DNA of 64,000 nucleotides from Gemmatimonadota bacterium (lineage in GTDB: Bacteria; Gemmatimonadota; Gemmatimonadetes; Longimicrobiales; Gaopeijiaceae), in assembly GCA_012267505.1 (NCBI GenBank), contig JAAXGI010000061.1:1-64000 (forward strand), given 5' to 3'. Shown piece after piece: positions 1-64,000 of this stretch. Position 1 is the stretch's first letter. Each line of letters starts with the position of its first letter. A model generated the notes under the pieces. It saw only the letters and a list, made by a program, of their open reading frames with translations. It ran no database searches and had not been told where the DNA came from. The position numbers were made by a program, and so were the translations under genes.

Positions 1-19
1 GGATCAAACTCTCCGTTAA
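1..19 (-). rRNA. rrs: 16S ribosomal RNA, 5' end only (partial)
   Basis: Bases 1-12 are the reverse complement of AGAGTTTGATCC, the near-universal sequence at E. coli 16S positions 8-19. The gene therefore runs leftwards out of the window and its 5' end lies near position 19. Only this tip is visible, so it gives no phylogenetic information. The promoter at 236-265 points the same way. Confidence 0.9.
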
Positions 20-48
20 GAAAAAGCCTGAATCTGCTCTTTGAAACT

Positions 49-112
49 CCGGTCCGACCGGACCGGTGTTCGGAATCTACGTTGGTCTTCCCACCGGCTC
101 CTCAGCGGAGCC
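49..112 (-). other. rRNA leader hairpins
   Basis: In the putative leader between the promoter and the 16S 5' end there are two inverted repeats. One has 8-base arms at 49-56 and 59-66. The other has arms GGCTCC/GGAGCC at 96-101 and 107-112 with a 5-base loop. They may serve leader folding, antitermination or pre-16S processing. No sense-strand boxA could be identified with confidence. Confidence 0.4.
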
Positions 113-235
113 GAAACCGGGCGAGACGTAGCACTCACCCGTATGGGCCCACTCACTCTCCCAAAGACCCCGATTGTCAAATAGCCTTGCTCCCGGTCCG
201 CGGCCGCCGACTCTGGCGCCGGGACAGAGACAGGC

Positions 236-265
236 AGAATAAGCTCCGACTGCCCCACATGTCAA
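236..265 (-). promoter_or_regulatory. Putative sigma70-type rRNA promoter
   Basis: On the minus strand a perfect TTGACA (265-260) is followed after 18 bases by TATTCT (241-236), facing the 16S gene. Transcription would start near 229, giving a leader of about 210 nt. A second TTGACA lies at 180-175 but has no convincing -10 element. Confidence 0.55.
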
Positions 266-348
266 CACCGAGCGTTGCCCGATGACGAGTGAACGGGAGC
301 AGCGGGCCGGTGACCACGGGAGATGAGCATGGATGGGAGTGCGTGCCA

Positions 349-490
349 ATCATCGAAGGATGATCATGGCACTCTCGACCGAACGGATTCGGACACTGGA
401 CGACATCCGCGCCTTCCTCGCCGGGAACGAGGCGTCGGATCTCTGCCCCCCGGTCTGCGAGGCGGCCTACGCGTTGATGGAACGCAGGCT
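349..490 (+). pseudogene. Transposase/integrase N-terminal fragment, copy 1
   Basis: An ATG at 366 opens a frame reading MALSTERIRTLDDIRAFLAG, which resembles the N-terminus of integrase-core (DDE) transposases. It breaks off after about 40 residues and runs into unrelated DNA, stopping at 515. The same segment recurs, diverged, at 4563-4700. Both copies carry a short hairpin immediately before the ATG (here stems 349-354 and 359-364) with the purine-rich Shine-Dalgarno bases in its loop and 3' arm. The family assignment is from remembered sequence patterns and the fragment is too short to be functional. Confidence 0.6.
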
Positions 491-496
491 TGTGAT

Positions 497-806
497 GCAA
501 GATAGAGGCACTTGAGCACCGCACGGCCACACGCCTCCAGCGCGCTATCGCCGACAGGATGGTCGTGGCCTGGCGTGTCCGGCCGATGGTGTGCCTCGGG
601 CGCGAAGTCCCAGTACTGCCGCCGGAGCTCCTCTCCAGCGATACGGAACCGCGCGTGCTCACCGCCTCCGCCCGCTCACGCAGGCTCCCCTCCGCCGGCA
701 TTCCGGCGAGGCGACGCGGGCCGTAGCGCGTCTCGGCGGGTGGACCGGGCAACTACTCTCGCCCGGGAGCCCGAGGCCACCTGGCAGGATCAGATCCAAC
801 CGTCCG
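497..806 (+). pseudogene. IS4-type transposase C-terminal fragment
   Basis: One frame beginning near 497 reads RLQRAIADRMVVAWRV followed by LGREVPVLPPELL and RVLTASARSRRLP, the pattern of the C-terminal part of IS4-family transposases. It stops at a TAG near 725. The matching continuation (GEATRAVARLGGW) is in another frame, so at least one frameshift is present. It abuts the integrase fragment directly, so two unrelated insertion elements have decayed into each other beside the rRNA operon. From 807 to 1048 I see no gene. Confidence 0.6.
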
Positions 807-1048
807 CCATGGCGCCATGAGCTGGGGTGGCAATCTGGTGGAGGAGTACGGGCTGCCCCTCCTGGGAGTTGGGGGGGCTCACGCCTAGCGCAAAGCCTCC
901 GGACTCCACACGCTCAACGCCTGAACCCGTCCACGCACCCTCTCCGTCCCCCCGAATTCCTGCAGGGCAACGCAGTGGACGTCGTCCCGGCGGTCTGGCG
1001 TCGTGAACGCCTTCTCTCCGGGGTGCCACTTCCCAACCTTGCAGCGCC

Positions 1049-2053
1049 TCAGCGTCCCTTCGCGGCCCTGAACCGCCTACGAAACTCCGGTGTTGCCCTG
1101 ATCATCAGTTCGCCGTCCGGCCCGACAGTGAAAAAACACGCGGCGATCCGGCGGTCCACGGCCCAGTCGAATCCGGCCTCGAGCCCCATCACGCGCAGTG
1201 CCGTGGAGAGGGCATCAGCGTCGAACGCACTGTGGCTCCATACTGCAACTGATCCCCGCCAGGTTACCGGGATTCCGGTGCGCGGATCGAGAACGTGCCC
1301 CACCCGAGAGCCGTCCTTCAGCACCAGATCCCGCTCGGATCCACCACTGGTGGCGAGCGATCCCCCGCTCAGCTCGAGCTCCATTGCAGGCTCGTCGCGC
1401 CGGAGCGGGTGGGCCAGCGCCACCGGCCATGCCCCCGGCCCAACTGCGACCTGTCCGCCGAGGTCGGCCATCCACGCACCCGCGACGTCCGCCATCACGC
1501 GGCGCACTTCGTCTAGGGCCGCGCCCTTGCCAAAGGCTCCCGCGTCGAGTGACACGTCGGCGCGCCGAATTGCCGAGCACCCCTCGGCGGTCAGGCCGAT
1601 TTCACCGAGGCCACTGCTGAGCAGCGCGGCATCGAGTTCGTCGGCTCCGGGACGGCGGCCGTCGCCGCGCAGTCCCCATGCCTCGACGAGCCTTCCGACC
1701 GCGGGATCGAACGCGCCGTCGGCTTCCCGCCACCAGTGAGCCGCCCGGTCGAGCAACTCGCACGAGAGCGACGGCAGCAGCATCGCATCGCCGACCGGCT
1801 GGCGGTTCAGGCGCCCGAGCACGCTGTCGTCACGCCAAGTGCTGATCTCCGCTTCCACATCCTCGACTGTGGCCACCATCTGCTCCAGCGATTCGAGCGC
1901 GCGCGCCCGGTCCGGAGCCTCGGCAACGAAGCGGGCGATCGTCCCCATGAGCGCCACCGACCGTTCGACGCGGACCCACTCCGAGCGTGGCGTGCACGCC
2001 ACACAGGTGCCGACAGTCAACGCGAGCAGTAGCCCCGACCTTGTTCCGACCAT
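1049..2053 (-). CDS. apbE: FAD:protein FMN transferase (ApbE family), lipoprotein
   Basis: 334 aa. ApbE-family enzymes use FAD to attach FMN through a phosphoester bond to a Thr/Ser in exported flavoproteins. Family signatures are visible: the SLDAGAFGKGAALDEV segment with its conserved Asp and Lys-Gly, an LATSG motif, and GHVLDPRTGIP near the C-terminus. The start is ATG 2053 because a hydrophobic leader ending in a lipoprotein-like cysteine (VACTP) follows at once; 22 further codons upstream are unlikely. It is last in a four-gene operon, 7 bases after the membrane protein. Its obvious substrate is the FMN-binding protein two genes upstream. Confidence 0.9.
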   Translation of the reverse strand: MVGTRSGLLLALTVGTCVACTPRSEWVRVERSVALMGTIARFVAEAPDRARALESLEQMVATVEDVEAEISTWRDDSVLGRLNRQPVGDAMLLPSLSCELLDRAAHWWREADGAFDPAVGRLVEAWGLRGDGRRPGADELDAALLSSGLGEIGLTAEGCSAIRRADVSLDAGAFGKGAALDEVRRVMADVAGAWMADLGGQVAVGPGAWPVALAHPLRRDEPAMELELSGGSLATSGGSERDLVLKDGSRVGHVLDPRTGIPVTWRGSVAVWSHSAFDADALSTALRVMGLEAGFDWAVDRRIAACFFTVGPDGELMIRATPEFRRRFRAAKGR

Positions 2054-2060
2054 GACGCCG

Positions 2061-2522
2061 TCAGAGCGCCGAGCGCTCTCGTAGTCGTCTGCGTTGAGCC
2101 CGCCCGATTCGCAAGCCAAGCACGAAATGAACCCCGTAGGCGGCCACGAACAGAGTTCCGGTGATGATATGGGTCCACGACCAGGTCGCGATCAGCACCG
2201 GCGAGACCGCCACCTGAAGCAGGTAGCCCGATAGCGCCATCACCGAGAAGCTCACGAGCGAAATCCATCCGGTGCGCCGGTGGGTCCGCTCCCGGCGACG
2301 AAGCTTCGGCAAGGTGTGGGAACGCAGGATCATGCCGAAGAAGACGACGAAGACCGGCGCCGCGACGATGTGGGCCGCCATCACGAGCGGTTGCCAGGGA
2401 TGGTTGACGATCGCGAAGGGATCGTCGATCGTCAGAAAGTACTCCATGTAGAGGTAACAGAAGCCGGTAACGGCCACGACAGTGTGCAGGGCCGTGAACC
2501 CCCGGCGTTCCAGCGCCTTCAT
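2061..2522 (-). CDS. Four-helix membrane protein, flavinylation-associated cytochrome-like
   Basis: 153 aa with four predicted membrane helices at about 9-30, 44-66, 85-105 and 115-137. Histidines near or within the helices (H13, H51, H118, H132) could bind b-type haem. Small cytochrome-b-like membrane proteins (DUF4405-like) are known beside ApbE and FMN-binding proteins. I infer that it passes electrons from the membrane to the exported flavoprotein encoded just upstream. The start ATG overlaps the stop of the FMN-binding gene by 4 bases, implying translational coupling. Family membership is inferred from topology and neighbours, not from a clear signature. Confidence 0.6.
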   Translation of the reverse strand: MKALERRGFTALHTVVAVTGFCYLYMEYFLTIDDPFAIVNHPWQPLVMAAHIVAAPVFVVFFGMILRSHTLPKLRRRERTHRRTGWISLVSFSVMALSGYLLQVAVSPVLIATWSWTHIITGTLFVAAYGVHFVLGLRIGRAQRRRLRERSAL

Positions 2523-3088
2523 CGCCCCGACGTCGGGCCGCGTCCCTCCAGCACGGTATCCATCGCCTGAATGCGCCGGACGGCCGAGTTCGCCGCACGC
2601 GCGGTCAACGTGGCCCCCAGGATCGGTCGTATTGCCCGCCCCAGGTTGAGGTCGTCACCTGCGGGCCTTCCGTCGTACTGCTGAAGCCACCTCTCCGATG
2701 CCTCGTATTCAGGGGGCTCCATGAAGGCGGTCACGTCGATGCGACGTACCCGCCCGTCGGGTTCCAGCGAGATGAGCAGGGTCTCGCGCTTCGTCCGGAC
2801 GATATGCGTATCTGCATATGAACGACCAACGACTTCGCCACGCAACGTGGCGATGAAGCGGACGTACAGCCTCCCGCGGACATCCTCTCGGGAGAGCGCC
2901 TCGATGCGCTCCGCCTGCTGGTCACTGAGGAAGATGCGCTCCATCTCCAGCTCCGCTCCCGGGAAGACGGCAGCGAGCACCTCACCCCTTGAGACGGCGG
3001 AGGATTGGCCGGTGGCCGAAGCAGCCGTGCCGAAGAAGGCAAGGAGAGGAAATAGCACGGAAGCGGACCGGGCTCGCGGCAGTCTCAT
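2519..3088 (-). CDS. Exported FMN-binding domain protein
   Basis: 189 aa with an N-terminal signal peptide (hydrophobic to about residue 25, AxA-like cleavage). The C-terminal half resembles FMN-binding domains. The segment LGATLT (157-162) fits the flavinylation consensus GA(T/S), making Thr160 the likely FMN attachment site for ApbE. The acidic residue often found just before this motif is absent. The protein probably acts as a periplasmic flavin electron carrier between the four-helix membrane protein and an outside acceptor such as ferric iron. It sits between the porin (42-base gap) and the membrane protein (4-base overlap). Confidence 0.8.
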   Translation of the reverse strand: MRLPRARSASVLFPLLAFFGTAASATGQSSAVSRGEVLAAVFPGAELEMERIFLSDQQAERIEALSREDVRGRLYVRFIATLRGEVVGRSYADTHIVRTKRETLLISLEPDGRVRRIDVTAFMEPPEYEASERWLQQYDGRPAGDDLNLGRAIRPILGATLTARAANSAVRRIQAMDTVLEGRGPTSGR

Positions 3089-3130
3089 GACGGACCACCG
3101 AAAGCCCCGGCCACCAGTTCAGGGGGAATG

Positions 3131-4429
3131 CTAGAACGCGTACCCCACATTGACGTTGAATTGATTGACGCCCGAGTCCGCATCATTCGTGACCCAAGCA
3201 TGGTCGATCTTCAGCACGACCTCCGGGAGGGGCTTCAGCTCGAGCCCGGCCGTAAAGTACGTGTTGTCGTTCGACAGACTGCGCTGGTAACCGGAGGGCA
3301 CCTCCGCCTGCGTATCCACCTTCTCGTAGCGCAGGTAGGGCAGGAGCGAGACGTCGGACAGCGTCTGGGACAGCAGATCGTAGCCCGCCTGCACGTATCC
3401 TCCCCTCAGCGTCTCACCGACCCCGTTCGATCCCGACAGGTCCAGTGCCTGGTTCAGCCTAGCAACGTCCCCTACCGTGGCATTGGCGACGAGTCCACGG
3501 AAGTCGAATCCCCGAACCTGCAGCTGCGCGTGGGCCTCGGCGATGGTCACGGTGGCGTCTACATTCCTGCCGGCGGCGGTGAGCTCTCCGTGGTCCGCGC
3601 CGCCCCGGTAACCGCTCACTCCCACGAAGAAGCCGGGCGTCGGACTATAATCGAGGCGTCCGGTGATCGCCATGCTGCTCGCCTTTGCCTTGATGCCCTT
3701 CTGGCGCCCCCCGCGAAGTCCGCCGGAAGAGAAGCTGGCGCCCTCGAAGCCGTTGACCACACAGAGACGATAAGAAATTGGTCCGGAGGAGCCATAGAGC
3801 CCGGCTCCGTTTTCCCGCCATGTGGAGGGAATGATCTTCTGCTCGGTGACGGGCCGCTCCGCGCCTATAAAGACAGTCGGCTCGTGCAGCTCATTGACCA
3901 GCCCGACCGGCATCATCAGCATCCCCGCCCTCAGGCCCACGCTGTCGGTGGCACGCCAGTCCACATAGGCAAACTCGATGAAGGTCTCGTTCGCGTGCTC
4001 TACCTCGATCTCGGCGTTAAAGAGGAAGTGCTCGTTGAAGCGGTACCCCGCATAGATGACGACCCGCAGGTAGTCGAACTGCGTGGTCTTGTCCCCGGAG
4101 TAGTTCTCGTAGAGCATCTCGCCGTAGCCGGCGAAAGAGGCTCCTGACTCCTGCGCATACGCCGTTGCGGCCGAGGGTGCGAGTCCTAGCGCGCGGGCCT
4201 CGTCGGGGGTGAGTGCCTGCACCTGTTCCCCACTCCGCAGCAGTTCCAGCTCGTCTGCCAGGATCTCGATGCGCCGCTCCAGCTCGGCGACGGTGGTCGT
4301 GTCCACCTGGGCATGCAGAGCTCCTGCACTGCCCGCAAGGCCCGCGAAGAGGGCGGCACCCGCCAGCCGGGGACCAATGGCTCCGGGCATTCGGTCCCGG
4401 GGGGCCGTGGGATTGGAAGCGGATTCCAT
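3131..4429 (-). CDS. Phosphate-selective porin-like (OprO/OprP type) outer-membrane protein
   Basis: 432 aa. After a signal peptide ending near LHAQ there is a short coiled-coil segment (VAELERRIEILADELELL). Alternating beta strands then run to a C-terminal NVNVGYAF, the aromatic end typical of outer-membrane barrels. The overall pattern resembles the OprO/OprP porin family. It is first in the operon. A GAGAGG ribosome site lies 8 bases before the ATG, and a Fur-type palindrome lies at 4451-4471. The ion or chelate it passes cannot be read from sequence, but the operator and partners point to iron rather than phosphate. Confidence 0.75.
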   Translation of the reverse strand: MESASNPTAPRDRMPGAIGPRLAGAALFAGLAGSAGALHAQVDTTTVAELERRIEILADELELLRSGEQVQALTPDEARALGLAPSAATAYAQESGASFAGYGEMLYENYSGDKTTQFDYLRVVIYAGYRFNEHFLFNAEIEVEHANETFIEFAYVDWRATDSVGLRAGMLMMPVGLVNELHEPTVFIGAERPVTEQKIIPSTWRENGAGLYGSSGPISYRLCVVNGFEGASFSSGGLRGGRQKGIKAKASSMAITGRLDYSPTPGFFVGVSGYRGGADHGELTAAGRNVDATVTIAEAHAQLQVRGFDFRGLVANATVGDVARLNQALDLSGSNGVGETLRGGYVQAGYDLLSQTLSDVSLLPYLRYEKVDTQAEVPSGYQRSLSNDNTYFTAGLELKPLPEVVLKIDHAWVTNDADSGVNQFNVNVGYAF

Positions 4430-4450
4430 GATACCAACCTCTCTAGATAC

Positions 4451-4471
4451 AATTGAGAATCATTCTCAATT
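4451..4471 (-). promoter_or_regulatory. Fur box upstream of the porin-flavoprotein-ApbE operon
   Basis: A perfect 10-1-10 palindrome with arms AATTGAGAAT and ATTCTCAATT, centred 32 bases upstream of the porin ATG. It matches the ferric-uptake-regulator operator pattern (GATAATGATAATCATTATC and its GAGAATNATTCTC core). Its AT-richness stands out against the GC-rich surroundings. It implies iron repression of the whole leftward operon. Confidence 0.8.
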
Positions 4472-4562
4472 AGTAAGCGCGAGCGAATCTATGAAGAAGA
4501 ACCGACAGGAGCAAGGGAAAGCACTGTCCAACGAGACGTGAGCATGAGCGCAGCTGCGGGCC

Positions 4563-5095
4563 GATCATCGGAGGATGATCATGACACTCTCGACCGAACG
4601 GATTTGGACGCTTGACGAGAACCGCGCCTGCCTCGCTGGGAACGCGGCGTCGGTTCTCTTCCCCCCGGACCGCGACGCAGCCTCCGCGTTGATGGACGCC
4701 CCCCGGTCCAGTTCCGCCACCACTTCGGCCAGCTCCCCGGACCGGCCATCGAGCGGATCCTCTGGCGCGAGTGCCACCTCTTCGGCGACGAGCTCTACCT
4801 GCGCCTGTCGGAGACCGCCAGCGGCCACATCTACAACCTCCACTTCCCCCGGGTCTACAGGCAGGCACGCACCACCTTCTCGGCGACCCGGGCCGTCTCG
4901 TCGGAGATCGGCCAGCGGCGCAAGGCCCGGCCGGAGGGCCAGTCGGGCTTCGTACGCTTCGACACCGTCCGCGGCGACGGTCGCAGTGGCGAGAAGGGCG
5001 CCTACGACATCGACGAAGTAGACGAAGTGACGCAGTTTCAGGAGCTTGCAGCCGTCCCGCGGATCACCGAGTACTTCATGGTCCCGGTGTTCTAG
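4563..5095 (+). pseudogene. Decayed integrase-core transposase, copy 2
   Basis: Copy 2 of the element at 349-490. ATG 4581 opens MTLSTERIWTLDE, preceded by a perfect 7-base-stem hairpin (4563-4569 and 4574-4580) with loop GGAG. After about 40 residues the match jumps frame. From about 4705 to the TAG at 5093-5095 another frame reads like the centre of an integrase-core transposase: RECHLFGDELYLRL, then GHIYNLHFPRVYR, then GFVRFDTVRGDG and YDIDEVDEVTQF. The two Asp residues match the first two acidic positions of a DDE site. The middle and the C-terminal third are missing. From 5096 to 5350 there is no convincing gene. Confidence 0.75.
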
Positions 5096-5350
5096 GCGCT
5101 CGTGGGGGCGTTTCCGTTCCGCGTACTAGGATTTCACGCCGACAACGGGTCGGATACACCAACCGTCGTGGCGCGGCGATGCTCAACAAGCTGCAGATCG
5201 AGAAGTTTACCAAGTCCCCGCCCCGTGGCCCCTCCACGGCGCGGGGATATGCGCCGGGCGAGCCCGGCGCCTCGCGGGTTCCCGGCCCGTGTGCCAGATT
5301 GGCGCTTGGCAACCTGCAGCCGTTCCCCATCCACGACCGAGGAGAGGAGA

Positions 5351-7216
5351 ATGCACCTGCCCGGAACGCGCACGACGAAACCGGCCCTGACCGCCCTCCT
5401 TCCGCTCGTGGCGGCGGGGGCGCTTTCTCTTTACGCCCTCCTGCCTGCCACCGCCGCGGCGCAGGATGGCCAGGGATCGCACAAGCCCGCCCACCGTCCG
5501 GCGGTGACAGCCAACCACGGGCTCGTGACCACCGGAGGCAATCCGCTCGCATCCATGGCTGGGCTCCGCATGCTCCTTGCCGGCGGCAATGCGGCAGACG
5601 CGGCCGTTGCGACGCTCGCAACGCTCCAGGTTGTCGAGCCGATGATGTCGGGCGCGGGCGGCAACGGCTTCTTCACGATCTACGACCGGGCGACCGACCG
5701 CGTCTATTCGCTCCACGGGACCGGGGCCGCGCCGCTTGCGCTGGACGCCTCCGAGGTGACCGCCGGGGAACTCTCGCGCGGGATGAAGGCGGGCGTGACT
5801 CCGGGTCTCTTCGGCGCTTGGATCGCGCTTCTCGACCGGTTCGGCACGATGACGTTGGGCGAGGTGCTCGAGCCCGCGATCGAGTACGCAGCCGACGGGC
5901 ATCCGATCCAGCCCATCGTCACCGCAAGCATCGCGCAGCAGGCCGAGCTCTTCTCGGAGCACCCCACGACGGCGCGCATCTTCCTCCCGGGAGGCGAGGC
6001 CCCGGAGCCCTGGTCGATGTTCCGCCAGCCGGACCTTGCCCGGACCTTCCGCAGCCTCGTGGCGGCCGAGGAGGCCGCGCTGGCCGAGGGAAAGACGAGA
6101 TCGGAGGCTCTCAGCGCGGCCTTCGACCTCTTCTACAGCGGCGACATCGCAAGGGAGATGGCCGCCTTCTACGAGGCGCACGGGGGACTCTTCACCTACG
6201 AGGACTTCGCCCGGTACGAGCCCATCTGGGCCGATCCGGTCCACGTCAACTACCGGGGCTATGACGTCTACACGAATGCGACAACATCCCGTGGAGGCCT
6301 CGAGGTCACGATGGGCCTCGCCCTGATCGAGGGGTTCGACCTGAAAGCGCTCGGCCACAACTCGCCCGAGGCCCTCCACCTGGTTTCCGAGTCGATCAAG
6401 CTCTCGAAGGCCGACATATACCGCTACGTGGCGGACCCGGCGTTCACCGACATGCCCACCGACGGGATGCTCTCGGAGGCGTATGCGGCGGCCCGGCGCG
6501 AGATGATCGACCCCTCGCGCGCGATCGCCTACCCGGAGAGCGGAAACCCGGAGCGGTTCTCGCGGACGGCGTACGCAGGACAGCCCCTCGGCCTGTCGGA
6601 CGGGCCCGTCCTCGCGGAACTCTCTGTGGCCGGGAGCACGACGAGCTTCTCGGTGGCCGACTCCTACGGGAATGTGATCGCCGCCACGCCGACGCTCGGG
6701 AGCGGATGGGGCACGGGCGTGATCGTCGGCAGCACCGGGATGTTCTTCAACAACGGGACGCGGGTCGGGTCCACCTCACCCTATCCCGGCGACGTGAACT
6801 ATCCGCGCGGCGGGCAGATTCCGATCCTCAACAACTCGCCGATCATCGTCATGCGCGACGGCCGTTTCCATCTCTCTCTGGGCACCCCCGGCGGGGAGAC
6901 GATCGGCCAGACCCAGTTCCAGGTCCTCCTGAATCTCCTCGACTTCGGGATGGGAATCCAGGAGGCGATCGAGGCGCCCCGCCTGAGCCTGGATGCCGAC
7001 CCCAACTTCTACCGGGCGGGTTCCGAGATCACCGTGAACGTGGAGGGCCGGGTCGCCGCGGAGACGCTCCGGCGGCTGGAGGAGATGGGGCACAACATCG
7101 AAGCGACGGGTGAGTGGGCACTAGGGAGCATGCAGGGCATTGTCATGGACCCGGAGACCGAGACGATGACGGCGGGCGCGGATCCGCGCCGCACGGGCTA
7201 CGCCGTCGGATGGTGA
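5351..7216 (+). CDS. ggt: Gamma-glutamyltransferase
   Basis: 621 aa, usual size for the family. It hydrolyses or transfers the gamma-glutamyl group of glutathione and related amides. It has a signal peptide (about residues 1-37, ending TAAAQD), so it is periplasmic or secreted. NGLVTTGG-like, GGNAADAAVA and MSGAGGNGFF segments are typical of the large subunit. The self-processing Thr is probably Thr430 in GSTTSFSVAD, followed by the small-subunit GTPGGETIGQT. The start is ATG 5351, directly after a strong GGAGAGGAG ribosome site. It stands alone, downstream of a transposase remnant. Confidence 0.9.
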   Translation: MHLPGTRTTKPALTALLPLVAAGALSLYALLPATAAAQDGQGSHKPAHRPAVTANHGLVTTGGNPLASMAGLRMLLAGGNAADAAVATLATLQVVEPMMSGAGGNGFFTIYDRATDRVYSLHGTGAAPLALDASEVTAGELSRGMKAGVTPGLFGAWIALLDRFGTMTLGEVLEPAIEYAADGHPIQPIVTASIAQQAELFSEHPTTARIFLPGGEAPEPWSMFRQPDLARTFRSLVAAEEAALAEGKTRSEALSAAFDLFYSGDIAREMAAFYEAHGGLFTYEDFARYEPIWADPVHVNYRGYDVYTNATTSRGGLEVTMGLALIEGFDLKALGHNSPEALHLVSESIKLSKADIYRYVADPAFTDMPTDGMLSEAYAAARREMIDPSRAIAYPESGNPERFSRTAYAGQPLGLSDGPVLAELSVAGSTTSFSVADSYGNVIAATPTLGSGWGTGVIVGSTGMFFNNGTRVGSTSPYPGDVNYPRGGQIPILNNSPIIVMRDGRFHLSLGTPGGETIGQTQFQVLLNLLDFGMGIQEAIEAPRLSLDADPNFYRAGSEITVNVEGRVAAETLRRLEEMGHNIEATGEWALGSMQGIVMDPETETMTAGADPRRTGYAVGW

Positions 7217-7424
7217 CCGTACGGCGGGCGGGCGCCGACTGCCTGCCGGGCAAGGGCGGAGAGGACGGCCTACTGGGGTCGTCGGGCATGCGGAAGGCCC
7301 CGACTTCCGGACCCGGTGATTCCCCTCCGGGGCGAGCGGGGGAGAAGCGGCTGGCACGCCGCTAGCCGCCGCACCGGCGCGCGGGAAGGAGGCGAAACCC
7401 GCCCTTCCCCGCGCGCCGTGGTCG

Positions 7425-8477
7425 TCAGAATGTGGCGTTGGCGTTGAAGGGGGTCGCCGTGCCTCCCTGGATCGACATGATGTGCAGGTTGAACATGAAC
7501 TCCCACCGCCCGAGCCGCTGCGCTTCGCGCGCGACGTCCTCGAGGTACGCGTTGTCCGCGATCGGGAGTCCCAGATTGACCTGTGTCAGGGTGTGAATGG
7601 GCCTCCCGATCCCATCCACCCCCGAGGGCTGCACATCGTTGACGGCATCGCCGGCGAGGACCGCCACGTCCCGCTCCCGGAGCCAGGGCAGCACCGAGGC
7701 ATGCAGACCCGCGCCCCCCTGCCCGTAGGCCCACGGCCCTTCCGCTGCCCGCTTCGCCCAGCGCCCGGTCCGGATCAGGAGCGCATCGCCCCGTCCGATC
7801 TCGATCCCCGCGAATCTCTCCCACTCCTCGAGATCCTCGATGTAGATCGGAGTGCTCGGCTCGAGCCAGTCAACCCCCTTCAGGAGAGGCATGTCCACAA
7901 GCACCCCGCGCGTGATGTATGCGGGACCCATCCGGTCGATCGCGAGGTCGTGGCAGCCGGCTGCGTTCAGGTTCTGCGGGTAGCCGTTGTACACCCTGCC
8001 CTCGCGGTCCGCGTAGTGGCAGAGCGCGTCCAGGTGGGAGTTGAGTCCGTCGTGAATCGAGAGACCGATCCGGTCGAGCGCGGACGGAGGCAGCCCGGTG
8101 ACCGGGTCGAGCCGGATCATCCGATGGTAATTCTCGCCGAACGTCCCCGTGTCGCTTCCTGACTTCCCGAACGGCGTATGCTGCAGCGTGACCGTCACGC
8201 CCTCCCGGACCAGGCCTGCCGCCTGGCGGGTCTTCTCGGGGGTGATGAGGTTCAGCGTGCCACGCTGGTCGGTGGGACCCCACCGCCCCCAGTTCGACAG
8301 CTCCTCCGCCCACCTGTCGAGCGTCTCCAGGGTGATGAGGCGCTCGGTCGTCTGGGTCGAGGGATGGACGACGAACGGCCCGCCCTCCTGGGCGGCAAGG
8401 TCGAGGGTCGTCCCGGCAAGGATTCCGGCAGCGAGCGCGGACGCGAGCGCGGGCAGGAGCGGAGTGGTCGGCTTCAT
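7425..8477 (-). CDS. Exported cyclase-family (kynurenine-formamidase-like) hydrolase
   Basis: 350 aa. A signal peptide (about residues 1-29, ending LAAQ) precedes a cyclase-family domain. The metal-binding motif is seen as SIHDGLNSHLDALCHY (usual form HxGTHxDxPxH), with a later GDALLIRTG segment. Relatives include arylformamidases and ring-opening or ring-closing hydrolases; the substrate cannot be deduced. ATG 8477 is chosen because AGGAG lies about 10 bases upstream; an in-frame ATG at 8486 sits on top of that site. It follows PQQ dehydrogenase 1 by 35 bases, probably co-transcribed, so it may act on that enzyme's lactone or acid product. Confidence 0.8.
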   Translation of the reverse strand: MKPTTPLLPALASALAAGILAGTTLDLAAQEGGPFVVHPSTQTTERLITLETLDRWAEELSNWGRWGPTDQRGTLNLITPEKTRQAAGLVREGVTVTLQHTPFGKSGSDTGTFGENYHRMIRLDPVTGLPPSALDRIGLSIHDGLNSHLDALCHYADREGRVYNGYPQNLNAAGCHDLAIDRMGPAYITRGVLVDMPLLKGVDWLEPSTPIYIEDLEEWERFAGIEIGRGDALLIRTGRWAKRAAEGPWAYGQGGAGLHASVLPWLRERDVAVLAGDAVNDVQPSGVDGIGRPIHTLTQVNLGLPIADNAYLEDVAREAQRLGRWEFMFNLHIMSIQGGTATPFNANATF

Positions 8478-8512
8478 CGTCGGCATCTCCTGTGATCGGC
8501 GCATGCGTCCGG

Positions 8513-10630
8513 TCAGCGGGCGGGCAGCCTGAACACGTAGATCGCGTTCCCGGTGTTCGGGTGGCGGACATCCGGGCTCACGTCGCCGGGAACTCCGCGC
8601 GGGCTCCCGCCTCCCAGCCCGGTGGGCACCGCGACGTACTGCTCGCCATCCACCTCGTAGGACACCGGGAACCCCTGCACCGAGGTCCCCAGGCGCGTCC
8701 GCCAGAGGACCTCGCCCGTGTGCACATCGAAGGCGCGGAAATTCCGGTCCAGGTCCCCGGCGAAGACGAGCTCCCCACCCGTTGTGAGCGCGGCGGTGAG
8801 GAAGGCGGCACGCTGCTCGACACTCCAGATCTCCTCCATCGTGTCCACATCGTAGGCCGCGAGTTTGCCGAGGTTGCCCTCCGTCTCGGGCATCGACCGG
8901 AAGATGCGGTCGGCTGCGGTACCTCCCGAGCCGACCTCGAGCGGCATCTCGCGTCCCGATATCTCCATGCAGCTCTGGCTGAGCGGGATGACGAGCACCC
9001 CCGCCTCGGGACTGTAGCCCATCGCCGGCCAGTTATGGCCGCCGGCCGTGCTCGGACAGACCGAGATCCACTCTCCGACCTGCGCGTTGCGGATGTCGTC
9101 ACGGTACGTCACACCGCCGTCCGGGCCGATGGAGGTGAAGACGTTCTGGTATACGGTTTCCCGGTGGCCCAGGAATTCCCCCGACGTCCGGTCCAGCTTC
9201 CAGAGGATCCCGTGCTTGCCAATCGTGAAGACGAGCCGCTGGCCGTTCCTGTCAACAAGGACGCGCTCGAACACCTCGTCCAGGTCGAGCGCCTCGCCGG
9301 GGACGTGCTGCCGGTACCAGACGATGCGTCCGTCGTCCGGGTCCAGTGCGAGCGTCGAGTTGCTGTAGAGCGCAGCATCATCGATTGTCATGCCGCGGCT
9401 CGAAGGCACCCACGGCTTCGGCTGCGCCGTCCCCCAGTAGATCAGGTCCAGCTCGGGATCGTAGCTCCCGGTGATCCAGGCGTCCACCCCGCCCCGCAGC
9501 TCGAGCGGGATCCCGCCCCACGACTCGTCGCCCGGCTCCCCGGGACGTGCGATCGTGTAGGTGCGCCACAGCTCGGCCCCGGTCTCGGCATCATGCGCCG
9601 TGAGGAAGCAGGAGTCCTCGAAGAAGCGTGTGCAGCCGTTGATGCCGCTGATGACCCTCCCCCGGACCACGAGTGGCCCGGCCACGTAGGTGAAGCCCTT
9701 CTCCCAGTCGGCCACGCGCGTCTCCCAGACGATCTCTCCCGAGCGGGCGTCCAGCGCCACGAGCGCCGCGTCCTTGGTCGGGACGTAGAGCTTGTCGTCA
9801 CGGATCGCGATCGCCCGGAGCTGCGAGAAACCGCCTGGGCGGAACCCCTCGGGGAAGGTTCTACGATACTCCCAGAGCAGCTCGCCCGTGGCCGCGTCTA
9901 GGGCCTGGATCTTGTTGTTCGGGTGCGTGAGATACATCACCCCATCGCGCACGAGCGGGGTCGGCTGGCTCACGCCGTCGTCCATCGCCCAAACCCACTC
10001 GAGCCGCAGATCGTCCACGTTCTCGCGCGTGATCTGACCCAGGGGGCTGTAGCCCTGGCCGTCGTACGTCCGCCGGTACATCAGCCAGTCACCCGGATCC
10101 GGCGACACGAGCTCCTCATCCGAGACCGGCCGGAAGTCCGCAACGCTCGTGTATGTGTCCGTTCCGCCCGGCGGCGGACCATCGCGCGCAGGCATCCGGG
10201 CCGCGAGTTCGATCCGCGTTCCCGTGGCCCCTCCGAGGGGCGCCGTCGAGGCGAAGGCAAGGGGTGCGCCACCCGGTGGCACGCCGTTCCGGGAGAGGAT
10301 GTAGGCGACGATGTTCGCATACGTCTCCTCGCCGAGCGACTGTTCCGCGCCCGGTGGCATGTACGACGTGATGTCCAACAACTCGTTGATGGGCCGGCCG
10401 GCCCAGAAACCGAGGAAGGCGGGGCCCGCGAGCGGAGGGGCCTCGAACGAGCCGGCCACATCGTCCCCATCGCCGTGGCACGCGGCGCACCTCTCGGCAT
10501 ACGCGGCCTGCCCCAGGGTGGCCTGCCCCGTCGTGTACGTCGCGCGGTCCTGGCCGTCAGCAGCCCCCGGGAGCCCGCTGACGAGAATGAGGGTGAGGAA
10601 CCCTGCGATACCGATGTAGCGAGAGCGCAT
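8513..10630 (-). CDS. PQQ-dependent dehydrogenase with N-terminal cytochrome c domain (copy 1)
   Basis: 705 aa. Signal peptide (1-27), then a cytochrome c domain with ERCAACH and a downstream YMPPGAE methionine segment. A quinoprotein beta-propeller follows (repeated [14 protein letters not shown]-type tryptophan-docking blades). Such enzymes oxidise alcohols or sugars in the periplasm with PQQ and pass electrons through the built-in haem. The propeller has CTRFFEDSC rather than the adjacent cysteine pair of classical methanol/ethanol dehydrogenases. A close paralogue is at 38561-40732. The start ATG 10630 has GGAG about 10 bases upstream. No PQQ biosynthesis genes are in the window. Confidence 0.85.
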
Positions 10631-11123
10631 GACGCGGATCTCCGATGGGATGGAAGAGGCGCGAGGGCTAAGGGGCCCGCCCGGGAGACGCCGGGGAAGT
10701 CCGTCCCGGGCCCACGGGAGCCCGCGAGACTTCTGCTCAACACCGGACCCTCCGGTGAGCGGCCTGCGGCCGGGCTCAGCCCGATCCACTGCTCCGCCCG
10801 AGACCCCCGGTCACCGCGACAACGTACTGCAGGCGCGCCGGCGGGTGCCAGTCGGAAGCGCCCGCAGGTCCCGACAACGCGACCGTCCTCCCGGCAGCAC
10901 GCGGGGTGAGGGCAACGGAATTCCCGGCTACGCCGGAAGGTCGGGCGCCGTGGCACCGCGGGAAGAGTGCGTCCACTCGATCGGGCAGTTGCAGCCGTCC
11001 GCTTCCGTCCAACTCGCTGCGGCAATCCTCCGAGGTATCGCGGGCGCCTCGCCGGCGGAAGGAACCATCGTCGGGAGCGGGGTACGCCCGGTATCCCCCA
11101 CCGCCGAACGCAGGAGGCACGCC
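10631..11123. other. Intergenic region without a recognised gene
   Basis: This 493-base stretch separates the divergent PQQ dehydrogenase and CDGSH genes. It must hold both promoters, but I see no clear -35/-10 pair, operator or conserved protein. Confidence 0.5.
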
Positions 11124-11330
11124 GTGTCCAGCGCAAGAATCAGGATCCAGACCAACGGCCCGCTCATCATCGAGGGGGGCGTCCCGCTTCGCGATCAGGA
11201 GGGCAGCGAGATCGCAACGCCACCGGGGGGTAGGCCCTACGCGCTCTGTCGTTGCGGAGTGTCCGCCCGGAAACCCTTCTGTGACGGGTCGCACAAGACC
11301 TGCGACTTCGACGGGACCTTGGCGACATAG
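11124..11330 (+). CDS. CDGSH iron-sulfur domain protein
   Basis: 68 aa, a single domain. CRCGVSARKPFCDGSHKT matches the CDGSH signature C-x-C-x2-S-x3-P-x-C-D-G-S-H, whose three Cys and one His bind a redox-active 2Fe-2S cluster. It begins at GTG 11124, since AGGAGG lies 7 bases upstream and upstream codons show no conservation. There is no signal peptide, so it is cytoplasmic. It stands alone. Confidence 0.9.
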   Translation: MSSARIRIQTNGPLIIEGGVPLRDQEGSEIATPPGGRPYALCRCGVSARKPFCDGSHKTCDFDGTLAT

Positions 11331-11687
11331 GAAGGATAGGCCGGAAGGAGGAACCCACCGGGCTGTGGCAGATCGCGGCCGGCCTGACCTGCCGGCGTGG
11401 GGTCCCGCGGGCGCGATAGTTGTTGCGACCGGCTGTCCGGCAGCCGAGTTTTCTCCCGTCGCGCCGCAGGCGCATGTGCCGGCGCTTGGGGGACGGCGGA
11501 ACTCGCCAGACGCAGGCAGGGGACGGAACGGACGGCCCCGCACAGCGCCCGCCTCCGGCTGAGCGGCCTCATTGCCCGTCCCGACGCCGGCCACCCCGCA
11601 CGCAGCTTGGCCGTGGACGGATGAGAGAGGGGGTGCGCATCACCGCGGGGTGCACATACCGGGGCCGGCGGTTCCAGGAGGGAGAGG
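11331..11687. other. Intergenic region without a recognised gene
   Basis: This 357-base stretch lies between the CDGSH gene and the MscS gene on the same strand. I found no recognisable coding region. A GGAGAGG ribosome site at its right end serves the MscS gene. Confidence 0.5.
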
Positions 11688-12827
11688 ATGCAGGCAGTTG
11701 CGGATTTCCTCGGTCGGTTCGCCGCGCTTGGGGCGGTAGCGTCGGACGCCCGCTTTCAGGCACTGGCCGTCGTGCTCCTGAGCATTGGGGTGGCCCGGAT
11801 CACCGACCGGCTCATCTCGGGATGGATCCTCAGGTGGGCGCGGCAGACGGAGACCGACCTCGACGACGAGCTCGTCGGGATCCTCCACCGACCCATCTTC
11901 GTCTTCGTGCTCCTGGGCGGTATCGCCATCGCGGCCGGACTCCTCGGACTGGATGGTGCGCTCCGGACGATCACGTACGGGGGTCTCGGGAGCGTGGGGA
12001 TCCTCGTGGGCCTCGACTTCGCCATACGGCTCAACCGGCTCGTGCTCGAGACGCTAAGCCATCACCCGAGCCGGTTCCGCTTCATCGACCAGCGCACTCT
12101 CCCACTCTTCCGCAACGTCAACAACGTGCTCCTGGTCGGGGGCGGAGCTTACTTCTTCTTCCTCATCTGGAATCTGGACGTTTCAGCGTGGCTCGCGTCA
12201 GCGGGGATCGTGGGGATTGCGGTGGGTTTCGGAGCGAGGGATACCGTTGCGAACTTCTTCGCGGGCGTCCTCATCCTGGCCGACGCTCCGTACAAGATCG
12301 GCGACTTCATCGTTCTTGACTCCGGGGAGCGCGGGATGGTGACCCAGATCGGACTCAGAAGCACGCGCATGCTGACCCGCGACGACATCGAGGTCACCGT
12401 TCCCAATGCGATCATGGGGAACACCAAGATCATCAACGAGACCGGCGGACCCCATGTGAAGGAACGGATCCGGGTGCGTGTGTCGTGCGCCTACGGATCC
12501 GATATCGATCAGGTGAAGGAGGTGCTGCTCAGCTCCGCGGCCGGCCACCCGCTCGTGTGCGCCGAGCCCACGCCTCGCGTGCGGTTCCGCACTCTCGGCG
12601 TTTCCGGCGTGGACCTGGAGCTTCTGGCATGGATCGAGGAACCGGTTCTCCGCGGACGCGTCCTGGACGCGCTGAACACGGAGGTGTACGAGCGCTTCGC
12701 GAAGGAAGGAATCGAGATTCCCTACGAGAAGCAGGATCTCTACGTAAAGGAGTTCCCCCCCGATCTCCGCGCCCGTCCCGGCCAGACCGGGCGATCCCGC
12801 GAGGAACCGGAGGGCACGGCCCCGTAG
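11688..12827 (+). CDS. MscS-family mechanosensitive channel
   Basis: 379 aa. Four to five hydrophobic segments lie in the first 190 residues. The family's pore helix and gate region follow (GIVGIAVGFGARDTVANFFAGVLIL), then the beta domain (YKIGDFIVLDSGERGMVTQIGLRSTRM) and the alpha/beta C-terminal domain (VPNAIMGNTKIINE). Such channels release solutes on hypo-osmotic shock. GGAGAGG precedes the ATG. A second, larger MscS-family channel is at 33237-34472. Confidence 0.9.
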   Translation: MQAVADFLGRFAALGAVASDARFQALAVVLLSIGVARITDRLISGWILRWARQTETDLDDELVGILHRPIFVFVLLGGIAIAAGLLGLDGALRTITYGGLGSVGILVGLDFAIRLNRLVLETLSHHPSRFRFIDQRTLPLFRNVNNVLLVGGGAYFFFLIWNLDVSAWLASAGIVGIAVGFGARDTVANFFAGVLILADAPYKIGDFIVLDSGERGMVTQIGLRSTRMLTRDDIEVTVPNAIMGNTKIINETGGPHVKERIRVRVSCAYGSDIDQVKEVLLSSAAGHPLVCAEPTPRVRFRTLGVSGVDLELLAWIEEPVLRGRVLDALNTEVYERFAKEGIEIPYEKQDLYVKEFPPDLRARPGQTGRSREEPEGTAP

Positions 12828-13003
12828 GACCGGGCGCGGTCCCGGCAGCGCCCGATGTCGCGCTACCGGGTTGTGAGAAACCTAGTAGGGATCTTAGTAA
12901 ACGGTACGCATCTTCCTTCCCAGTGGTTACTTCGGTATCCCGGAAGCGCAGGAGATCCGGACGGCCGTAGGTCGGGCGGGGGCTTTGCTTGCGGTGCCCG
13001 GGC

Positions 13004-14260
13004 ATGCGGCCTAGAGTACCCGATCCCGGCGGGCACGCACTGGAGGGACCTCTGGAGAGACGACGCTTTGTCAAGACGGCTGGGCTCGCGGGACTGGGGC
13101 TCGGGGCCGGCGCGTGCGGCTACCGGGGATTCGGCACGCCGGCTGGCGTGTCCAGCCGTTTCAACCTCGCGCCGGTCCAAGTCTCCTGGGACCGCATCAT
13201 CCGCACTACGGTGGCGCTTCGCCCCTATCGGCCGTCGGGATTCGTTCTGAAGGCGGAACGCCTGGACGAGAAGACGGTCATCCACAACTACGGGCACGGC
13301 GGTGCCGGGATGTCGCTGTCCTGGGGCACCGCGCATCTCGCCACCCAGCTCGCACTGGATCACACGGAACGGCATGCGGCGGTCATCGGCTGCGGCATCA
13401 TCGGCCTCACGACTGCGCGCCTCCTGCAACGCCGCGGGTTCGAGGTGTCCATCTACGCCCGGGCGCTGCCTCCCGATACCACGTCGAACAAGCTTTGGGG
13501 AGGATTCACGCCCGCATCAACCCTTGTCGCGCGCCGCACGGCAACCTGGGATGCGCAGTTCCGGCACGCGGTCGAGTTCGCGTACCGGGAACACCAACTG
13601 CTGGCGGGCCGCGGATACGGTGTGCGGTGGATTGACAGCTACGCGTTGGCGGACGGTCCGGATGGACGCAGCGATTTCGAGGAAGAAGCTGAGGATTCGC
13701 TGGGCAACCCCTTGCTGCCGCGGGACTTCGACCTCGGCCGCACGACGCTTGGGCCGGGCGAGCACCCGTTCGCGAGACCGTACGCGCGGCGCGGGCCGAT
13801 GCTCCAGTTCGACCCCGACATCTACCTCGAAGCGCTCATGCGCGATGTCCTGGCCTACGGGGGGAAGATCCGCCTCCGTTCGTTCGAGAGTCCGCGAGAC
13901 CTCGTGTCTCTCCCCGAGCCGCTCGTGGTCAACTGCACCGGCATGGGCGCGGGGAAGCTTTTCGGCGACGGGGAGCTCATCCCGGTGAAGGGGCAGCTGA
14001 CCGTGCTGGCCCCGCAGCCCGAGGTCAACTACTCGGTCGGCGGCATGATCCCCCGCGGGAGCGGCATCGTCCTCGGACACGTGCGCCAGCTGGGCGTCGC
14101 GTCGCTCGCCGTCGACAGGTCAGAAGAGGCCCGAGTCGTCGAGGCGGCAAGGAGGATCTTCGACCGCATGCGGCCTCCCGATCCCAACGCACGGCAAGCG
14201 TCCTATCGTCCGCCGGCGAACGTACCCGCTGCCGAGACATTCTTCGGCCTGGACTCATGA
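13004..14260 (+). CDS. FAD-dependent D-amino-acid-oxidase-like oxidoreductase, putative Tat substrate
   Basis: 418 aa. An N-terminal RRRFVKTAGLAGLGLGAGAC stretch looks like a Tat signal. About 90 residues later comes an FAD-binding motif (AAVIGCGIIGLTTARLLQRRG). The family end includes VKGQLTVLAP, GGMIPRGSGIVLG and a DAO-type C-terminal half. D-amino-acid oxidases convert D-amino acids to keto acids, ammonia and peroxide. An exported form beside two amidases suggests envelope turnover or scavenging of D-residues. The start is uncertain: ATG 13004 is chosen; TTG 12989 is possible. Confidence 0.75.
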   Translation: MRPRVPDPGGHALEGPLERRRFVKTAGLAGLGLGAGACGYRGFGTPAGVSSRFNLAPVQVSWDRIIRTTVALRPYRPSGFVLKAERLDEKTVIHNYGHGGAGMSLSWGTAHLATQLALDHTERHAAVIGCGIIGLTTARLLQRRGFEVSIYARALPPDTTSNKLWGGFTPASTLVARRTATWDAQFRHAVEFAYREHQLLAGRGYGVRWIDSYALADGPDGRSDFEEEAEDSLGNPLLPRDFDLGRTTLGPGEHPFARPYARRGPMLQFDPDIYLEALMRDVLAYGGKIRLRSFESPRDLVSLPEPLVVNCTGMGAGKLFGDGELIPVKGQLTVLAPQPEVNYSVGGMIPRGSGIVLGHVRQLGVASLAVDRSEEARVVEAARRIFDRMRPPDPNARQASYRPPANVPAAETFFGLDS

Positions 14261-14471
14261 GACTCACGGGCCGGACCGGACCGCCACGCGCGCCCGCCCG
14301 CCCGCCGGAGCCCGGCCCGTTCCCGTAGCGGACCGGCGGATCCCATCCTCCCGCGGACGGGGCGAGCTCGGAGCCCGGCCAGCTGTCAACCGATCCGCAC
14401 GCAGGGAACCCTGCGGGAGACATTCGCGCCGGAGCAGGCGCAACCACCAATGCTTCGAGGGAGATTCTGCC

Positions 14472-16064
14472 ATGACAGAGCGCGAAGACTGGACTCGCCG
14501 CGACTTCGTCCGAGTGACCGCCAACGCGGCCGCAGGGGCCGCGGCGCTCCCGGCCCTCGCTGCAGACGCCTCGCCGGCCGGCCCGTCGCAGGAGCTTGCG
14601 ATGCTGACCATTGCCCAAGCATCGCGGATGATCCGGGCGAGGGAGATCAGCTCGACCGAACTCACCCGGGCGTGTCTGGCCCGGGCCGAGGCGTACAATC
14701 CGAAGGTCAACGCCTTCATCACGATCATGCACGACGAGGCCCTCCAACAGGCTAGGCAACTGGATCTCGAAGCGAACAGGGGGAACTTTCGCGGGCCGCT
14801 CCACGGCATTCCCATCGCTCTCAAGGACAACATCGACACGGCCGGAACGCGAACAACCGGAGGAAGCCTCGTATTCGAGGAGAACGTGCCGGAAGAGGAC
14901 GCCTTCGTGGTCAGGCGCCTGAAGGCGTCTGGCGCCGTGATCATGGCAAAGGCTGGCCTTCAGGAGTTTGCCATGGGCGGGACCAACGTCTCCACCTACT
15001 TCCTCCCCGTCCGGAACCCGTGGGCACTCGACCGCACCTCAGGCGGTTCATCCGGCGGTTCGGCCGCAGCGGTGATCGCCGACATGGCACTTGGAGCGCT
15101 CGGAACCGACACCGGCGGCTCGGTCCGCATGCCGGCAGCGTACTGCAGTATCGTCGGGCTGAAGCCCACGTACGGTCTCGTTTCCATCGGAGGGATCATC
15201 CCGCGGACGTACTCGCTTGACCACTGTGGCCCGATGACGAAGACCGCCGAGGACTGTGCCCTCCTCCTGTCGGGGATGGTGGGCTACGACAAGCACGACG
15301 TGGCAAGCATCGAACATCCTCCGCAAGACTACGCCGCCGCTGCACGGCAGTCCGTCGGCAGCCTCCGACTGGGCATCCCGCGAGAGCCGTTCTTCGACTT
15401 TCTCGACGACGAGATCGCCGTCGCCGTGGAGGAGGCCATCGACGTCCTGGGCGGCCTAGCCGGGAGCGTGGGCGAGATGCGCCTCCCGCCGCAGGGTCGA
15501 TACTCGAGGTCCTACCTCTCCGGGGAGATCGAGGCATTCCACTGGGAGTGGTACCGGCGCAGCGCCAGCCGCTATTCGCTCAACCAGAGGCGCACGATCG
15601 AAGCCGTGCACCGGAGGCTCAACGACGTGGCTACGACCCAGTGCTCTACCAAGGTCGTCGACTACATCAATGCCCAGTGGGAACTCCAGCGGATGCGCAA
15701 GACCATCGACGACGCGTTTGCCAACCATGATCTGGTCGTACTCCCCACATGGCGGGTCATGCAGCCCACCATCAACGAGGCGCTCGAGAGAGAGGAGACC
15801 GAAGACGAACCACCGCTGGAGCCGTCTGTCACGTCCAACTGCGCGCCCTTCAACAGCTTCGGCATCCCTGCGGTCTCTGTACCCTGCGGATTCTCCACCG
15901 ACGGACTCCCGATCGGTCTCATGATCGCGGGCCCCCGATACTCGGAGGGCAGGATTCTGGCGCTTGCGAGCGCCTATGAGCAGGCGACCGATTGGCATCG
16001 GCGGAGGCCAGCCCTGACTCCCGACACGCCCGTCCCACCCATCGAGCGGAGGGACCGGAGGTAG
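14472..16064 (+). CDS. Amidase-signature hydrolase, Tat-exported
   Basis: 530 aa. A Tat-like start (TRRDFVRVTANAAAG) is followed by an amidase-signature domain. The catalytic triad is visible as Lys in IALKDNID, the cis-Ser in SGGSSGGSAAAV and the nucleophile Ser in DTGGSVRMPAAY. It hydrolyses an amide bond in a small molecule or peptide amide; the substrate is not deducible. It is 211 bases after the DAO-like gene on the same strand and convergent, 6 bases apart, with a second amidase that shares the fold but is not a close copy. Confidence 0.85.
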   Translation: MTEREDWTRRDFVRVTANAAAGAAALPALAADASPAGPSQELAMLTIAQASRMIRAREISSTELTRACLARAEAYNPKVNAFITIMHDEALQQARQLDLEANRGNFRGPLHGIPIALKDNIDTAGTRTTGGSLVFEENVPEEDAFVVRRLKASGAVIMAKAGLQEFAMGGTNVSTYFLPVRNPWALDRTSGGSSGGSAAAVIADMALGALGTDTGGSVRMPAAYCSIVGLKPTYGLVSIGGIIPRTYSLDHCGPMTKTAEDCALLLSGMVGYDKHDVASIEHPPQDYAAAARQSVGSLRLGIPREPFFDFLDDEIAVAVEEAIDVLGGLAGSVGEMRLPPQGRYSRSYLSGEIEAFHWEWYRRSASRYSLNQRRTIEAVHRRLNDVATTQCSTKVVDYINAQWELQRMRKTIDDAFANHDLVVLPTWRVMQPTINEALEREETEDEPPLEPSVTSNCAPFNSFGIPAVSVPCGFSTDGLPIGLMIAGPRYSEGRILALASAYEQATDWHRRRPALTPDTPVPPIERRDRR

Positions 16065-16070
16065 CAGGCG

Positions 16071-17720
16071 TCAGTACGAAATGACCTCGCCCGGGAGGGG
16101 GGGAGCGAGGGGAGAGGGACGGCGCATCATCGTGGCCTGCTCGTAGTCGAATGCGTATCCGATGAGCTTCCCTTCCTCATACGGTCGTCCCAGGAACGAG
16201 ATGGTCATGGGAAGCCCCTCGGAGCCAACTCCCATCGGCACGACGACGGCCGGAAACCCGACCGAACTGTAGCCGGCGAGCGTCTGGGGGCTCCTCACTT
16301 CGTCGGCCACGTACGTCGGGTCCGACGCGCTGTGGACCGGGTTTCGCATGGGCGGCGCGAAGCTCGCGCTCGTCGGATACACAAGGGCGTCCAGGCCGTA
16401 CTCGTCGAAGAGGGCGGTCTTGAGTTCGGTGTTTCGTGGAAGGCGGTTCTCGAGCAGGTCGATGTATGCGGGGTCCTCCGCCGATGTGATGCTCGCGCGC
16501 TCGAGGAGACTGAGAACCGTCCCCTCGGCGGGAAGCGCGGATGCGGCAACCTCTGACCGGTAGATCCGGAGAAACTCAGCGACGGTGTTCGGGACGGCGT
16601 CCCCGAACGTAGCCAGGTAGGCTTCCCAGTCCGCCCTGAAACGGTAGTCGGCGACCGCCCGCACGCCGTCCACGAAGGATCCGTCGAACGTTACCGGGTC
16701 GACAATCTCGGCCCCGACTCCCCGCATGGCCGCGATCGCTTCTTCAGCGAGGGCGTCGATCTGGGGATCCCCGCCGAAGTAGTCGCGCGCAATGCCGAGA
16801 CGCGCACCCTCGAGCGCGCCTCGCTCGAGAAACCGCGTGTAGTCCAGCTCCGCCGCGGACGGACCTGCGGGATGGTCCCCGAAGACCCTTTGGCTCAGCC
16901 CGTCCGGGTCGGCGGGATCCGGACCCGCCATGGCGGTCAGTAGGATGGCGAGGTCCGCGACGGTCCTCGCCATCGGACCCGCGGTGTCAAAGTTCAGGTT
17001 CTTCGGCGCAATGCCATCGCGGCTGATCAGACCCGTGGTGGGGCGCAGAGCGGCAAGCCCGTTGAAGGCCGCGGGAATCCGGACCGACTGGCTCGTGTCC
17101 GTCCCGACGCCGAGCACGGCGAAGTTGGCGGCGACCGCCACGGCGGATCCGCTGCTTGAGCCGCCTGCGGCCCGCAGGCGGTGATACGCGTTGATCGTCT
17201 GCCCGTCGACGGAGTTGTAGCTGTTCCCTCCCGCGAATTCGCCCAGGGATGCCTTACCGAGGACCAGGGCCCCCGCCCCCCGCAGGCGCCGCGCGATGAA
17301 GGCGTCGTCGGGCGCGACCGCGTCCTTCAGGATGACGCTGCCGTTGCTGGTGGGCATGTCGCCGGTATCGATGTTGTCCTTGAGCACTACGGGGATGCAG
17401 TGTAGCACGCTCCGCGGGCCTCTGGCCGTTCGCTCGTCATCGAGCGCTTCGGCGATCTGCATTGCGCGGGGGTTGAGGGCGATCATGCTGTTCAGCTCCG
17501 GCCCCGCACCGTCGTAGGCGGCAAGCCGACGCAGATACAGCTCGACGAGCCCCCGGCAGGTAAGCGCTCCCGCATCGAATGCCGCGTTGATATCCGCGAC
17601 GGTCGCCTCCTCGAGCCTGAACTCCCGGGCGGGCACTTCGCGGACGGTACAGCTGCCGAGGCCGAACAGCATGGCGGGTGCGAGCACCGCAGCTACTCCT
17701 GCAGTCCCGCGAACGGTCAC
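16071..17720 (-). CDS. Second amidase-signature hydrolase, exported
   Basis: 549 aa. Triad motifs are VVLKDNIDTG (Lys), AAGGSSSGSAVAV (cis-Ser) and DTSQSVRIPAAF (nucleophile Ser). The usual DTGGS is changed to DTSQS, which is seen in some family members. The leader is hydrophobic with a cysteine (FGLGSCTVRE), so it may be a lipoprotein. GTG 17720 is preferred because GGGGAG lies about 5 bases upstream and the leader then starts at the N-terminus. It follows the metallohydrolase gene by 47 bases, probably as one transcript. Confidence 0.8.
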   Translation of the reverse strand: MTVRGTAGVAAVLAPAMLFGLGSCTVREVPAREFRLEEATVADINAAFDAGALTCRGLVELYLRRLAAYDGAGPELNSMIALNPRAMQIAEALDDERTARGPRSVLHCIPVVLKDNIDTGDMPTSNGSVILKDAVAPDDAFIARRLRGAGALVLGKASLGEFAGGNSYNSVDGQTINAYHRLRAAGGSSSGSAVAVAANFAVLGVGTDTSQSVRIPAAFNGLAALRPTTGLISRDGIAPKNLNFDTAGPMARTVADLAILLTAMAGPDPADPDGLSQRVFGDHPAGPSAAELDYTRFLERGALEGARLGIARDYFGGDPQIDALAEEAIAAMRGVGAEIVDPVTFDGSFVDGVRAVADYRFRADWEAYLATFGDAVPNTVAEFLRIYRSEVAASALPAEGTVLSLLERASITSAEDPAYIDLLENRLPRNTELKTALFDEYGLDALVYPTSASFAPPMRNPVHSASDPTYVADEVRSPQTLAGYSSVGFPAVVVPMGVGSEGLPMTISFLGRPYEEGKLIGYAFDYEQATMMRRPSPLAPPLPGEVISY

Positions 17721-17767
17721 GGGCGCTCCCCATTCCGCATCTCGCCGGTTCAACACGTTGCCACGGC

Positions 17768-19078
17768 TCACGACCACTGCGGGAGGTAGCTCCGCCCTCC
17801 CTTCAACGTGCGCCACGGCACGAGCATCTCGCTCCCGGTCCTGACCCCGCCGTACGCGTCCCGGAACCTGTGCTCGCCGGTATGCATTTCGAATATCGCG
17901 ACATCGCCCTCGGCGCCGGCGCGGAGCGTCCCAACCTGTGCACCCCAGGCGAGAGCGCCTGCCGGCACCTCGGTGGCCTTTCTGACGACCTCGGCCAGTG
18001 GCAGTCCCAAGGCGAGGAACTTCGAGAGTGTGGTGGCCAGATCGTAGACCGGTCCGTCGGCACCTACATTGTAGGCATGCACGTCGCTGCTGATCGTACC
18101 CGGCAGGACGCCTTGGCGCATCGCCATCTCCATGGCGTCAAACGAGAAACTCCCGCCGCCGTGACCCACGTCGAAGAGCACGCCGCGCTCAAGCGCCGCG
18201 ATGGCCGATTCCCGGACCACTCCCTCCCCAGTCAGGATACCTTGGTCGGCGGCCCCGGGCGTTCCCGACAACCGGAAGCTGTGCGTGAGAATGTCCCCCT
18301 CGCGCAAGAGGCCCAGAAGCCGACCGATCGGCGTGACGGTCCGCGTGATGTGCAGCATGATCGGCAGCCCGAACGCCTCCGCCACCTCGAGCGCCCGCTC
18401 GGTGCCGGCCATGTCGTTCGGCCCGGATTCCCCGCCGGCCCGCACCTTGACCCCGAGTATCAGATCCCGATGCTCTTCGACGGTCCGCATCGCGCGGCTG
18501 ACATCCGCGTATTCGAGGTCCCGCAACTCACCGCGCAGGTCCGTTAGCGTACCCGTGACGGAAATGTTCAGGAGCGCCCGGATCCTTGTCTCCTGTTCGT
18601 CGATCACATACCGGCGGAAGCCATCGAACGTCTGGGCACCTGCCGATCCGGCGTCGAGAACGGTCGTGGCGCCGCGGCTCAGGCAGTACCGGTCCGCGCT
18701 GATGCCGTAGTGGGACACGCCCTCGTAGACATGGACGTGCAGGTCCACCAAGCCCGGGGTCACGATCCGGCCATCCGCATCGATCACCTCCCGCCACCCG
18801 GCGGGATCGAGCGTCGGCGCGAGGTCGGCGACGAGACCGCCCCGGATGCCGACATCGAACGATCCGTCGAGACCCTGCGAGGGATCTATGACCCGGCCAC
18901 CCCGGATCAGAAGGTCCGTGTCCTGCGTCCTGTCGCGGGAACCCGGTCCGACCATCGCCGCCGCAGGATCGGGCAGTCCGAGGGCCAGTCCGGCCACGGC
19001 TCCTCCACCACGGGTCAGGAAGTCCCGCCGCGTGACCGGGGCCTCGCGCGGCTGGCGACTCCTGTTCATGCGACTCAT
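17768..19078 (-). CDS. Metal-dependent amidohydrolase/deacetylase family, Tat-exported
   Basis: 436 aa. A twin-arginine signal (VTRRDFLTRGGGAVAGLALG) is followed by an amidohydrolase TIM-barrel. Likely metal ligands are the HxH of GLVDLHVHVYEG, a Lys that could be carboxylated in LGVKVRAGGE, His in MLHITRT and VGHGGG, and Asp in SSDVHAYN. This resembles the deacetylase subgroup of dihydroorotase-like enzymes. ATG 19078 has GGAG about 10 bases upstream. It is first of a two-gene leftward unit with the exported amidase, suggesting the two act in series on an amide or N-acyl compound. Confidence 0.8.
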   Translation of the reverse strand: MSRMNRSRQPREAPVTRRDFLTRGGGAVAGLALGLPDPAAAMVGPGSRDRTQDTDLLIRGGRVIDPSQGLDGSFDVGIRGGLVADLAPTLDPAGWREVIDADGRIVTPGLVDLHVHVYEGVSHYGISADRYCLSRGATTVLDAGSAGAQTFDGFRRYVIDEQETRIRALLNISVTGTLTDLRGELRDLEYADVSRAMRTVEEHRDLILGVKVRAGGESGPNDMAGTERALEVAEAFGLPIMLHITRTVTPIGRLLGLLREGDILTHSFRLSGTPGAADQGILTGEGVVRESAIAALERGVLFDVGHGGGSFSFDAMEMAMRQGVLPGTISSDVHAYNVGADGPVYDLATTLSKFLALGLPLAEVVRKATEVPAGALAWGAQVGTLRAGAEGDVAIFEMHTGEHRFRDAYGGVRTGSEMLVPWRTLKGGRSYLPQWS

Positions 19079-20131
19079 CGCGGCAACTCCAATCGAGGAA
19101 GGCCCGAGGAAGACGGAAATCCCGATACAATCCGTACGCAGCGGGTCACACCAGAGCAAGCACGTTGTCCGGCAGTTTCCCCTTCGTCTCAACCAACGGA
19201 CCGGGTGCGACCTGAGGCTGCCCCGCCCTGCCGACCGACCTCCGAGATCCGACGGTCAACAAGACAGCACCAACGTGCGCCCCCAAGGCCGACGGCCAGC
19301 ATCGATACTTCCCGGGCCCGAACACCTTCCGTGAGAGGACGGCATCCCCTATCGATGAGCGCATCGGAAGCGTGCGGACGCCGCCATGACCGGAGTCGCG
19401 GATGCTCGGCCACCGTCGAATTCCATGAGCTGATCGCCTCGGCTGTCCGACTTCCTCAACCTCCTTCATGAACCCTCGCTCGTTCGGCAACAGAACGACC
19501 GCCTGCCGGTAGGCGTCCTCGACCTCGCGACACGGCTTCCGCAGCCAGCGAAGCATCCGCACGACCGCTGGCAATGTCCGACGTGCCGGCGTGGGGTTGC
19601 GTCGAGCCGGATGATCCGGTGCAGGAGAGCCCGCGCCTCCGTGAGCATGCCCGGGTTTGATGCTGGCTTCCGACGCGGACAGGCTAGACTCGCCAGCCCG
19701 ATCTTCGTCCGGACGAACAGAAGCAGCGCACCGGAGTCGGCCTAGAGGGCATCTCCCGCACGCTCTCCGTGCTGCAAACTACATCGGTCGCACGAACCCG
19801 CTCCGCTGCCCCGATTTCCCAGGATGATGGCGCCTACTGCTCCCGATCTCGACCCACACGACGCCGCCACAGCCTGCGCTGGGACACGGCGAGTGTCCGG
19901 ATACCCGGGGAGCTCAGGCGTCGGAACCCGGCGAAGCACCCGACCGGATGAGAGTGCGTGGATCGTGCCTATCCCGGACCGGGCCATCCTCGCCCTCAGG
20001 CCAGGACCCGGCGATGGGACCGTTCCAGTGCCGCAGATCGCTGGTGCGGCATTCGTACGGTTCATAGCTTCCCGGGCAGCACCCTGCCGGGTGGCCGGAA
20101 TGAACGCTCGAGATAGCCATAAGGAGAGTCG
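19079..20131. other. Gene-poor region, possible decayed DNA
   Basis: About 1.05 kb with no gene I can support. A minus-strand frame at 19146-19574, with a shifted partner ending near 19640, has stretches such as EARALLHRIIRLD and VEDAYRQAVVLLPNERGFM. These vaguely recall tetratricopeptide helices broken by a frameshift. The match is weak and I do not call a gene. Confidence 0.4.
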
Positions 20132-20788
20132 ATGATCAGGCGATGGATATTTGTGCTGACTGCTCCGCTGCTCACGTTGCCAGCCGATGCGGCCTCACAG
20201 ACCGACCAGACGTGGGCAACCTACATTACCGAAGAAGAGTGGCAGACAGTGAACGAACTGCCGGGTGTCGACCGCCAGATCGTCAGTCGAGACATCGGTG
20301 AACTCAATCTGTCGGTCGGTATCATTCACCGTGGCTCGACACGTCAACCGTCGAACCCGGGCGGTGGAGGCGGCGGAGGCGATCAGCCGCCGGCAGAGAC
20401 GTGCGGCGTCACTTCAACGGACCGCGACAGCGGGGCGTCGGGCATCATGCACCTGCACCAGACCGAGACGTATGTGATCGTGTCCGGATCCGGTACGCTC
20501 GTCACGGGTGGTGAGATCCTGAACGGGCGGGCAACCTCCCCGGAAAGCGTTGTCACGACAACGCTGAACGGACCCTCCTGCATCGGCCCCATCGTGGGAG
20601 ACTGGGTCTCCAAGCACGTCAAGGAGGGAGATATCGTGATCATCCCGGCCGGCACGCCCCACGGGTGGCTGGATGTGCCGGTGCACGTCGACTACCTCAG
20701 CGTACGCCCGGATCCCGACCGCGTCCTCCCGGACGACTATGTAAACCCGGCGCTGGGCGACGACTTCCAGATGCGCACCGCACCGTAG
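20132..20788 (+). CDS. Secreted cupin-domain protein
   Basis: 218 aa with a signal peptide (1-22). A cupin barrel is suggested by GIMHLHQTETYVIVSGSGTLVTGG (metal ligands HxH and Glu) and, in the second motif, VIIPAGTPHGWLD. A glycine-rich loop of nine residues sits before the first motif. Its activity is unknown; cupins include dioxygenases, isomerases and sugar binders. It stands alone between two stretches without genes. Confidence 0.75.
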   Translation: MIRRWIFVLTAPLLTLPADAASQTDQTWATYITEEEWQTVNELPGVDRQIVSRDIGELNLSVGIIHRGSTRQPSNPGGGGGGGDQPPAETCGVTSTDRDSGASGIMHLHQTETYVIVSGSGTLVTGGEILNGRATSPESVVTTTLNGPSCIGPIVGDWVSKHVKEGDIVIIPAGTPHGWLDVPVHVDYLSVRPDPDRVLPDDYVNPALGDDFQMRTAP

Positions 20789-21027
20789 GGACCGGATACC
20801 AGGTCCACCCGCACGGCCGGGGTCCGCCACCCGGTGCCGGGTCCCGGCGGCGGCGATCCCACACTCCGTTCCATACACCGGGTCGCGGCGATCCACCCAG
20901 CCTCCCCACGTCCACCTGATCTTCACGCCAGTTCGGGTCCACACGGACCTCTGAGGACGCTGTGGGCCGTCCGAGCGGTCGACACGTTCGAGAGCAGATC
21001 CAGCCACCCGGAGCCCCCAACCCAGCG

Positions 21028-22164
21028 ATGAGCCGTTCCCTCCGGTTCGCCTTTCTGGATTCATGGCACTCCGACCCCGAGCGGGGATCGGGAACAGCCG
21101 TCGGGATCGCCGCGCTTGCCCGGGCGCTTGAGTCCGTCGGGCACCGGGTGGAGATGATCCGTCCAACCCGCATGGGTCGGGGACTTGCAAGCCGGATCCT
21201 GTTCAACATGTCATTGCGGAACCGGGTCACATCCGATGGCATGCCGGACATCGTGGTCGGGTTCGACCTGGACGGTTTCCGCTGGGCCCGCAGGCGCCCG
21301 CGAGGCCTCCCGTATGTTGTCGCCCTCAAGGGCATCGCCGCCGATGAGGCCAGATTCGAGCGCTCAGCGCGGGATCGATGGCTGCTCCGGTCGATCTCGG
21401 CCCTCGAGCGGAGAAACGCTGCCGGTGCCGACCGAGTCTTGGTGCCCAGTCGGTACTCCCGTAAATTCGCGGTGGACCACTACCGGATCCCCGCCACGAA
21501 AGTCGAGGTGGTCCCCGAGGCGGTCGATCTCCGGCCCTGGCGGGCGCTCGCGCGGCAGTACGGAGGCGAGGGCGCCAGCCATCGCCTCCGGCGCCTGACG
21601 ATCCTCTCCGTCGCACGGCAATATCCCCGCAAGGACACGCGGACCTTACTCCGGGCCATGAAGATCATCGCGGAACGGCACCCGACGGTTCGGCTGACGG
21701 TCCTCGGAGGGGGGCCGGAACTTCCACAACTTCGCGGCCTCTCGAACGAGTTGGCCCTGAACCGCCACGTTTCATTCCGAGGTCCCGTGGCCCGTGACCA
21801 CGACGTTCGTACGGCATATTTCGAGGCAGACATCTTCTGCCTCCCATCGCTGCAGGAGGGGTTCGGGATCGTCTTCGTGGAAGCGATGGCTGCCGGTCTT
21901 CCCGTCGTAGCCGCGAGAGCTGGAGCAGTGCCGGAGGTCGTGACACACGGACGGACGGGCCTCCTTGTTCCTCCTTCCGATCCGGACGCCCTTGCTGCGG
22001 CGCTGATGAGCCTCCTCGAGAACCCCGATGAGCGGAGGCGGCTGGGCGCAGCCGGACCGCGCGCGGCCGAACGGTATGGACTCGAGACCGTCGGACGCGA
22101 ACTGGTGCATGGAATCCGGTCCCTCGTCGACGGTTCCCGTCGGGGAGGACCGGAATCACTCTGA
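21028..22164 (+). CDS. Glycosyltransferase family 4 (GT-B fold)
   Basis: 378 aa. The N-terminal half contains GSGTAVGIAALARALESVGHRVEM. The C-terminal half carries the donor-binding core (LTILSVARQYPRKDTRTLLRAMKII, then LPSLQEGFGIVFVEAMAAGLPVVAARAGAVPEVV with the EGFG...E motif). It transfers a sugar from a nucleotide-sugar to a lipid, glycan or secondary metabolite. It is cytoplasmic or peripheral. No other glycan genes lie nearby, so the product is unknown. The start is ATG 21028. Confidence 0.85.
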   Translation: MSRSLRFAFLDSWHSDPERGSGTAVGIAALARALESVGHRVEMIRPTRMGRGLASRILFNMSLRNRVTSDGMPDIVVGFDLDGFRWARRRPRGLPYVVALKGIAADEARFERSARDRWLLRSISALERRNAAGADRVLVPSRYSRKFAVDHYRIPATKVEVVPEAVDLRPWRALARQYGGEGASHRLRRLTILSVARQYPRKDTRTLLRAMKIIAERHPTVRLTVLGGGPELPQLRGLSNELALNRHVSFRGPVARDHDVRTAYFEADIFCLPSLQEGFGIVFVEAMAAGLPVVAARAGAVPEVVTHGRTGLLVPPSDPDALAAALMSLLENPDERRRLGAAGPRAAERYGLETVGRELVHGIRSLVDGSRRGGPESL

Positions 22165-22409
22165 CCATCGCGACGCCAACATCCCTAGCATCGACGCTTC
22201 CGTGGATCCAATCGACCCGGAGGAGCCGCGCCGGGCCACGGGTTCCAGAGCGGCGGACGGGAGAACCACGGTGCCGCACCAAGGGATCGGGGCTACCTTG
22301 CGGCTGGCACAACCCGCGCTCTTCGCCGGCGTCCCGCAGAAGCACCGGTTCTGCGGAGAGCCGCAACCGGACACCGAACAATGCGAGTGGAACCGACGGA
22401 AATCTCGAA

Positions 22410-23141
22410 GTGACTGAACGGTCGCCTGTCCCGGCAATGTTCCGCGACCTCGAGACCGACGTGACGCGCTGCCGCGCCTGTCCTCGGCTCGTCGCGTGGC
22501 GGGAGGCAGTTGCCGATGCCAAGAAGGCCGCCTACCGGGACGAGGAATACTGGGGCCGGCCGGTTCCGGGATTTGGCGATCCCCTCGCCCGCCTGCTCAT
22601 CGTGGGCCTCGCCCCCGCCGCCCACGGCGCGAACAGGACCGGACGCATGTTCACAGGCGACCGATCGGGCGACTGGCTCTATGAGGCGCTCCACCGCTCC
22701 GGATTCGCCTCCGCACCCGTATCGACGAGCCGTTTCGACGGACTCCGGCTCGACGACGCGTGGGTGACTGCCACCGTGCGGTGCGCCCCGCCGAAGAACC
22801 GCCCGCGTCCCGCCGAGCGCGACAGGTGCACCCCATTCCTCGAACGCGAGCTCGACCACTTTCTCCCCGCACTCAGGTGCATCGTGACGCTTGGGCAGTA
22901 CGCCTTCGACCACATGCTGAGGATCCTGCGACGGCGCGGGCTCGGCATCCCTTCCCCGAAACCGCGCTTCGGACACGGCCGGGAGATTGCGCTCGATACC
23001 GGCCCGCTGATCCTCGCGTCCTACCACCCGAGCCAACAGAACACCTTCACGGGGAAGCTGACCCGGGAAGCTTTCGCCCACATCTGGCACCGCGCCCGTG
23101 CAGTAGTCAATTCAGATGGACCGTCGCGGTCCCCGCGGTAG
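22410..23141 (+). CDS. Uracil-DNA glycosylase, family 5 (UDGb) type
   Basis: 243 aa. Motif A (LLIVGLAPAAHGANRTGRMFTGD) and motif B (HPSQQNTFTG) match family 5 uracil-DNA glycosylases. The N-terminal CRACP and the downstream RCAPPKNRP Cys can supply iron-sulfur ligands as in families 4 and 5. It removes uracil, and in this family also other deaminated bases, from GC-rich DNA. The GTG start at 22410 is the first plausible codon; ATG 22437 would also keep all motifs. Confidence 0.9.
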   Translation: MTERSPVPAMFRDLETDVTRCRACPRLVAWREAVADAKKAAYRDEEYWGRPVPGFGDPLARLLIVGLAPAAHGANRTGRMFTGDRSGDWLYEALHRSGFASAPVSTSRFDGLRLDDAWVTATVRCAPPKNRPRPAERDRCTPFLERELDHFLPALRCIVTLGQYAFDHMLRILRRRGLGIPSPKPRFGHGREIALDTGPLILASYHPSQQNTFTGKLTREAFAHIWHRARAVVNSDGPSRSPR

Positions 23142-23786
23142 AGAGTGGGCACCGTGCAGCCAGACCCCGGCTTCAACCCGGACCGCCTACTTCGATGCGC
23201 GGACGAAGGGGAGGCCGAACGGGGCTACGAGAGTGCGGGCGGGGACGCCTACCAGGAGATCCAGCGGTGGCGCGAGACTGCGATGCGGCCGCTAATGGCG
23301 CTGTGGCCTGACCGGAGGGTAGGCCGAGACGTGTCGCGGGAGCCCGTGAGGACGCCTCACCGCCGCCCAGTCGCGAACAGACTGTCGGGCGGCAACGCGC
23401 GGCCGGAGGCACTGAAGAACTGTTGATCCGGCCGTCGGGCACGTACCGAAAACCCCGCGGCGGGTACCGGCGCGCGCCGATCACGACGGATGCGTCGGGA
23501 GTCGGTCCCATGACGGGGGCAATTCAGGCGATCCGACAGGCTCCGGGGCCTCCGCCGCGTCTCGCAGTCGCATGGCTGGCAGCCACTGCGCTTCCACGCG
23601 GGCGATCCCGGCTTCCAATCGGCGAAACCGTCGGTTGCGACCTTGTCTGACCGCGCTCTCGCGTCGGGGCACTCACCATCAGCCGGTCACATCAAGGGCC
23701 GAACGATGCGGATGCCGGACCACGGTGGCCGCGCGCGGCCCGCGGCAATACCCGGCACCGCCGGTGCAACCGCGCCTTCCGCGTCG
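23142..23786. other. Gene-poor region
   Basis: 645 bases after the glycosylase gene. Open frames exist on both strands but none has a recognised motif, good ribosome site or sustained coding pattern. I see no terminator or repeat. Confidence 0.4.
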
Positions 23787-24053
23787 TTACGGGTCTCGGC
23801 CCCCGGAGGGCGCCGGACAGGCGTCGCGCCACGCCTCGAGGGCCTCCTTCCATGCAAACCGGTAGGCCTGCTCCGGCGACGCCCCGTGAGTGACCCGGTC
23901 CACGGCGGCTGGACCGCCAGCTTCACAACGGAGTCGCCGCACGAGCGCCGAGGTTCCCGCGCGCATCTGCACCCGGGCAGCCGCCACTGCTTCCGCGCGT
24001 GCCCGCCGGCGCTCACGGTAGCGTCGTTGCATATCGGCCGGTGTATGTCCCAT
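23787..24053 (-). CDS. Small Arg/Ala-rich protein, unrecognised
   Basis: 88 aa from ATG 24053 (94 from ATG 24071). It begins MGHTPADMQRRYRERRRARAE. The TPAxxQRRYRERRRA opening is common in small proteins carried by phages, plasmids and other mobile DNA. The rest is helical and ends FAWKEALEAWRDA. It may bind nucleic acid. It lies alone in a gene-poor stretch and has no clear ribosome site, so it could be a relic of mobile DNA. Function unknown. Confidence 0.45.
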   Translation of the reverse strand: MGHTPADMQRRYRERRRARAEAVAAARVQMRAGTSALVRRLRCEAGGPAAVDRVTHGASPEQAYRFAWKEALEAWRDACPAPSGGRDP

Positions 24054-26586
<2,533 letters not shown>

Positions 26587-26620
26587 CGGACCCGGAGTCC
26601 GGCCGGCCGGCGGCTGCCGG

Positions 26621-27688
26621 TTACGGCCCGACCTCCCGGGACACTTCCGCGTCCACCGTGAAATCGATCGCGGGGCCCGACGGGATCAGGTCCTCGCTGA
26701 AGCTCACCTGCCACCCCCACCCACCGGCGCGAGTCCCTCCCAGCCCGAACGCGATGTTCAGCGGGAACCCCTTGAGCTCGCCCCCCGTGAATCCCCGCAC
26801 ATAGCTGGTGCTCCCCCGGACCTGGACCATCGCGGAAACCGCCGACCAGCGCCGGTATTCGAGGGTCCCGGAGGCGAAGACGGCCTGCGGGGAGACAAGC
26901 GGCTCGAGCTTAGGCGGAGGATCTGTGAGAGCAAGGCCACCCGATCCGTGGAGGACGACCACTCCACGGGAGAGGCGACCGTGCACCGAGACGGCACCGT
27001 CGATCCGCCCCGCCGCAACCGGCCCGGCGGATCTCCGGAGCCCCGCCCTGAGGCTCAGCAGGGAGCCGTCCCCACTCCTTCCCCGAAGCCTCCACTTCGC
27101 GAAGACGCGGAAGTCCTCCAGGGAGAGGATCCGTTCACCGGGGTCGAACTCGAAGCGTCCACCCTCAAGCTCGTCGTGCTCGAGGAGCAGTACGTAGGCC
27201 CCGTCCGGCCGTTGCCCCCGGCCTCCGTTCGGGAGCCTGAAAAAGTTGTGGAATCCCGAGATGAACGGATCGAGGAAGCCTCCCCACCCGGTGTACAAGC
27301 CCATCCGCGCACCGACCTCGAGTGCGTCCGTCCACCCGTAGCGCACGGCGAGGGAGTTCGTCATCTGCTCGAGGTCGAAGAGGTGGGCGTGGCTCGCGCG
27401 GTTGCTCGCCTCCAGGATGTTCGAGTACGAGCTGGAGAGTTCGAAGCGGAGCGCGCCCTCCCGGACCGGAGCGGCCGGTTCCGTCTCGGGGACGTAGAGG
27501 AGGCGGTAGAGCGGATTCTGTTCCGAGGTGCGGAGCGGGCCGACCGACTCCTGTGCTGCAGCACCCGGCGGGAAGATAAGCAGGGCAAGAAGCACCCCCG
27601 CCGTACCCGCCAGCGCCAGGGCAGTCCCCGGTGCCGCCCAGATGCATAAGGGTGGCCGGCCTCTTGTCATCCGCACTCGCAGCCCCAT
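26621..27688 (-). CDS. DUF3187-like outer-membrane protein
   Basis: 355 aa. After a signal peptide (hydrophobic LALAGTAGVLLALLIF, ending GAAAQ) the protein has alternating strands and segments typical of DUF3187 proteins: RTSEQNPLYRLLYVPE, a SYSNI motif, SLAVRYGWTDALEVGARMGLY and a dumped FHNFFRLPNGGR loop. It is likely a beta-barrel of unknown role. ATG 27688 has GGGAGGCGG just upstream; 78 further upstream codons are open but unsupported. It is divergent from the FAH gene. Confidence 0.75.
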   Translation of the reverse strand: MGLRVRMTRGRPPLCIWAAPGTALALAGTAGVLLALLIFPPGAAAQESVGPLRTSEQNPLYRLLYVPETEPAAPVREGALRFELSSSYSNILEASNRASHAHLFDLEQMTNSLAVRYGWTDALEVGARMGLYTGWGGFLDPFISGFHNFFRLPNGGRGQRPDGAYVLLLEHDELEGGRFEFDPGERILSLEDFRVFAKWRLRGRSGDGSLLSLRAGLRRSAGPVAAGRIDGAVSVHGRLSRGVVVLHGSGGLALTDPPPKLEPLVSPQAVFASGTLEYRRWSAVSAMVQVRGSTSYVRGFTGGELKGFPLNIAFGLGGTRAGGWGWQVSFSEDLIPSGPAIDFTVDAEVSREVGP

Positions 27689-27839
27689 TCCGCCTCCCGG
27701 TGGCGATGCGGCAACGATGGCTCCCGACCGGATCTCCGGCAATGGGTCCCGTCCGCGCGCTCCGGTTTGTTGTGGCCCGGCCCGGTGGATGTTATCTGTA
27801 TTGCCTGCAGATGAGGACCCGGGTGACAGGAGGTGTGCC

Positions 27840-28673
27840 GTGCCCCGCACCATATTCGCCGTAACGCTGGCACTGATCGCTGTGTCCGCCCTCGCGGGGG
27901 CGGCCGATGCCCAGGACACCACTCACTACGTCCGCTACCAGCAGGGGGGTGCGGTCTCCTGGGGATTTCTTGACGGCGGGTCGATCCTCCAGATCTCCGA
28001 TGCGCCGTACATGGGCGGCACTCCGACAGGAAGATCTGTCGAGCGCGCGTCCGTCAAGCTCCTCGCGCCGGTTGAGCCCCGCCAGATCTTCATGACCGCG
28101 CTCAACTTCCGCAGCCACATCAGCGGCGAGCCGGCCGAGTACCCGGGGCTCTTCCTGGTTCCGCCATCCTCGGTCGCGGGGCCGGAGGATCCGATCGTGC
28201 GGCCCGCCGACTCCCAGAATCTCCACTACGAGGCAGAGCTAGTGGCGGTGATCGGGCGGGAAGCCGCGAACGTCTCCCTCGACGAAGCCCACAACTACAT
28301 CTTCGGCGTCGCCGCCGGGAACGACGTGAGCGAACGGGCGTGGCAGGGAGCTGACATCCAGTGGGCCAGGGCGAAAGGGAGCCGGAGCTTCAACGCCGTC
28401 GGACCCGCCCTCGTTTCGGGCCTCGACTATCAGAATCTGGACATTCAGGGAAGCCTGAACGGAGAGGTCCGCCAGGGTGAGAACAGCTCCGACATGATCT
28501 TCGGATTCGACTACATGGTCCACTATATCTCCCAGTACTTCACCCTCTACCCCGGCGACCTGATCTGGTCGGGAACGATGGGGAGCACCCGCGCGATGCA
28601 GCCGGGCGATGTCTACGAGGTGGAGGTCGAGGGCGTGGGAGTGCTGAGCAACGAGGTGGTGCAGGGCCACTGA
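27840..28673 (+). CDS. Exported fumarylacetoacetate-hydrolase-family protein
   Basis: 277 aa. The catalytic domain shows NFRSHI, LHYEAELVAVIGREA and GVAAGNDVSERAWQ, typical of FAH-family C-C hydrolases/decarboxylases with metal-binding Glu/Asp. Unusually it starts with a clear signal peptide (1-25, ending GAADAQD), whereas this family is normally cytoplasmic. GTG 27840 follows a perfect AGGAGGT site by 5 bases, which fixes the start and keeps the signal peptide. It ends before a strong terminator at 28710. The substrate is unknown. Confidence 0.85.
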   Translation: MPRTIFAVTLALIAVSALAGAADAQDTTHYVRYQQGGAVSWGFLDGGSILQISDAPYMGGTPTGRSVERASVKLLAPVEPRQIFMTALNFRSHISGEPAEYPGLFLVPPSSVAGPEDPIVRPADSQNLHYEAELVAVIGREAANVSLDEAHNYIFGVAAGNDVSERAWQGADIQWARAKGSRSFNAVGPALVSGLDYQNLDIQGSLNGEVRQGENSSDMIFGFDYMVHYISQYFTLYPGDLIWSGTMGSTRAMQPGDVYEVEVEGVGVLSNEVVQGH

Positions 28674-28709
28674 CGCGGGGAGGCTCACGCGACCCCCGCG
28701 TTTCCCTTA

Positions 28710-28757
28710 CAGGAGGGGGCGGAGCGGCAGGACACGGCTCCGCCCCCTCCTGCGTTT
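28710..28757 (+). terminator. Rho-independent terminator after the FAH gene
   Basis: A perfect 16-base inverted repeat (28710-28725 and 28737-28752, arms beginning CAGGAGGGGG) with an 11-base loop is followed by CGTTTT. It lies 37 bases past the FAH stop and is the strongest hairpin I noticed in the window. Confidence 0.85.
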
Positions 28758-28778
28758 TCCGTCCCCGTCGAGGTACCG

Positions 28779-29087
28779 ATGCACCACGTCCTCTTCTACG
28801 AGCTTGAAGACGACTACATGGAGCGCCGTCCACCACTGCGCCGCGAGCACCTGGCGCTGGCCTGGAAGGCGGAGGCATCGGGGGAGCTTCTTCTCGCCGG
28901 TGCGCTCGGCGAGCCGGCCGACGGGGCGATGTTCATCTTCAGCGGGCCCGGCCCGGCGGCTGCCGAGCGTTTCGCGGAGGCGGATCCCTACGTCTCCGGG
29001 GGCCTTGTCCGGTCGTGGAGCGTGCGGCCGTGGAACACCGTTGTCGGAGAGGCGGCATCCAACCCGCTTCTTCCGGACGGAGCGTGA
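28779..29087 (+). CDS. YciI-family protein
   Basis: 102 aa, a ferredoxin-like YCII domain: MHHVLFYELEDDYMERRPPLRREHLALA with the conserved His-Leu, then ELLLAGALGEPADGAMFIF and FAEADPYVSGGLVRSWSVRPWN. These small cytoplasmic proteins may catalyse dehydrochlorination or related reactions; most have no known role. It begins 22 bases after the terminator, so it has its own promoter or depends on read-through. It is convergent with the next gene. Confidence 0.85.
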   Translation: MHHVLFYELEDDYMERRPPLRREHLALAWKAEASGELLLAGALGEPADGAMFIFSGPGPAAAERFAEADPYVSGGLVRSWSVRPWNTVVGEAASNPLLPDGA

Positions 29088-29135
29088 GCGTAGGGGCCGA
29101 GAAGCCACCTTCCGGGGAGCACCCGGTCGGGTCGG

Positions 29136-30107
29136 TCAGTCCCGGGAATCGACGCTGACGTCAACCAGCACGTTCGTCCAGCAGCAGAAGAACTCGAAGT
29201 CGCTGGTCTGTATCCGCCCGCCGGCGTCGTTGTAGACCTGGAGGAGGAGCCTGTAGTCGCCTGGGGCCCCGAACGTCGCTTCCGTTTCCGCTTCCCCCCA
29301 CGCATCGGGAGCGGTGGTCCACGATTCCGAGTCGATCACCGCGCGGCCTCCCGGCGCCACGCGACGGCCTCCCGTGACGGCGAAGCTCACATCGCCCGGA
29401 CCCTGGTACTTGTACCACCGGAAGGTCATCGCCATCCGGTCGTCTTCGTTGAAGGGGTTGTCGCGCCGCACCAGGATCGGGAGCGTCAGCGGCTCACCCG
29501 CCATCGCCCGGTACGGACCGACGGACACCGGGGTCCGCCCCATCGCCTCCGGGCCGTCCGGGTCGAGCCTCACCCTGGGCGCGACCCTCTCGCGGGACTC
29601 CTGCCGCGGCTCCTCGAGGTGGTAGGTCTCGAACCGCGTGCGGCCCGGGGAGGTGTATTCCTGGCCCATGCCGTGCGTCCGCGGGTCCCGGAGCGTCCAG
29701 ACGACATCCCGGTCGCCCCAGTCCTCCGGCACGGTGACGCTGAAGATGCAGTAGTGCCTCCGGCCGCCGGGCGGGACGGGAAGGAAGTGGGTGGGCTGGA
29801 GCCCGTTGAATTGCTCCGGTTCTACGCGGTTGTCCCGCCCGACCGGGATCTCGAGCACCTCCTCGGTATTCACATTGAAGTATCCGAAACAGAGCTGATG
29901 GCTCCCGTCCGGGTTCGGATACCACCCCTCGAAGATCGGGACGACCGGGCCGCCATCGGGCCGGAGGAGCTGGATGTCGTTCTGGTGGCCACCGGCCGGC
30001 GCGACACGCTCCCACCCCGGGACCCGCTGCTGGGCGCCGAGCGGCCCCGCAGACGCCGCAAGCGTTGCGACAAGCACGCCGGAGGCAACGGCCCGCACGC
30101 GCCGCAT
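29136..30107 (-). CDS. Secreted CCWTN-motif protein, copy 1 (unknown function)
   Basis: 323 aa, signal peptide 1-25 (ends PLGAQQ). Its signature is PVVPIFEGWYPNPDGSHQLCFGYFNVNTEE near the N-terminus, GLQPTHFLPVPPGGRRHYCIFSVTVP in the middle, and a C-terminal SDFEFFCCWTNVLVDV. The second copy at 41511-42455 shares all three blocks, including the adjacent Cys pair. The beta-rich composition and final Ig-like segment suggest a sandwich fold. It lies 34 bases after a PHM-like cytochrome gene in both cases, so it is probably a partner or assembly factor of that protein. I do not recognise a named family. Confidence 0.75.
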   Translation of the reverse strand: MRRVRAVASGVLVATLAASAGPLGAQQRVPGWERVAPAGGHQNDIQLLRPDGGPVVPIFEGWYPNPDGSHQLCFGYFNVNTEEVLEIPVGRDNRVEPEQFNGLQPTHFLPVPPGGRRHYCIFSVTVPEDWGDRDVVWTLRDPRTHGMGQEYTSPGRTRFETYHLEEPRQESRERVAPRVRLDPDGPEAMGRTPVSVGPYRAMAGEPLTLPILVRRDNPFNEDDRMAMTFRWYKYQGPGDVSFAVTGGRRVAPGGRAVIDSESWTTAPDAWGEAETEATFGAPGDYRLLLQVYNDAGGRIQTSDFEFFCCWTNVLVDVSVDSRD

Positions 30108-30141
30108 CCTCACCTCCGTCGGCGCTCCGTCGATTCCGGTG

Positions 30142-31599
30142 TCACCCGCCGGCGTATCCCTCGACGCTTCCCCGTGCCGTCTCGGGGATCCAGATCGCGG
30201 TGCGTTCCTCTTCCGGCGTCGAGCCAAGCTGCTCCTCCTGTGCAAGGCGGATCCGGCGGTCCAGGATGTCGGCGTACTGCTCCTCGGTGAGGTAGGAGAT
30301 CGCCATGTGCAGATGCGACATCGCGTCCACGCTTCGCCCGCCGAAGGCCACCCACTGGTCCGGGTCCACCGAGAGCGGGTTGTTCACGGTGTTGTCGAGA
30401 TGCGTGCGCAAGAGAAGCGCAGCGCCCGCCGGAAGGAGGGGACGGGCGTGGTCCTCGTAGCTGTAGGAGATCTGCCAGTTGTGGTCGTAGGTGTTGATCG
30501 AGGTCAGGACCTCGCTCCGGTTCCCGGCGTGTCCCATATGATCGGCAACCCGGTCCGGCCAGATCACCTCGACCGACTGCGCCACGCCCTGGAGATGCAT
30601 GTGGGGGCGGATGCTGTTGATCATGATCGGCTGATCCAAGACCACCACGCGGGTCAGCGTCTGGGTTCCGTGGGGAGGCACGAGAATGTCGCGGGCCCGC
30701 GGTTCACCGGGCGTCATCTGGTCGATCAGCTGGTGAAACTCGCTGCTGGACGTGTAGAGCGGCGGGCGGTCCTCCGGATGGAACCAGATCGCGATCTCGA
30801 CGTCGTCCACGAACGCCTCCCCGATCAGGGCGTAGTGGAGGCCCCACCTGAGTTCGCCCGGTCCCGTCCCGAGCAGGATCCCGGTGTCGTCGGGAAAGAG
30901 GTCCCAGCTCTTGCCCGCCCCGGCACCCACGATGCGGCCGGAAGGCCCGTCCTCGAGACGGAGAGTGATGTTGTTGTGGTGCAGCGCTCTCCGCCCCATG
31001 GGCGTGTTGCGGATCTCGGCCCCGCGCAGATAGCGCGGTTCTTCGAGCTGGGGCCACTCGACGGTGACGCTCGGCCACCGGTCCTGCCCTTCGGCCGGGA
31101 GCGGGATGGGTCCGGATGAGACGACCATGTCCGGCGGACCGAGCACCTGCTCAAGCTCCCACCCCTGGCTCCAGTCCCACTGGCCCTCGGGCGGGGGAGG
31201 CAGGTCGTCAAGGTCGCCCTCGGGGGCACCGGCATCGACCCAGCGGATGACCGTGTCGATCTCGCCCTCACTCAGCGAGATATCGTTCTTGTACGCCTGA
31301 ATGCCGACGGTGGGATCGACGCCCCAAGGCGGCATGTGGCGAACGGCCACCTCCTGCCTGATCATCGGAGCCCAGGGACGGACCTCCGCGTAGCTGCCGA
31401 AAGCCATCGGAGCCAATCCGCCCTCGACATGGCACTTCATGCAGACCTCCTGCATGATCGGCGCGATGTCCCTCGTGTAGGTCGGCACGGTTTCCTGGAT
31501 GCCGGGGCTCTGGCCCGCGAGCGGGGCCGCCAGCGCAAGCACGACGGTCGCGCTAGCGCCAACTCTCCGGTATGCCTCCAGAACCTGTCTGGGATTCAT
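30142..31599 (-). CDS. PHM-like copper protein with N-terminal cytochrome c domain, copy 1
   Basis: 485 aa, signal peptide 1-30. A cytochrome c domain has CMKCH (Cys53, Cys56, His57) with HMPPW as likely axial-Met region. The rest resembles copper type II ascorbate-dependent monooxygenases (PHM/DBH). All six copper-ligand positions can be matched: His207-His208 and His255 (CuH site), His333 and His335 in RPHMHLQG plus Met427 in DAMSHLHM (CuM site). It may be a periplasmic hydroxylase that receives electrons from its own haem rather than from ascorbate. It is first of a two-gene unit with the CCWTN protein; paralogue at 42469-43815. Confidence 0.75.
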   Translation of the reverse strand: MNPRQVLEAYRRVGASATVVLALAAPLAGQSPGIQETVPTYTRDIAPIMQEVCMKCHVEGGLAPMAFGSYAEVRPWAPMIRQEVAVRHMPPWGVDPTVGIQAYKNDISLSEGEIDTVIRWVDAGAPEGDLDDLPPPPEGQWDWSQGWELEQVLGPPDMVVSSGPIPLPAEGQDRWPSVTVEWPQLEEPRYLRGAEIRNTPMGRRALHHNNITLRLEDGPSGRIVGAGAGKSWDLFPDDTGILLGTGPGELRWGLHYALIGEAFVDDVEIAIWFHPEDRPPLYTSSSEFHQLIDQMTPGEPRARDILVPPHGTQTLTRVVVLDQPIMINSIRPHMHLQGVAQSVEVIWPDRVADHMGHAGNRSEVLTSINTYDHNWQISYSYEDHARPLLPAGAALLLRTHLDNTVNNPLSVDPDQWVAFGGRSVDAMSHLHMAISYLTEEQYADILDRRIRLAQEEQLGSTPEEERTAIWIPETARGSVEGYAGG

Positions 31600-32026
31600 G
31601 GCTCACGGCCTCCGTGCTCTGGGTTCGGTGTGATACCAGGCATTCGGGCGGGGCGGCCCGTCTCCGGAAGGCCCGCCGTTCCGCAGTCCCCGGATTGACT
31701 TGCGACGCGTTCCGCGGCGGCCGAACCCCCGGTCCGGGATCCAGAAGACGGTCGAAATGACCAGGGCGGGGCTCGCACCCCGTCGATTCCGGCGCGGCCG
31801 CCACGAACCAGCATGCTTCCCGGGCACCATACCGCAAGGGATTGAAAGCGGCAAACGGCAACCTGCGGCCGATGCAACCGCGCGCTGTTGTCCCGCAGAC
31901 GACATCCCGGCGACCCGCACGCGGAGCGCGAGGGAAACCACCCCGCCGGGCGCCCTCTTCCTCACCGCCCTGCACACCGGGAGCGGGCCGCGCGCCCCGC
32001 TCCCGGGAACTTCTCGGAACCGGCCC
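31600..32026. other. Upstream region of PHM-like cassette 1, no gene recognised
   Basis: This 427-base stretch lies between the PHM-like start and the stop of the DUF4399 lipoprotein, both leftward. It should hold the cassette promoter. I see no clear operator, terminator or coding region. Confidence 0.45.
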
Positions 32027-32503
32027 CTACTGCCCCCCGCCGGTCACGGTGAACATCACCGTGTCGACGACCGGCGGGTCGAGCGGAACGTGCATCCCGT
32101 CGGCCACGACCGCGATGATCCGGTGGGAACCCGGCGCAACACCCTCGAGCAGATGCACGCTGGTGCCGTCCCCCTTGTGGATGATCCCATCCACGCCGGC
32201 CGGGATCACCTCGTCCATCGGCGTGACGTCCACGTCCAGAAAGATGTGGTGGTGTCCCGTGCCGGCATCCATGACGCCGGCCTCGACGACGGCAAGGCCC
32301 TGCGTCTCGAAGACGACTTCCACGTTCGGGCCCGCAACCTGGGCCCCGTCCATTGGCTGGGTGATCGTGACCGATCCCGAGCTCATGGGAGCCTCCATCG
32401 CGCTCTCGCCGTCGGGCGCCCCGGCTTCCGGAGCGGTGTCCCCGCACCCCGAGAGAACGACCAGTCCCGCCGTTGCGAACCAGACGATGCGCCGTTTCTC
32501 CAT
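32027..32503 (-). CDS. DUF4399 lipoprotein
   Basis: 158 aa. A signal peptide with lipobox (VVLSGC) anchors it to a membrane. The domain (SVTITQPMDGAQVAGPNVEVVFETQGLAVVEAG, then GHHHIFLDVDVTP, IHKGDGTSVHLLEGVAPGSHRIIAVVADGMHVPL) fits DUF4399. Its histidine-rich GHHHI could bind a metal such as copper, but this is unproven. It stands between PHM-like cassette 1 and the channel gene cluster. Confidence 0.8.
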   Translation of the reverse strand: MEKRRIVWFATAGLVVLSGCGDTAPEAGAPDGESAMEAPMSSGSVTITQPMDGAQVAGPNVEVVFETQGLAVVEAGVMDAGTGHHHIFLDVDVTPMDEVIPAGVDGIIHKGDGTSVHLLEGVAPGSHRIIAVVADGMHVPLDPPVVDTVMFTVTGGGQ

Positions 32504-32629
32504 CGTGTTCCCCCCGTGATCAAGTGACCCGTGGCGGTGCCGCTCCGGCGTCGGTCGCCGGACCGGCACCCCTGCTATCTTGGCAAAGCAAGAGGGTGAG
32601 GGGAAGTCCCGGACCGGGTGCGGGCCCGC

Positions 32630-33253
32630 TCAGCGACTCCCCGCAGTGTTGCTCCCCGGATCCCCGGACACGATCCGGACCCGGCGGATCCCGGCCTGGC
32701 TCAGAGCCGCCTGGAGACCCCACCAGTCCGTCGTGTAGGTGGGGTCCGGGATCCGGATCGTGAGCGAGAACGCCCCATCCGCCTCCTGCGCCACCGCAAG
32801 GATCCCCACCGCCTCCTCCTCCGTCAGGCCCTGCCAGTCGAGCCGCAGCTGATCGTCGGCGGTAACTGCGATCCGCACGGAGGCCGCCCCGCCGGGCCCG
32901 TCCACCTCTTCGAGCAATCCGCTTCCGACAGCATCCGCGACCTGCTCTCGGGCCGCCGCGTTCGCGGCCGGCGATCCGCCGGCGCGGAAACCGACCGAGA
33001 CACCCTCGGCGGCCCGGCGCCAGAGGGACGGCGGGACGGCACCGACTCCGGTAGCGAGGACCGAGACGTCCACCACTCCGTCGGCAAACCGGACGAGCTC
33101 TCCCGTAAGCCGCGGATCGGCCCCGGAAACCGGCTGGCCTGAGAGGGGCGCGGCCCCGCAGAGAACAAGCGCCGCGACCCCGGCAGTGAGGCCCGGACCA
33201 CCCGTCACGGCCGGGCGGCGCAAGCCAAAGATCGCTTCAACCCGACGGGGCAT
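32630..33253 (-). CDS. Exported protein of unknown function
   Basis: 207 aa with a signal peptide after a basic N-terminus (VAALVLCGAAPLSGQ). No named domain is recognised. The ATG at 33253 lies inside the end of the YbdG-type channel gene (17-base overlap), so the two are very likely co-transcribed and coupled. The C-terminal segment (AFSLTIRIPDPTYTTDWWGLQAALSQAGIRRVRIVSG) looks like a folded alpha/beta domain. Confidence 0.65.
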   Translation of the reverse strand: MPRRVEAIFGLRRPAVTGGPGLTAGVAALVLCGAAPLSGQPVSGADPRLTGELVRFADGVVDVSVLATGVGAVPPSLWRRAAEGVSVGFRAGGSPAANAAAREQVADAVGSGLLEEVDGPGGAASVRIAVTADDQLRLDWQGLTEEEAVGILAVAQEADGAFSLTIRIPDPTYTTDWWGLQAALSQAGIRRVRIVSGDPGSNTAGSR

Positions 33254-34472
33254 CCGAGCTCCGCTGGTAGACGCGGAGTCCGAACTCCGGGACTATCGCA
33301 AGGACGTGATCGAAGATGTCGGCCTGCACGTCCTCATGCTGGACCCACCGGGTGTCCGAGGTGAAGACGTAGATCTCGACCGGGAGCCCCTCCGCGGTCG
33401 GCGCGAGGTGCCGCACGAGAAGCGTCATTCCGTCATGCAGCGCCGGATGACTCTGCAGGTACCTCACGATGTAGGCCCGGAGAGTCCCGAGGTTCGTGAG
33501 CCGCCGCTCGCCGCGGACTCCCGCCTCGGTATCCGGCGCGTCCACGCCGAGATCGTCCCCGATCTCCGTCCGCTTCGCCGCCATGTACTCGCCAAGCAGC
33601 TTCCAGCGGGAGAGGCGCGCGATCTCCTCCCTGGTCAGGAACCGCACCGTGGACTGGTCGAGGTGAAAGGAGCGCTTGATCCGCCGACCCCCGGATTCCT
33701 CCATCCCCCGCCAGTTGCGAAACGAGTGCTCGAGGAACTTGTGTGTGGGGATGACGGTGAGGGTGTTGTCCCAGTTGCTGATCGTGACGGAATTCAAGGC
33801 GATGTCGGCGACCTCGCCGTCCGCGCCGAATTCCGGCATCTCGATCCTGTCTCCCACGCGGAGCAGGTCGTTGGTGGTGATCTGGATGCCCGCGACGAGC
33901 GAGAGGAGGGTGTCGCGGAAGACGAGCAGGAGAACTGCCGTCAGCGCACCGAGGCCGCTCAGGAAGATCACCGGAGAGCGGCCCATCAGGATCGCGATGA
34001 CGAGAATGAGCCCCGCGAGGTGGGAGACGACGTTGGCCACCTGGAGAAAGCCCTTGATGGGCCGCTCCCGCGCGCGCGGCAGCCCGCCGTAGATCGTGTT
34101 CACTGCCGATAGCGCCGCGTCCACGGTCCGGACGAGGATGACAACCATGAGCGCGAGGACCACACGCTGGGCGACGACGGACGCCCACTCGGGCACCCCC
34201 GGCACGATCAGGACCCCGTAGTACCAGACGAGGAGCGGAACGCTCCAGACGAGCCGGTTGGGCAGCCCCGCTACGAGGACCGCGTCGTCCCACTGCGTCT
34301 GCGTTCGTGCCGTGAGAAGCTTCAGGAAGCGCAGGACGTAGAGGCGCGCGATCCGGTGGAGCGCCTCCCCGACGAGGAGGACGGCGAAAAGAACGACCAC
34401 CGTGCCGAGAACCGGATTGGCCTCGACCCACGGTGCGACCGGGCCCAGCAGCGGATGTATTTGTGTGGCCAT
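33237..34472 (-). CDS. MscS-family channel, YbdG type
   Basis: 411 aa. Several N-terminal membrane helices precede the MscS core (LSGLGALTAVLLLVFRDTLLSLVAGIQI, then LLRVGDRIEMPEFGADGEVADIALNSVTISNWDNTLTVIPTHKFLEHSFRNW). The long C-terminal domain (MEESGGRRIKRSFHLDQSTVRFLT) matches YbdG-like channels, which respond weakly to membrane tension and help in osmotic adjustment. It overlaps the downstream exported protein gene by 17 bases. Confidence 0.88.
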   Translation of the reverse strand: MATQIHPLLGPVAPWVEANPVLGTVVVLFAVLLVGEALHRIARLYVLRFLKLLTARTQTQWDDAVLVAGLPNRLVWSVPLLVWYYGVLIVPGVPEWASVVAQRVVLALMVVILVRTVDAALSAVNTIYGGLPRARERPIKGFLQVANVVSHLAGLILVIAILMGRSPVIFLSGLGALTAVLLLVFRDTLLSLVAGIQITTNDLLRVGDRIEMPEFGADGEVADIALNSVTISNWDNTLTVIPTHKFLEHSFRNWRGMEESGGRRIKRSFHLDQSTVRFLTREEIARLSRWKLLGEYMAAKRTEIGDDLGVDAPDTEAGVRGERRLTNLGTLRAYIVRYLQSHPALHDGMTLLVRHLAPTAEGLPVEIYVFTSDTRWVQHEDVQADIFDHVLAIVPEFGLRVYQRSSDAPSG

Positions 34473-34679
34473 CGAACGGTGAGATCCCGGCCCCTAGGAC
34501 CGGCGCGGTACACATTGGGGGGGGCGACGCGTGGCGGGTACGCTTCCCGGACCCCGGATGTTCCGCCGGGGAGCCCCGAAGCCTCGACGGGGCATCCGGC
34601 GGGTGTAGACGCTCCTGCGGGGGGGGTGCTAGCTTCTTCGCGGTTGCCCCCGACACCCTCCACCGGAAGGAACGCATCG

Positions 34680-35108
34680 ATGGGACAGAACATGGCTGGA
34701 AAATGGGGCGCGTATGCGCTCGCCCTCGCCGCGCTAGCGGCGGGCTGCGCCAGCTCCGGAATGGCGGCCGATGCACCTGCGGACGCACCGGCACCGGCAG
34801 CCGGAGCGGCAATGGCACCGACGCCGGAACTCGTCGCCGAGGGGCAACAGGTCTTCGCGGGCGCCGGCGGATGCGGCATCTGCCACGGCAACAACGCGGC
34901 CGGCGGCGCGTTCGGCCCGGACCTGACCGACGATGACTGGGCATGGATCGATCCGGCGAGCCCGAATGCGATGGCCGAGCTCGCCGACCTCATCCGCACC
35001 GGGGTGACGGAGCCGCGGATCTCCGATACCGGGATGCCGCCCATGGGAGGCCGCACCCTGACCGATGAGCAGCTGTCCGCACTCGCAGCCTATATTCTCT
35101 CCCTCTGA
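34680..35108 (+). CDS. Monohaem cytochrome c lipoprotein
   Basis: 142 aa. Lipobox LAAGC (Cys23) is followed by an Ala/Pro-rich linker of about 30 residues. A small cytochrome c domain follows: GCGICHGNN (Cys65, Cys68, His69), with ISDTGMPPMGGRTLTDEQL carrying the likely axial Met. Such tethered cytochromes shuttle electrons between periplasmic dehydrogenases and the terminal oxidase, so it could serve the PQQ or amine dehydrogenases here. ATG 34680 is chosen; ATG 34692 is also possible. Confidence 0.88.
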   Translation: MGQNMAGKWGAYALALAALAAGCASSGMAADAPADAPAPAAGAAMAPTPELVAEGQQVFAGAGGCGICHGNNAAGGAFGPDLTDDDWAWIDPASPNAMAELADLIRTGVTEPRISDTGMPPMGGRTLTDEQLSALAAYILSL

Positions 35109-35290
35109 CGGGGCGGGCGCGCCGTCGCCGAGTCGAGATTGACAGGCGGTAGGGCGACCCTTACCCTTGCGTGGGGCCCTATCATGGCAGGCCTGTGGAC
35201 ACTGGGGCGGGAGCGCTCCGGACGGCGCAGGCGAAAGTAAGGGCGGGGAGCGGCCGGGTCCCGCTTTCAGCAACAGACACGGAGTACGGA

Positions 35291-35500
35291 ATGCGCATCA
35301 CCGGTACGGTCAAGTGGTTCAACGACGCCAAGGGATTCGGCTTCATCACGCCGGAAGACGGGTCGAAGGACTGCTTCGTCCACCACAGCGCCATCCAGCA
35401 GGAAGGGTTCAGGTCCTTGGTCGAGGGCGAGCGCGTCGAGTTTGACCGAGTCGAGGGCGAGAAGGGCCCTGCCGCAGAACACGTCATAAAACTGGGCTAG
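35291..35500 (+). CDS. Cold-shock protein (CspA family)
   Basis: 69 aa. [32 protein letters not shown] contains both RNA-binding motifs (KGFGFI and VHHSAI). It binds single-stranded RNA or DNA and melts RNA structure. The 182-base upstream region may include a structured leader, as is usual for csp genes, but none was defined. It is monocistronic. Confidence 0.95.
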
Positions 35501-35584
35501 CAGGGCGCGGGTTTACCCCCGGCGAAGGTCGGGGTCTCCCGGCCCCCTACGGACGAGGGCAGGCTGGCGCCCACCGGAGGGGGT

Positions 35585-36094
35585 CTACCGGATTTGTGGG
35601 CCCTGCTCGCGCCGGTCCGCGGTGCCGAGCCACTCCTCCTCCCAGATCCCCTCGTCGACTAGGAAGCTCCTGAGCGACGCGACCCGGCCGTTGTGGTCCT
35701 GGGCGATCGAGTCGCACTCGAGGGCGAGCGCGGAGAGATCGGCTGCCTGCCGCTCCCATTGAGGCACCGCGACGTTGTACTCCTCGACGCGGGTCAGATA
35801 CGCGTCGTAGGCCTCTTCCGGCACCCCGCGCGGGTCAAGCGCCTCGATCGAGTCGAGCTCCTGCCTGAGCAGGCGTGTTTCCCGGGCGAGCGCCTCGAAG
35901 CGGAGTTCCGAGCCGTCACGCGTGGCGAGGCAGGCGTCGAGTCGGGCGCGGACGCCGCCGAGCGCGTCCCTCAGCCGCTCGGCCGTCGCGACAGCGGAGT
36001 TGGCGCGGACGATCCGCTGGAGCCTCGAGGCGCCCCCGGCGAGGAACGCCAGGACAACGAGGGCGAGGAGCCACTGCCTGAGCCCCGTGATCAA
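35585..36094 (-). CDS. Membrane-anchored coiled-coil protein, unknown function
   Basis: 169 aa. One N-terminal membrane helix (WLLALVVLAFLAGGA) is followed by a long helical, charged region likely to form a coiled coil. No family recognised. It starts at TTG 36094, 14 bases after the DUF5916 stop, with GGGAGGG between, so it is in the same transcript. Confidence 0.6.
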   Translation of the reverse strand: MITGLRQWLLALVVLAFLAGGASRLQRIVRANSAVATAERLRDALGGVRARLDACLATRDGSELRFEALARETRLLRQELDSIEALDPRGVPEEAYDAYLTRVEEYNVAVPQWERQAADLSALALECDSIAQDHNGRVASLRSFLVDEGIWEEEWLGTADRREQGPQIR

Positions 36095-36108
36095 CCGCTA
36101 CCCTCCCC

Positions 36109-38475
36109 TCAGAGCCCGAATCCGCCCCGGCCCATCTCGGCCAGATCGACCTGGCGGCTGAACTTGATGGAGACGGTGCGCTCGAGAAGCGCATCGGTGA
36201 GCGCACCGAAGAGCGCGTTCTGCCGTTCGTTGTAGACAACGAAGAGACCCGTCCCGGCGGTATCGACCCATCCGAACCGCAGATTCCCGGACCACACTTC
36301 GGTTTGCGTGTTGTACTGGACGAGCGACTGGAGGAAGACGCTCGGGCTGAACGAGTAGCCGATGCGCGAGCTGAGGAGTGTGGTGTCGAACTCGCCCCCC
36401 GGGTGCGGAAGGGAGATCCGGTCATGCTGGACGCCGAGTTCCCCGGCGAGCGCACCGCCGAGCTGGAAGGAGGCCGATGCGCTCCCGCCCGTCTGCGTAC
36501 CGGAGAAGAACTGGCCTAGCGAGAGGCTCGTGCTGAGCACGACGGGCACCTGCGTGCTCGTGCTGAACTCCGGGAGGAAGAACCATCCCGAGTAGTCTCC
36601 CGGGGGCACTTCGACGTACGTCCGGTTGCCCTCGTCGTCGACCCCGGTGAGCAGCCGGAACGGCTCGTGGAAGCCGTCGAAGAGCCAGTCCGCGGCGATG
36701 GACCCGCGCGCGCCGTTCTCGAAGGCGGTGATGACGTGGGAGTGCCAGATCGCGGTCTCCCGGAGCCCGCTCGTGAGGCCGTAGGAGGTGGTGTAGCTCA
36801 TGTGCGGGCTGAACTGGCGGATCAGCCCCGACGTCGGGACGCGGATGTCCCGCCAGACCGTCCCGGACACCTGCTGGAAGTCGGACCTGCGCAGGTAGCC
36901 GACCTCGGGGTCGAAGTTCTCTCCGATCCGGTCGTAGGAGGCCCGGAACTGCCACTCGGGGTCGCGGTAGTTCGCCGCGAGGATGACCGCGGACCGGGCA
37001 TCCGTGAGCGCCGTCTCCCCGGGACGGTGGGCGGAGGTCGCTCCAACCACCCCGGTGAAATTGAAGAACTCCCCGATCCCGATGTTCGTGTCGGCGGCGT
37101 AGGTCCGGCCGCGGTCGCCCGCAACGCCGACCGCTGCCCGCTCGGTGTACATCACTCCGACTCCGGACCGGTTCGGGAGCTCCTGGGCGAACCGGGCCAC
37201 CGTGTACCCGTTGCCCGGATCGCCGCTCCCGACGCCGTCGGTGCGCATGTGTATCAGTCCGACGTCGAGCCCGCCGACGCGGCCCGAGAGCCGGCTCCCC
37301 CACTCGATGGGGACGGGTGTCCCGTCGTCGGCGATCCCGATCCGGCGGCTGAAGAACATCTGCGCGGATTGGTTGTTGCCGACCGCAAACCGCCCGGCGT
37401 TCTCGAGAAAGAAGGGACGCTTCTCGGGGAAGAAGAGATTGAAGCGCGTCAGGTCGACCTGCTGGTTGTCGACCTCGACCTGCGCGAAGTCGGTGTTGAC
37501 CGTCAGGTCGAGGGAGAGCGCCTGCGTGATGCCGATTTTCGCGTCCCCGCCGATCTCGAAGGGATAGTCGAAACCCGGACCCAGAGCGGGCACCTTCTGC
37601 GCCGCGCTCAGCGCGTAGGGGGTTACCGTGAACGTCCGCCGGGCCGGGACGTCGATCTCGTCGAGCACTCCGGCGTAGGACACGCGGTAGAAGTTCTCCT
37701 GCTGCGGGATCCGGGACCAGTAGACCTGTTCCGTCTTCCGCCCGATGTAGCGGCCGAAGTTCACACCCCATTCCTGGAGGCCGTCCCCGCCGTAGCGGAG
37801 CGTCGAGAACGGGATCTGGAAGAAGGCGTACCACCCCTCGCCGTCCTGGTCGGTCGTCACCGTCCAGCTCCCGTCCCAGTTCAGGTTGTAGCCGCCCTGC
37901 GCGCCTCCCTGCTGCCGGGCGGCCCGCCCCCGCCCCCGCCCCGTCTGCCGGCCCTCGTCGATCACCTGGCCGTCGTGCTCGATCCCCCCCGGATTCGTGG
38001 CGAAGAGGAAACCGTTCTCACGGTCCATATAGGTGTCGAAGACAATGAGGAAGGCGTCGAACCGTCCGAGGTTGGCGTCGCGGCGCTGCTCGCCCACGAT
38101 GATGCCGTCCGGATCGGAGTCGTAGAGCCACGCGCCCACGTAGACGGTCTCACCGTCGAAGGCGACCCGGACCTCGGTGCGCTCCGACGCCGGCGCCCCG
38201 GCTATGGGCTCGGTCTGGATGAAGTCGGTGATGACCTCGGCCCCACCCCACCGCGCGGGATCGCGCCAGTTCGACGCGTTGAGCCCGGTGGCGGCCGGAG
38301 CGGCGGCGGCCCGGCGGAGGGCGGTCCCGACGGATCCAGCCACCGGACCCGATCCCTCGACAGCGGGTTGCTGCGCGCCGGCCGCGGTCGCGCCAGCGAA
38401 AAGAAGAAGTGCGGCGAGCCGCGGCCGGATCCCGCGTGGCACGGCCGGCAATGCGGGAAGAGAATTGGGAGTCAT
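36109..38475 (-). CDS. DUF5916 outer-membrane protein with N-terminal carbohydrate-binding-like domain
   Basis: 788 aa with a signal peptide (1-33). An N-terminal sugar-binding-like (DOMON/CBM9) domain reads EVRVAFDGETVYVGAWLYDSDPDGI. The DUF5916 body follows (TVNTDFAQVEVDNQQVDLTRFNLFFPEKRPFFLENAGRFAVG), then beta strands to a C-terminal VSIKFSRQVDLAEMGRGGFGL. It is a probable outer-membrane barrel of unknown role. It follows PQQ dehydrogenase 2 by 85 bases and precedes the coiled-coil gene, suggesting a three-gene operon. A low-complexity Arg/Gly/Gln stretch lies at about residue 170. Confidence 0.85.
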   Translation of the reverse strand: MTPNSLPALPAVPRGIRPRLAALLLFAGATAAGAQQPAVEGSGPVAGSVGTALRRAAAAPAATGLNASNWRDPARWGGAEVITDFIQTEPIAGAPASERTEVRVAFDGETVYVGAWLYDSDPDGIIVGEQRRDANLGRFDAFLIVFDTYMDRENGFLFATNPGGIEHDGQVIDEGRQTGRGRGRAARQQGGAQGGYNLNWDGSWTVTTDQDGEGWYAFFQIPFSTLRYGGDGLQEWGVNFGRYIGRKTEQVYWSRIPQQENFYRVSYAGVLDEIDVPARRTFTVTPYALSAAQKVPALGPGFDYPFEIGGDAKIGITQALSLDLTVNTDFAQVEVDNQQVDLTRFNLFFPEKRPFFLENAGRFAVGNNQSAQMFFSRRIGIADDGTPVPIEWGSRLSGRVGGLDVGLIHMRTDGVGSGDPGNGYTVARFAQELPNRSGVGVMYTERAAVGVAGDRGRTYAADTNIGIGEFFNFTGVVGATSAHRPGETALTDARSAVILAANYRDPEWQFRASYDRIGENFDPEVGYLRRSDFQQVSGTVWRDIRVPTSGLIRQFSPHMSYTTSYGLTSGLRETAIWHSHVITAFENGARGSIAADWLFDGFHEPFRLLTGVDDEGNRTYVEVPPGDYSGWFFLPEFSTSTQVPVVLSTSLSLGQFFSGTQTGGSASASFQLGGALAGELGVQHDRISLPHPGGEFDTTLLSSRIGYSFSPSVFLQSLVQYNTQTEVWSGNLRFGWVDTAGTGLFVVYNERQNALFGALTDALLERTVSIKFSRQVDLAEMGRGGFGL

Positions 38476-38560
38476 GCCGTCCGGCTCCTTACTCAGGTTC
38501 GAGATGCCTCAGTCAGCCGGACACGCACCGGCAACCGTCCTTCCACCCGCCAGGCGGGGC

Positions 38561-40732
38561 CTACGGGTCCATCAGCCGGAAGACGTAGAGGGCGTTCGCC
38601 TCTGCCCTGCTCACGAATTCCGTGGCGAGGAAGGTCGCGATGCGCCAGGGGCTTCCCCCCTCGCGCGCCGCCGTCATCGCCACATACTGCACCCCATCCA
38701 CCTCGAAGGTCATCGGGAAGCCCTGGACCGTGGTCCCGAGGCGCGTCCGCCAGAGTTCCTCGCCGGTCTCGATGTCGAAGGCCCGGAACCACCTGTCGTA
38801 GTCGCCGGCGAAGACTACGCCGCCAGCCGTCGAGAGCGTCGCCGTGAGGAAGGGGGCGCGCTGCTCGACGCTCCACACCTCCTCCATCGTGGCCACGTCC
38901 ACGGCCGCGAGCTTCCCAAAGTTCCCATTCGTGCCCGGCATCTCCATCCAGGCGCGCTCGCCGCCGCTACCCCCGCTTCCGGGCTCTAGGACGATCTCGC
39001 GGGCGGTCATCTCCATGCAGCTCTGGCTGAGCGGAAGCACCATGAGTCCCGCCGCGGGGGAATAGCTCGTCGCCTGCCAGTTATGGCCTCCCGCCGTTGA
39101 CGGGCAGACCGAAACCCACTCGCCGAACCCGGCGTTGGCGATGTCGTCGCGATACTGGACCGACCCCGTCTCGGTATCGATCGAGAGGATGTTCTGGCTC
39201 ACCATTTCCCGGAGTCCGAGGAAGGTCCCGTCGCGCCGGTCGAGCTTCCAGAGGACCCCATGCTTGCCGATCGTGAGCAGCGAGGGCCGCCCCTCGATGT
39301 CGGCGAGCACCTGCTCGAAACCCTCGTCCATATCGAGCGACTCGGCCGGGACGTGCTGGCGGTGCCAGACGATCTCGCCAGTGTCCACATCGAACGCGAG
39401 CGTGGAATTCGCGTAGAGGGTCGAGTCGGCCGTCGTCATCCCGCGGCTGATCGCCGTCCACGGCTTCGCCTGCGCCGTGCCGAAGTAGACGAGCCCGAGG
39501 TCCGGGTCCCAGCTGCCGCCGTTCCAGAGTTCGCCGCCGGCCCTGAGCTCGAACGGCATATCCCCCCAGGTGTCTCCCCCCGGCTCCCCGGGACGCGGGA
39601 TCACCTCCGTGCGCCAGAGCTCGTCGCCCGTGCTCGCGTCGTAGGCGGCCACGTAGCACTTGTCCTCGACGAACCTCCCGCACCCGTTCACACCGTTGAT
39701 CACCTTCCCGTCGGCCACGATCGGACCGGCCGTGTTCCCGAATCCCGTCTCGTGCTCCCAGCGCACCTGCCCGGTCGCCGCCTCGAGCGCGACCATCGCA
39801 CCGCTCGGGCTGGCCACCATCACCAGGTCCTCCCAGAGCGCGACGCTCTGCACCCGCTGACCGATGTTCGCGTCCTTGCGGCCCCACTCCCAATGGATCG
39901 TCCCGGTAGCCCCGTCTAGCGCCTGGACCGATCCACCGGCGGTCGTCAGGAAGAGGACGCCGTCGCGCTCGACGGCAGCGGTCCGGTAGCGGCTCCCGTC
40001 CGGGAGCGCCCAGACCCAGGCGAGCTGGAGACGGCCCACGTTTCCGGTGTTGATCTGGTCGAGGGAGCTGTAGCCCTGGGAGTAGGGGGACCCCCTCCAG
40101 TGGAGCCAGTCGCCCGGTGGCGGGGATGCGAGCTCGGCGTCCGAGACCGGATCATATCCGTCGACGACCCGGAAGGTCTCGGTGACGCTGGTAGCCGTCT
40201 CATTGATCTCGCCGAGGAACTCGGGCGGCGCCTGGCGGGTGTTCGGCGACCGGATCGTCCCAACAGTCCCGGGCACCGGCGTAGTGCCGCCCGCATCCGC
40301 GGCGACCACGGGCTCGGTCCCCGGGATCACGGTGCCCGTCGATGCCATCGTGAGCTCCGTGGGTCCGACCGCCACCTCGTTGGCCTGGAGGATATAGGCG
40401 ACGACCGAGGCGATTTCGGACTCGGAGAGCGCGCCGATGCTCCCCGGAGGCATCGTCGTCGAGATCAGCTCCAGGAGGTCGCCGACCGGCCGGCCGCCCC
40501 AGATATTCCGGAAGTTCGGACCGGCGAGTTCCGGAGCTTCGAAGGAGCCCTGGAAATTCTCTAGGTGGCAGACGGCGCACTCCGCGCTGTAGACGCCCTG
40601 GCCCGCCTGGGCCTGCGCGGAGGTGTACGTCCCCTGGGCCGCGGCGAACCCTGGAGCAGCGGCGAGAACCGGGAGGACCAGGAGGGGGACCACAAGGGCG
40701 AAGGCCCCGGAGAGCGGTTGATTCGTGTTCAT
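38561..40732 (-). CDS. PQQ-dependent dehydrogenase with N-terminal cytochrome c domain (copy 2)
   Basis: 723 aa. It has a signal peptide (ends FAAAQ), a cytochrome c domain ([20 protein letters not shown] as Met region) and an eight-bladed PQQ propeller with repeated WEWG/LWRT blades. The layout and many segments match copy 1 at 8513-10630, for example [17 protein letters not shown] versus [13 protein letters not shown] and [14 protein letters not shown] versus [14 protein letters not shown]. It is a periplasmic alcohol or sugar dehydrogenase with unknown substrate. ATG 40732 starts the signal peptide; the open frame to 41326 upstream is not coding-like. It probably forms an operon with the DUF5916 gene. 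Confidence 0.85.
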
Positions 40733-40845
40733 GTAGGGAACCCTTGGCGTGATGGGTATTTCGGGCTCGAACCGCCGGTCACTATAGCGGAGCGGTCCGC
40801 TCTCTGTCCATCGAGGAAAATACTTGCCCGGGAAGGCGTTCCCGC

Positions 40846-41043
40846 CTACCCCCGGAGCTCTGGTCCCGACGGGGGCCGCGGCGCGTCCGTCCCGCCGCCC
40901 GGCGGGATCCGGACTTCCGAGGGCTCGGACGGATCGGGCGGCTCGGGCTCGACCGGGTTCTCCCTCGTGCCCACGCAGGCCGTTACGGCGAGCACCCCTG
41001 CAAGCACGATTGTCCGGGCTGCTCCTCTTCGATGGATCGTCAT
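40846..41043 (-). CDS. Small proline-rich lipoprotein
   Basis: 65 aa. Signal peptide with lipobox VTAC ([17 protein letters not shown]) and then a Pro/Glu/Ser-rich tail with no fold expected. ATG 41043 has GGAGG 8 bases upstream. It could be a small tethered peptide or a misread upstream region; the ribosome site and lipobox favour a real gene. Confidence 0.55.
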
Positions 41044-41510
41044 GGCATCCTCCATATGGCTGCGCAGTCCGCGCCCGCGCACCGATGTCCTCTCGCGCCG
41101 CCATGTCGGAGAGAGCGCCCGCGGACACCCCGAGGTCCGCTGCAGCGGCCCGGAGTCGGCGCAAGCACTGCGACGGCGTCCCGCACAGGGAAAGATAGGG
41201 ACGAGCGAGGACCAGTGGGAGGGATGGGGCGGGGCCGGGCTCCCGGTGCGCCAGCTCGGCGGGCAATTCGCAAACGGAAAGAGTGCACTTCCCGTTAACT
41301 GTGCTGCCTTCTCCCGTCGGATCCACAACCCTGCTCTACGCACCGAATGCAACCGGCCCGAGGGCCCCGCTACGCGGACCGCCCGGACTCCCGAAGCCGG
41401 CGCGGGCCGGGCCGCGCGCGGGCCAGCGGCGATTCCGGGATGCATCGGAACCGCATCTCCGGAGAGGTGCCCGTGCATTTCGCGGAGCGGGAAGGCAACA
41501 GCGGCGGGCC
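41044..41510. other. Intergenic region, nothing recognised
   Basis: 467 bases between the small lipoprotein start and the stop of the second CCWTN gene. A long minus-strand frame crosses it, but it is antisense-type noise without motifs. I could not find a terminator. Confidence 0.45.
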
Positions 41511-42455
41511 CTACGGCGTGACCTCGACCACCACGTAGCCGTTCGTCCAGCAGCAGTGGCGCTCGAAGGAATTGACGCTCTCGATGGCCTGCACGCGCAG
41601 GATGTAGCGACCCGGCGCATCGAAGGCGGCGGCCGTCGACGCCTCGTAGTCGCCCTCCGGCCCCGCCTCGGATGGGTGCTCGGCGAAGGCGACCTGGCCG
41701 GGACCCTGGTGCTTGAACCATCCGACCCACCAGCGGGACGGCCTTCCGCCCGGCTCCCGGACGGAGACGGAGAGCGGGAGTTCCTCGCCGGCCCGGACGG
41801 CCACGGGCCCGGCCATCACGCCAGTGCGGCCCCGGCCCTCGGGACCCGGCGGGGCGAGAAAACCGAGGAGCGGCGCGACCGACCCCTGCGCGTTCCCCGC
41901 GCCCAGCATGGTCACGTCGTCCCCCGGGGCCGCGCGCGCGAGCAGTTCGCCCCAAATCGCGGACCGGTCGGGTGCCTCGGGCTCGTTCAGGATGTATCCG
42001 GAGACGCGCGGATAGCCACGCGCCGCGTACGCCTGCCCCTGCACGCGTAGCGTCCATACAACCTCTCCGGCTCCCCTCCCGTAGCTCTCCGGCACATTCA
42101 CCGTGAAGGTGCAGAAGTACCTCCGGTGCTCGAAAGGCACCGGATCGAAATGCGTCGGCTGGAAGCCGTCGAATTCGGCGGGCTCGATGAAGTTGTCGGG
42201 GCCGAGCGGGATATCGAGCGCCTCCTCCGTGTTGGCGGTGAAATAGCCGAAGCAGAGTTCGTACGTCCCGTCCGCCCTCTCCCACCAGCCCTCGAAGGCC
42301 GGGATCACCGGTTGGCCCGAGGGCCTGAGCGTGCGCGCGACCCAGTCGGTTCCCTCCACGGGGTTCTGCGCCGCCAGGGGTCCCGCCGCATGAAGGAGGA
42401 GCACCGAGAGGGCGGCGGCAGGCCGGGACGCGACTCGCGGAGCGCTGGTGGCCAT
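41511..42455 (-). CDS. Secreted CCWTN-motif protein, copy 2 (unknown function)
   Basis: 314 aa with a signal peptide (ends PLAAQNP). Shared with copy 1 (29136-30107) are PVIPAFEGWWERADGTYELCFGYFTANTEE, GFQPTHFDPVPFEHRRYFCTFTVNVP, a VGWFKHQGPGQVAFAE loop (copy 1: YKYQGPGDVSFAV) and the C-terminal FERHCCWTNGYVVVEV. The four conserved Cys suggest disulfides or metal binding. It starts 13 bases after the PHM-like gene and is probably translated with it. Confidence 0.75.
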   Translation of the reverse strand: MATSAPRVASRPAAALSVLLLHAAGPLAAQNPVEGTDWVARTLRPSGQPVIPAFEGWWERADGTYELCFGYFTANTEEALDIPLGPDNFIEPAEFDGFQPTHFDPVPFEHRRYFCTFTVNVPESYGRGAGEVVWTLRVQGQAYAARGYPRVSGYILNEPEAPDRSAIWGELLARAAPGDDVTMLGAGNAQGSVAPLLGFLAPPGPEGRGRTGVMAGPVAVRAGEELPLSVSVREPGGRPSRWWVGWFKHQGPGQVAFAEHPSEAGPEGDYEASTAAAFDAPGRYILRVQAIESVNSFERHCCWTNGYVVVEVTP

Positions 42456-42468
42456 CCGGCGGTCGCCC

Positions 42469-43815
42469 CTATCCGCCCGCGGCCTCGGCAATCTCCCTCT
42501 CCCGGACCTCCTGCTCGCGCTCCTCGACCAGCCGCTCGTATTCCTCCTCCTCAAGCCAGGTCGTCCCGATCCACATGTGCGACATCTCGTCGACCGTCCG
42601 GCGGCCGAAGAACACCCACTGGTTCGGGTCCGGGTTGTTGGGGTTGCCGGTCGTGTTGTCCCACTGGGCGGTCAGGATCAGGACCGTGCCCTTCGGAAGG
42701 AGCGGACGGGCATGCTCCTCGTACACGTAGGTGGTCAGCCATCGGTGGTTGTGGAGCAGGCGGTTCAGCAGCTCTCTCCTCCCGTCCGGATAGAGGGCCT
42801 CGAGCGTCATCGACTTCCCGCGCTGGTGCATGTGGATCTGCGCGCTGTGGATCCGCAGCGGCCGGTCGAGCACATGGTAGCCTTGGAGGGTGGCGTACCC
42901 ATTTGGGGGAATCATCACCTCCTGGCCCCGGAGCTTGTCGGTGAGGTTCGGCAGCTCCGTGTCGATGTAGAAGATCTCCTCAACGCCCGAACCGAGGTCC
43001 GGCTCGTACCCCGGGGGATAGAGCCAGACACCGAGGAGCGCCTGCGCCTCGATCTCCCGGTCCCCGAGGGGGAAGAAGTGCATGTCCCATACGAGCTCCT
43101 CGTCCGGGTGTATGAGACGTCCGGTATCCTCCGGGTAGATGTCGTACCACTTCCCCACATTCGAGTGCGAGAGGAGCTGCGAGCGGCCGTCGGGCGAGCG
43201 CGAGCGCACATTCATATGGTGGAAGACGTATCCGCTCGGGGCATCGGCCGGCTTGATCTCGACGGCCCGCGCCCACCGTGGCTCGGTCAGGCCCTCCACC
43301 CGGGTCCACTGGTTCGGCCACTGGTCCTGGCCGGTGGGTGGCACGGCGTGCGGGATGGACCGGAGAACCAGGTCCGGCGGGCGGCCGAACTCCTCCTCCA
43401 GCCTCCACGCCTCCTGCCACGCGGCCAATTCGAGGGGAGGCAGGGCGTCCAGGTCACCCGGCGGCGCCCCCGCATCGACCCAGCGGGCGATCGTCGCGAT
43501 CTCCTCGCCGGTCAGCGACGGGTCGTTGACGAAGTCCTGGATCCCCATGGTCCGGTCCATGAACCAGGGGGGCATCTCGCGGCTCTCGACCTTCGCCCTG
43601 ATCAGCGGAGCGTAGGGGCGCGCGTCCTCGTAGGTGAGGAGCGGCATTGGCGCCGCGCCCCCCTCCCGGTGGCACGTGACGCAGCGCTCTCGGATGATCG
43701 GCGCGACGTGGTCCGCGTAGGTCACCTCCTGCGCCGCTGCGGAAGGTGGAGAACCGAGCACGGCCGGAGCCAGCAGGACGACCGCCACGAGCAGACGCAA
43801 GGCATGACCGGACAT
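42469..43815 (-). CDS. PHM-like copper protein with N-terminal cytochrome c domain, copy 2
   Basis: 448 aa. Signal peptide (ends SAAAQE); cytochrome c domain CVTCH (Cys45, Cys48, His49) with MPPW (Met81). The C-terminal domain matches copper type II monooxygenases: His199-His200 (VFHHMN), His246 (WDMHFF), His328 and His330 (IHMHQRG), Met411 or Met414 (DEMSHM). It follows the same plan as copy 1 (30142-31599), including the WVDAGAP linker and VYEEHARPLLP. Likely a haem-fed periplasmic copper hydroxylase or a sensor derived from one. ATG 43815 starts a clear signal peptide. It is divergent from the acetyltransferase remnant. Confidence 0.75.
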   Translation of the reverse strand: MSGHALRLLVAVVLLAPAVLGSPPSAAAQEVTYADHVAPIIRERCVTCHREGGAAPMPLLTYEDARPYAPLIRAKVESREMPPWFMDRTMGIQDFVNDPSLTGEEIATIARWVDAGAPPGDLDALPPLELAAWQEAWRLEEEFGRPPDLVLRSIPHAVPPTGQDQWPNQWTRVEGLTEPRWARAVEIKPADAPSGYVFHHMNVRSRSPDGRSQLLSHSNVGKWYDIYPEDTGRLIHPDEELVWDMHFFPLGDREIEAQALLGVWLYPPGYEPDLGSGVEEIFYIDTELPNLTDKLRGQEVMIPPNGYATLQGYHVLDRPLRIHSAQIHMHQRGKSMTLEALYPDGRRELLNRLLHNHRWLTTYVYEEHARPLLPKGTVLILTAQWDNTTGNPNNPDPNQWVFFGRRTVDEMSHMWIGTTWLEEEEYERLVEEREQEVREREIAEAAGG

Positions 43816-43996
43816 TTCCCCCTCCCCCGTTTGGACGGACGTGTCTCGCGTTGGATCATGCGGCGAGCCGGAGCCATCTGCAAGCGCATCCACTGCTCGC
43901 CCCGACGGAGTGGCGGGCGCGCCGGGCACCCCAGACCTTTGGAGGATGCCGTTCGGGCCAAGCCGCCACGTTCCGGAGACACCCGATTCGCGAGGA

Positions 43997-44490
43997 ATGA
44001 TGCTGTACACCATTGAACCGACCTCGGAAAAGCACCTCCCGGGGCTTGGGTCCGCGCTCGACACGGTGTTGGGCGAGCGACGCCACTTCCTCAACGTTCA
44101 AGGGTGTTGCTCGAAGATGTCCGCGACTTCAGGACGTCACTCGCGGACAGGGGCGGTGTGCAATGCGTAGCACTCGACGGGAGTGCCATAGTCGGGTGGT
44201 GCGACATCCGGCGCTGCCCGAACGAGGGATCGCGCCACGTCGCCGTGGTCGGGATCGGCATCCTGTCCGGTCATCGGGGCTTCGGCCTCGGTCCGGCGCT
44301 CCCCGATCGGGCCGTCGAGGCCGCCGCGGATCTCGGTGTCAGCCGCGTCGAGCTCGAGGTGTTTGCCTCGAACACCCACGCGCTCCACGTCTATATGGAA
44401 GGCGGGGTTCGAGAGGAGGGGATCAAGCGCCGCGCCCGCATTCTCGACGGACAGACGGACGACCTCGTCTGCATGGCGCGATTCCTGTAG
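43997..44490 (+). pseudogene. GNAT acetyltransferase with a frameshift
   Basis: Two frames together make one GNAT of about 164 residues. ATG 43997 (or 44000) opens MLYTIEPTSEKHLPGLGSALDTVLGERRHFLNVQG. From about 44104 a second frame continues LLEDVRDF, CVALDGSAIVGWCDI, VGIGILSGHRGFGLGPAL and VELEVFASNTHALHVYM to the stop at 44490. The join is at GGG 44102-44104, as if one G had been lost. The acetyl-CoA loop is also unusual (GFGLGPALPDRA for the usual RGxGxG/A). It is a recent pseudogene, a sequencing error or, less likely, a programmed shift. Confidence 0.8.
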
Positions 44491-44715
44491 GTGCGGCGGA
44501 GGGGAGGAGTCCGAGATGCGCCCCGCGATGAACCGCACCCGACACCCGTGCACCAGCCGCGGCGGAGGGGCGTCGGCACCGGGCCGTCGTCCGTGGCACG
44601 TGTCGGGGTTGTCGCCATGGGGCCGCGGGCAGGCCTGCCCCCGGACCGGCGACCCCCACCCGGCTCGTGGCCTGGCACACGCGGGGCGATGCAACCAACC
44701 AACCGGAGCCGACCC

Positions 44716-45702
44716 ATGATGACCCGGATCCACCTGGCTCTCCTTCCGCTGCTCGTCGCCGTCGTGCAGTGCACGCCGCAGGACGACCTGGCCGGCTCGC
44801 CCGATCCAGCCGGATCCGCAGGGACGCCACCCTGGGACCTGTCCGCCGAGCAGATACGCGCCGGTGTCGAGCGCGTGCGCGCTGGACGCGATCTCACTCC
44901 CGCCGGCTGGCCGGGGGAGGCACGCGTCGCGGTGCTTTTCTCCTTCGATGTCGACAACGAGACGATCGAGGGACTCCGCCAAGGCGTCTTCAGCGTCGGT
45001 CCCCTCTCCCAGGGCGAGTACGGCGCGCGCGTGGGTCTGCCGCGCATCGTCGCGCTCCTCGACCGGGAAGAGGTCCCTGCAACGTTCTTCTTCCCGGCGT
45101 GGAGCCTCATGCTCGCCCCGAGACAGGCCGATCTGATCAACGCGTCGGGGATGCACGAGATCGGCGTGCACGGATGGATCCACGAGACGAACACGGCGCT
45201 GGACGCGGGGACCGAGCGGCGCCTGCTCACGCAGGCGATCGATACGATCGCCCGGATTGCCGGCCGACGCCCGGTCGGCTACCGCGCGCCGTCCTGGAAC
45301 ATGAGCGACAACACCCTGGACATCGTCCTCGAGATGGGGCTCCTCTACGAGAGCTCTCTCATGGCCGACGACCGGCCGTACGAGCTCGTGCGATACGGGG
45401 TGCCGACCGGGCTCGTCGAGCTCCCCGTCTCGTGGGTGCTCGACGACGCACCGCTCTTCGACCCGCTCGGCGACTCATACGCCTCCCCGCGCGAGGTGAT
45501 GCAGGTCTGGATCGATGAGTTCGACCGCGCTTGGGAGGAGGGCACGATGTTTCTTCTGACCGCCCACCCCCACGTCATCGGGCCACGCTCGCGGATCGTG
45601 GCACTCGAGGGCCTGATCGCGCACATCAAGGAGCGAGGAGGGGCCTGGTTCGGAACGCATGAGTCCGCGGCCCGGTGGGTGCGGGAGCAGGCCGGGATGT
45701 AG
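44716..45702 (+). CDS. Exported polysaccharide deacetylase-family protein
   Basis: 328 aa. The leader has a cysteine (LLVAVVQCTPQ) that may be a lipidation site, though the lipobox is poor. The NodB-type domain has VAVLFSFDVDNET (catalytic and metal Asp), ATFFFPAW, HEIGVHGWIHE (metal His pair), GYRAPSWN and TAHPHV. It deacetylates a carbohydrate or cyclises/hydrolyses a small amide. ATG 44716 gives the signal peptide at the N-terminus; 75 upstream codons are excluded. Confidence 0.88.
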   Translation: MMTRIHLALLPLLVAVVQCTPQDDLAGSPDPAGSAGTPPWDLSAEQIRAGVERVRAGRDLTPAGWPGEARVAVLFSFDVDNETIEGLRQGVFSVGPLSQGEYGARVGLPRIVALLDREEVPATFFFPAWSLMLAPRQADLINASGMHEIGVHGWIHETNTALDAGTERRLLTQAIDTIARIAGRRPVGYRAPSWNMSDNTLDIVLEMGLLYESSLMADDRPYELVRYGVPTGLVELPVSWVLDDAPLFDPLGDSYASPREVMQVWIDEFDRAWEEGTMFLLTAHPHVIGPRSRIVALEGLIAHIKERGGAWFGTHESAARWVREQAGM

Positions 45703-45912
45703 CGCGCCCGGCCCGGTCGCGGCAGGCGGCACTGCCGGCCCGGCACTCGGCTCCGCGCCCGAGACGCATCGGCCACGGGACACGCCCCTCTGCGCCGTTG
45801 GAAAAGCCCTCCGGGCAACTTTCGCGAGGGGAGTGCGTAGAGTCCGGAAGGCCGGGACGTGAACGGAACCGCGCGTGCAACCACGGTACCAAGCCCCAAG
45901 GAGGAGGATCCC

Positions 45913-46425
45913 ATGACTCGCGTGATCGAGGCGCTCCTACACGACTACGAACGCGGTGGTATCAGCCGGAGGGAACTCGTCAAGGCCCTCGCTCTCGGGA
46001 TGGTCCCCGTCGGGTTGGTGCGCGGCCGGCGGCCCGGCAGGCCTGATCGTGCCACCGCCGGTCAAGAGGGCGTGCTCAGGGGGGTCAACATCAACCACGT
46101 CAATCTCCAGAACTCGGACCTGGACCGTTCCGTCGACTTCTACCGACGGCTCTTCAGCCTGCCTCCGAGGAGGGAGGTCCCGGGCCGGCCCTACGCCCTG
46201 GATCTCGCCGACGGGCTCTCCTTCCTGAGCGTGCCGCAACGCGAGCCCGCCGGCGATATCGATCACTTCTGTATCGGCGTGGAGGACTTCGAGCCCGATC
46301 GCGTGGCCACGGCCATCCGGGAGGCCGGGCTCGACAACGACCTCCGCGTCGGGAGCGACAATGTGTCACTCCGGGATCCGGAGGGAATCCGGGTCCAGAT
46401 CTCGTGGCCGGACTGGAACGGGTAG
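45913..46425 (+). CDS. VOC (glyoxalase/dioxygenase) superfamily protein
   Basis: 170 aa. A Tat-like segment (SRRELVKALALGMVPVGLV) precedes a VOC domain: NINHVNLQNSDLDRSVDFYRRLFSLP with the conserved His, IDHFCIGVEDFEPDRVATAIREAG, and VSLRDPEGIRVQI. Metal ligands would be the two His and a Glu, but the final Glu is not obvious. It may be a lyase, isomerase or resistance protein. GGAGGA lies about 6 bases before ATG 45913. Convergent with the ankyrin gene. Confidence 0.85.
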   Translation: MTRVIEALLHDYERGGISRRELVKALALGMVPVGLVRGRRPGRPDRATAGQEGVLRGVNINHVNLQNSDLDRSVDFYRRLFSLPPRREVPGRPYALDLADGLSFLSVPQREPAGDIDHFCIGVEDFEPDRVATAIREAGLDNDLRVGSDNVSLRDPEGIRVQISWPDWNG

Positions 46426-46543
46426 GCCAGACGGTCCGGCCTGCGGCAAGACCGTCTCGGCGGGCGGGCCCGTCCTCGGGGCGGGATGGAGACGAGCCCG
46501 GACCCGCGCTCCGCTCGGAACGCCGGGCCGGGAGAAGGCCGCG

Positions 46544-48058
46544 TCAGCGGCTCCTCGCCTCCTCGCCGCCAACGGCCCCGTTCTCGATCAGGAAATCGGT
46601 GACGGACTGGTAGCCGAAGCGCCTCGCCGCGTCGAGGGCTGTCACGCCATCGGCGTTCGCCGCATTCACGTCGATGCCGAGCTCGACCGCGATCCTGACG
46701 GCCTCGAGCGTATCGGCTTCCCGTTCCGCCGGGTCGTTGGGCTGGGCGAAGCCCACGACGCGCGGCATCCCCAGGGCCGCCATCAGCGCGGTCGTGGTGC
46801 CCTCCGTCCTAGTTGTCCAGCCTGCCGTCCTGTTTCCGGCGCCCCAGTGTTCGACGTAGAGCGACCAGAGGGGGTCGGCACCGGCATCGGCAAGCAGACG
46901 CATGACGTTCGGCTGCCCGAAGCGGGCCGCCAGCCAGAACGGCCTCGCCCCCTCGGAGGCTCCCTCCAGCGGGAGGTCGAAGTAGAAGTCGTAGGAGTCA
47001 CGCTGATAGTTCATGGCGGACCGGAGCGTTGCATTCGGGTCCGCCCCGTGCGCGAGGAGGGTCCGCACGGCCCGCTCGCTCCGCCGGAGAATCGCCGCGT
47101 GAATCGCCGCGTGGCCGTATTCGTCCGCGTTCGGGTCAGCGCCCTCCTCGAGCAGGAATTCGACCAGCTCCTCCGCATCGCTCGGCGGCAGCGCATGCGG
47201 CGACGCGAACGCGGCGCCTGCGGGGAGCACGGCACCACCTCCCTGGAATTCCCCCGGGACCGGCACGAGCCCGGCGCGCGGGGCCACGGCGTGGACGGCC
47301 ACCGTCGTGGCGCTCATCCCTCCCGCTGTCCGGTCGTTCACATCGGCTCCGGCGGCCACAAGCAGTCTGGCCGACGCGAGATCTCCCGCCCGCGCGGCGA
47401 AGAGGAGGGGCGTGAAGCCCCCTTCCTGCACCCAGAACTCGTCGTCGGGATGGGGGCTCGAACCACCGCCCTTCTGGTAGTACTGGGCCCAGGAGCCCGA
47501 CCGGGCGTGGACATCGGCCCCGCCGGCGAGGAGAGCCTCCACCACCTCCGGGTGGCGCCCTGCCGCGGCCCACATGAGCGCCGTGTGTTCGCGCGTCGCC
47601 CGCGTGTTCGGGTCGGCGCCCCTGGCCAGGAGCAGCTCGACGACTTCCACATGCCCCCCGCGGGCCGCGGTCATCACGGGCGTCTCCCCCGACATAAGCG
47701 CGGCGTCCGGGTCCGCGCCGGCGTCCAGTAGGATCCCGGCGATGGCCAGGCTTCCGTGCTCAGCGGCCGGCCAGAGCGCCGTGACGCCGAGGTCGCTGGC
47801 CGCGTTCACATCGGCGTCGGCGGCGATCAGGAGCTCGACGATTTCGGGATTTTCCCAGTAACTGGCCCATATGAGGGCCGTCGTGCCGTCTCCGAGGACG
47901 TCGTCCGCGTCCGGCGACTCCCGAAGGAGTGCGCGCACCAGATCCCAGTCCGCCGCCTTGGCGGCGCCGGCGATCCCGGGTTCCTGCACGCGCGCCGCGC
48001 AGAGGATTGCGGCCAGACCGAGCACGAACAGGCTCCGTGCGCCCGCCGCTCTCGTCAT
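46544..48058 (-). CDS. Secreted ankyrin-repeat protein
   Basis: 504 aa with an N-terminal signal peptide. At least nine ankyrin repeats are visible from residue 30 onwards, such as GTTALIWASYWENPEIVELLIAADADVNA and GETPVMTAARGGHVEVVELLLARGADPN. An irregular insertion (GSWAQYYQKGGGSSPHPDDEFWVQEGG) lies near the middle. It is probably a periplasmic scaffold. It lies 59 bases after the DUF1552 gene, in a three-gene set with DUF1592 and DUF1552. Confidence 0.9.
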   Translation of the reverse strand: MTRAAGARSLFVLGLAAILCAARVQEPGIAGAAKAADWDLVRALLRESPDADDVLGDGTTALIWASYWENPEIVELLIAADADVNAASDLGVTALWPAAEHGSLAIAGILLDAGADPDAALMSGETPVMTAARGGHVEVVELLLARGADPNTRATREHTALMWAAAGRHPEVVEALLAGGADVHARSGSWAQYYQKGGGSSPHPDDEFWVQEGGFTPLLFAARAGDLASARLLVAAGADVNDRTAGGMSATTVAVHAVAPRAGLVPVPGEFQGGGAVLPAGAAFASPHALPPSDAEELVEFLLEEGADPNADEYGHAAIHAAILRRSERAVRTLLAHGADPNATLRSAMNYQRDSYDFYFDLPLEGASEGARPFWLAARFGQPNVMRLLADAGADPLWSLYVEHWGAGNRTAGWTTRTEGTTTALMAALGMPRVVGFAQPNDPAEREADTLEAVRIAVELGIDVNAANADGVTALDAARRFGYQSVTDFLIENGAVGGEEARSR

Positions 48059-48117
48059 CCGCGCGTCCCGGCCCCGTGCTCTCGCTCGGCCGCTTCCGCC
48101 GACGAGCCCATCCGCCC

Positions 48118-49485
48118 CTACACCCCTGAGAGTATGTCTATCGGCAGCTTGCCCGTGCTGGAGCCGATCCTCTCCACCGGCACATCGAACTTGTCCATCA
48201 GAGCCACGAGCATGTTGGGAAGCGGAGGATGGTCACGGTACGTGATATGGCGTCCCCCCCGGAGCCGTCCGGCTCCGCCGCCGACGAGCAACACCGGCAG
48301 ATTGTCGCCCGCGTGGCCGCTGCTGTTCGAAATGCCCGATCCGTACATGATCGTCATGTTGTCGAGGAGCGTCCCGTCGATGTCGGGGGTCGCATCGAGC
48401 TTCTCCAGGTACTCGGCGAACAGCTGCACGTGGTACAGGTTGATCCTGGACATCTTCTCGACGAGTTCCGGCGTGTTGTTGTGGTGCGAGAGCGGATGGT
48501 GCGCCTCCGACACCCCGGTCTGCGGGTACTGACGGCCGCTCAGCTCCTTGCCCACCATGAAGGTGATGACGCGCGTCAGGTCCGTCTGCAGCGCGAGGAG
48601 CTGGAGGTCCATCATGAGCCTCGCGTGCTCCTCGAAGTCGGCGGGCGCGCCCTGCGGCTGATCCATGACCGGCAACTCCATGTCGATCTGTTCCTCGGCC
48701 CTCTGGATCCGCCGCTCCACGTCACGGATCGATGAGGCAAACTGCTCGATCCTGATGTTGTCCTGCGGCCCCACCGCCTTGTTGAGCGCCGCCAGGTCGT
48801 CGAGCACGGAATCCAGGATGCTCTTCTGCTGGCGCAGCCGGGCTTCCCTCGCCGCACGCTCTGTGGAGCCGGCATCTCCGAAGAGGCGCTCGAAGAGGGA
48901 GCGCGGGTTGTACTCCATCGGGAGCGCCTGCGTCGGGCTGACCCAGGAGATCGTGTGGGTGTACACGCAGCTCTGGCCGATGCTGCAGGATCCGGCGAGG
49001 GCCGGCGCGTCCAGCGATACCTGGAGCGAGGCCAGCTGCGTCTCCTGACCCAGCTCCCTGGCCAGCAGCTGATCCATCGACACGTCGGCGAAGATATCCA
49101 CCTCGGTCTCGCCGCCGCGGTCCGTTCCCGTAAGCCAGGAGCCCGAGGCACCCGCGTGCACGTTGACCCAGCTCGCGTGGAGGCCGGAGAACTGGGTGAC
49201 CCGATCCCGGAACGGCGCCAGCGGTTCCAGAATGGGCATGAGCCGAAGAGGCTCCTCGAAGGACTCCTCGGCGTGGAAGTTGCCCGCCTGTCCCGACGGG
49301 GTCCAGTACTGCATCGCCATCCCGTTGGGGACATAGAAGGCCTGGAACCGGTGCGGCCGCTGGAGGCGGCTCCTCCCCGCAGCCGAAAGGGGGGCCATCG
49401 CGTCCAGGAACGGGAGCGCCACCGTGGCGCCAAGACCGCGCAGCAGTGTTCGTCGCGACATCGCCTTCCCGGTGAGGATCCTCAT
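48118..49485 (-). CDS. DUF1552 protein, Tat-exported
   Basis: 455 aa. Twin-arginine start (MSRRTLLRGLGATVALPFLDAM). The DUF1552 body shows AFYVPNGMAMQYW, HASWVNVHAGASGSWLTGTDR, SVDQLLARELGQ-like text and GVSEAHHPLSHHNN. DUF1552 and DUF1592 proteins occur as pairs in Planctomycetota, Acidobacteriota and Gemmatimonadota, with unknown function. It is 113 bases downstream of its DUF1592 partner. Confidence 0.92.
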   Translation of the reverse strand: MRILTGKAMSRRTLLRGLGATVALPFLDAMAPLSAAGRSRLQRPHRFQAFYVPNGMAMQYWTPSGQAGNFHAEESFEEPLRLMPILEPLAPFRDRVTQFSGLHASWVNVHAGASGSWLTGTDRGGETEVDIFADVSMDQLLARELGQETQLASLQVSLDAPALAGSCSIGQSCVYTHTISWVSPTQALPMEYNPRSLFERLFGDAGSTERAAREARLRQQKSILDSVLDDLAALNKAVGPQDNIRIEQFASSIRDVERRIQRAEEQIDMELPVMDQPQGAPADFEEHARLMMDLQLLALQTDLTRVITFMVGKELSGRQYPQTGVSEAHHPLSHHNNTPELVEKMSRINLYHVQLFAEYLEKLDATPDIDGTLLDNMTIMYGSGISNSSGHAGDNLPVLLVGGGAGRLRGGRHITYRDHPPLPNMLVALMDKFDVPVERIGSSTGKLPIDILSGV

Positions 49486-49598
49486 CGGCTTCTCCTTTCG
49501 GAACTAGGAACCACGGGCGTCCCTCTGCCCACCTATCCTTATTGCGGCCGCAGCCGCCTCTTGCTCTTCCTCGCGTCCGGCTTGCTGCGCCGCCGGTC

Positions 49599-52148
49599 TC
49601 AGTTTGCTGCGACCTCCTCGCCGGCCGCCCGCATGAGGAACGCGGGAGTCTCGACGACCCCGAGGACAATCGAAGACCAAGTGTAGTCGTCGGCCGCCGC
49701 GTCGCGGACGATCCGGCGCACTGCCGGCGCGTCGTAGTATTCCAGGGTACGGCCGAGCGCGTAGACCATGAGCTTTTCCGTCACGACGCCCACGAACGAC
49801 TCGGTGTTGTCCAGCAGGTACGACCGGAGGTCTGCCAGCCCCCGAACCTCCGTGCCGTTCGGCATCGTGCCTCCGACATCGATCGGATTGCCGGACTCGT
49901 CGCGGACGCGCCACCCCCCGAGAGCGTCAAAGTTCTCCAGCGCGAAGCCCGGAGGATCGATTGTGGCGTGACAGCTGTAGCACGCCGGATTCTCCCGGTG
50001 CTGCGCCAGACGCTCGCGTATCGACGGAGGCACAGACTCTCCCGCCTCGGCCAGGTCGGTGACCAAGTTGTCGGGGGGCGGGGGGGGAGGCGACCCTAGG
50101 AAGTTGGTCAACAGGTACTTGCCGCGGATCACCGGCGACGTGCGGTCGGGATAGGAGGTGATCGAGAGTATCGATCCGTGGCCGAGGAGCCCTCCGCGCT
50201 GCTCCGGGTCCGGCAGGTCGACCCGCCGGAACTTGGATCCGGAGACGCCGGGAATCCCGTAGTGCCGCGCCAGGCGCTCGTTGACGTGGGTGTAGTCCGC
50301 CCCGATCAGCTCCAGCACACTCCTGTCGTCGCGGATCGTGCCGGCGATGAACAGCTCCGTTTCCTCCCGGAACGCCTCCACCAGATTCTGGTCGAAGTGC
50401 GGATACCGACGGTCCTCGACCACGACCTCGTCGAGGCGGCGGAGCTCCAGCCACTGCGCCGCGAAATCGGTGGTGAGCGTCTCGACCGCGCGCGGGTCCG
50501 CAAGCATTCGCCGGACTTCCCGCTCCAGGGTCACGGGCTCGGTAAGCTGTCCCCGCTCGGCCAGGTCGAGAAGGCGCTCGTCGGGGATGCTACTCCAGAG
50601 GAAGAACGACAGGCGTGAGGCGAGTTCGAGATCGCTCAGTCGATAGGACTCGCCCGGCTCTGTCCCCGCCGGGTGCTCGTAGACGCGCAGGAGGAAGGCG
50701 GGACTGACCAGGAGCCGCTCAAGCGCATATTGGATCCCGTCGTCGAAGCTCCCGCCCTCCCGGCGACCCATATGGAAGAACTCGAGCAGCGTCTGAACCT
50801 CGTCCCCGGTTGCGGGGCGGCGATAGCCGCGACGGGCCATCCGGGAGAGGATCTCGGCCGCGCACAACTCCTCCTCCGCGCCGCGCTCCGGGTGGCAGAC
50901 GAAGATCTCCCGGCGGCTGGGCGTGTCCAGCTCCTCTCCGCTGGCCGTGACCTCGTAGGGGCCCGTGATGTCGACGGACCGCAGGAGCTGGTAGCCCATG
51001 TAGCGCTCGTCGTTGTTGATTCCCCGTCCCCTGAACGGCATCTGCGGCAGGCTCTCCGGCGCCCACTGCTCCCGGACGAACGAGACGCTGACAACGTGGG
51101 ATCCCGCCTCCACATGGAAGCGCGCTCCCACATCCTCGACGGCGTCGTGCATGTAGGCTTCCCACTCGGGATCGCCGAAGCCGGTGGCTCTCCCGGCGAA
51201 ACCACCCGTGGGCGCAGGATGGCCGGGGGGGCCTCCGATCGTGGCACGTCCCACGAGCTCGCCATCGATCCGGAACTCGAGGGTCTGCGGCCACCCTAGC
51301 CCGATGATGTAGTCCACGTACTGGCGCCAGAAGTCGACGCCGAGCGCGTACTCGCCGTCGACGGGGAAGTAGTGGACGACGGCGAGACCGCCTCGGGAGC
51401 CGAGCGGCAGGTCCTCGCCCATCCGGCTGTCCTGCTCCATGTACCTGTCGACCTCGACCGTCCGCCCCTCGGGGCCCCGGGGAGGCAGGCCCACCGCCAG
51501 GCGCGTGACCATGCGGGCCACTGACATGTAGCGCTCCACATGCGCTGTCGTGAGGGAGAGGCTCGCCGCAAGGTTGTCGAAGCTCCCGTCCGTCACCTCG
51601 TCGCCCGGCAGGAGATCCCTTACGTCCACCTCAACCGCGAGGAGATCCCGGATCGCGTTGCCGTACTCCGCCCGGTTCATGCGGTGCACGGGAGCGATGC
51701 TTCCCGGATCGATCTCCGCGGTCTCGTCGATCCCCCGCTCGAGCCAGCGTACGAGGGTAGCGTAGGTCTCGGGATCCGGGCGTGGCATCCCGGCCGGGGG
51801 CATCATGCCTGTCCGAACCTTCCGGATCACCCGCTCCCACGCCTCTGGATTCGTGGCTGGTGTCCCGACGTCCAGCATATCGAGCGCAAGGCCCCCGGGC
51901 GCTGTCCCGGCGTCTAGGGCCGCCTGGTTGTGGCAGGCGACGCAGTACTGATCGAGGGCTGCCCTGGCGCCGAGTGCATCGGAAGAGGCCGCAGGCGCGG
52001 CGGCACGCGGCGGCGGCCCGGCGGGCGTCGACCGGAGGCAAGCCGCCAAGCCCAGGCCAAGCCCGCCGGCCACGATCACGAACGGGAGTACCGATCTCCT
52101 CCCCGCACGGCAACGTCCTCCCACGATCCCCCGCTTCCTGGCGCCCAT
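49599..52148 (-). CDS. DUF1592/DUF1588/DUF1587-type cytochrome c protein
   Basis: 849 aa from ATG 52148 (GGAG 9 bases upstream). A membrane or signal segment (VLPFVIVAGGLGLGLAAC) precedes a cytochrome c motif YCVACHN. The set of DUF domains follows: DUF1587 (APVHRMNRAEYGNAIRDLL), DUF1595/DUF1592 (LSDLELASRLSFFLWSSIPDERLL), DUF1588 (ASPVIRGKYLL, changed to TSPVIRGKYLL) with an ACYSCHATIDPPGFALENFD second CxxCH, and DUF1585 at the end. It is thought to be an exported electron-transfer protein; the substrate is unknown. It precedes DUF1552 in the same direction. Confidence 0.9.
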   Translation of the reverse strand: MGARKRGIVGGRCRAGRRSVLPFVIVAGGLGLGLAACLRSTPAGPPPRAAAPAASSDALGARAALDQYCVACHNQAALDAGTAPGGLALDMLDVGTPATNPEAWERVIRKVRTGMMPPAGMPRPDPETYATLVRWLERGIDETAEIDPGSIAPVHRMNRAEYGNAIRDLLAVEVDVRDLLPGDEVTDGSFDNLAASLSLTTAHVERYMSVARMVTRLAVGLPPRGPEGRTVEVDRYMEQDSRMGEDLPLGSRGGLAVVHYFPVDGEYALGVDFWRQYVDYIIGLGWPQTLEFRIDGELVGRATIGGPPGHPAPTGGFAGRATGFGDPEWEAYMHDAVEDVGARFHVEAGSHVVSVSFVREQWAPESLPQMPFRGRGINNDERYMGYQLLRSVDITGPYEVTASGEELDTPSRREIFVCHPERGAEEELCAAEILSRMARRGYRRPATGDEVQTLLEFFHMGRREGGSFDDGIQYALERLLVSPAFLLRVYEHPAGTEPGESYRLSDLELASRLSFFLWSSIPDERLLDLAERGQLTEPVTLEREVRRMLADPRAVETLTTDFAAQWLELRRLDEVVVEDRRYPHFDQNLVEAFREETELFIAGTIRDDRSVLELIGADYTHVNERLARHYGIPGVSGSKFRRVDLPDPEQRGGLLGHGSILSITSYPDRTSPVIRGKYLLTNFLGSPPPPPPDNLVTDLAEAGESVPPSIRERLAQHRENPACYSCHATIDPPGFALENFDALGGWRVRDESGNPIDVGGTMPNGTEVRGLADLRSYLLDNTESFVGVVTEKLMVYALGRTLEYYDAPAVRRIVRDAAADDYTWSSIVLGVVETPAFLMRAAGEEVAAN

Positions 52149-52373
52149 TGCGTGCTTCTCCGTGAGCGAGCCCCGGGCCCGGCTCCTAGCTAGACGACTA
52201 AAGATAGGAGCCACGGAAGGATCCCGAAATAGCGTCCGGGTGGTGCGAAGAGCCTCGCCCGAAGGCCCCGCGACGGAGTGTGCCGGGCCCCGTGGCCCGC
52301 GGCCAGGCCGCGGGCCGTCGCAACGATCCGCCCGCCGGGGCGCTCCCCCGTCCGCTCCCGAGGACACGGACGA

Positions 52374-53117
52374 TCAGCCTCCCAGACTCGCCAAAAGCGA
52401 CGGAGCCCCCGCGCCGTCCTCGAGCCCCCGCGCGAGAAAGCCGGTCACGTTCGCCGCCGCGAAGCTCACGCCGTGAAGGTTCAGCTCCGGGCTCACCCCC
52501 GGGATCGGGCGCGGGTACCCCGAGGCGCGGAAGCGGAGAGCGGGTGCCGCGGGGCCTTCCCCGCCGGCCCCGCCCCCACCCGTACCGCTGACCCGCAGCT
52601 CCTCTCGCGCGCACTCCCGGTCCAGCTCCACTCCGGCGGTGCCGGGAAGGCACCCGGGCAGCCACACCCTCCCGTCGTGGACGGCGGGAGAGACGACGAG
52701 CGACCCCCTCCCGACCGCTTTTGCCACCACCGCCGCCATCGCGCCCCGGTGCTTGGGCCGCTGCGTGCCGAGGCTGAGGTTGATGAGGTCGACGCCCCGC
52801 CCCGCCGCCCACTCGATCGCCCGAACGAGCGCGAACGCCGTGGTCGAGAGCCGGGTGCCGAAGACGCGCACAGCCCATATCTCGGCGTCGGGAGCCTTTT
52901 CCCTGATCGCGGCGGCAACCGCCGTTCCGTGCCCGATCCGGTCCGTGAAGTCGCGCTTTTCGGCCCCGTCCGGAGCGATGTGGATCCCGCCGGCCACTCC
53001 TCCGACGTGAGGGTGCCCGCCGTGCACACCGCTGTCGACGACGGCAACCCGGACCCCGCCGCCTGTCCGGCCCGCAAACGGCGGCTCCTCCAGGGTGAAC
53101 GAGCGGAACCCGCTCAC
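52374..53117 (-). CDS. qhpE: Subtilisin-like protease, gamma-subunit leader peptidase
   Basis: 247 aa. The catalytic triad is visible: Asp28 (VAVVDSG), His63 (IGHGTAVA) and Ser218 (GVSFAAAN, variant of GTSMA). There is no signal peptide, which fits its known role of removing the gamma-subunit leader in the cytoplasm before export. GTG 53117 overlaps the qhpF stop (GTGA), indicating coupling. An N-terminal extension upstream of it is open but unlikely. It is last in the qhp operon. Confidence 0.9.
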   Translation of the reverse strand: MSGFRSFTLEEPPFAGRTGGGVRVAVVDSGVHGGHPHVGGVAGGIHIAPDGAEKRDFTDRIGHGTAVAAAIREKAPDAEIWAVRVFGTRLSTTAFALVRAIEWAAGRGVDLINLSLGTQRPKHRGAMAAVVAKAVGRGSLVVSPAVHDGRVWLPGCLPGTAGVELDRECAREELRVSGTGGGGAGGEGPAAPALRFRASGYPRPIPGVSPELNLHGVSFAAANVTGFLARGLEDGAGAPSLLASLGG

Positions 53118-54871
53118 GCGTCCCTCCCGGCGATCGGTCCGCGAAAGAGCCCGTGGAAGGCGCCCCCGCTCCGGGTCAGCTCCCACGGCCGGCCCTCCTC
53201 GACCACCCGGCCGTTTTCGAGCACGACGATCCGGTCCGCCCTGCTCGCCAGGTCGAAGCGGTGCGTGACAAGGATCGTCGTGCGTCCGGCCATGACGGCC
53301 TCATAGCCCTCGATCACGCGCTCCTCGGAGGCCGGGTCCAGGTTAGCGGTGGCCTCGTCAAGCACCAGCACGGCGGGATCGGCGAGAAAGGCACGCGCGA
53401 TCGCGACGCGCTGGCGCTCCCCGGCCGAGAGTGTCATCCCCTGCTCGCCGGCGGGGGTGGCGCCTCCCTCGGGGAGCGATGCGAGGAACTCCTCGAGGCC
53501 CGCCGCGCGGGCCGCCGCCCTCACCTCCCCGTCGGAAGCGCCGGGCCGCGCATAGCGGATGTTCTCCTCCAGGGAGGCGTTGAAGATGTAGGGCTCCTGG
53601 TCGACCGGGACGATGTGCGTCCGGAGGCTCGCCAGCGTCAACGCGCGGATGTCCACCCCGTCCAGGAGGATCCGCCCCCCGTCGGGATCGAGCTGCCGGA
53701 CCAGGAGGTCGACGACAGTTGACTTCCCGCTCCCGCTCGGCCCGACGATCGCCACGGTCGCGCCGGGCGCCACTGCGAGGCCCACCTCCGTGAGCACGGC
53801 GCCACCCCGGCCGAAGGAGAGCGAGACGGAGTCGAGCGCGACGGCGCCCTCCACGCGCTCAAGGGCGATCGCGTCTGGTGCCTCCACCACCTCGGGCTCG
53901 GTATCGACGATCTCGTCGACGCGCCGGAGCGACACCTCGGCCGTCGCGAGGTTGGCATATAGCCCCATGAGCCCGCGGACTGGCTGCAGGACCCGCATCT
54001 GGTAGGCCATGAAGGCCACGAAGGTGCCGAGGGTGATCGCCTCGTCGATCACCCGGCTCCCGCCGTAGAGAAACACGACGCCCGTGCTCACCACGAGGAT
54101 CAGCCCTGGCAGCCCGCCCGCGAGGTAGGTGAGCCACCGCATCGACAGCAACGCACGCACGAAGTCGTCGTTCTTGCCCCGGAAGCGGGCGAGCTCGCGG
54201 GTCTGGGCGTTCGAGGAGACGACGAGCCTCGTGGCCCGGATCGTCTCGATCAGGAAGGCCCCGATGTCGGCGCTCTGTTCACGCACGATGCGGACGCTCG
54301 TCTCCAGCTTCCTCCTGTAGACGACCAGCGCCCAGACGCTCGGGGGGAGGAGCACGATGCTCACCGAGAAGAGCCGCCAGTCCAGGTAGACGAGCATCCC
54401 GACGGTGCCGGCCAGGTACACCGTGCTCGTGACCCACGCGAGCGCGCTCTCGGCCAGGATCCGCTGGATCTCTGCGATGTCGCTGTTCAGCCGCGAGACG
54501 ATGTCCCCGAGCGGCCTCGATGCGAAGAAGCGGGGGGAGAGCCGCTGAAGGTGGGCGTAGACGTCGACGCGCATGTCGAAGAGGACGTCGGCGGAGAGCT
54601 TCGTGTAGACCATCCCACTGACCACGTTCAGGGCAAAGGAGGCGAGCGGGATCGCGAGGAAGAGGGAGACGGTCCGCACGAGCGCGGCCATGTCCTGGCC
54701 GAGGAGCGCGTCGTCGACGAGGTCGCGGGAGAGGAGCGGGAGGTAGAGGGAGAGCGCGGTGCCGGTCAGGCTGATGAGGAGCACTGCGGCGAGCTGCCGA
54801 CGGTACGGGAGGAGGTACCGGGCCGCCCTTCGGAGATTCGGCCTTTTTCGGGCGGGGTCGGTCCCCGTCAA
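53114..54871 (-). CDS. qhpF: ABC exporter (fused membrane and ATPase domains) for gamma subunit
   Basis: 585 aa. Six-helix transmembrane domain (about 25-300), then ATPase: Walker A GPSGSGKS (377-384), signature LSAGE (481-485), Walker B VLVLDE (501-506), His537. It is a half-transporter that works as a dimer. In Paracoccus the homologue exports the crosslinked gamma peptide. TTG 54871 shares TTGA with the qhpB stop. The open frame runs to 55375, but the extra residues are antisense to qhpB and not plausible. Confidence 0.9.
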   Translation of the reverse strand: MTGTDPARKRPNLRRAARYLLPYRRQLAAVLLISLTGTALSLYLPLLSRDLVDDALLGQDMAALVRTVSLFLAIPLASFALNVVSGMVYTKLSADVLFDMRVDVYAHLQRLSPRFFASRPLGDIVSRLNSDIAEIQRILAESALAWVTSTVYLAGTVGMLVYLDWRLFSVSIVLLPPSVWALVVYRRKLETSVRIVREQSADIGAFLIETIRATRLVVSSNAQTRELARFRGKNDDFVRALLSMRWLTYLAGGLPGLILVVSTGVVFLYGGSRVIDEAITLGTFVAFMAYQMRVLQPVRGLMGLYANLATAEVSLRRVDEIVDTEPEVVEAPDAIALERVEGAVALDSVSLSFGRGGAVLTEVGLAVAPGATVAIVGPSGSGKSTVVDLLVRQLDPDGGRILLDGVDIRALTLASLRTHIVPVDQEPYIFNASLEENIRYARPGASDGEVRAAARAAGLEEFLASLPEGGATPAGEQGMTLSAGERQRVAIARAFLADPAVLVLDEATANLDPASEERVIEGYEAVMAGRTTILVTHRFDLASRADRIVVLENGRVVEEGRPWELTRSGGAFHGLFRGPIAGRDA

Positions 54872-55992
54872 CGGTCTGCCGCTGGCGACCCCTGCGGGAC
54901 GAGGAGGAAGGAGTTCATGTCGGCGTCCAGCTGGACCTGGCGGAGGTGCTCGTAGGTCCCGGAGTCGTAGACGTCGATGGTGTTGCCAGCCGTGTAGATG
55001 TACAGGAGCTCCCCGTTCGTGCTCACTCCCAGCGACATCCGCGGCCGTCCGGGGAACTGGGTGCGCCGCTCGAGCCGGCGGTTCACGAGGTCGAAGGTGA
55101 GGAACTCGTAGCGGCCGATCTGCTCCGCGAGCCCGTAGGCCTTCGTCCCGCCCGGGGCCATCCGGAACTCGACGCTCTCCGACGGGCCGAGCGTGTAGAA
55201 GTCGACCTCCCTGGCTTCCAGGTCGACCCGGGCGATCCCCATGAGCTCCCGGTTCTGAACGGGGTCGGTCGTGCGGAAGAGCCCCGTGTAGATCCCTTCC
55301 TCGTCGTAGGGGTTGTCCGGGAAGCCGAAGGAGAGTCTCCCGAGACCCGGCTCCCACGCGTCGGTGATCTCCCACCGGTCGACCTCGGTGAAGTTCCCGG
55401 TCTCAAGGACGATGAGGTCACCGGCGTCGTAGTACACGTGCTCCCCGTCCGGGGCGAAGATGATCGAGGCGCTCTGCACCTCGCCGTCGGGGAAGTCGAG
55501 CGTGTCGGCGACCGCGCCGTTGACCAGATCGTACTTGAGCATCACCGGGTCGCCGATCTCGTAGCGGTCGGAGAGCTTTATGTACTCCCGGACAAACATG
55601 ATCGCGTAGGTGTCGTCGGGGCTCGGCGTGAAGCCGTTGATGCGGACCGTCGACGGCCCGCGGCTGAGCGAATGGGTGCCGACCGAGCTGCGGCGCGCGA
55701 TGTCCACAACCTCGAACCGATCGCCCTCCGCGTCCTCGACGTAGAGAAGCGTGCCATCGGATGAGAGCTGGATGTCGTCGGGAATCTGGGCCGCGGTCTC
55801 GATCCGGTCGACCTCCTCGAGCGTCGCCTCGTCGATGATCCGGATCGTGCCGTCGTAGGCACTGATATAGATCGTGCCGTCACCGCCCGACCCGTGCGCC
55901 TGGGCGTGTGCGCCGTTCGCGTGCACGACCACACCCAGCGCGAGCACGAGGGCGGCGGGCAGGCTCCCTGGGGAGGCCACGGGGCTCGTCAC
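54868..55992 (-). CDS. qhpB: Quinohemoprotein amine dehydrogenase beta subunit
   Basis: 374 aa. A signal peptide (1-29, ends GAHAQ) leads into seven beta-propeller blades with repeats like GTIYISAYDGTIRIIDEATLEEVDRI and LLYIYTAGNTIDVYDSGTYEHLRQV. The beta subunit contacts gamma and lines the active-site cleft. GTG 55992 overlaps the qhpC stop (GTGA). Reading from ATG/GTG codons further upstream to 56142 would run through the qhpC gene in another frame and is rejected. Confidence 0.92.
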   Translation of the reverse strand: MTSPVASPGSLPAALVLALGVVVHANGAHAQAHGSGGDGTIYISAYDGTIRIIDEATLEEVDRIETAAQIPDDIQLSSDGTLLYVEDAEGDRFEVVDIARRSSVGTHSLSRGPSTVRINGFTPSPDDTYAIMFVREYIKLSDRYEIGDPVMLKYDLVNGAVADTLDFPDGEVQSASIIFAPDGEHVYYDAGDLIVLETGNFTEVDRWEITDAWEPGLGRLSFGFPDNPYDEEGIYTGLFRTTDPVQNRELMGIARVDLEAREVDFYTLGPSESVEFRMAPGGTKAYGLAEQIGRYEFLTFDLVNRRLERRTQFPGRPRMSLGVSTNGELLYIYTAGNTIDVYDSGTYEHLRQVQLDADMNSFLLVPQGSPAADR

Positions 55993-56387
55993 GGGAAGAT
56001 CAAGTCGATGTTGCGCCAATCGTTCTGGGCCGCCGCGCACTTCGCCGTCCAGTCCGGAGAGTAGTTGAGCTGGTCGGGAACGTGCGCCGGCCAGAAGCAT
56101 GCGAGGTGACAGTCGAAGAGGTCGCGCTCGACGGGCTGGCATAGGCCGGCCGTGCCGCCGGTCGAGTCGACTTCCCAGCCGGGGAAGAAGACGAGCGAGC
56201 AGCCGAGCGGGATGTGCGCCCCCGCCTCGCCGCTCTGGAGCGCGACGACGTCGTGCTCCCCCTCCGGGTCGGTCGGAACGCCGACCGTTGCGTCGGCCTC
56301 GCCGTAGCCGCCAGCTCGGTGGCCTCCGCCCTCCGTGTGGGCTTCGATGCGGCCGGCCTTCCGGTTGATGGGCTCCAGATGCTTCAA
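55989..56387 (-). CDS. qhpC: Quinohemoprotein amine dehydrogenase gamma subunit (CTQ-bearing)
   Basis: 132 aa. This subunit carries cysteine tryptophylquinone and three thioether crosslinks. Every modified residue is present with an offset of exactly +56 from the Paracoccus numbering: Cys63-Glu72, Cys83-Asp89 and Cys97-Asp105 for the thioethers, and Cys93-Trp99 for CTQ. Motifs include GWEVD, LCQP and ACFWPAHVPD. TTG 56387 has AGGAGG 5-6 bases upstream. The stretch before the mature region is about 56 residues, longer than the about 28-residue leader reported in Paracoccus. It lacks a Sec signal, as expected for ABC export. Confidence 0.95.
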   Translation of the reverse strand: MKHLEPINRKAGRIEAHTEGGGHRAGGYGEADATVGVPTDPEGEHDVVALQSGEAGAHIPLGCSLVFFPGWEVDSTGGTAGLCQPVERDLFDCHLACFWPAHVPDQLNYSPDWTAKCAAAQNDWRNIDLIFP

Positions 56388-56427
56388 AGCGCCTCCTCGG
56401 TCTCAGCGTTTCACGGCGAATCTCGCG

Positions 56428-57918
56428 CTACGCCGCGACTCTTCCCTCGCCGTCGAAGAGCTTCAGGAACTCCGGGTTCCTCACCGCGAGCTCCCCGTAG
56501 ATCTTCAGGCAGGTATCCGTCCAGCCGCGGATCCACTCGCAGAAGTGCAGGTTCGGCGCGGCGGTCGTCCCGTAGCGCGTGTGCGCCTCGTGGTAGCATC
56601 CGCCCGAGCAGATCGGCCGCGCCCAGCAGGTATGGCAGTCGGTCTTGTTGGCGATGTGGTGCTTCTTCAGGAATCCGAACTGGCGATCGCGGTCGATCCC
56701 GCCCTGCACCGTTCCGATGCCGTGCTCCTCCGAACCGGCGAACCGGTGGCAGAGCGCGACCTCCCCATCGGTGGCCACCCCCATCAGCCCCAGCCCGGCG
56801 CCGCACCCGTACGCCTTGCTCACGCCCTTGTGGATCTCCTCGAGCGTGTCCTTCACATTCGAGAAGCCGTGGTGCCTGTGCTCGACGGCGTGCGCGAGCC
56901 ACTCCGCCGCGAGCTCGTCGAACTGCGCGAGCATGCGGTCGCAGCCCTCGTCCTCGATCGCGTAGTCCCGCATCGAGGCGGTCGTGACCGGGGCGAACCC
57001 GACCTCCCAGAAGCCGATTTCCTCGGTCAGGTGCCGGAAGATCTTCATGACGTCCAGGTTCTGGCGCGTCAGCGTCACCCGGGCCGCGATGGGGCGCGAC
57101 CTGTGCCGGCGGAGGAGCTCCCGGATCTTGGGCAGGATGACCTCGTAGCTCCCCTTCCCGTTCCGGAAGACCCGGAACTTGTCCTGGGAATCCTGGGGTC
57201 CGTCGATCGAGATGGTCACCCCGACGCGATTCTCCGCGAGCCATTCGATGATCTCGGGGCGGAGGAGGGTCGCGTTGGTCGTGAGCGAGAACTCGACCTC
57301 CTTGCCCATCTCGCGGCCACGTGTCCGCGCGTAGGCCAACGTCTTCTTCAGCACCCTGAAATTGAGGAGCGTCTCCCCGCCGAAGAAGGTGAGGTGCGCA
57401 ACCTTGTTGTCGCCCGACTCCTGGAGCATGAACTCGACGCTCTCCCGGGCCACCTCCTCGCTCATGAAGCGGGGCTTCCCGCTCTCCGGAACGATCCGGT
57501 CCTCCCCGTACTCGTAGCAGTAGGTGCACGCCAAGTTGCACTTGCTCGTGACGTTCAGGACCATCGTCGTGAGCGGGAAGTCCTGCGGGGGGAGGATCGG
57601 TAGCATGCGCTCCTCCCGGCGGTCCACCGGGCGGACCGCCTGGACCTGCGAGAGCTCGGCGACCGCCCCGTCGACCTGGTCGGCCCCGAACCGGGAGGAG
57701 AGGACCGCGCGGAGCTCGGCCGGTGTCCGCCTCGCCTCCTCGAGCGCTTCGAGCACGGCGTAGCTCGGCTCGTCGAGCCGGAAGACGCCCGCGCTCGGCA
57801 CCAGGTAGAGGAAGTGCCCGCCGGCGGCCTCGAAGTGGTGGAACTCGCGGAGCGCGAGCTTCGCGCCGCCCGCAGCCGGTCCGGCCGTCGGGCCCGTCCC
57901 CGCCACGGCCCGGCTCAT
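56428..57918 (-). CDS. qhpD: Radical SAM/SPASM thioether-crosslinking maturase
   Basis: 496 aa. The radical SAM cluster motif CNLACTYC (Cys127, Cys131, Cys134) lies after an N-terminal peptide-recognition-like region. A SPASM-type C-terminus has several further Cys (TDCHTCWARPICSGGC and HFCEW). It forms the three Cys-to-Asp/Glu thioether bridges in QhpC. ATG 57918 overlaps the qhpA stop (ATGA). It lies between qhpA and qhpC, 40 bases before qhpC. Confidence 0.95.
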   Translation of the reverse strand: MSRAVAGTGPTAGPAAGGAKLALREFHHFEAAGGHFLYLVPSAGVFRLDEPSYAVLEALEEARRTPAELRAVLSSRFGADQVDGAVAELSQVQAVRPVDRREERMLPILPPQDFPLTTMVLNVTSKCNLACTYCYEYGEDRIVPESGKPRFMSEEVARESVEFMLQESGDNKVAHLTFFGGETLLNFRVLKKTLAYARTRGREMGKEVEFSLTTNATLLRPEIIEWLAENRVGVTISIDGPQDSQDKFRVFRNGKGSYEVILPKIRELLRRHRSRPIAARVTLTRQNLDVMKIFRHLTEEIGFWEVGFAPVTTASMRDYAIEDEGCDRMLAQFDELAAEWLAHAVEHRHHGFSNVKDTLEEIHKGVSKAYGCGAGLGLMGVATDGEVALCHRFAGSEEHGIGTVQGGIDRDRQFGFLKKHHIANKTDCHTCWARPICSGGCYHEAHTRYGTTAAPNLHFCEWIRGWTDTCLKIYGELAVRNPEFLKLFDGEGRVAA

Positions 57919-59567
57919 CCGCCGGTCACCCTCCACGGCTCCCACCGGAGGTAGAGCGGGACCGTTACGACGAGATGGGCGCGGGCCTGGAGGCTCTCGG
58001 TCGAGCCGGGCGGCGTGTAGCGCGCCACCACCCACACATCGCCCACATTGTTGCGGCTCCCCACCCGCTCCGGGTTGGGCCCGTCGAGGGCCGGCGTGAA
58101 GCGCCCGTTCTGGTCGAGCGTTCCGACGAAAGAGATGTCGGAGTCGTCCAGCGTGGCCGCGTACTCCTCCGTCGACCACTCGGCGGCCACCACTCCCAGC
58201 CCGAGATCATCGGCCGTGTTGGCCTCGCCGTCGGGGCCGTCGCTGTAGGCGGTCGCCTCGAACTGCTGGTACCCCTTCGGAAAGGCCGCGCCTCCGATGC
58301 GGGCCATCCCGGCCTGAGGGGTGACCTCGATACGGTCGACCTCGTCGAAGACGGTGAGCGCGCCCCGGAGGGATAGCCCCGCGAGGAAGAGATCGCGGCT
58401 TCCCTCGGGCGCGCCGGCGGCAACATCGAGCCGGAGAGTCGCACGCTCACCGGACGACGAGGTGATGGCCGAGACCGCCACGCCGGGCCCGAAGTCCAGG
58501 TCAGCCGCGGAGAGCCCGTCAGGAAGCGCGGCGCCGTAGAGCGTGACCACGGTCGACTCGCCGGCCTTCACAGCCTTCGGGTGGATGCCGCTCACGAGCG
58601 GTCCGCCCGTCACCCGGCTCAGCGCGACGTCCGGCCCGAACTCGTCGTACGCTCCGGTAAACCAGCGCCCGGACATCTCCTGCCAGTCGCGCTCGATGAG
58701 CATGACCTCCCGGAGCTCTCCCTCTTCGCCCGGTCCCTCGAAGGACCGGCCTCGCCACTGGAAGCCCGTATAGATGATCGCGCTTCCCGTCCTCGTCACC
58801 TCGCGGCCCGAGCGCGCCACCGTGTAGGTCGTTCGCGTCTCGACCCCGTCCGGGCCGGCGCCGGGAGCGATGTCGACCCGGCCGTAGATCGGCCCCTCCC
58901 CGGGGAGGTGTCCGGCGAGCGCCCACCTTCCCGAGAGCCGCGGGGTCCGCATCGTCGCCGACCATGCCGACCACTCGGGCGTTTCGAGCGGAAAGACCTC
59001 GGAGAGGTGGTCGACTGCGCGGTCCATCGCATACCCGTCCTCGCTCCGTCCCCCGCGGGTGAGCGCCTGGAAGTCCGAGAGGGGATAGAGACCCCGGTGG
59101 GTGGCCATCAGGAGCTCCCACTCCTCCCCGGTGCGGCGCTGCGTGATCACGCGTCCCATCGAGTGGCACGCGATGCAGGTGGCCTCGGTGTCGTCGTCGG
59201 CCGTGTAGTCGTAGTCGATCAGGCGCCGCTCGACCTCGAAGAGGCCGGGCCGGACCTCCTCGGGGGCGATGCCGTGGTTGTTCGAGAGGTAACGGACCAT
59301 ATCGCGGGCCGTCGCCGGCTCGAGCTCGACCCCGTTGAGCATGACCATCCGGCGGATCGTCGTCTGCCAGCCCTCGGGCGTTTTCCGCATGTAGGAGATG
59401 CGCGACATGCGGCCCGTGCCGTCCGTCAGGTGGCAGCCGGCACACCGCTCGCGGACGAGCTGGCTCTCGACCGGGATGCCGCCCTCGGGCAGCCCGGCGG
59501 GTTCCTCCTGGGCGTGCGCCAGGGACGGCGCGAAAAGCGCGAGGGCTGCGATCGTGGCTAGGCGCAT
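57915..59567 (-). CDS. qhpA: Quinohemoprotein amine dehydrogenase alpha subunit (dihaem)
   Basis: 550 aa. Signal peptide (1-20, LAHAQ). Two c-type haem sites: Cys42/Cys45/His46 (ERCAGCH) and Cys131/Cys134/His135 (ATCIACH). C-terminal beta domains follow. It takes electrons from the CTQ of gamma and passes them to a periplasmic cytochrome or cupredoxin. ATG 59567 starts the signal peptide; 43 further upstream codons overlap the intergenic space. It follows qhpG by 125 bases. Confidence 0.93.
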   Translation of the reverse strand: MRLATIAALALFAPSLAHAQEEPAGLPEGGIPVESQLVRERCAGCHLTDGTGRMSRISYMRKTPEGWQTTIRRMVMLNGVELEPATARDMVRYLSNNHGIAPEEVRPGLFEVERRLIDYDYTADDDTEATCIACHSMGRVITQRRTGEEWELLMATHRGLYPLSDFQALTRGGRSEDGYAMDRAVDHLSEVFPLETPEWSAWSATMRTPRLSGRWALAGHLPGEGPIYGRVDIAPGAGPDGVETRTTYTVARSGREVTRTGSAIIYTGFQWRGRSFEGPGEEGELREVMLIERDWQEMSGRWFTGAYDEFGPDVALSRVTGGPLVSGIHPKAVKAGESTVVTLYGAALPDGLSAADLDFGPGVAVSAITSSSGERATLRLDVAAGAPEGSRDLFLAGLSLRGALTVFDEVDRIEVTPQAGMARIGGAAFPKGYQQFEATAYSDGPDGEANTADDLGLGVVAAEWSTEEYAATLDDSDISFVGTLDQNGRFTPALDGPNPERVGSRNNVGDVWVVARYTPPGSTESLQARAHLVVTVPLYLRWEPWRVTGG

Positions 59568-59692
59568 GATCGGCTCGGGGAGCACGTGTCGGCGGGGGGA
59601 TTGCCGGCCAACATCAGCGAGTCGGATGTCAGGAAAGAAATAGGAACGGCCGGACGCGCCGACAAGTGAGGGGCCGGACCCACGGCCGCGAC

Positions 59693-61291
59693 TCATGCCC
59701 CGAAGCGGTTCTCCAGCACGCCTTTGGCGATCAGCACCGAGAGCGCGCCCAGGAAGTCGGGGAGCGTGACTTCCTCATGGCGGGCGGCGAAAGCCTCGAA
59801 GAGATCGGGGACCTGACCGAAGCCGGGCGCCATCTCGACCAACGCCGGGAGGTCGACGCCCCGGAGGTGGCGCACCCCGGCTTCCCACCCCGGCACAATG
59901 AGCCGCCTCTCCAGGACGACCCGGTTCCCCTCGACGGTCGGCTCCTCGATGAATCCGGGCGTTGCTGCCGCCCGGAACCGGATGCCGGGGCTTGCCTTGA
60001 GCGAGGCGAAAGCAGCGAGGACGGCGGGATTGTCGCGGAGCTCGGCCGCGTCCGGTTCTCCAGTGAAGCCGCTCCGGTCGAGCTCGTCGACCTGGCGGGC
60101 CCGGCGGCTCCAGAAGCCGTGTCCGTACCTCTGCCCCGCCTCCCGGGAGAACCCGGCCGAGAGCCGCCGGTAGGCGTCGTAGATGGCCCGCTCCCGACGC
60201 TCGAAGAGCGCCAGCGACGGTCCGGTCATCTCCGCGGCGGCGAGGCAGGTATGCACAGCCACGGCCGCGAGCCAGGCGGACGCCAGCGCCTTCTTCACCC
60301 CGAACGAGGAGAGCGGATCGATGAAGGAGCCCGCGTCGCCTACGAGCAGGAAACCGGGGCCGGCGTAGCGCGTCGCGTCGTAGGGGGTCGCGGTGCACGC
60401 CCACGGCGCACGTGTGCGAATGGCTCCCCCGAGGAGGCGGGAGATATGCGTCGTCTTGGCCAGCTCGGCCGCGTACGTCCCGCCGATCGGACCGCCCCGC
60501 TCCAGCGCCGTGAGCCTCGGGTCCACCATGGCCGTGAAGTAGCGGACGCTGCTCGAGATGGGGACTGACCACGCCCAGCCGTCCTCGTAGCTCTCGACCA
60601 GCGTGTGCGTCTCGTCATCGAGTCCCCATCCGCCCGTCCGCTCCCAGACGCCGACGAGCGCCAGCGTCGACGGGCCCCGCTCCCGCCGCCTCAGCCCGCG
60701 CTTGGCGATCACGCCGGTGCGGCCCGTGCAGTCGAGGACCCACCGGGCCTCCAGGGAGCGGGAGGCCCCGCTCAGGCCGTAGAAGACAGTGGCCGGCCGG
60801 CCGGACCCGGCGGCCGGCCGCTCCCGATCCTCGACCCGGCGGACGTCGGAGCCTTCCACGACATGCGCACCCGCCTCCCGCGCCAGTCCCAGGAGGACGC
60901 CCTCGAGGTCGCGCTGGACCACCTGATAACCTCTCGCGCCGTCGCCGAAGCCCTCGTGCCGGGCCCCCGAACCGTCCCACCAGACCGTGTTGCCCGTCGT
61001 GCGGACGAAGCCTGCGGCCTCCACCGAGATCCGGACCCCGAAGAGGTCGAAGAGCCTGTCAATGCTCGGGGGGAGAGACTCGGCGAGCGGCGGCGTGGTC
61101 GCGGGACGGGTGAGGAGGACCACGGAGCGCCCCCACGCCGATAGGAGCCGTGCAGCGGACGCACCGGCGGGGCCGCCGCCCAGAACGGCGACGTCGACGG
61201 GACCGGCCGGGTCCGCGCCGGGTACTCCGCCGCGTCCGCCCGCCGCGTGCGGCCCGGTCACCCTAGCGGGGTGGGGCGGCCTGACCGCCAC
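59693..61291 (-). CDS. qhpG: FAD-dependent tryptophan monooxygenase for CTQ biogenesis
   Basis: 532 aa. N-terminal FAD-binding motif VAVLGGGPAGASAARLL (GGGPAG 38-43). The GD motif reads LLVGDAGSFIDPLSSFGVKKAL, as in flavin halogenase/monooxygenase relatives. QhpG dihydroxylates the gamma-subunit Trp (here Trp99 of QhpC) to start quinone formation. GTG 61291 is the longest open start without a clear ribosome site; GTG 61261 (522 aa) is an alternative. It is the first gene of the operon. Confidence 0.88.
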   Translation of the reverse strand: MAVRPPHPARVTGPHAAGGRGGVPGADPAGPVDVAVLGGGPAGASAARLLSAWGRSVVLLTRPATTPPLAESLPPSIDRLFDLFGVRISVEAAGFVRTTGNTVWWDGSGARHEGFGDGARGYQVVQRDLEGVLLGLAREAGAHVVEGSDVRRVEDRERPAAGSGRPATVFYGLSGASRSLEARWVLDCTGRTGVIAKRGLRRRERGPSTLALVGVWERTGGWGLDDETHTLVESYEDGWAWSVPISSSVRYFTAMVDPRLTALERGGPIGGTYAAELAKTTHISRLLGGAIRTRAPWACTATPYDATRYAGPGFLLVGDAGSFIDPLSSFGVKKALASAWLAAVAVHTCLAAAEMTGPSLALFERRERAIYDAYRRLSAGFSREAGQRYGHGFWSRRARQVDELDRSGFTGEPDAAELRDNPAVLAAFASLKASPGIRFRAAATPGFIEEPTVEGNRVVLERRLIVPGWEAGVRHLRGVDLPALVEMAPGFGQVPDLFEAFAARHEEVTLPDFLGALSVLIAKGVLENRFGA

Positions 61292-61416
61292 CGCAGCCGG
61301 CTGCCGCCACGCCGGGGCGAGGGCCCCAGCTGGCCCCGGGAGATGACCGGCCGCACACTGGAGGCCACACCGAATCGGCCGGCGCCTGAGACCGGATCCG
61401 GGAGGAAGACGGCTCG

Positions 61417-62076
61417 ATGACAGAACAGCATCCGATGGCCCCTGCCTACCCGGCCCGACTGGAAATCGACTATCCGGAAGAAGGCCTGAGCCGGGTCACG
61501 ACCGCGTTCCGGCTGGTGCTGCTGATTCCGGCCGCCGTGATCTCGGCGCTCCTGACCAGCAGTGCCGCCGACTGGGCGGACGACGTCGACCCCTGGCTGG
61601 AGATCACCGCATTCACGCTCTCGACGAGCGGCTTCGTCGTGGTGCCGCTCCTGCTCGCGATCCTCTTCCGGGGCAAGTATCCCCGCTGGTGGTTCGACTG
61701 GAACCTCGAGCTGTGTCGCTTCCTCACCCGAGTCACCGCCTACGCGGCCCTGCTCCGTGACGAATACCCCTCTCTGGACGAGGCACAGGCTGTCCGCCTG
61801 GAGATCGACTACCCGGATGCCGGCCGCGACCTCAGCCGCTGGCTCCCGCTCGTCAAGTGGTTTCTGGCGATCCCACACTATGTCGTACTGACGCTCCTCG
61901 GGGTGGTCGCCGTGGTTCTGGTCGCGCTTGCATGGTTCGCGATCCTCTTCTCGGGACGCTACCCGCGGGGGATCTTCGGCTTTCTGGTAGGAGTCTGCCG
62001 GTGGGCCCTGCGGGTGAACGCGTACATGTTCCTCCTCGTCACGGACCGCTATCCGCCGTTCAGCCTCGATCCCTGA
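61417..62076 (+). CDS. DUF4389 membrane protein
   Basis: 219 aa. Two similar halves: each begins with a short RLEIDYPE/RLEIDYPD strand followed by two membrane helices and an FRGKYPRWWFDW/FSGRYPRGIFGF block. This matches DUF4389, unknown function. GGAGGAAG precedes the ATG. It is divergent from qhpG; the 125-base space holds both promoters. Confidence 0.88.
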   Translation: MTEQHPMAPAYPARLEIDYPEEGLSRVTTAFRLVLLIPAAVISALLTSSAADWADDVDPWLEITAFTLSTSGFVVVPLLLAILFRGKYPRWWFDWNLELCRFLTRVTAYAALLRDEYPSLDEAQAVRLEIDYPDAGRDLSRWLPLVKWFLAIPHYVVLTLLGVVAVVLVALAWFAILFSGRYPRGIFGFLVGVCRWALRVNAYMFLLVTDRYPPFSLDP

Positions 62077-62183
62077 CGGGCATGCCAACCGACCGCCCCG
62101 TCCTCGGAGCGGCGGCGGGCACTCCGGCTGCGGGTAAGGTCACCGCCGTCTTCGCGCTCCCGGAAGTAGGCTGGGGGCAGCGC

Positions 62184-62726
62184 TCAGTTTACTGACGGGT
62201 CGTAGGGCATCCGCGAGAGGTGCCGGTACTTCGGCCCCTTGCGCTCGAGCACCCGCCTCCACAGGTGGCCCGGGTCCCCGGTGAAGACGTCGTCCTCACG
62301 TGCGGATTCCACGATCCAGCTCCCCGCGTCCATCTCCGACTCGAGCTGGCCCGGCCCCCACCCCGAATAGCCCGCAAAAACCTTCGCCCTGAGAATGCTC
62401 GGTTCGATCTCCGATGAGACCGCACCCACGAGAAAGCCCACCGACCCGAACACGTGCACATCCGCCAGATCGGGGCGGGCGAGCTCGGCGATCAGGACGG
62501 GGCTGTTCGGCTGCACCGGTCCGCCGCCGAAGAGCGGCTCTCCAGGCGGAACCAGGTGGCTCAGCGCGGGGACTGCATCCTTCACCGTCGCGTCGAGTAC
62601 GCGGTTCAGGACGACGCCGAGCGCACCCTCGGCGCCATGCTCGCCGATCAGGACCACGGTGTGGCGGAAGTTCGGATCGTAGACTCCGCCAGCGGATATC
62701 AGAAGCTTGCCTCGGAGGCTTTCCAT
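62184..62726 (-). CDS. YqgE/AlgH family protein
   Basis: 180 aa. MESLRGKLLISAGGVYDPNFRHTVVLIGEHGAEGALGVVLNR, FGGGPVQPNSPVLI and FAGYSGWGPGQLESEMDAGSWIV are family signatures. It is a cytoplasmic protein of unknown biochemical role; in some species it affects regulation or pigment. ATG 62726 fits the conserved N-terminus. Confidence 0.93.
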   Translation of the reverse strand: MESLRGKLLISAGGVYDPNFRHTVVLIGEHGAEGALGVVLNRVLDATVKDAVPALSHLVPPGEPLFGGGPVQPNSPVLIAELARPDLADVHVFGSVGFLVGAVSSEIEPSILRAKVFAGYSGWGPGQLESEMDAGSWIVESAREDDVFTGDPGHLWRRVLERKGPKYRHLSRMPYDPSVN

Positions 62727-63016
62727 CTCTTGACGCCTCGGTCCGGGCGGGGCGGACGGCTGCCGACGCCAAGGTAGGGAGAGCCAGAAGCCGGCGCCAC
62801 GCAGGGAGCCGGCTCGGGACAATGGACCTCATCGCCCCCCCGGAGTCGGTCCCGCCGGCGGACAGCGCCGTTGCGGGCGCCGCAATGCGGGTCCCGAGGG
62901 GCGTTAGGGCGTGGCCGGCGGGAAGGGCGAGTTCTCCCTGTACCGGGTGCTTCGAGAGCAACAAACGGTTCGACCGGTCGAGCCCGAGCCGGACATACCG
63001 CATCGGCCGGGGCTAT

Positions 63017-63303
63017 CGCCACGGCGTGCCCGATGCGGACGGTCTGCTCGCCGTAGTAAACGGCTGTCCGTCGGACGGGGGCGTGATGGCCGAGCTCGGG
63101 ATGGCGATCGGCTGGAAGAAGCCGGCGTTCCCCCTGCGGGGCGACTTCCAGCGCTGGGCCGAGAGCGTGGGCTGTCCGCTCAACCCGACGGTGTTCACCG
63201 GCCTCCCGACGTCCGGCTGGGAGTCCCGCTGTTACACCTTGATCGACGAGCCGCCCGATCCGGACACGGCGCTCGCCCGCTGGCCGGGCGGCTCGTCGGC
63301 GAC
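63017..63303 (+). pseudogene. Nucleoside 2-deoxyribosyltransferase, 5'-truncated
   Basis: The frame reads GVPDADGLLAVVNGCPSDGGVMAELGMAIGWKKPAFPLRGDFQRWAE, then LFTGLPxSGWE-like text (VFTGLPTSGWES) and ALARWPGG. This is the C-terminal two-thirds of a nucleoside 2-deoxyribosyltransferase (the ADAVVAxxxG...ExG motifs). The N-terminal nucleobase-binding part is not present upstream; the frame there is not homologous. No start codon with a ribosome site was found. The frame stays open to 63586. It is a likely gene fragment. From 62727 to 63016 I see no other gene. Confidence 0.7.
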
Positions 63304-63582
63304 CGGGCCACTCCATCGCCCCCGTCCGGGCCGCGCACGGGAGGCCGGCAGGATGCGACCGTGTCGAAGCGGAACACCGTCGGCGGCCACGGACGGTCCG
63401 ACCCCTCGGTGCGTCGGGCGTGCCTGTCCGCGGACGCCTTCCGCAGTGGAACCGTGCCCCGCATGCGAAGGGAGTCACGGTGGGTATACGATCTCTAGCT
63501 GCAACGGGACCAGTAATTTGCGACCGATTCGTTCCGGTCCCCTCGATCGGCAGGCGGATCCTTCCCCGCTTCCGCGGGACGC

Positions 63583-64000
63583 CTAGGAAGTCCGAACCAT
63601 GACGATGAGCCCCGAGGCCCACGAGAGCTTGGTCATGACAAAGTCCCGGCGACTCTCGAGATCGGCGACCAAGGGCGGCACCCGCTCGGCGTGGCCCGCC
63701 GGCCATGACGCCTGCGGCAGAAGGTCGTCGACCACGTAGATCCCTCCGGGGGTCAAGAGCGAGAGGGCCAGATCCAGGTGCGTGAACTTCCCCGCCCAGG
63801 TGTCCGCATAGATAAGGTCATACGTCAGCGGCTCGCACCGACCCAGGAATCCGGCCGCGTCCGTCAGGTGGAACCTCGCCCTACGATCGCGGCCCAGGTG
63901 CCTGCGTGCGAGGCCAAGCACGGCCGCGTCGTTGTCCACCGAGTCCAGCGTGGCCGTAGGACCCATTCCCGACAGAAGCCAGGCGGTTCCGACGCCGGTG
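63583..64000 (-). CDS. Class I SAM-dependent methyltransferase, partial (5' end outside window)
   Basis: At least 138 residues. Reading in from the right edge it shows TGVGTAWLLSG (SAM motif I), TLDSVDND (acidic loop), LIYADTWAGKF (motif with Asp) and LLTPGGIYVVDDLL. This fits an O-methyltransferase-like protein (caffeoyl-CoA type). The start codon is beyond position 64000; an internal ATG at 63966 would cut off the SAM motif and is rejected. Confidence 0.82.
   Translation of the reverse strand, partial: TGVGTAWLLSGMGPTATLDSVDNDAAVLGLARRHLGRDRRARFHLTDAAGFLGRCEPLTYDLIYADTWAGKFTHLDLALSLLTPGGIYVVDDLLPQASWPAGHAERVPPLVADLESRRDFVMTKLSWASGLIVMVRTS

Follow-up and report, generated by a model that had tools for sequence, protein, structure and literature searches.

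The qhp locus and its gene order

The analysed DNA, referred to below as the window, was a stretch of 64,000 nucleotides from the contig JAAXGI010000061.1. Its minus strand carried seven open reading frames running from 61291 to 52374 in the order qhpG-A-D-C-B-F-E (Table 1), and these were the leftward genes that the initial annotation had described as an operon for quinohemoprotein amine dehydrogenase (QHNDH). Stop/start overlaps of 4 nt were found between A and D (ATGA), C and B (GTGA), B and F (TTGA), and F and E (GTGA), which is the expected pattern for a single translationally coupled unit. The start positions were refined, and two of the genes began with TTG, namely qhpC (at 56387, preceded by GAGGAGG) and qhpF (at 54871).

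Table 1. Positions of the qhp genes and of the Cys117 codon in the window; for each gene the upper coordinate is the refined start.
Feature	Position	Strand	Description
qhpG	59693..61291	-	probable FAD-dependent peptidyl-tryptophan dihydroxylase; NF049967 207 bits, FAD_binding_3; start 61291 or 61261
qhpA	57915..59567	-	alpha subunit, di-heme c, signal peptide; TIGR03908 491 bits, four QHNDH alpha Pfam domains
qhpD	56428..57918	-	radical SAM/SPASM enzyme, Cys-to-Asp/Glu thioethers in QhpC (by analogy); TIGR03906 556 bits
qhpC	55989..56387	-	gamma subunit precursor with leader; NF037958 118 bits; ungapped against 1jmx_G
qhpB	54868..55992	-	beta subunit, seven-bladed propeller, signal peptide; from profile and predicted fold
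qhpF	53114..54871	-	ABC exporter; ABC_membrane and ABC_tran; position between B and E conserved
qhpE	52374..53117	-	probable subtilisin-like leader protease; NF049966 152 bits, Asp/His/Ser motifs
QhpC Cys117 codon	56037..56039	-	invariant fifth cysteine

The same gene order was common to the loci of Gemmatimonadota and Acidobacteriota, and no additional conserved operon gene was found beside the seven in the flanks of up to 80 loci. A promoter scan found nothing. No gene for QhpR, the amine-inducible AraC-type regulator, adjoined the operon, and the sole AraC-domain match in the genome was on contig C32; we counted qhpR as accessory and not as defining of the enzyme. Directly downstream of qhpE (48118-52367, minus strand) were a DUF1552 (HXXSHH) gene and a gene for a DUF1592/1588/1585 cytochrome-type protein, neither of which proved to be a conserved neighbour of qhp among the relatives. 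The minus strand of the window also encoded a long ankyrin-repeat protein (46544-48058) and a PQQ-type dehydrogenase propeller that included a cytochrome c domain (38561-41326).

Subunits, maturation enzymes and crosslink residues

The initial annotation had assigned three structural subunits and four maturation factors to the operon, and the evidence for this differed between the genes. QhpA, QhpD and QhpC passed the NCBIfam equivalog cut-offs (274, 453 and 50 bits for TIGR03908, TIGR03906 and NF037958, respectively). QhpA had two CxxCH heme motifs (CAGCH and CIACH) and matched 1jmx_A with an E-value of 7e-79 in a search of PDB sequences. In QhpD, the CxxxCxxC motif (CNLACTYC) and the SPASM set of seven cysteines were present and conserved. 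QhpF was recognised by its ABC exporter architecture and by its place between B and E, which was held in relatives; no QhpF-specific model was seen. QhpG and QhpE had the right motifs and positions but scored somewhat below their cut-offs (240 for NF049967 and 165 for NF049966). NF049967 was the best family for QhpG, an orthologue occupied the same position in relatives, and QhpE contained the motifs of the Asp-His-Ser triad. Equivalents of the catalytic residues Glu42 and Trp183 and of Trp74 were retained in QhpG but those of Arg47 and Arg70, which mattered in substrate binding in the Pseudomonas putida protein, were not.

The most divergent subunit was QhpB, which reached 36.6 bits against a TIGR03907 cut-off of 223 and did not match the solved beta subunits in a single-sequence search. 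A profile built from 55 relatives matched both of them over the full length (1jmx_B, 3e-10; 1jju_B, 3e-9). Additionally, these were the best two PDB matches of the predicted fold (pLDDT 87.5; TM 0.76-0.79), with other propellers clearly behind. Thus, judging by the profile and the modelled fold, QhpB is the QHNDH beta subunit despite the missed cut-off, and automatic annotation misses this subunit in the lineage.

All eight QhpC residues named in the initial annotation were present and fell into the pairs C63-E72, C83-D89 and C97-D105 (crosslinks) and C93-W99 (the cysteine tryptophylquinone cofactor, CTQ), with Asp89 corresponding to the catalytic Asp33 of Paracoccus. Residues 61-132 aligned without gaps to residues 5-76 of 1jmx_G and 1jju_C, and 82 relatives kept all eight residues, save for a single position that read X in one of the sequences and could not be called. 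The claim of exact Paracoccus spacing therefore stood for the core but did not extend upstream of it. The leader opened with MKHLxPxNxKA, as in Paracoccus, and the putative (D/E)VVA-like cleavage sites aligned between the two proteins, but the leader up to this site was about 49 residues long compared with 28 in Paracoccus, and the stretch from the site to the first core cysteine was 14 residues compared with 7.

In comparison to the QHNDH of Paracoccus denitrificans and Pseudomonas putida (1jju and 1jmx; qhpABCDEFGR), the window shared the three subunits, the two c-type heme motifs, the CTQ and three crosslink pairs in register, and the maturation genes qhpD and qhpF, with probable qhpE and qhpG. 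It differed in the divergent QhpB, the longer QhpC leader and site-to-core stretch, the gene order and the lack of an adjoining qhpR, as well as in a cysteine at QhpC position 117 together with Asp/Glu128, Asp92 in place of Gly/Ala, and Cys470 in QhpD. Two other systems were related in part. The LodA and GoxA oxidases contain CTQ and are made with a QhpG-related flavoprotein (LodB/GoxB), whose models also matched QhpG from the window; however, they are single-subunit oxidases and lack the hemes, the radical SAM enzyme and the crosslinked gamma subunit that the operon encodes. The maturases of SCIFF/ranthipeptides (PapB, TIGR03974) are likewise SPASM radical SAM enzymes forming thioethers in a peptide, but their models scored only about half of the QhpD model on the window (289 and 273 versus 556 bits).

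The families and their cut-offs, the PDB matches of the alpha, gamma and (by profile) beta subunits, the beta fold, the invariant residues, the gene order and the QhpD tree described below all supported the QHNDH assignment of the initial annotation. We therefore consider it very probable that the locus is a complete QHNDH operon of a Gemmatimonadota lineage with canonical biogenesis and amine oxidation. Against this reading we counted the three scores below cut-off (QhpB, QhpG and QhpE), the two arginines without equivalents in QhpG and the missing adjacent regulator. If the locus works like the characterised system, three Cys-to-Asp/Glu thioethers would be introduced into QhpC by QhpD, QhpG would dihydroxylate Trp99, and QhpE would remove the leader by cutting close to the conserved (D/E)VVA site. 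It has been proposed that QhpF exports the processed QhpC to the periplasm, where Cys93 and Trp99 would form CTQ. The gamma subunit would then assemble with the di-heme alpha subunit and the propeller beta subunit, and the enzyme would oxidise primary amines and pass the electrons to cytochromes. The sequences themselves show which genes are present, which residues they keep and to which lineage they belong; from the analogy with the characterised system we infer the activity, the formation of CTQ, the site of cleavage and the substrate. Three loci of the aldehyde-dehydrogenase family elsewhere in the genome could in principle suffice for downstream aldehyde oxidation.

The divergence of the beta subunit and QhpG, together with lineage-specific changes in QhpC and QhpD, would also fit a repurposed QHNDH-like machinery that produced a crosslinked QhpC-like peptide and a di-heme protein but no amine dehydrogenase. 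We regard this as improbable, since the four alpha domains, both heme motifs and every residue of the CTQ and of the crosslinks, among them the catalytic Asp89, were retained.

Lineage-specific residues and the fifth cysteine of QhpC

Beyond the four cysteines named in the initial annotation, which passed over it, QhpC had a fifth one at position 117. This residue was present in all 84 distinct cores of the Gemmatimonadota/Acidobacteriota type, and the alignment placed an alanine there in four QhpC sequences from proteobacterial plasmids and in both solved enzymes (1jmx_G and 1jju_C). Position 128 was aspartate in 83 of the 84 cores and glutamate in the remaining one, and Gln or Gly in the four proteobacterial sequences. 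Most lineages with Cys117 were also marked by Asp92, a position occupied by Gly or Ala in the Paracoccus and Pseudomonas enzymes. In QhpD, Cys470 lay ten residues past the last SPASM cysteine and was found in 47 of 53 sequences, with glycine at this position in the four proteobacterial ones and in L187 and L188. The latter two loci lacked both Asp92 and Cys470 but kept Cys117, so at least two separate lineage-specific changes had occurred.

Cys117 appeared to be unpaired in a periplasmic gamma subunit whose four other cysteines would all be crosslinked. An inter-subunit disulfide was ruled out because QhpA and QhpB had no conserved non-heme cysteine, and Asp92 was ruled out as an obligatory partner because L146/L185, L187 and L188 combined Cys117 with Gly or Ala at position 92. 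Tentatively, Cys117 might be a fourth substrate cysteine of QhpD, forming an extra Cys-to-Asp/Glu thioether with Asp/Glu128 as the candidate acceptor. QhpC of the Gemmatimonadota/Acidobacteriota type would then carry five thioethers including CTQ, and the characterised proteobacterial enzymes would represent a reduced form. We consider this rather unlikely. The association of Cys117 with Asp128 may stem from a single evolutionary change and is therefore weak evidence of a bond. The predicted model of QhpC was too poor (pLDDT 45) for a distance between Cys117 and Asp128, and the low-confidence helix that spanned Cys117 in it, if real, would disfavour a bond between the two.

Both solved QHNDH structures came from one corner of the family, and much of its sampled diversity was in Gemmatimonadota and Acidobacteriota, whose enzymes differed consistently in the most heavily crosslinked part. 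The invariant Cys117 offers a concrete test of the bond number and acceptor choice of QhpD.

Host lineage, distribution and variant loci

The initial annotation had suggested a Gemmatimonadota-like host and proposed its 16S gene as a check, which could not serve here because neither the window nor the assembly contained an rRNA gene. The suggestion itself was borne out by kinship with same-family genomes carrying qhp (G101 with locus L046, Longimicrobiales; G109 with L035, BD2-11 clade) and with a same-class genome (Ca. Palauibacter poriticola, G077 with L045), so the host belonged to Gemmatimonadota, probably to the order Longimicrobiales. In the QhpD tree, Gemmatimonadota formed one clade (support 100/98) in which the window adjoined L030 from a same-family genome, and the proteobacterial enzymes were on a separate long branch, although the root of this tree was unreliable. 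QhpD from the window was 75% identical to that of a same-family genome and about 38% identical to proteobacterial QhpD. The single clade of Gemmatimonadota QhpD gave no sign of a recent transfer from Proteobacteria. Although the assembly was a fragmented draft of 318 contigs and several relatives had proteobacterial names in their NCBI titles, a wrongly binned proteobacterial contig is highly improbable given this identity, the position in the Gemmatimonadota clade and the recurrence of orthologous operons across many genomes of the family.

Among the sampled genomes, qhpA exceeded its cut-off in 62 of 298 Gemmatimonadota species and qhpC in 61 of them, and qhpC was also found in 29 of 396 genomes of the acidobacterial sample. 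The best 80 QhpD matches among GTDB genomes had titles that were nearly all from Gemmatimonadota or Acidobacteriota. Proteobacterial sampling on plasmids yielded 26 records from five genera, and there were no records in phages and viral contigs. According to a paper from 2021 (PMC7876137), the number of bacterial species with the qhp operon exceeds 1300; in the QHNDH literature consulted we did not find a discussion of Gemmatimonadota or Acidobacteriota as hosts. The idea that this locus widens the host range is weak, since qhp was common in Gemmatimonadota and occurred in Acidobacteriota, NCBIfam already calls qhpA, qhpC and qhpD, and so many species had been reported before. The operon encodes a true QHNDH from a lineage that has received little study; the enzyme itself was already known and the host was no surprise.

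Four relatives (L031, L089, L086 and L105) were titled Gammaproteobacteria, Woeseiaceae or Rhodospirillaceae, but their qhp genes and kinship placed them in the Gemmatimonadota or acidobacterial sample, and they were likely mislabelled MAGs. For the genome titled Woeseiaceae, the sampled genome set was identical to that of the acidobacterial centre.

Several relatives had variant loci. No recognisable qhpG was found within the fetched flanks of L140, L186, L189-L191, L194, L036 and L079, where the gene could be elsewhere or another flavoprotein could act in its stead. In a same-family genome (G014, L227:5965-7231), an intact qhpB followed the last 39 residues of qhpC with no other full qhp gene nearby, which reflected either a decaying locus or an assembly join. 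The qhp locus was split in the Longimicrobiales relatives L051, L059, L071 and L192-L193; in the genome of L051, qhpC-B was about 26 kb from qhpD, which had no qhpA nearby. Among the acidobacterial loci, L098 had two qhpC-qhpB pairs, L085 had two qhpA genes, and L079/L087 were two qhp clusters on one contig.
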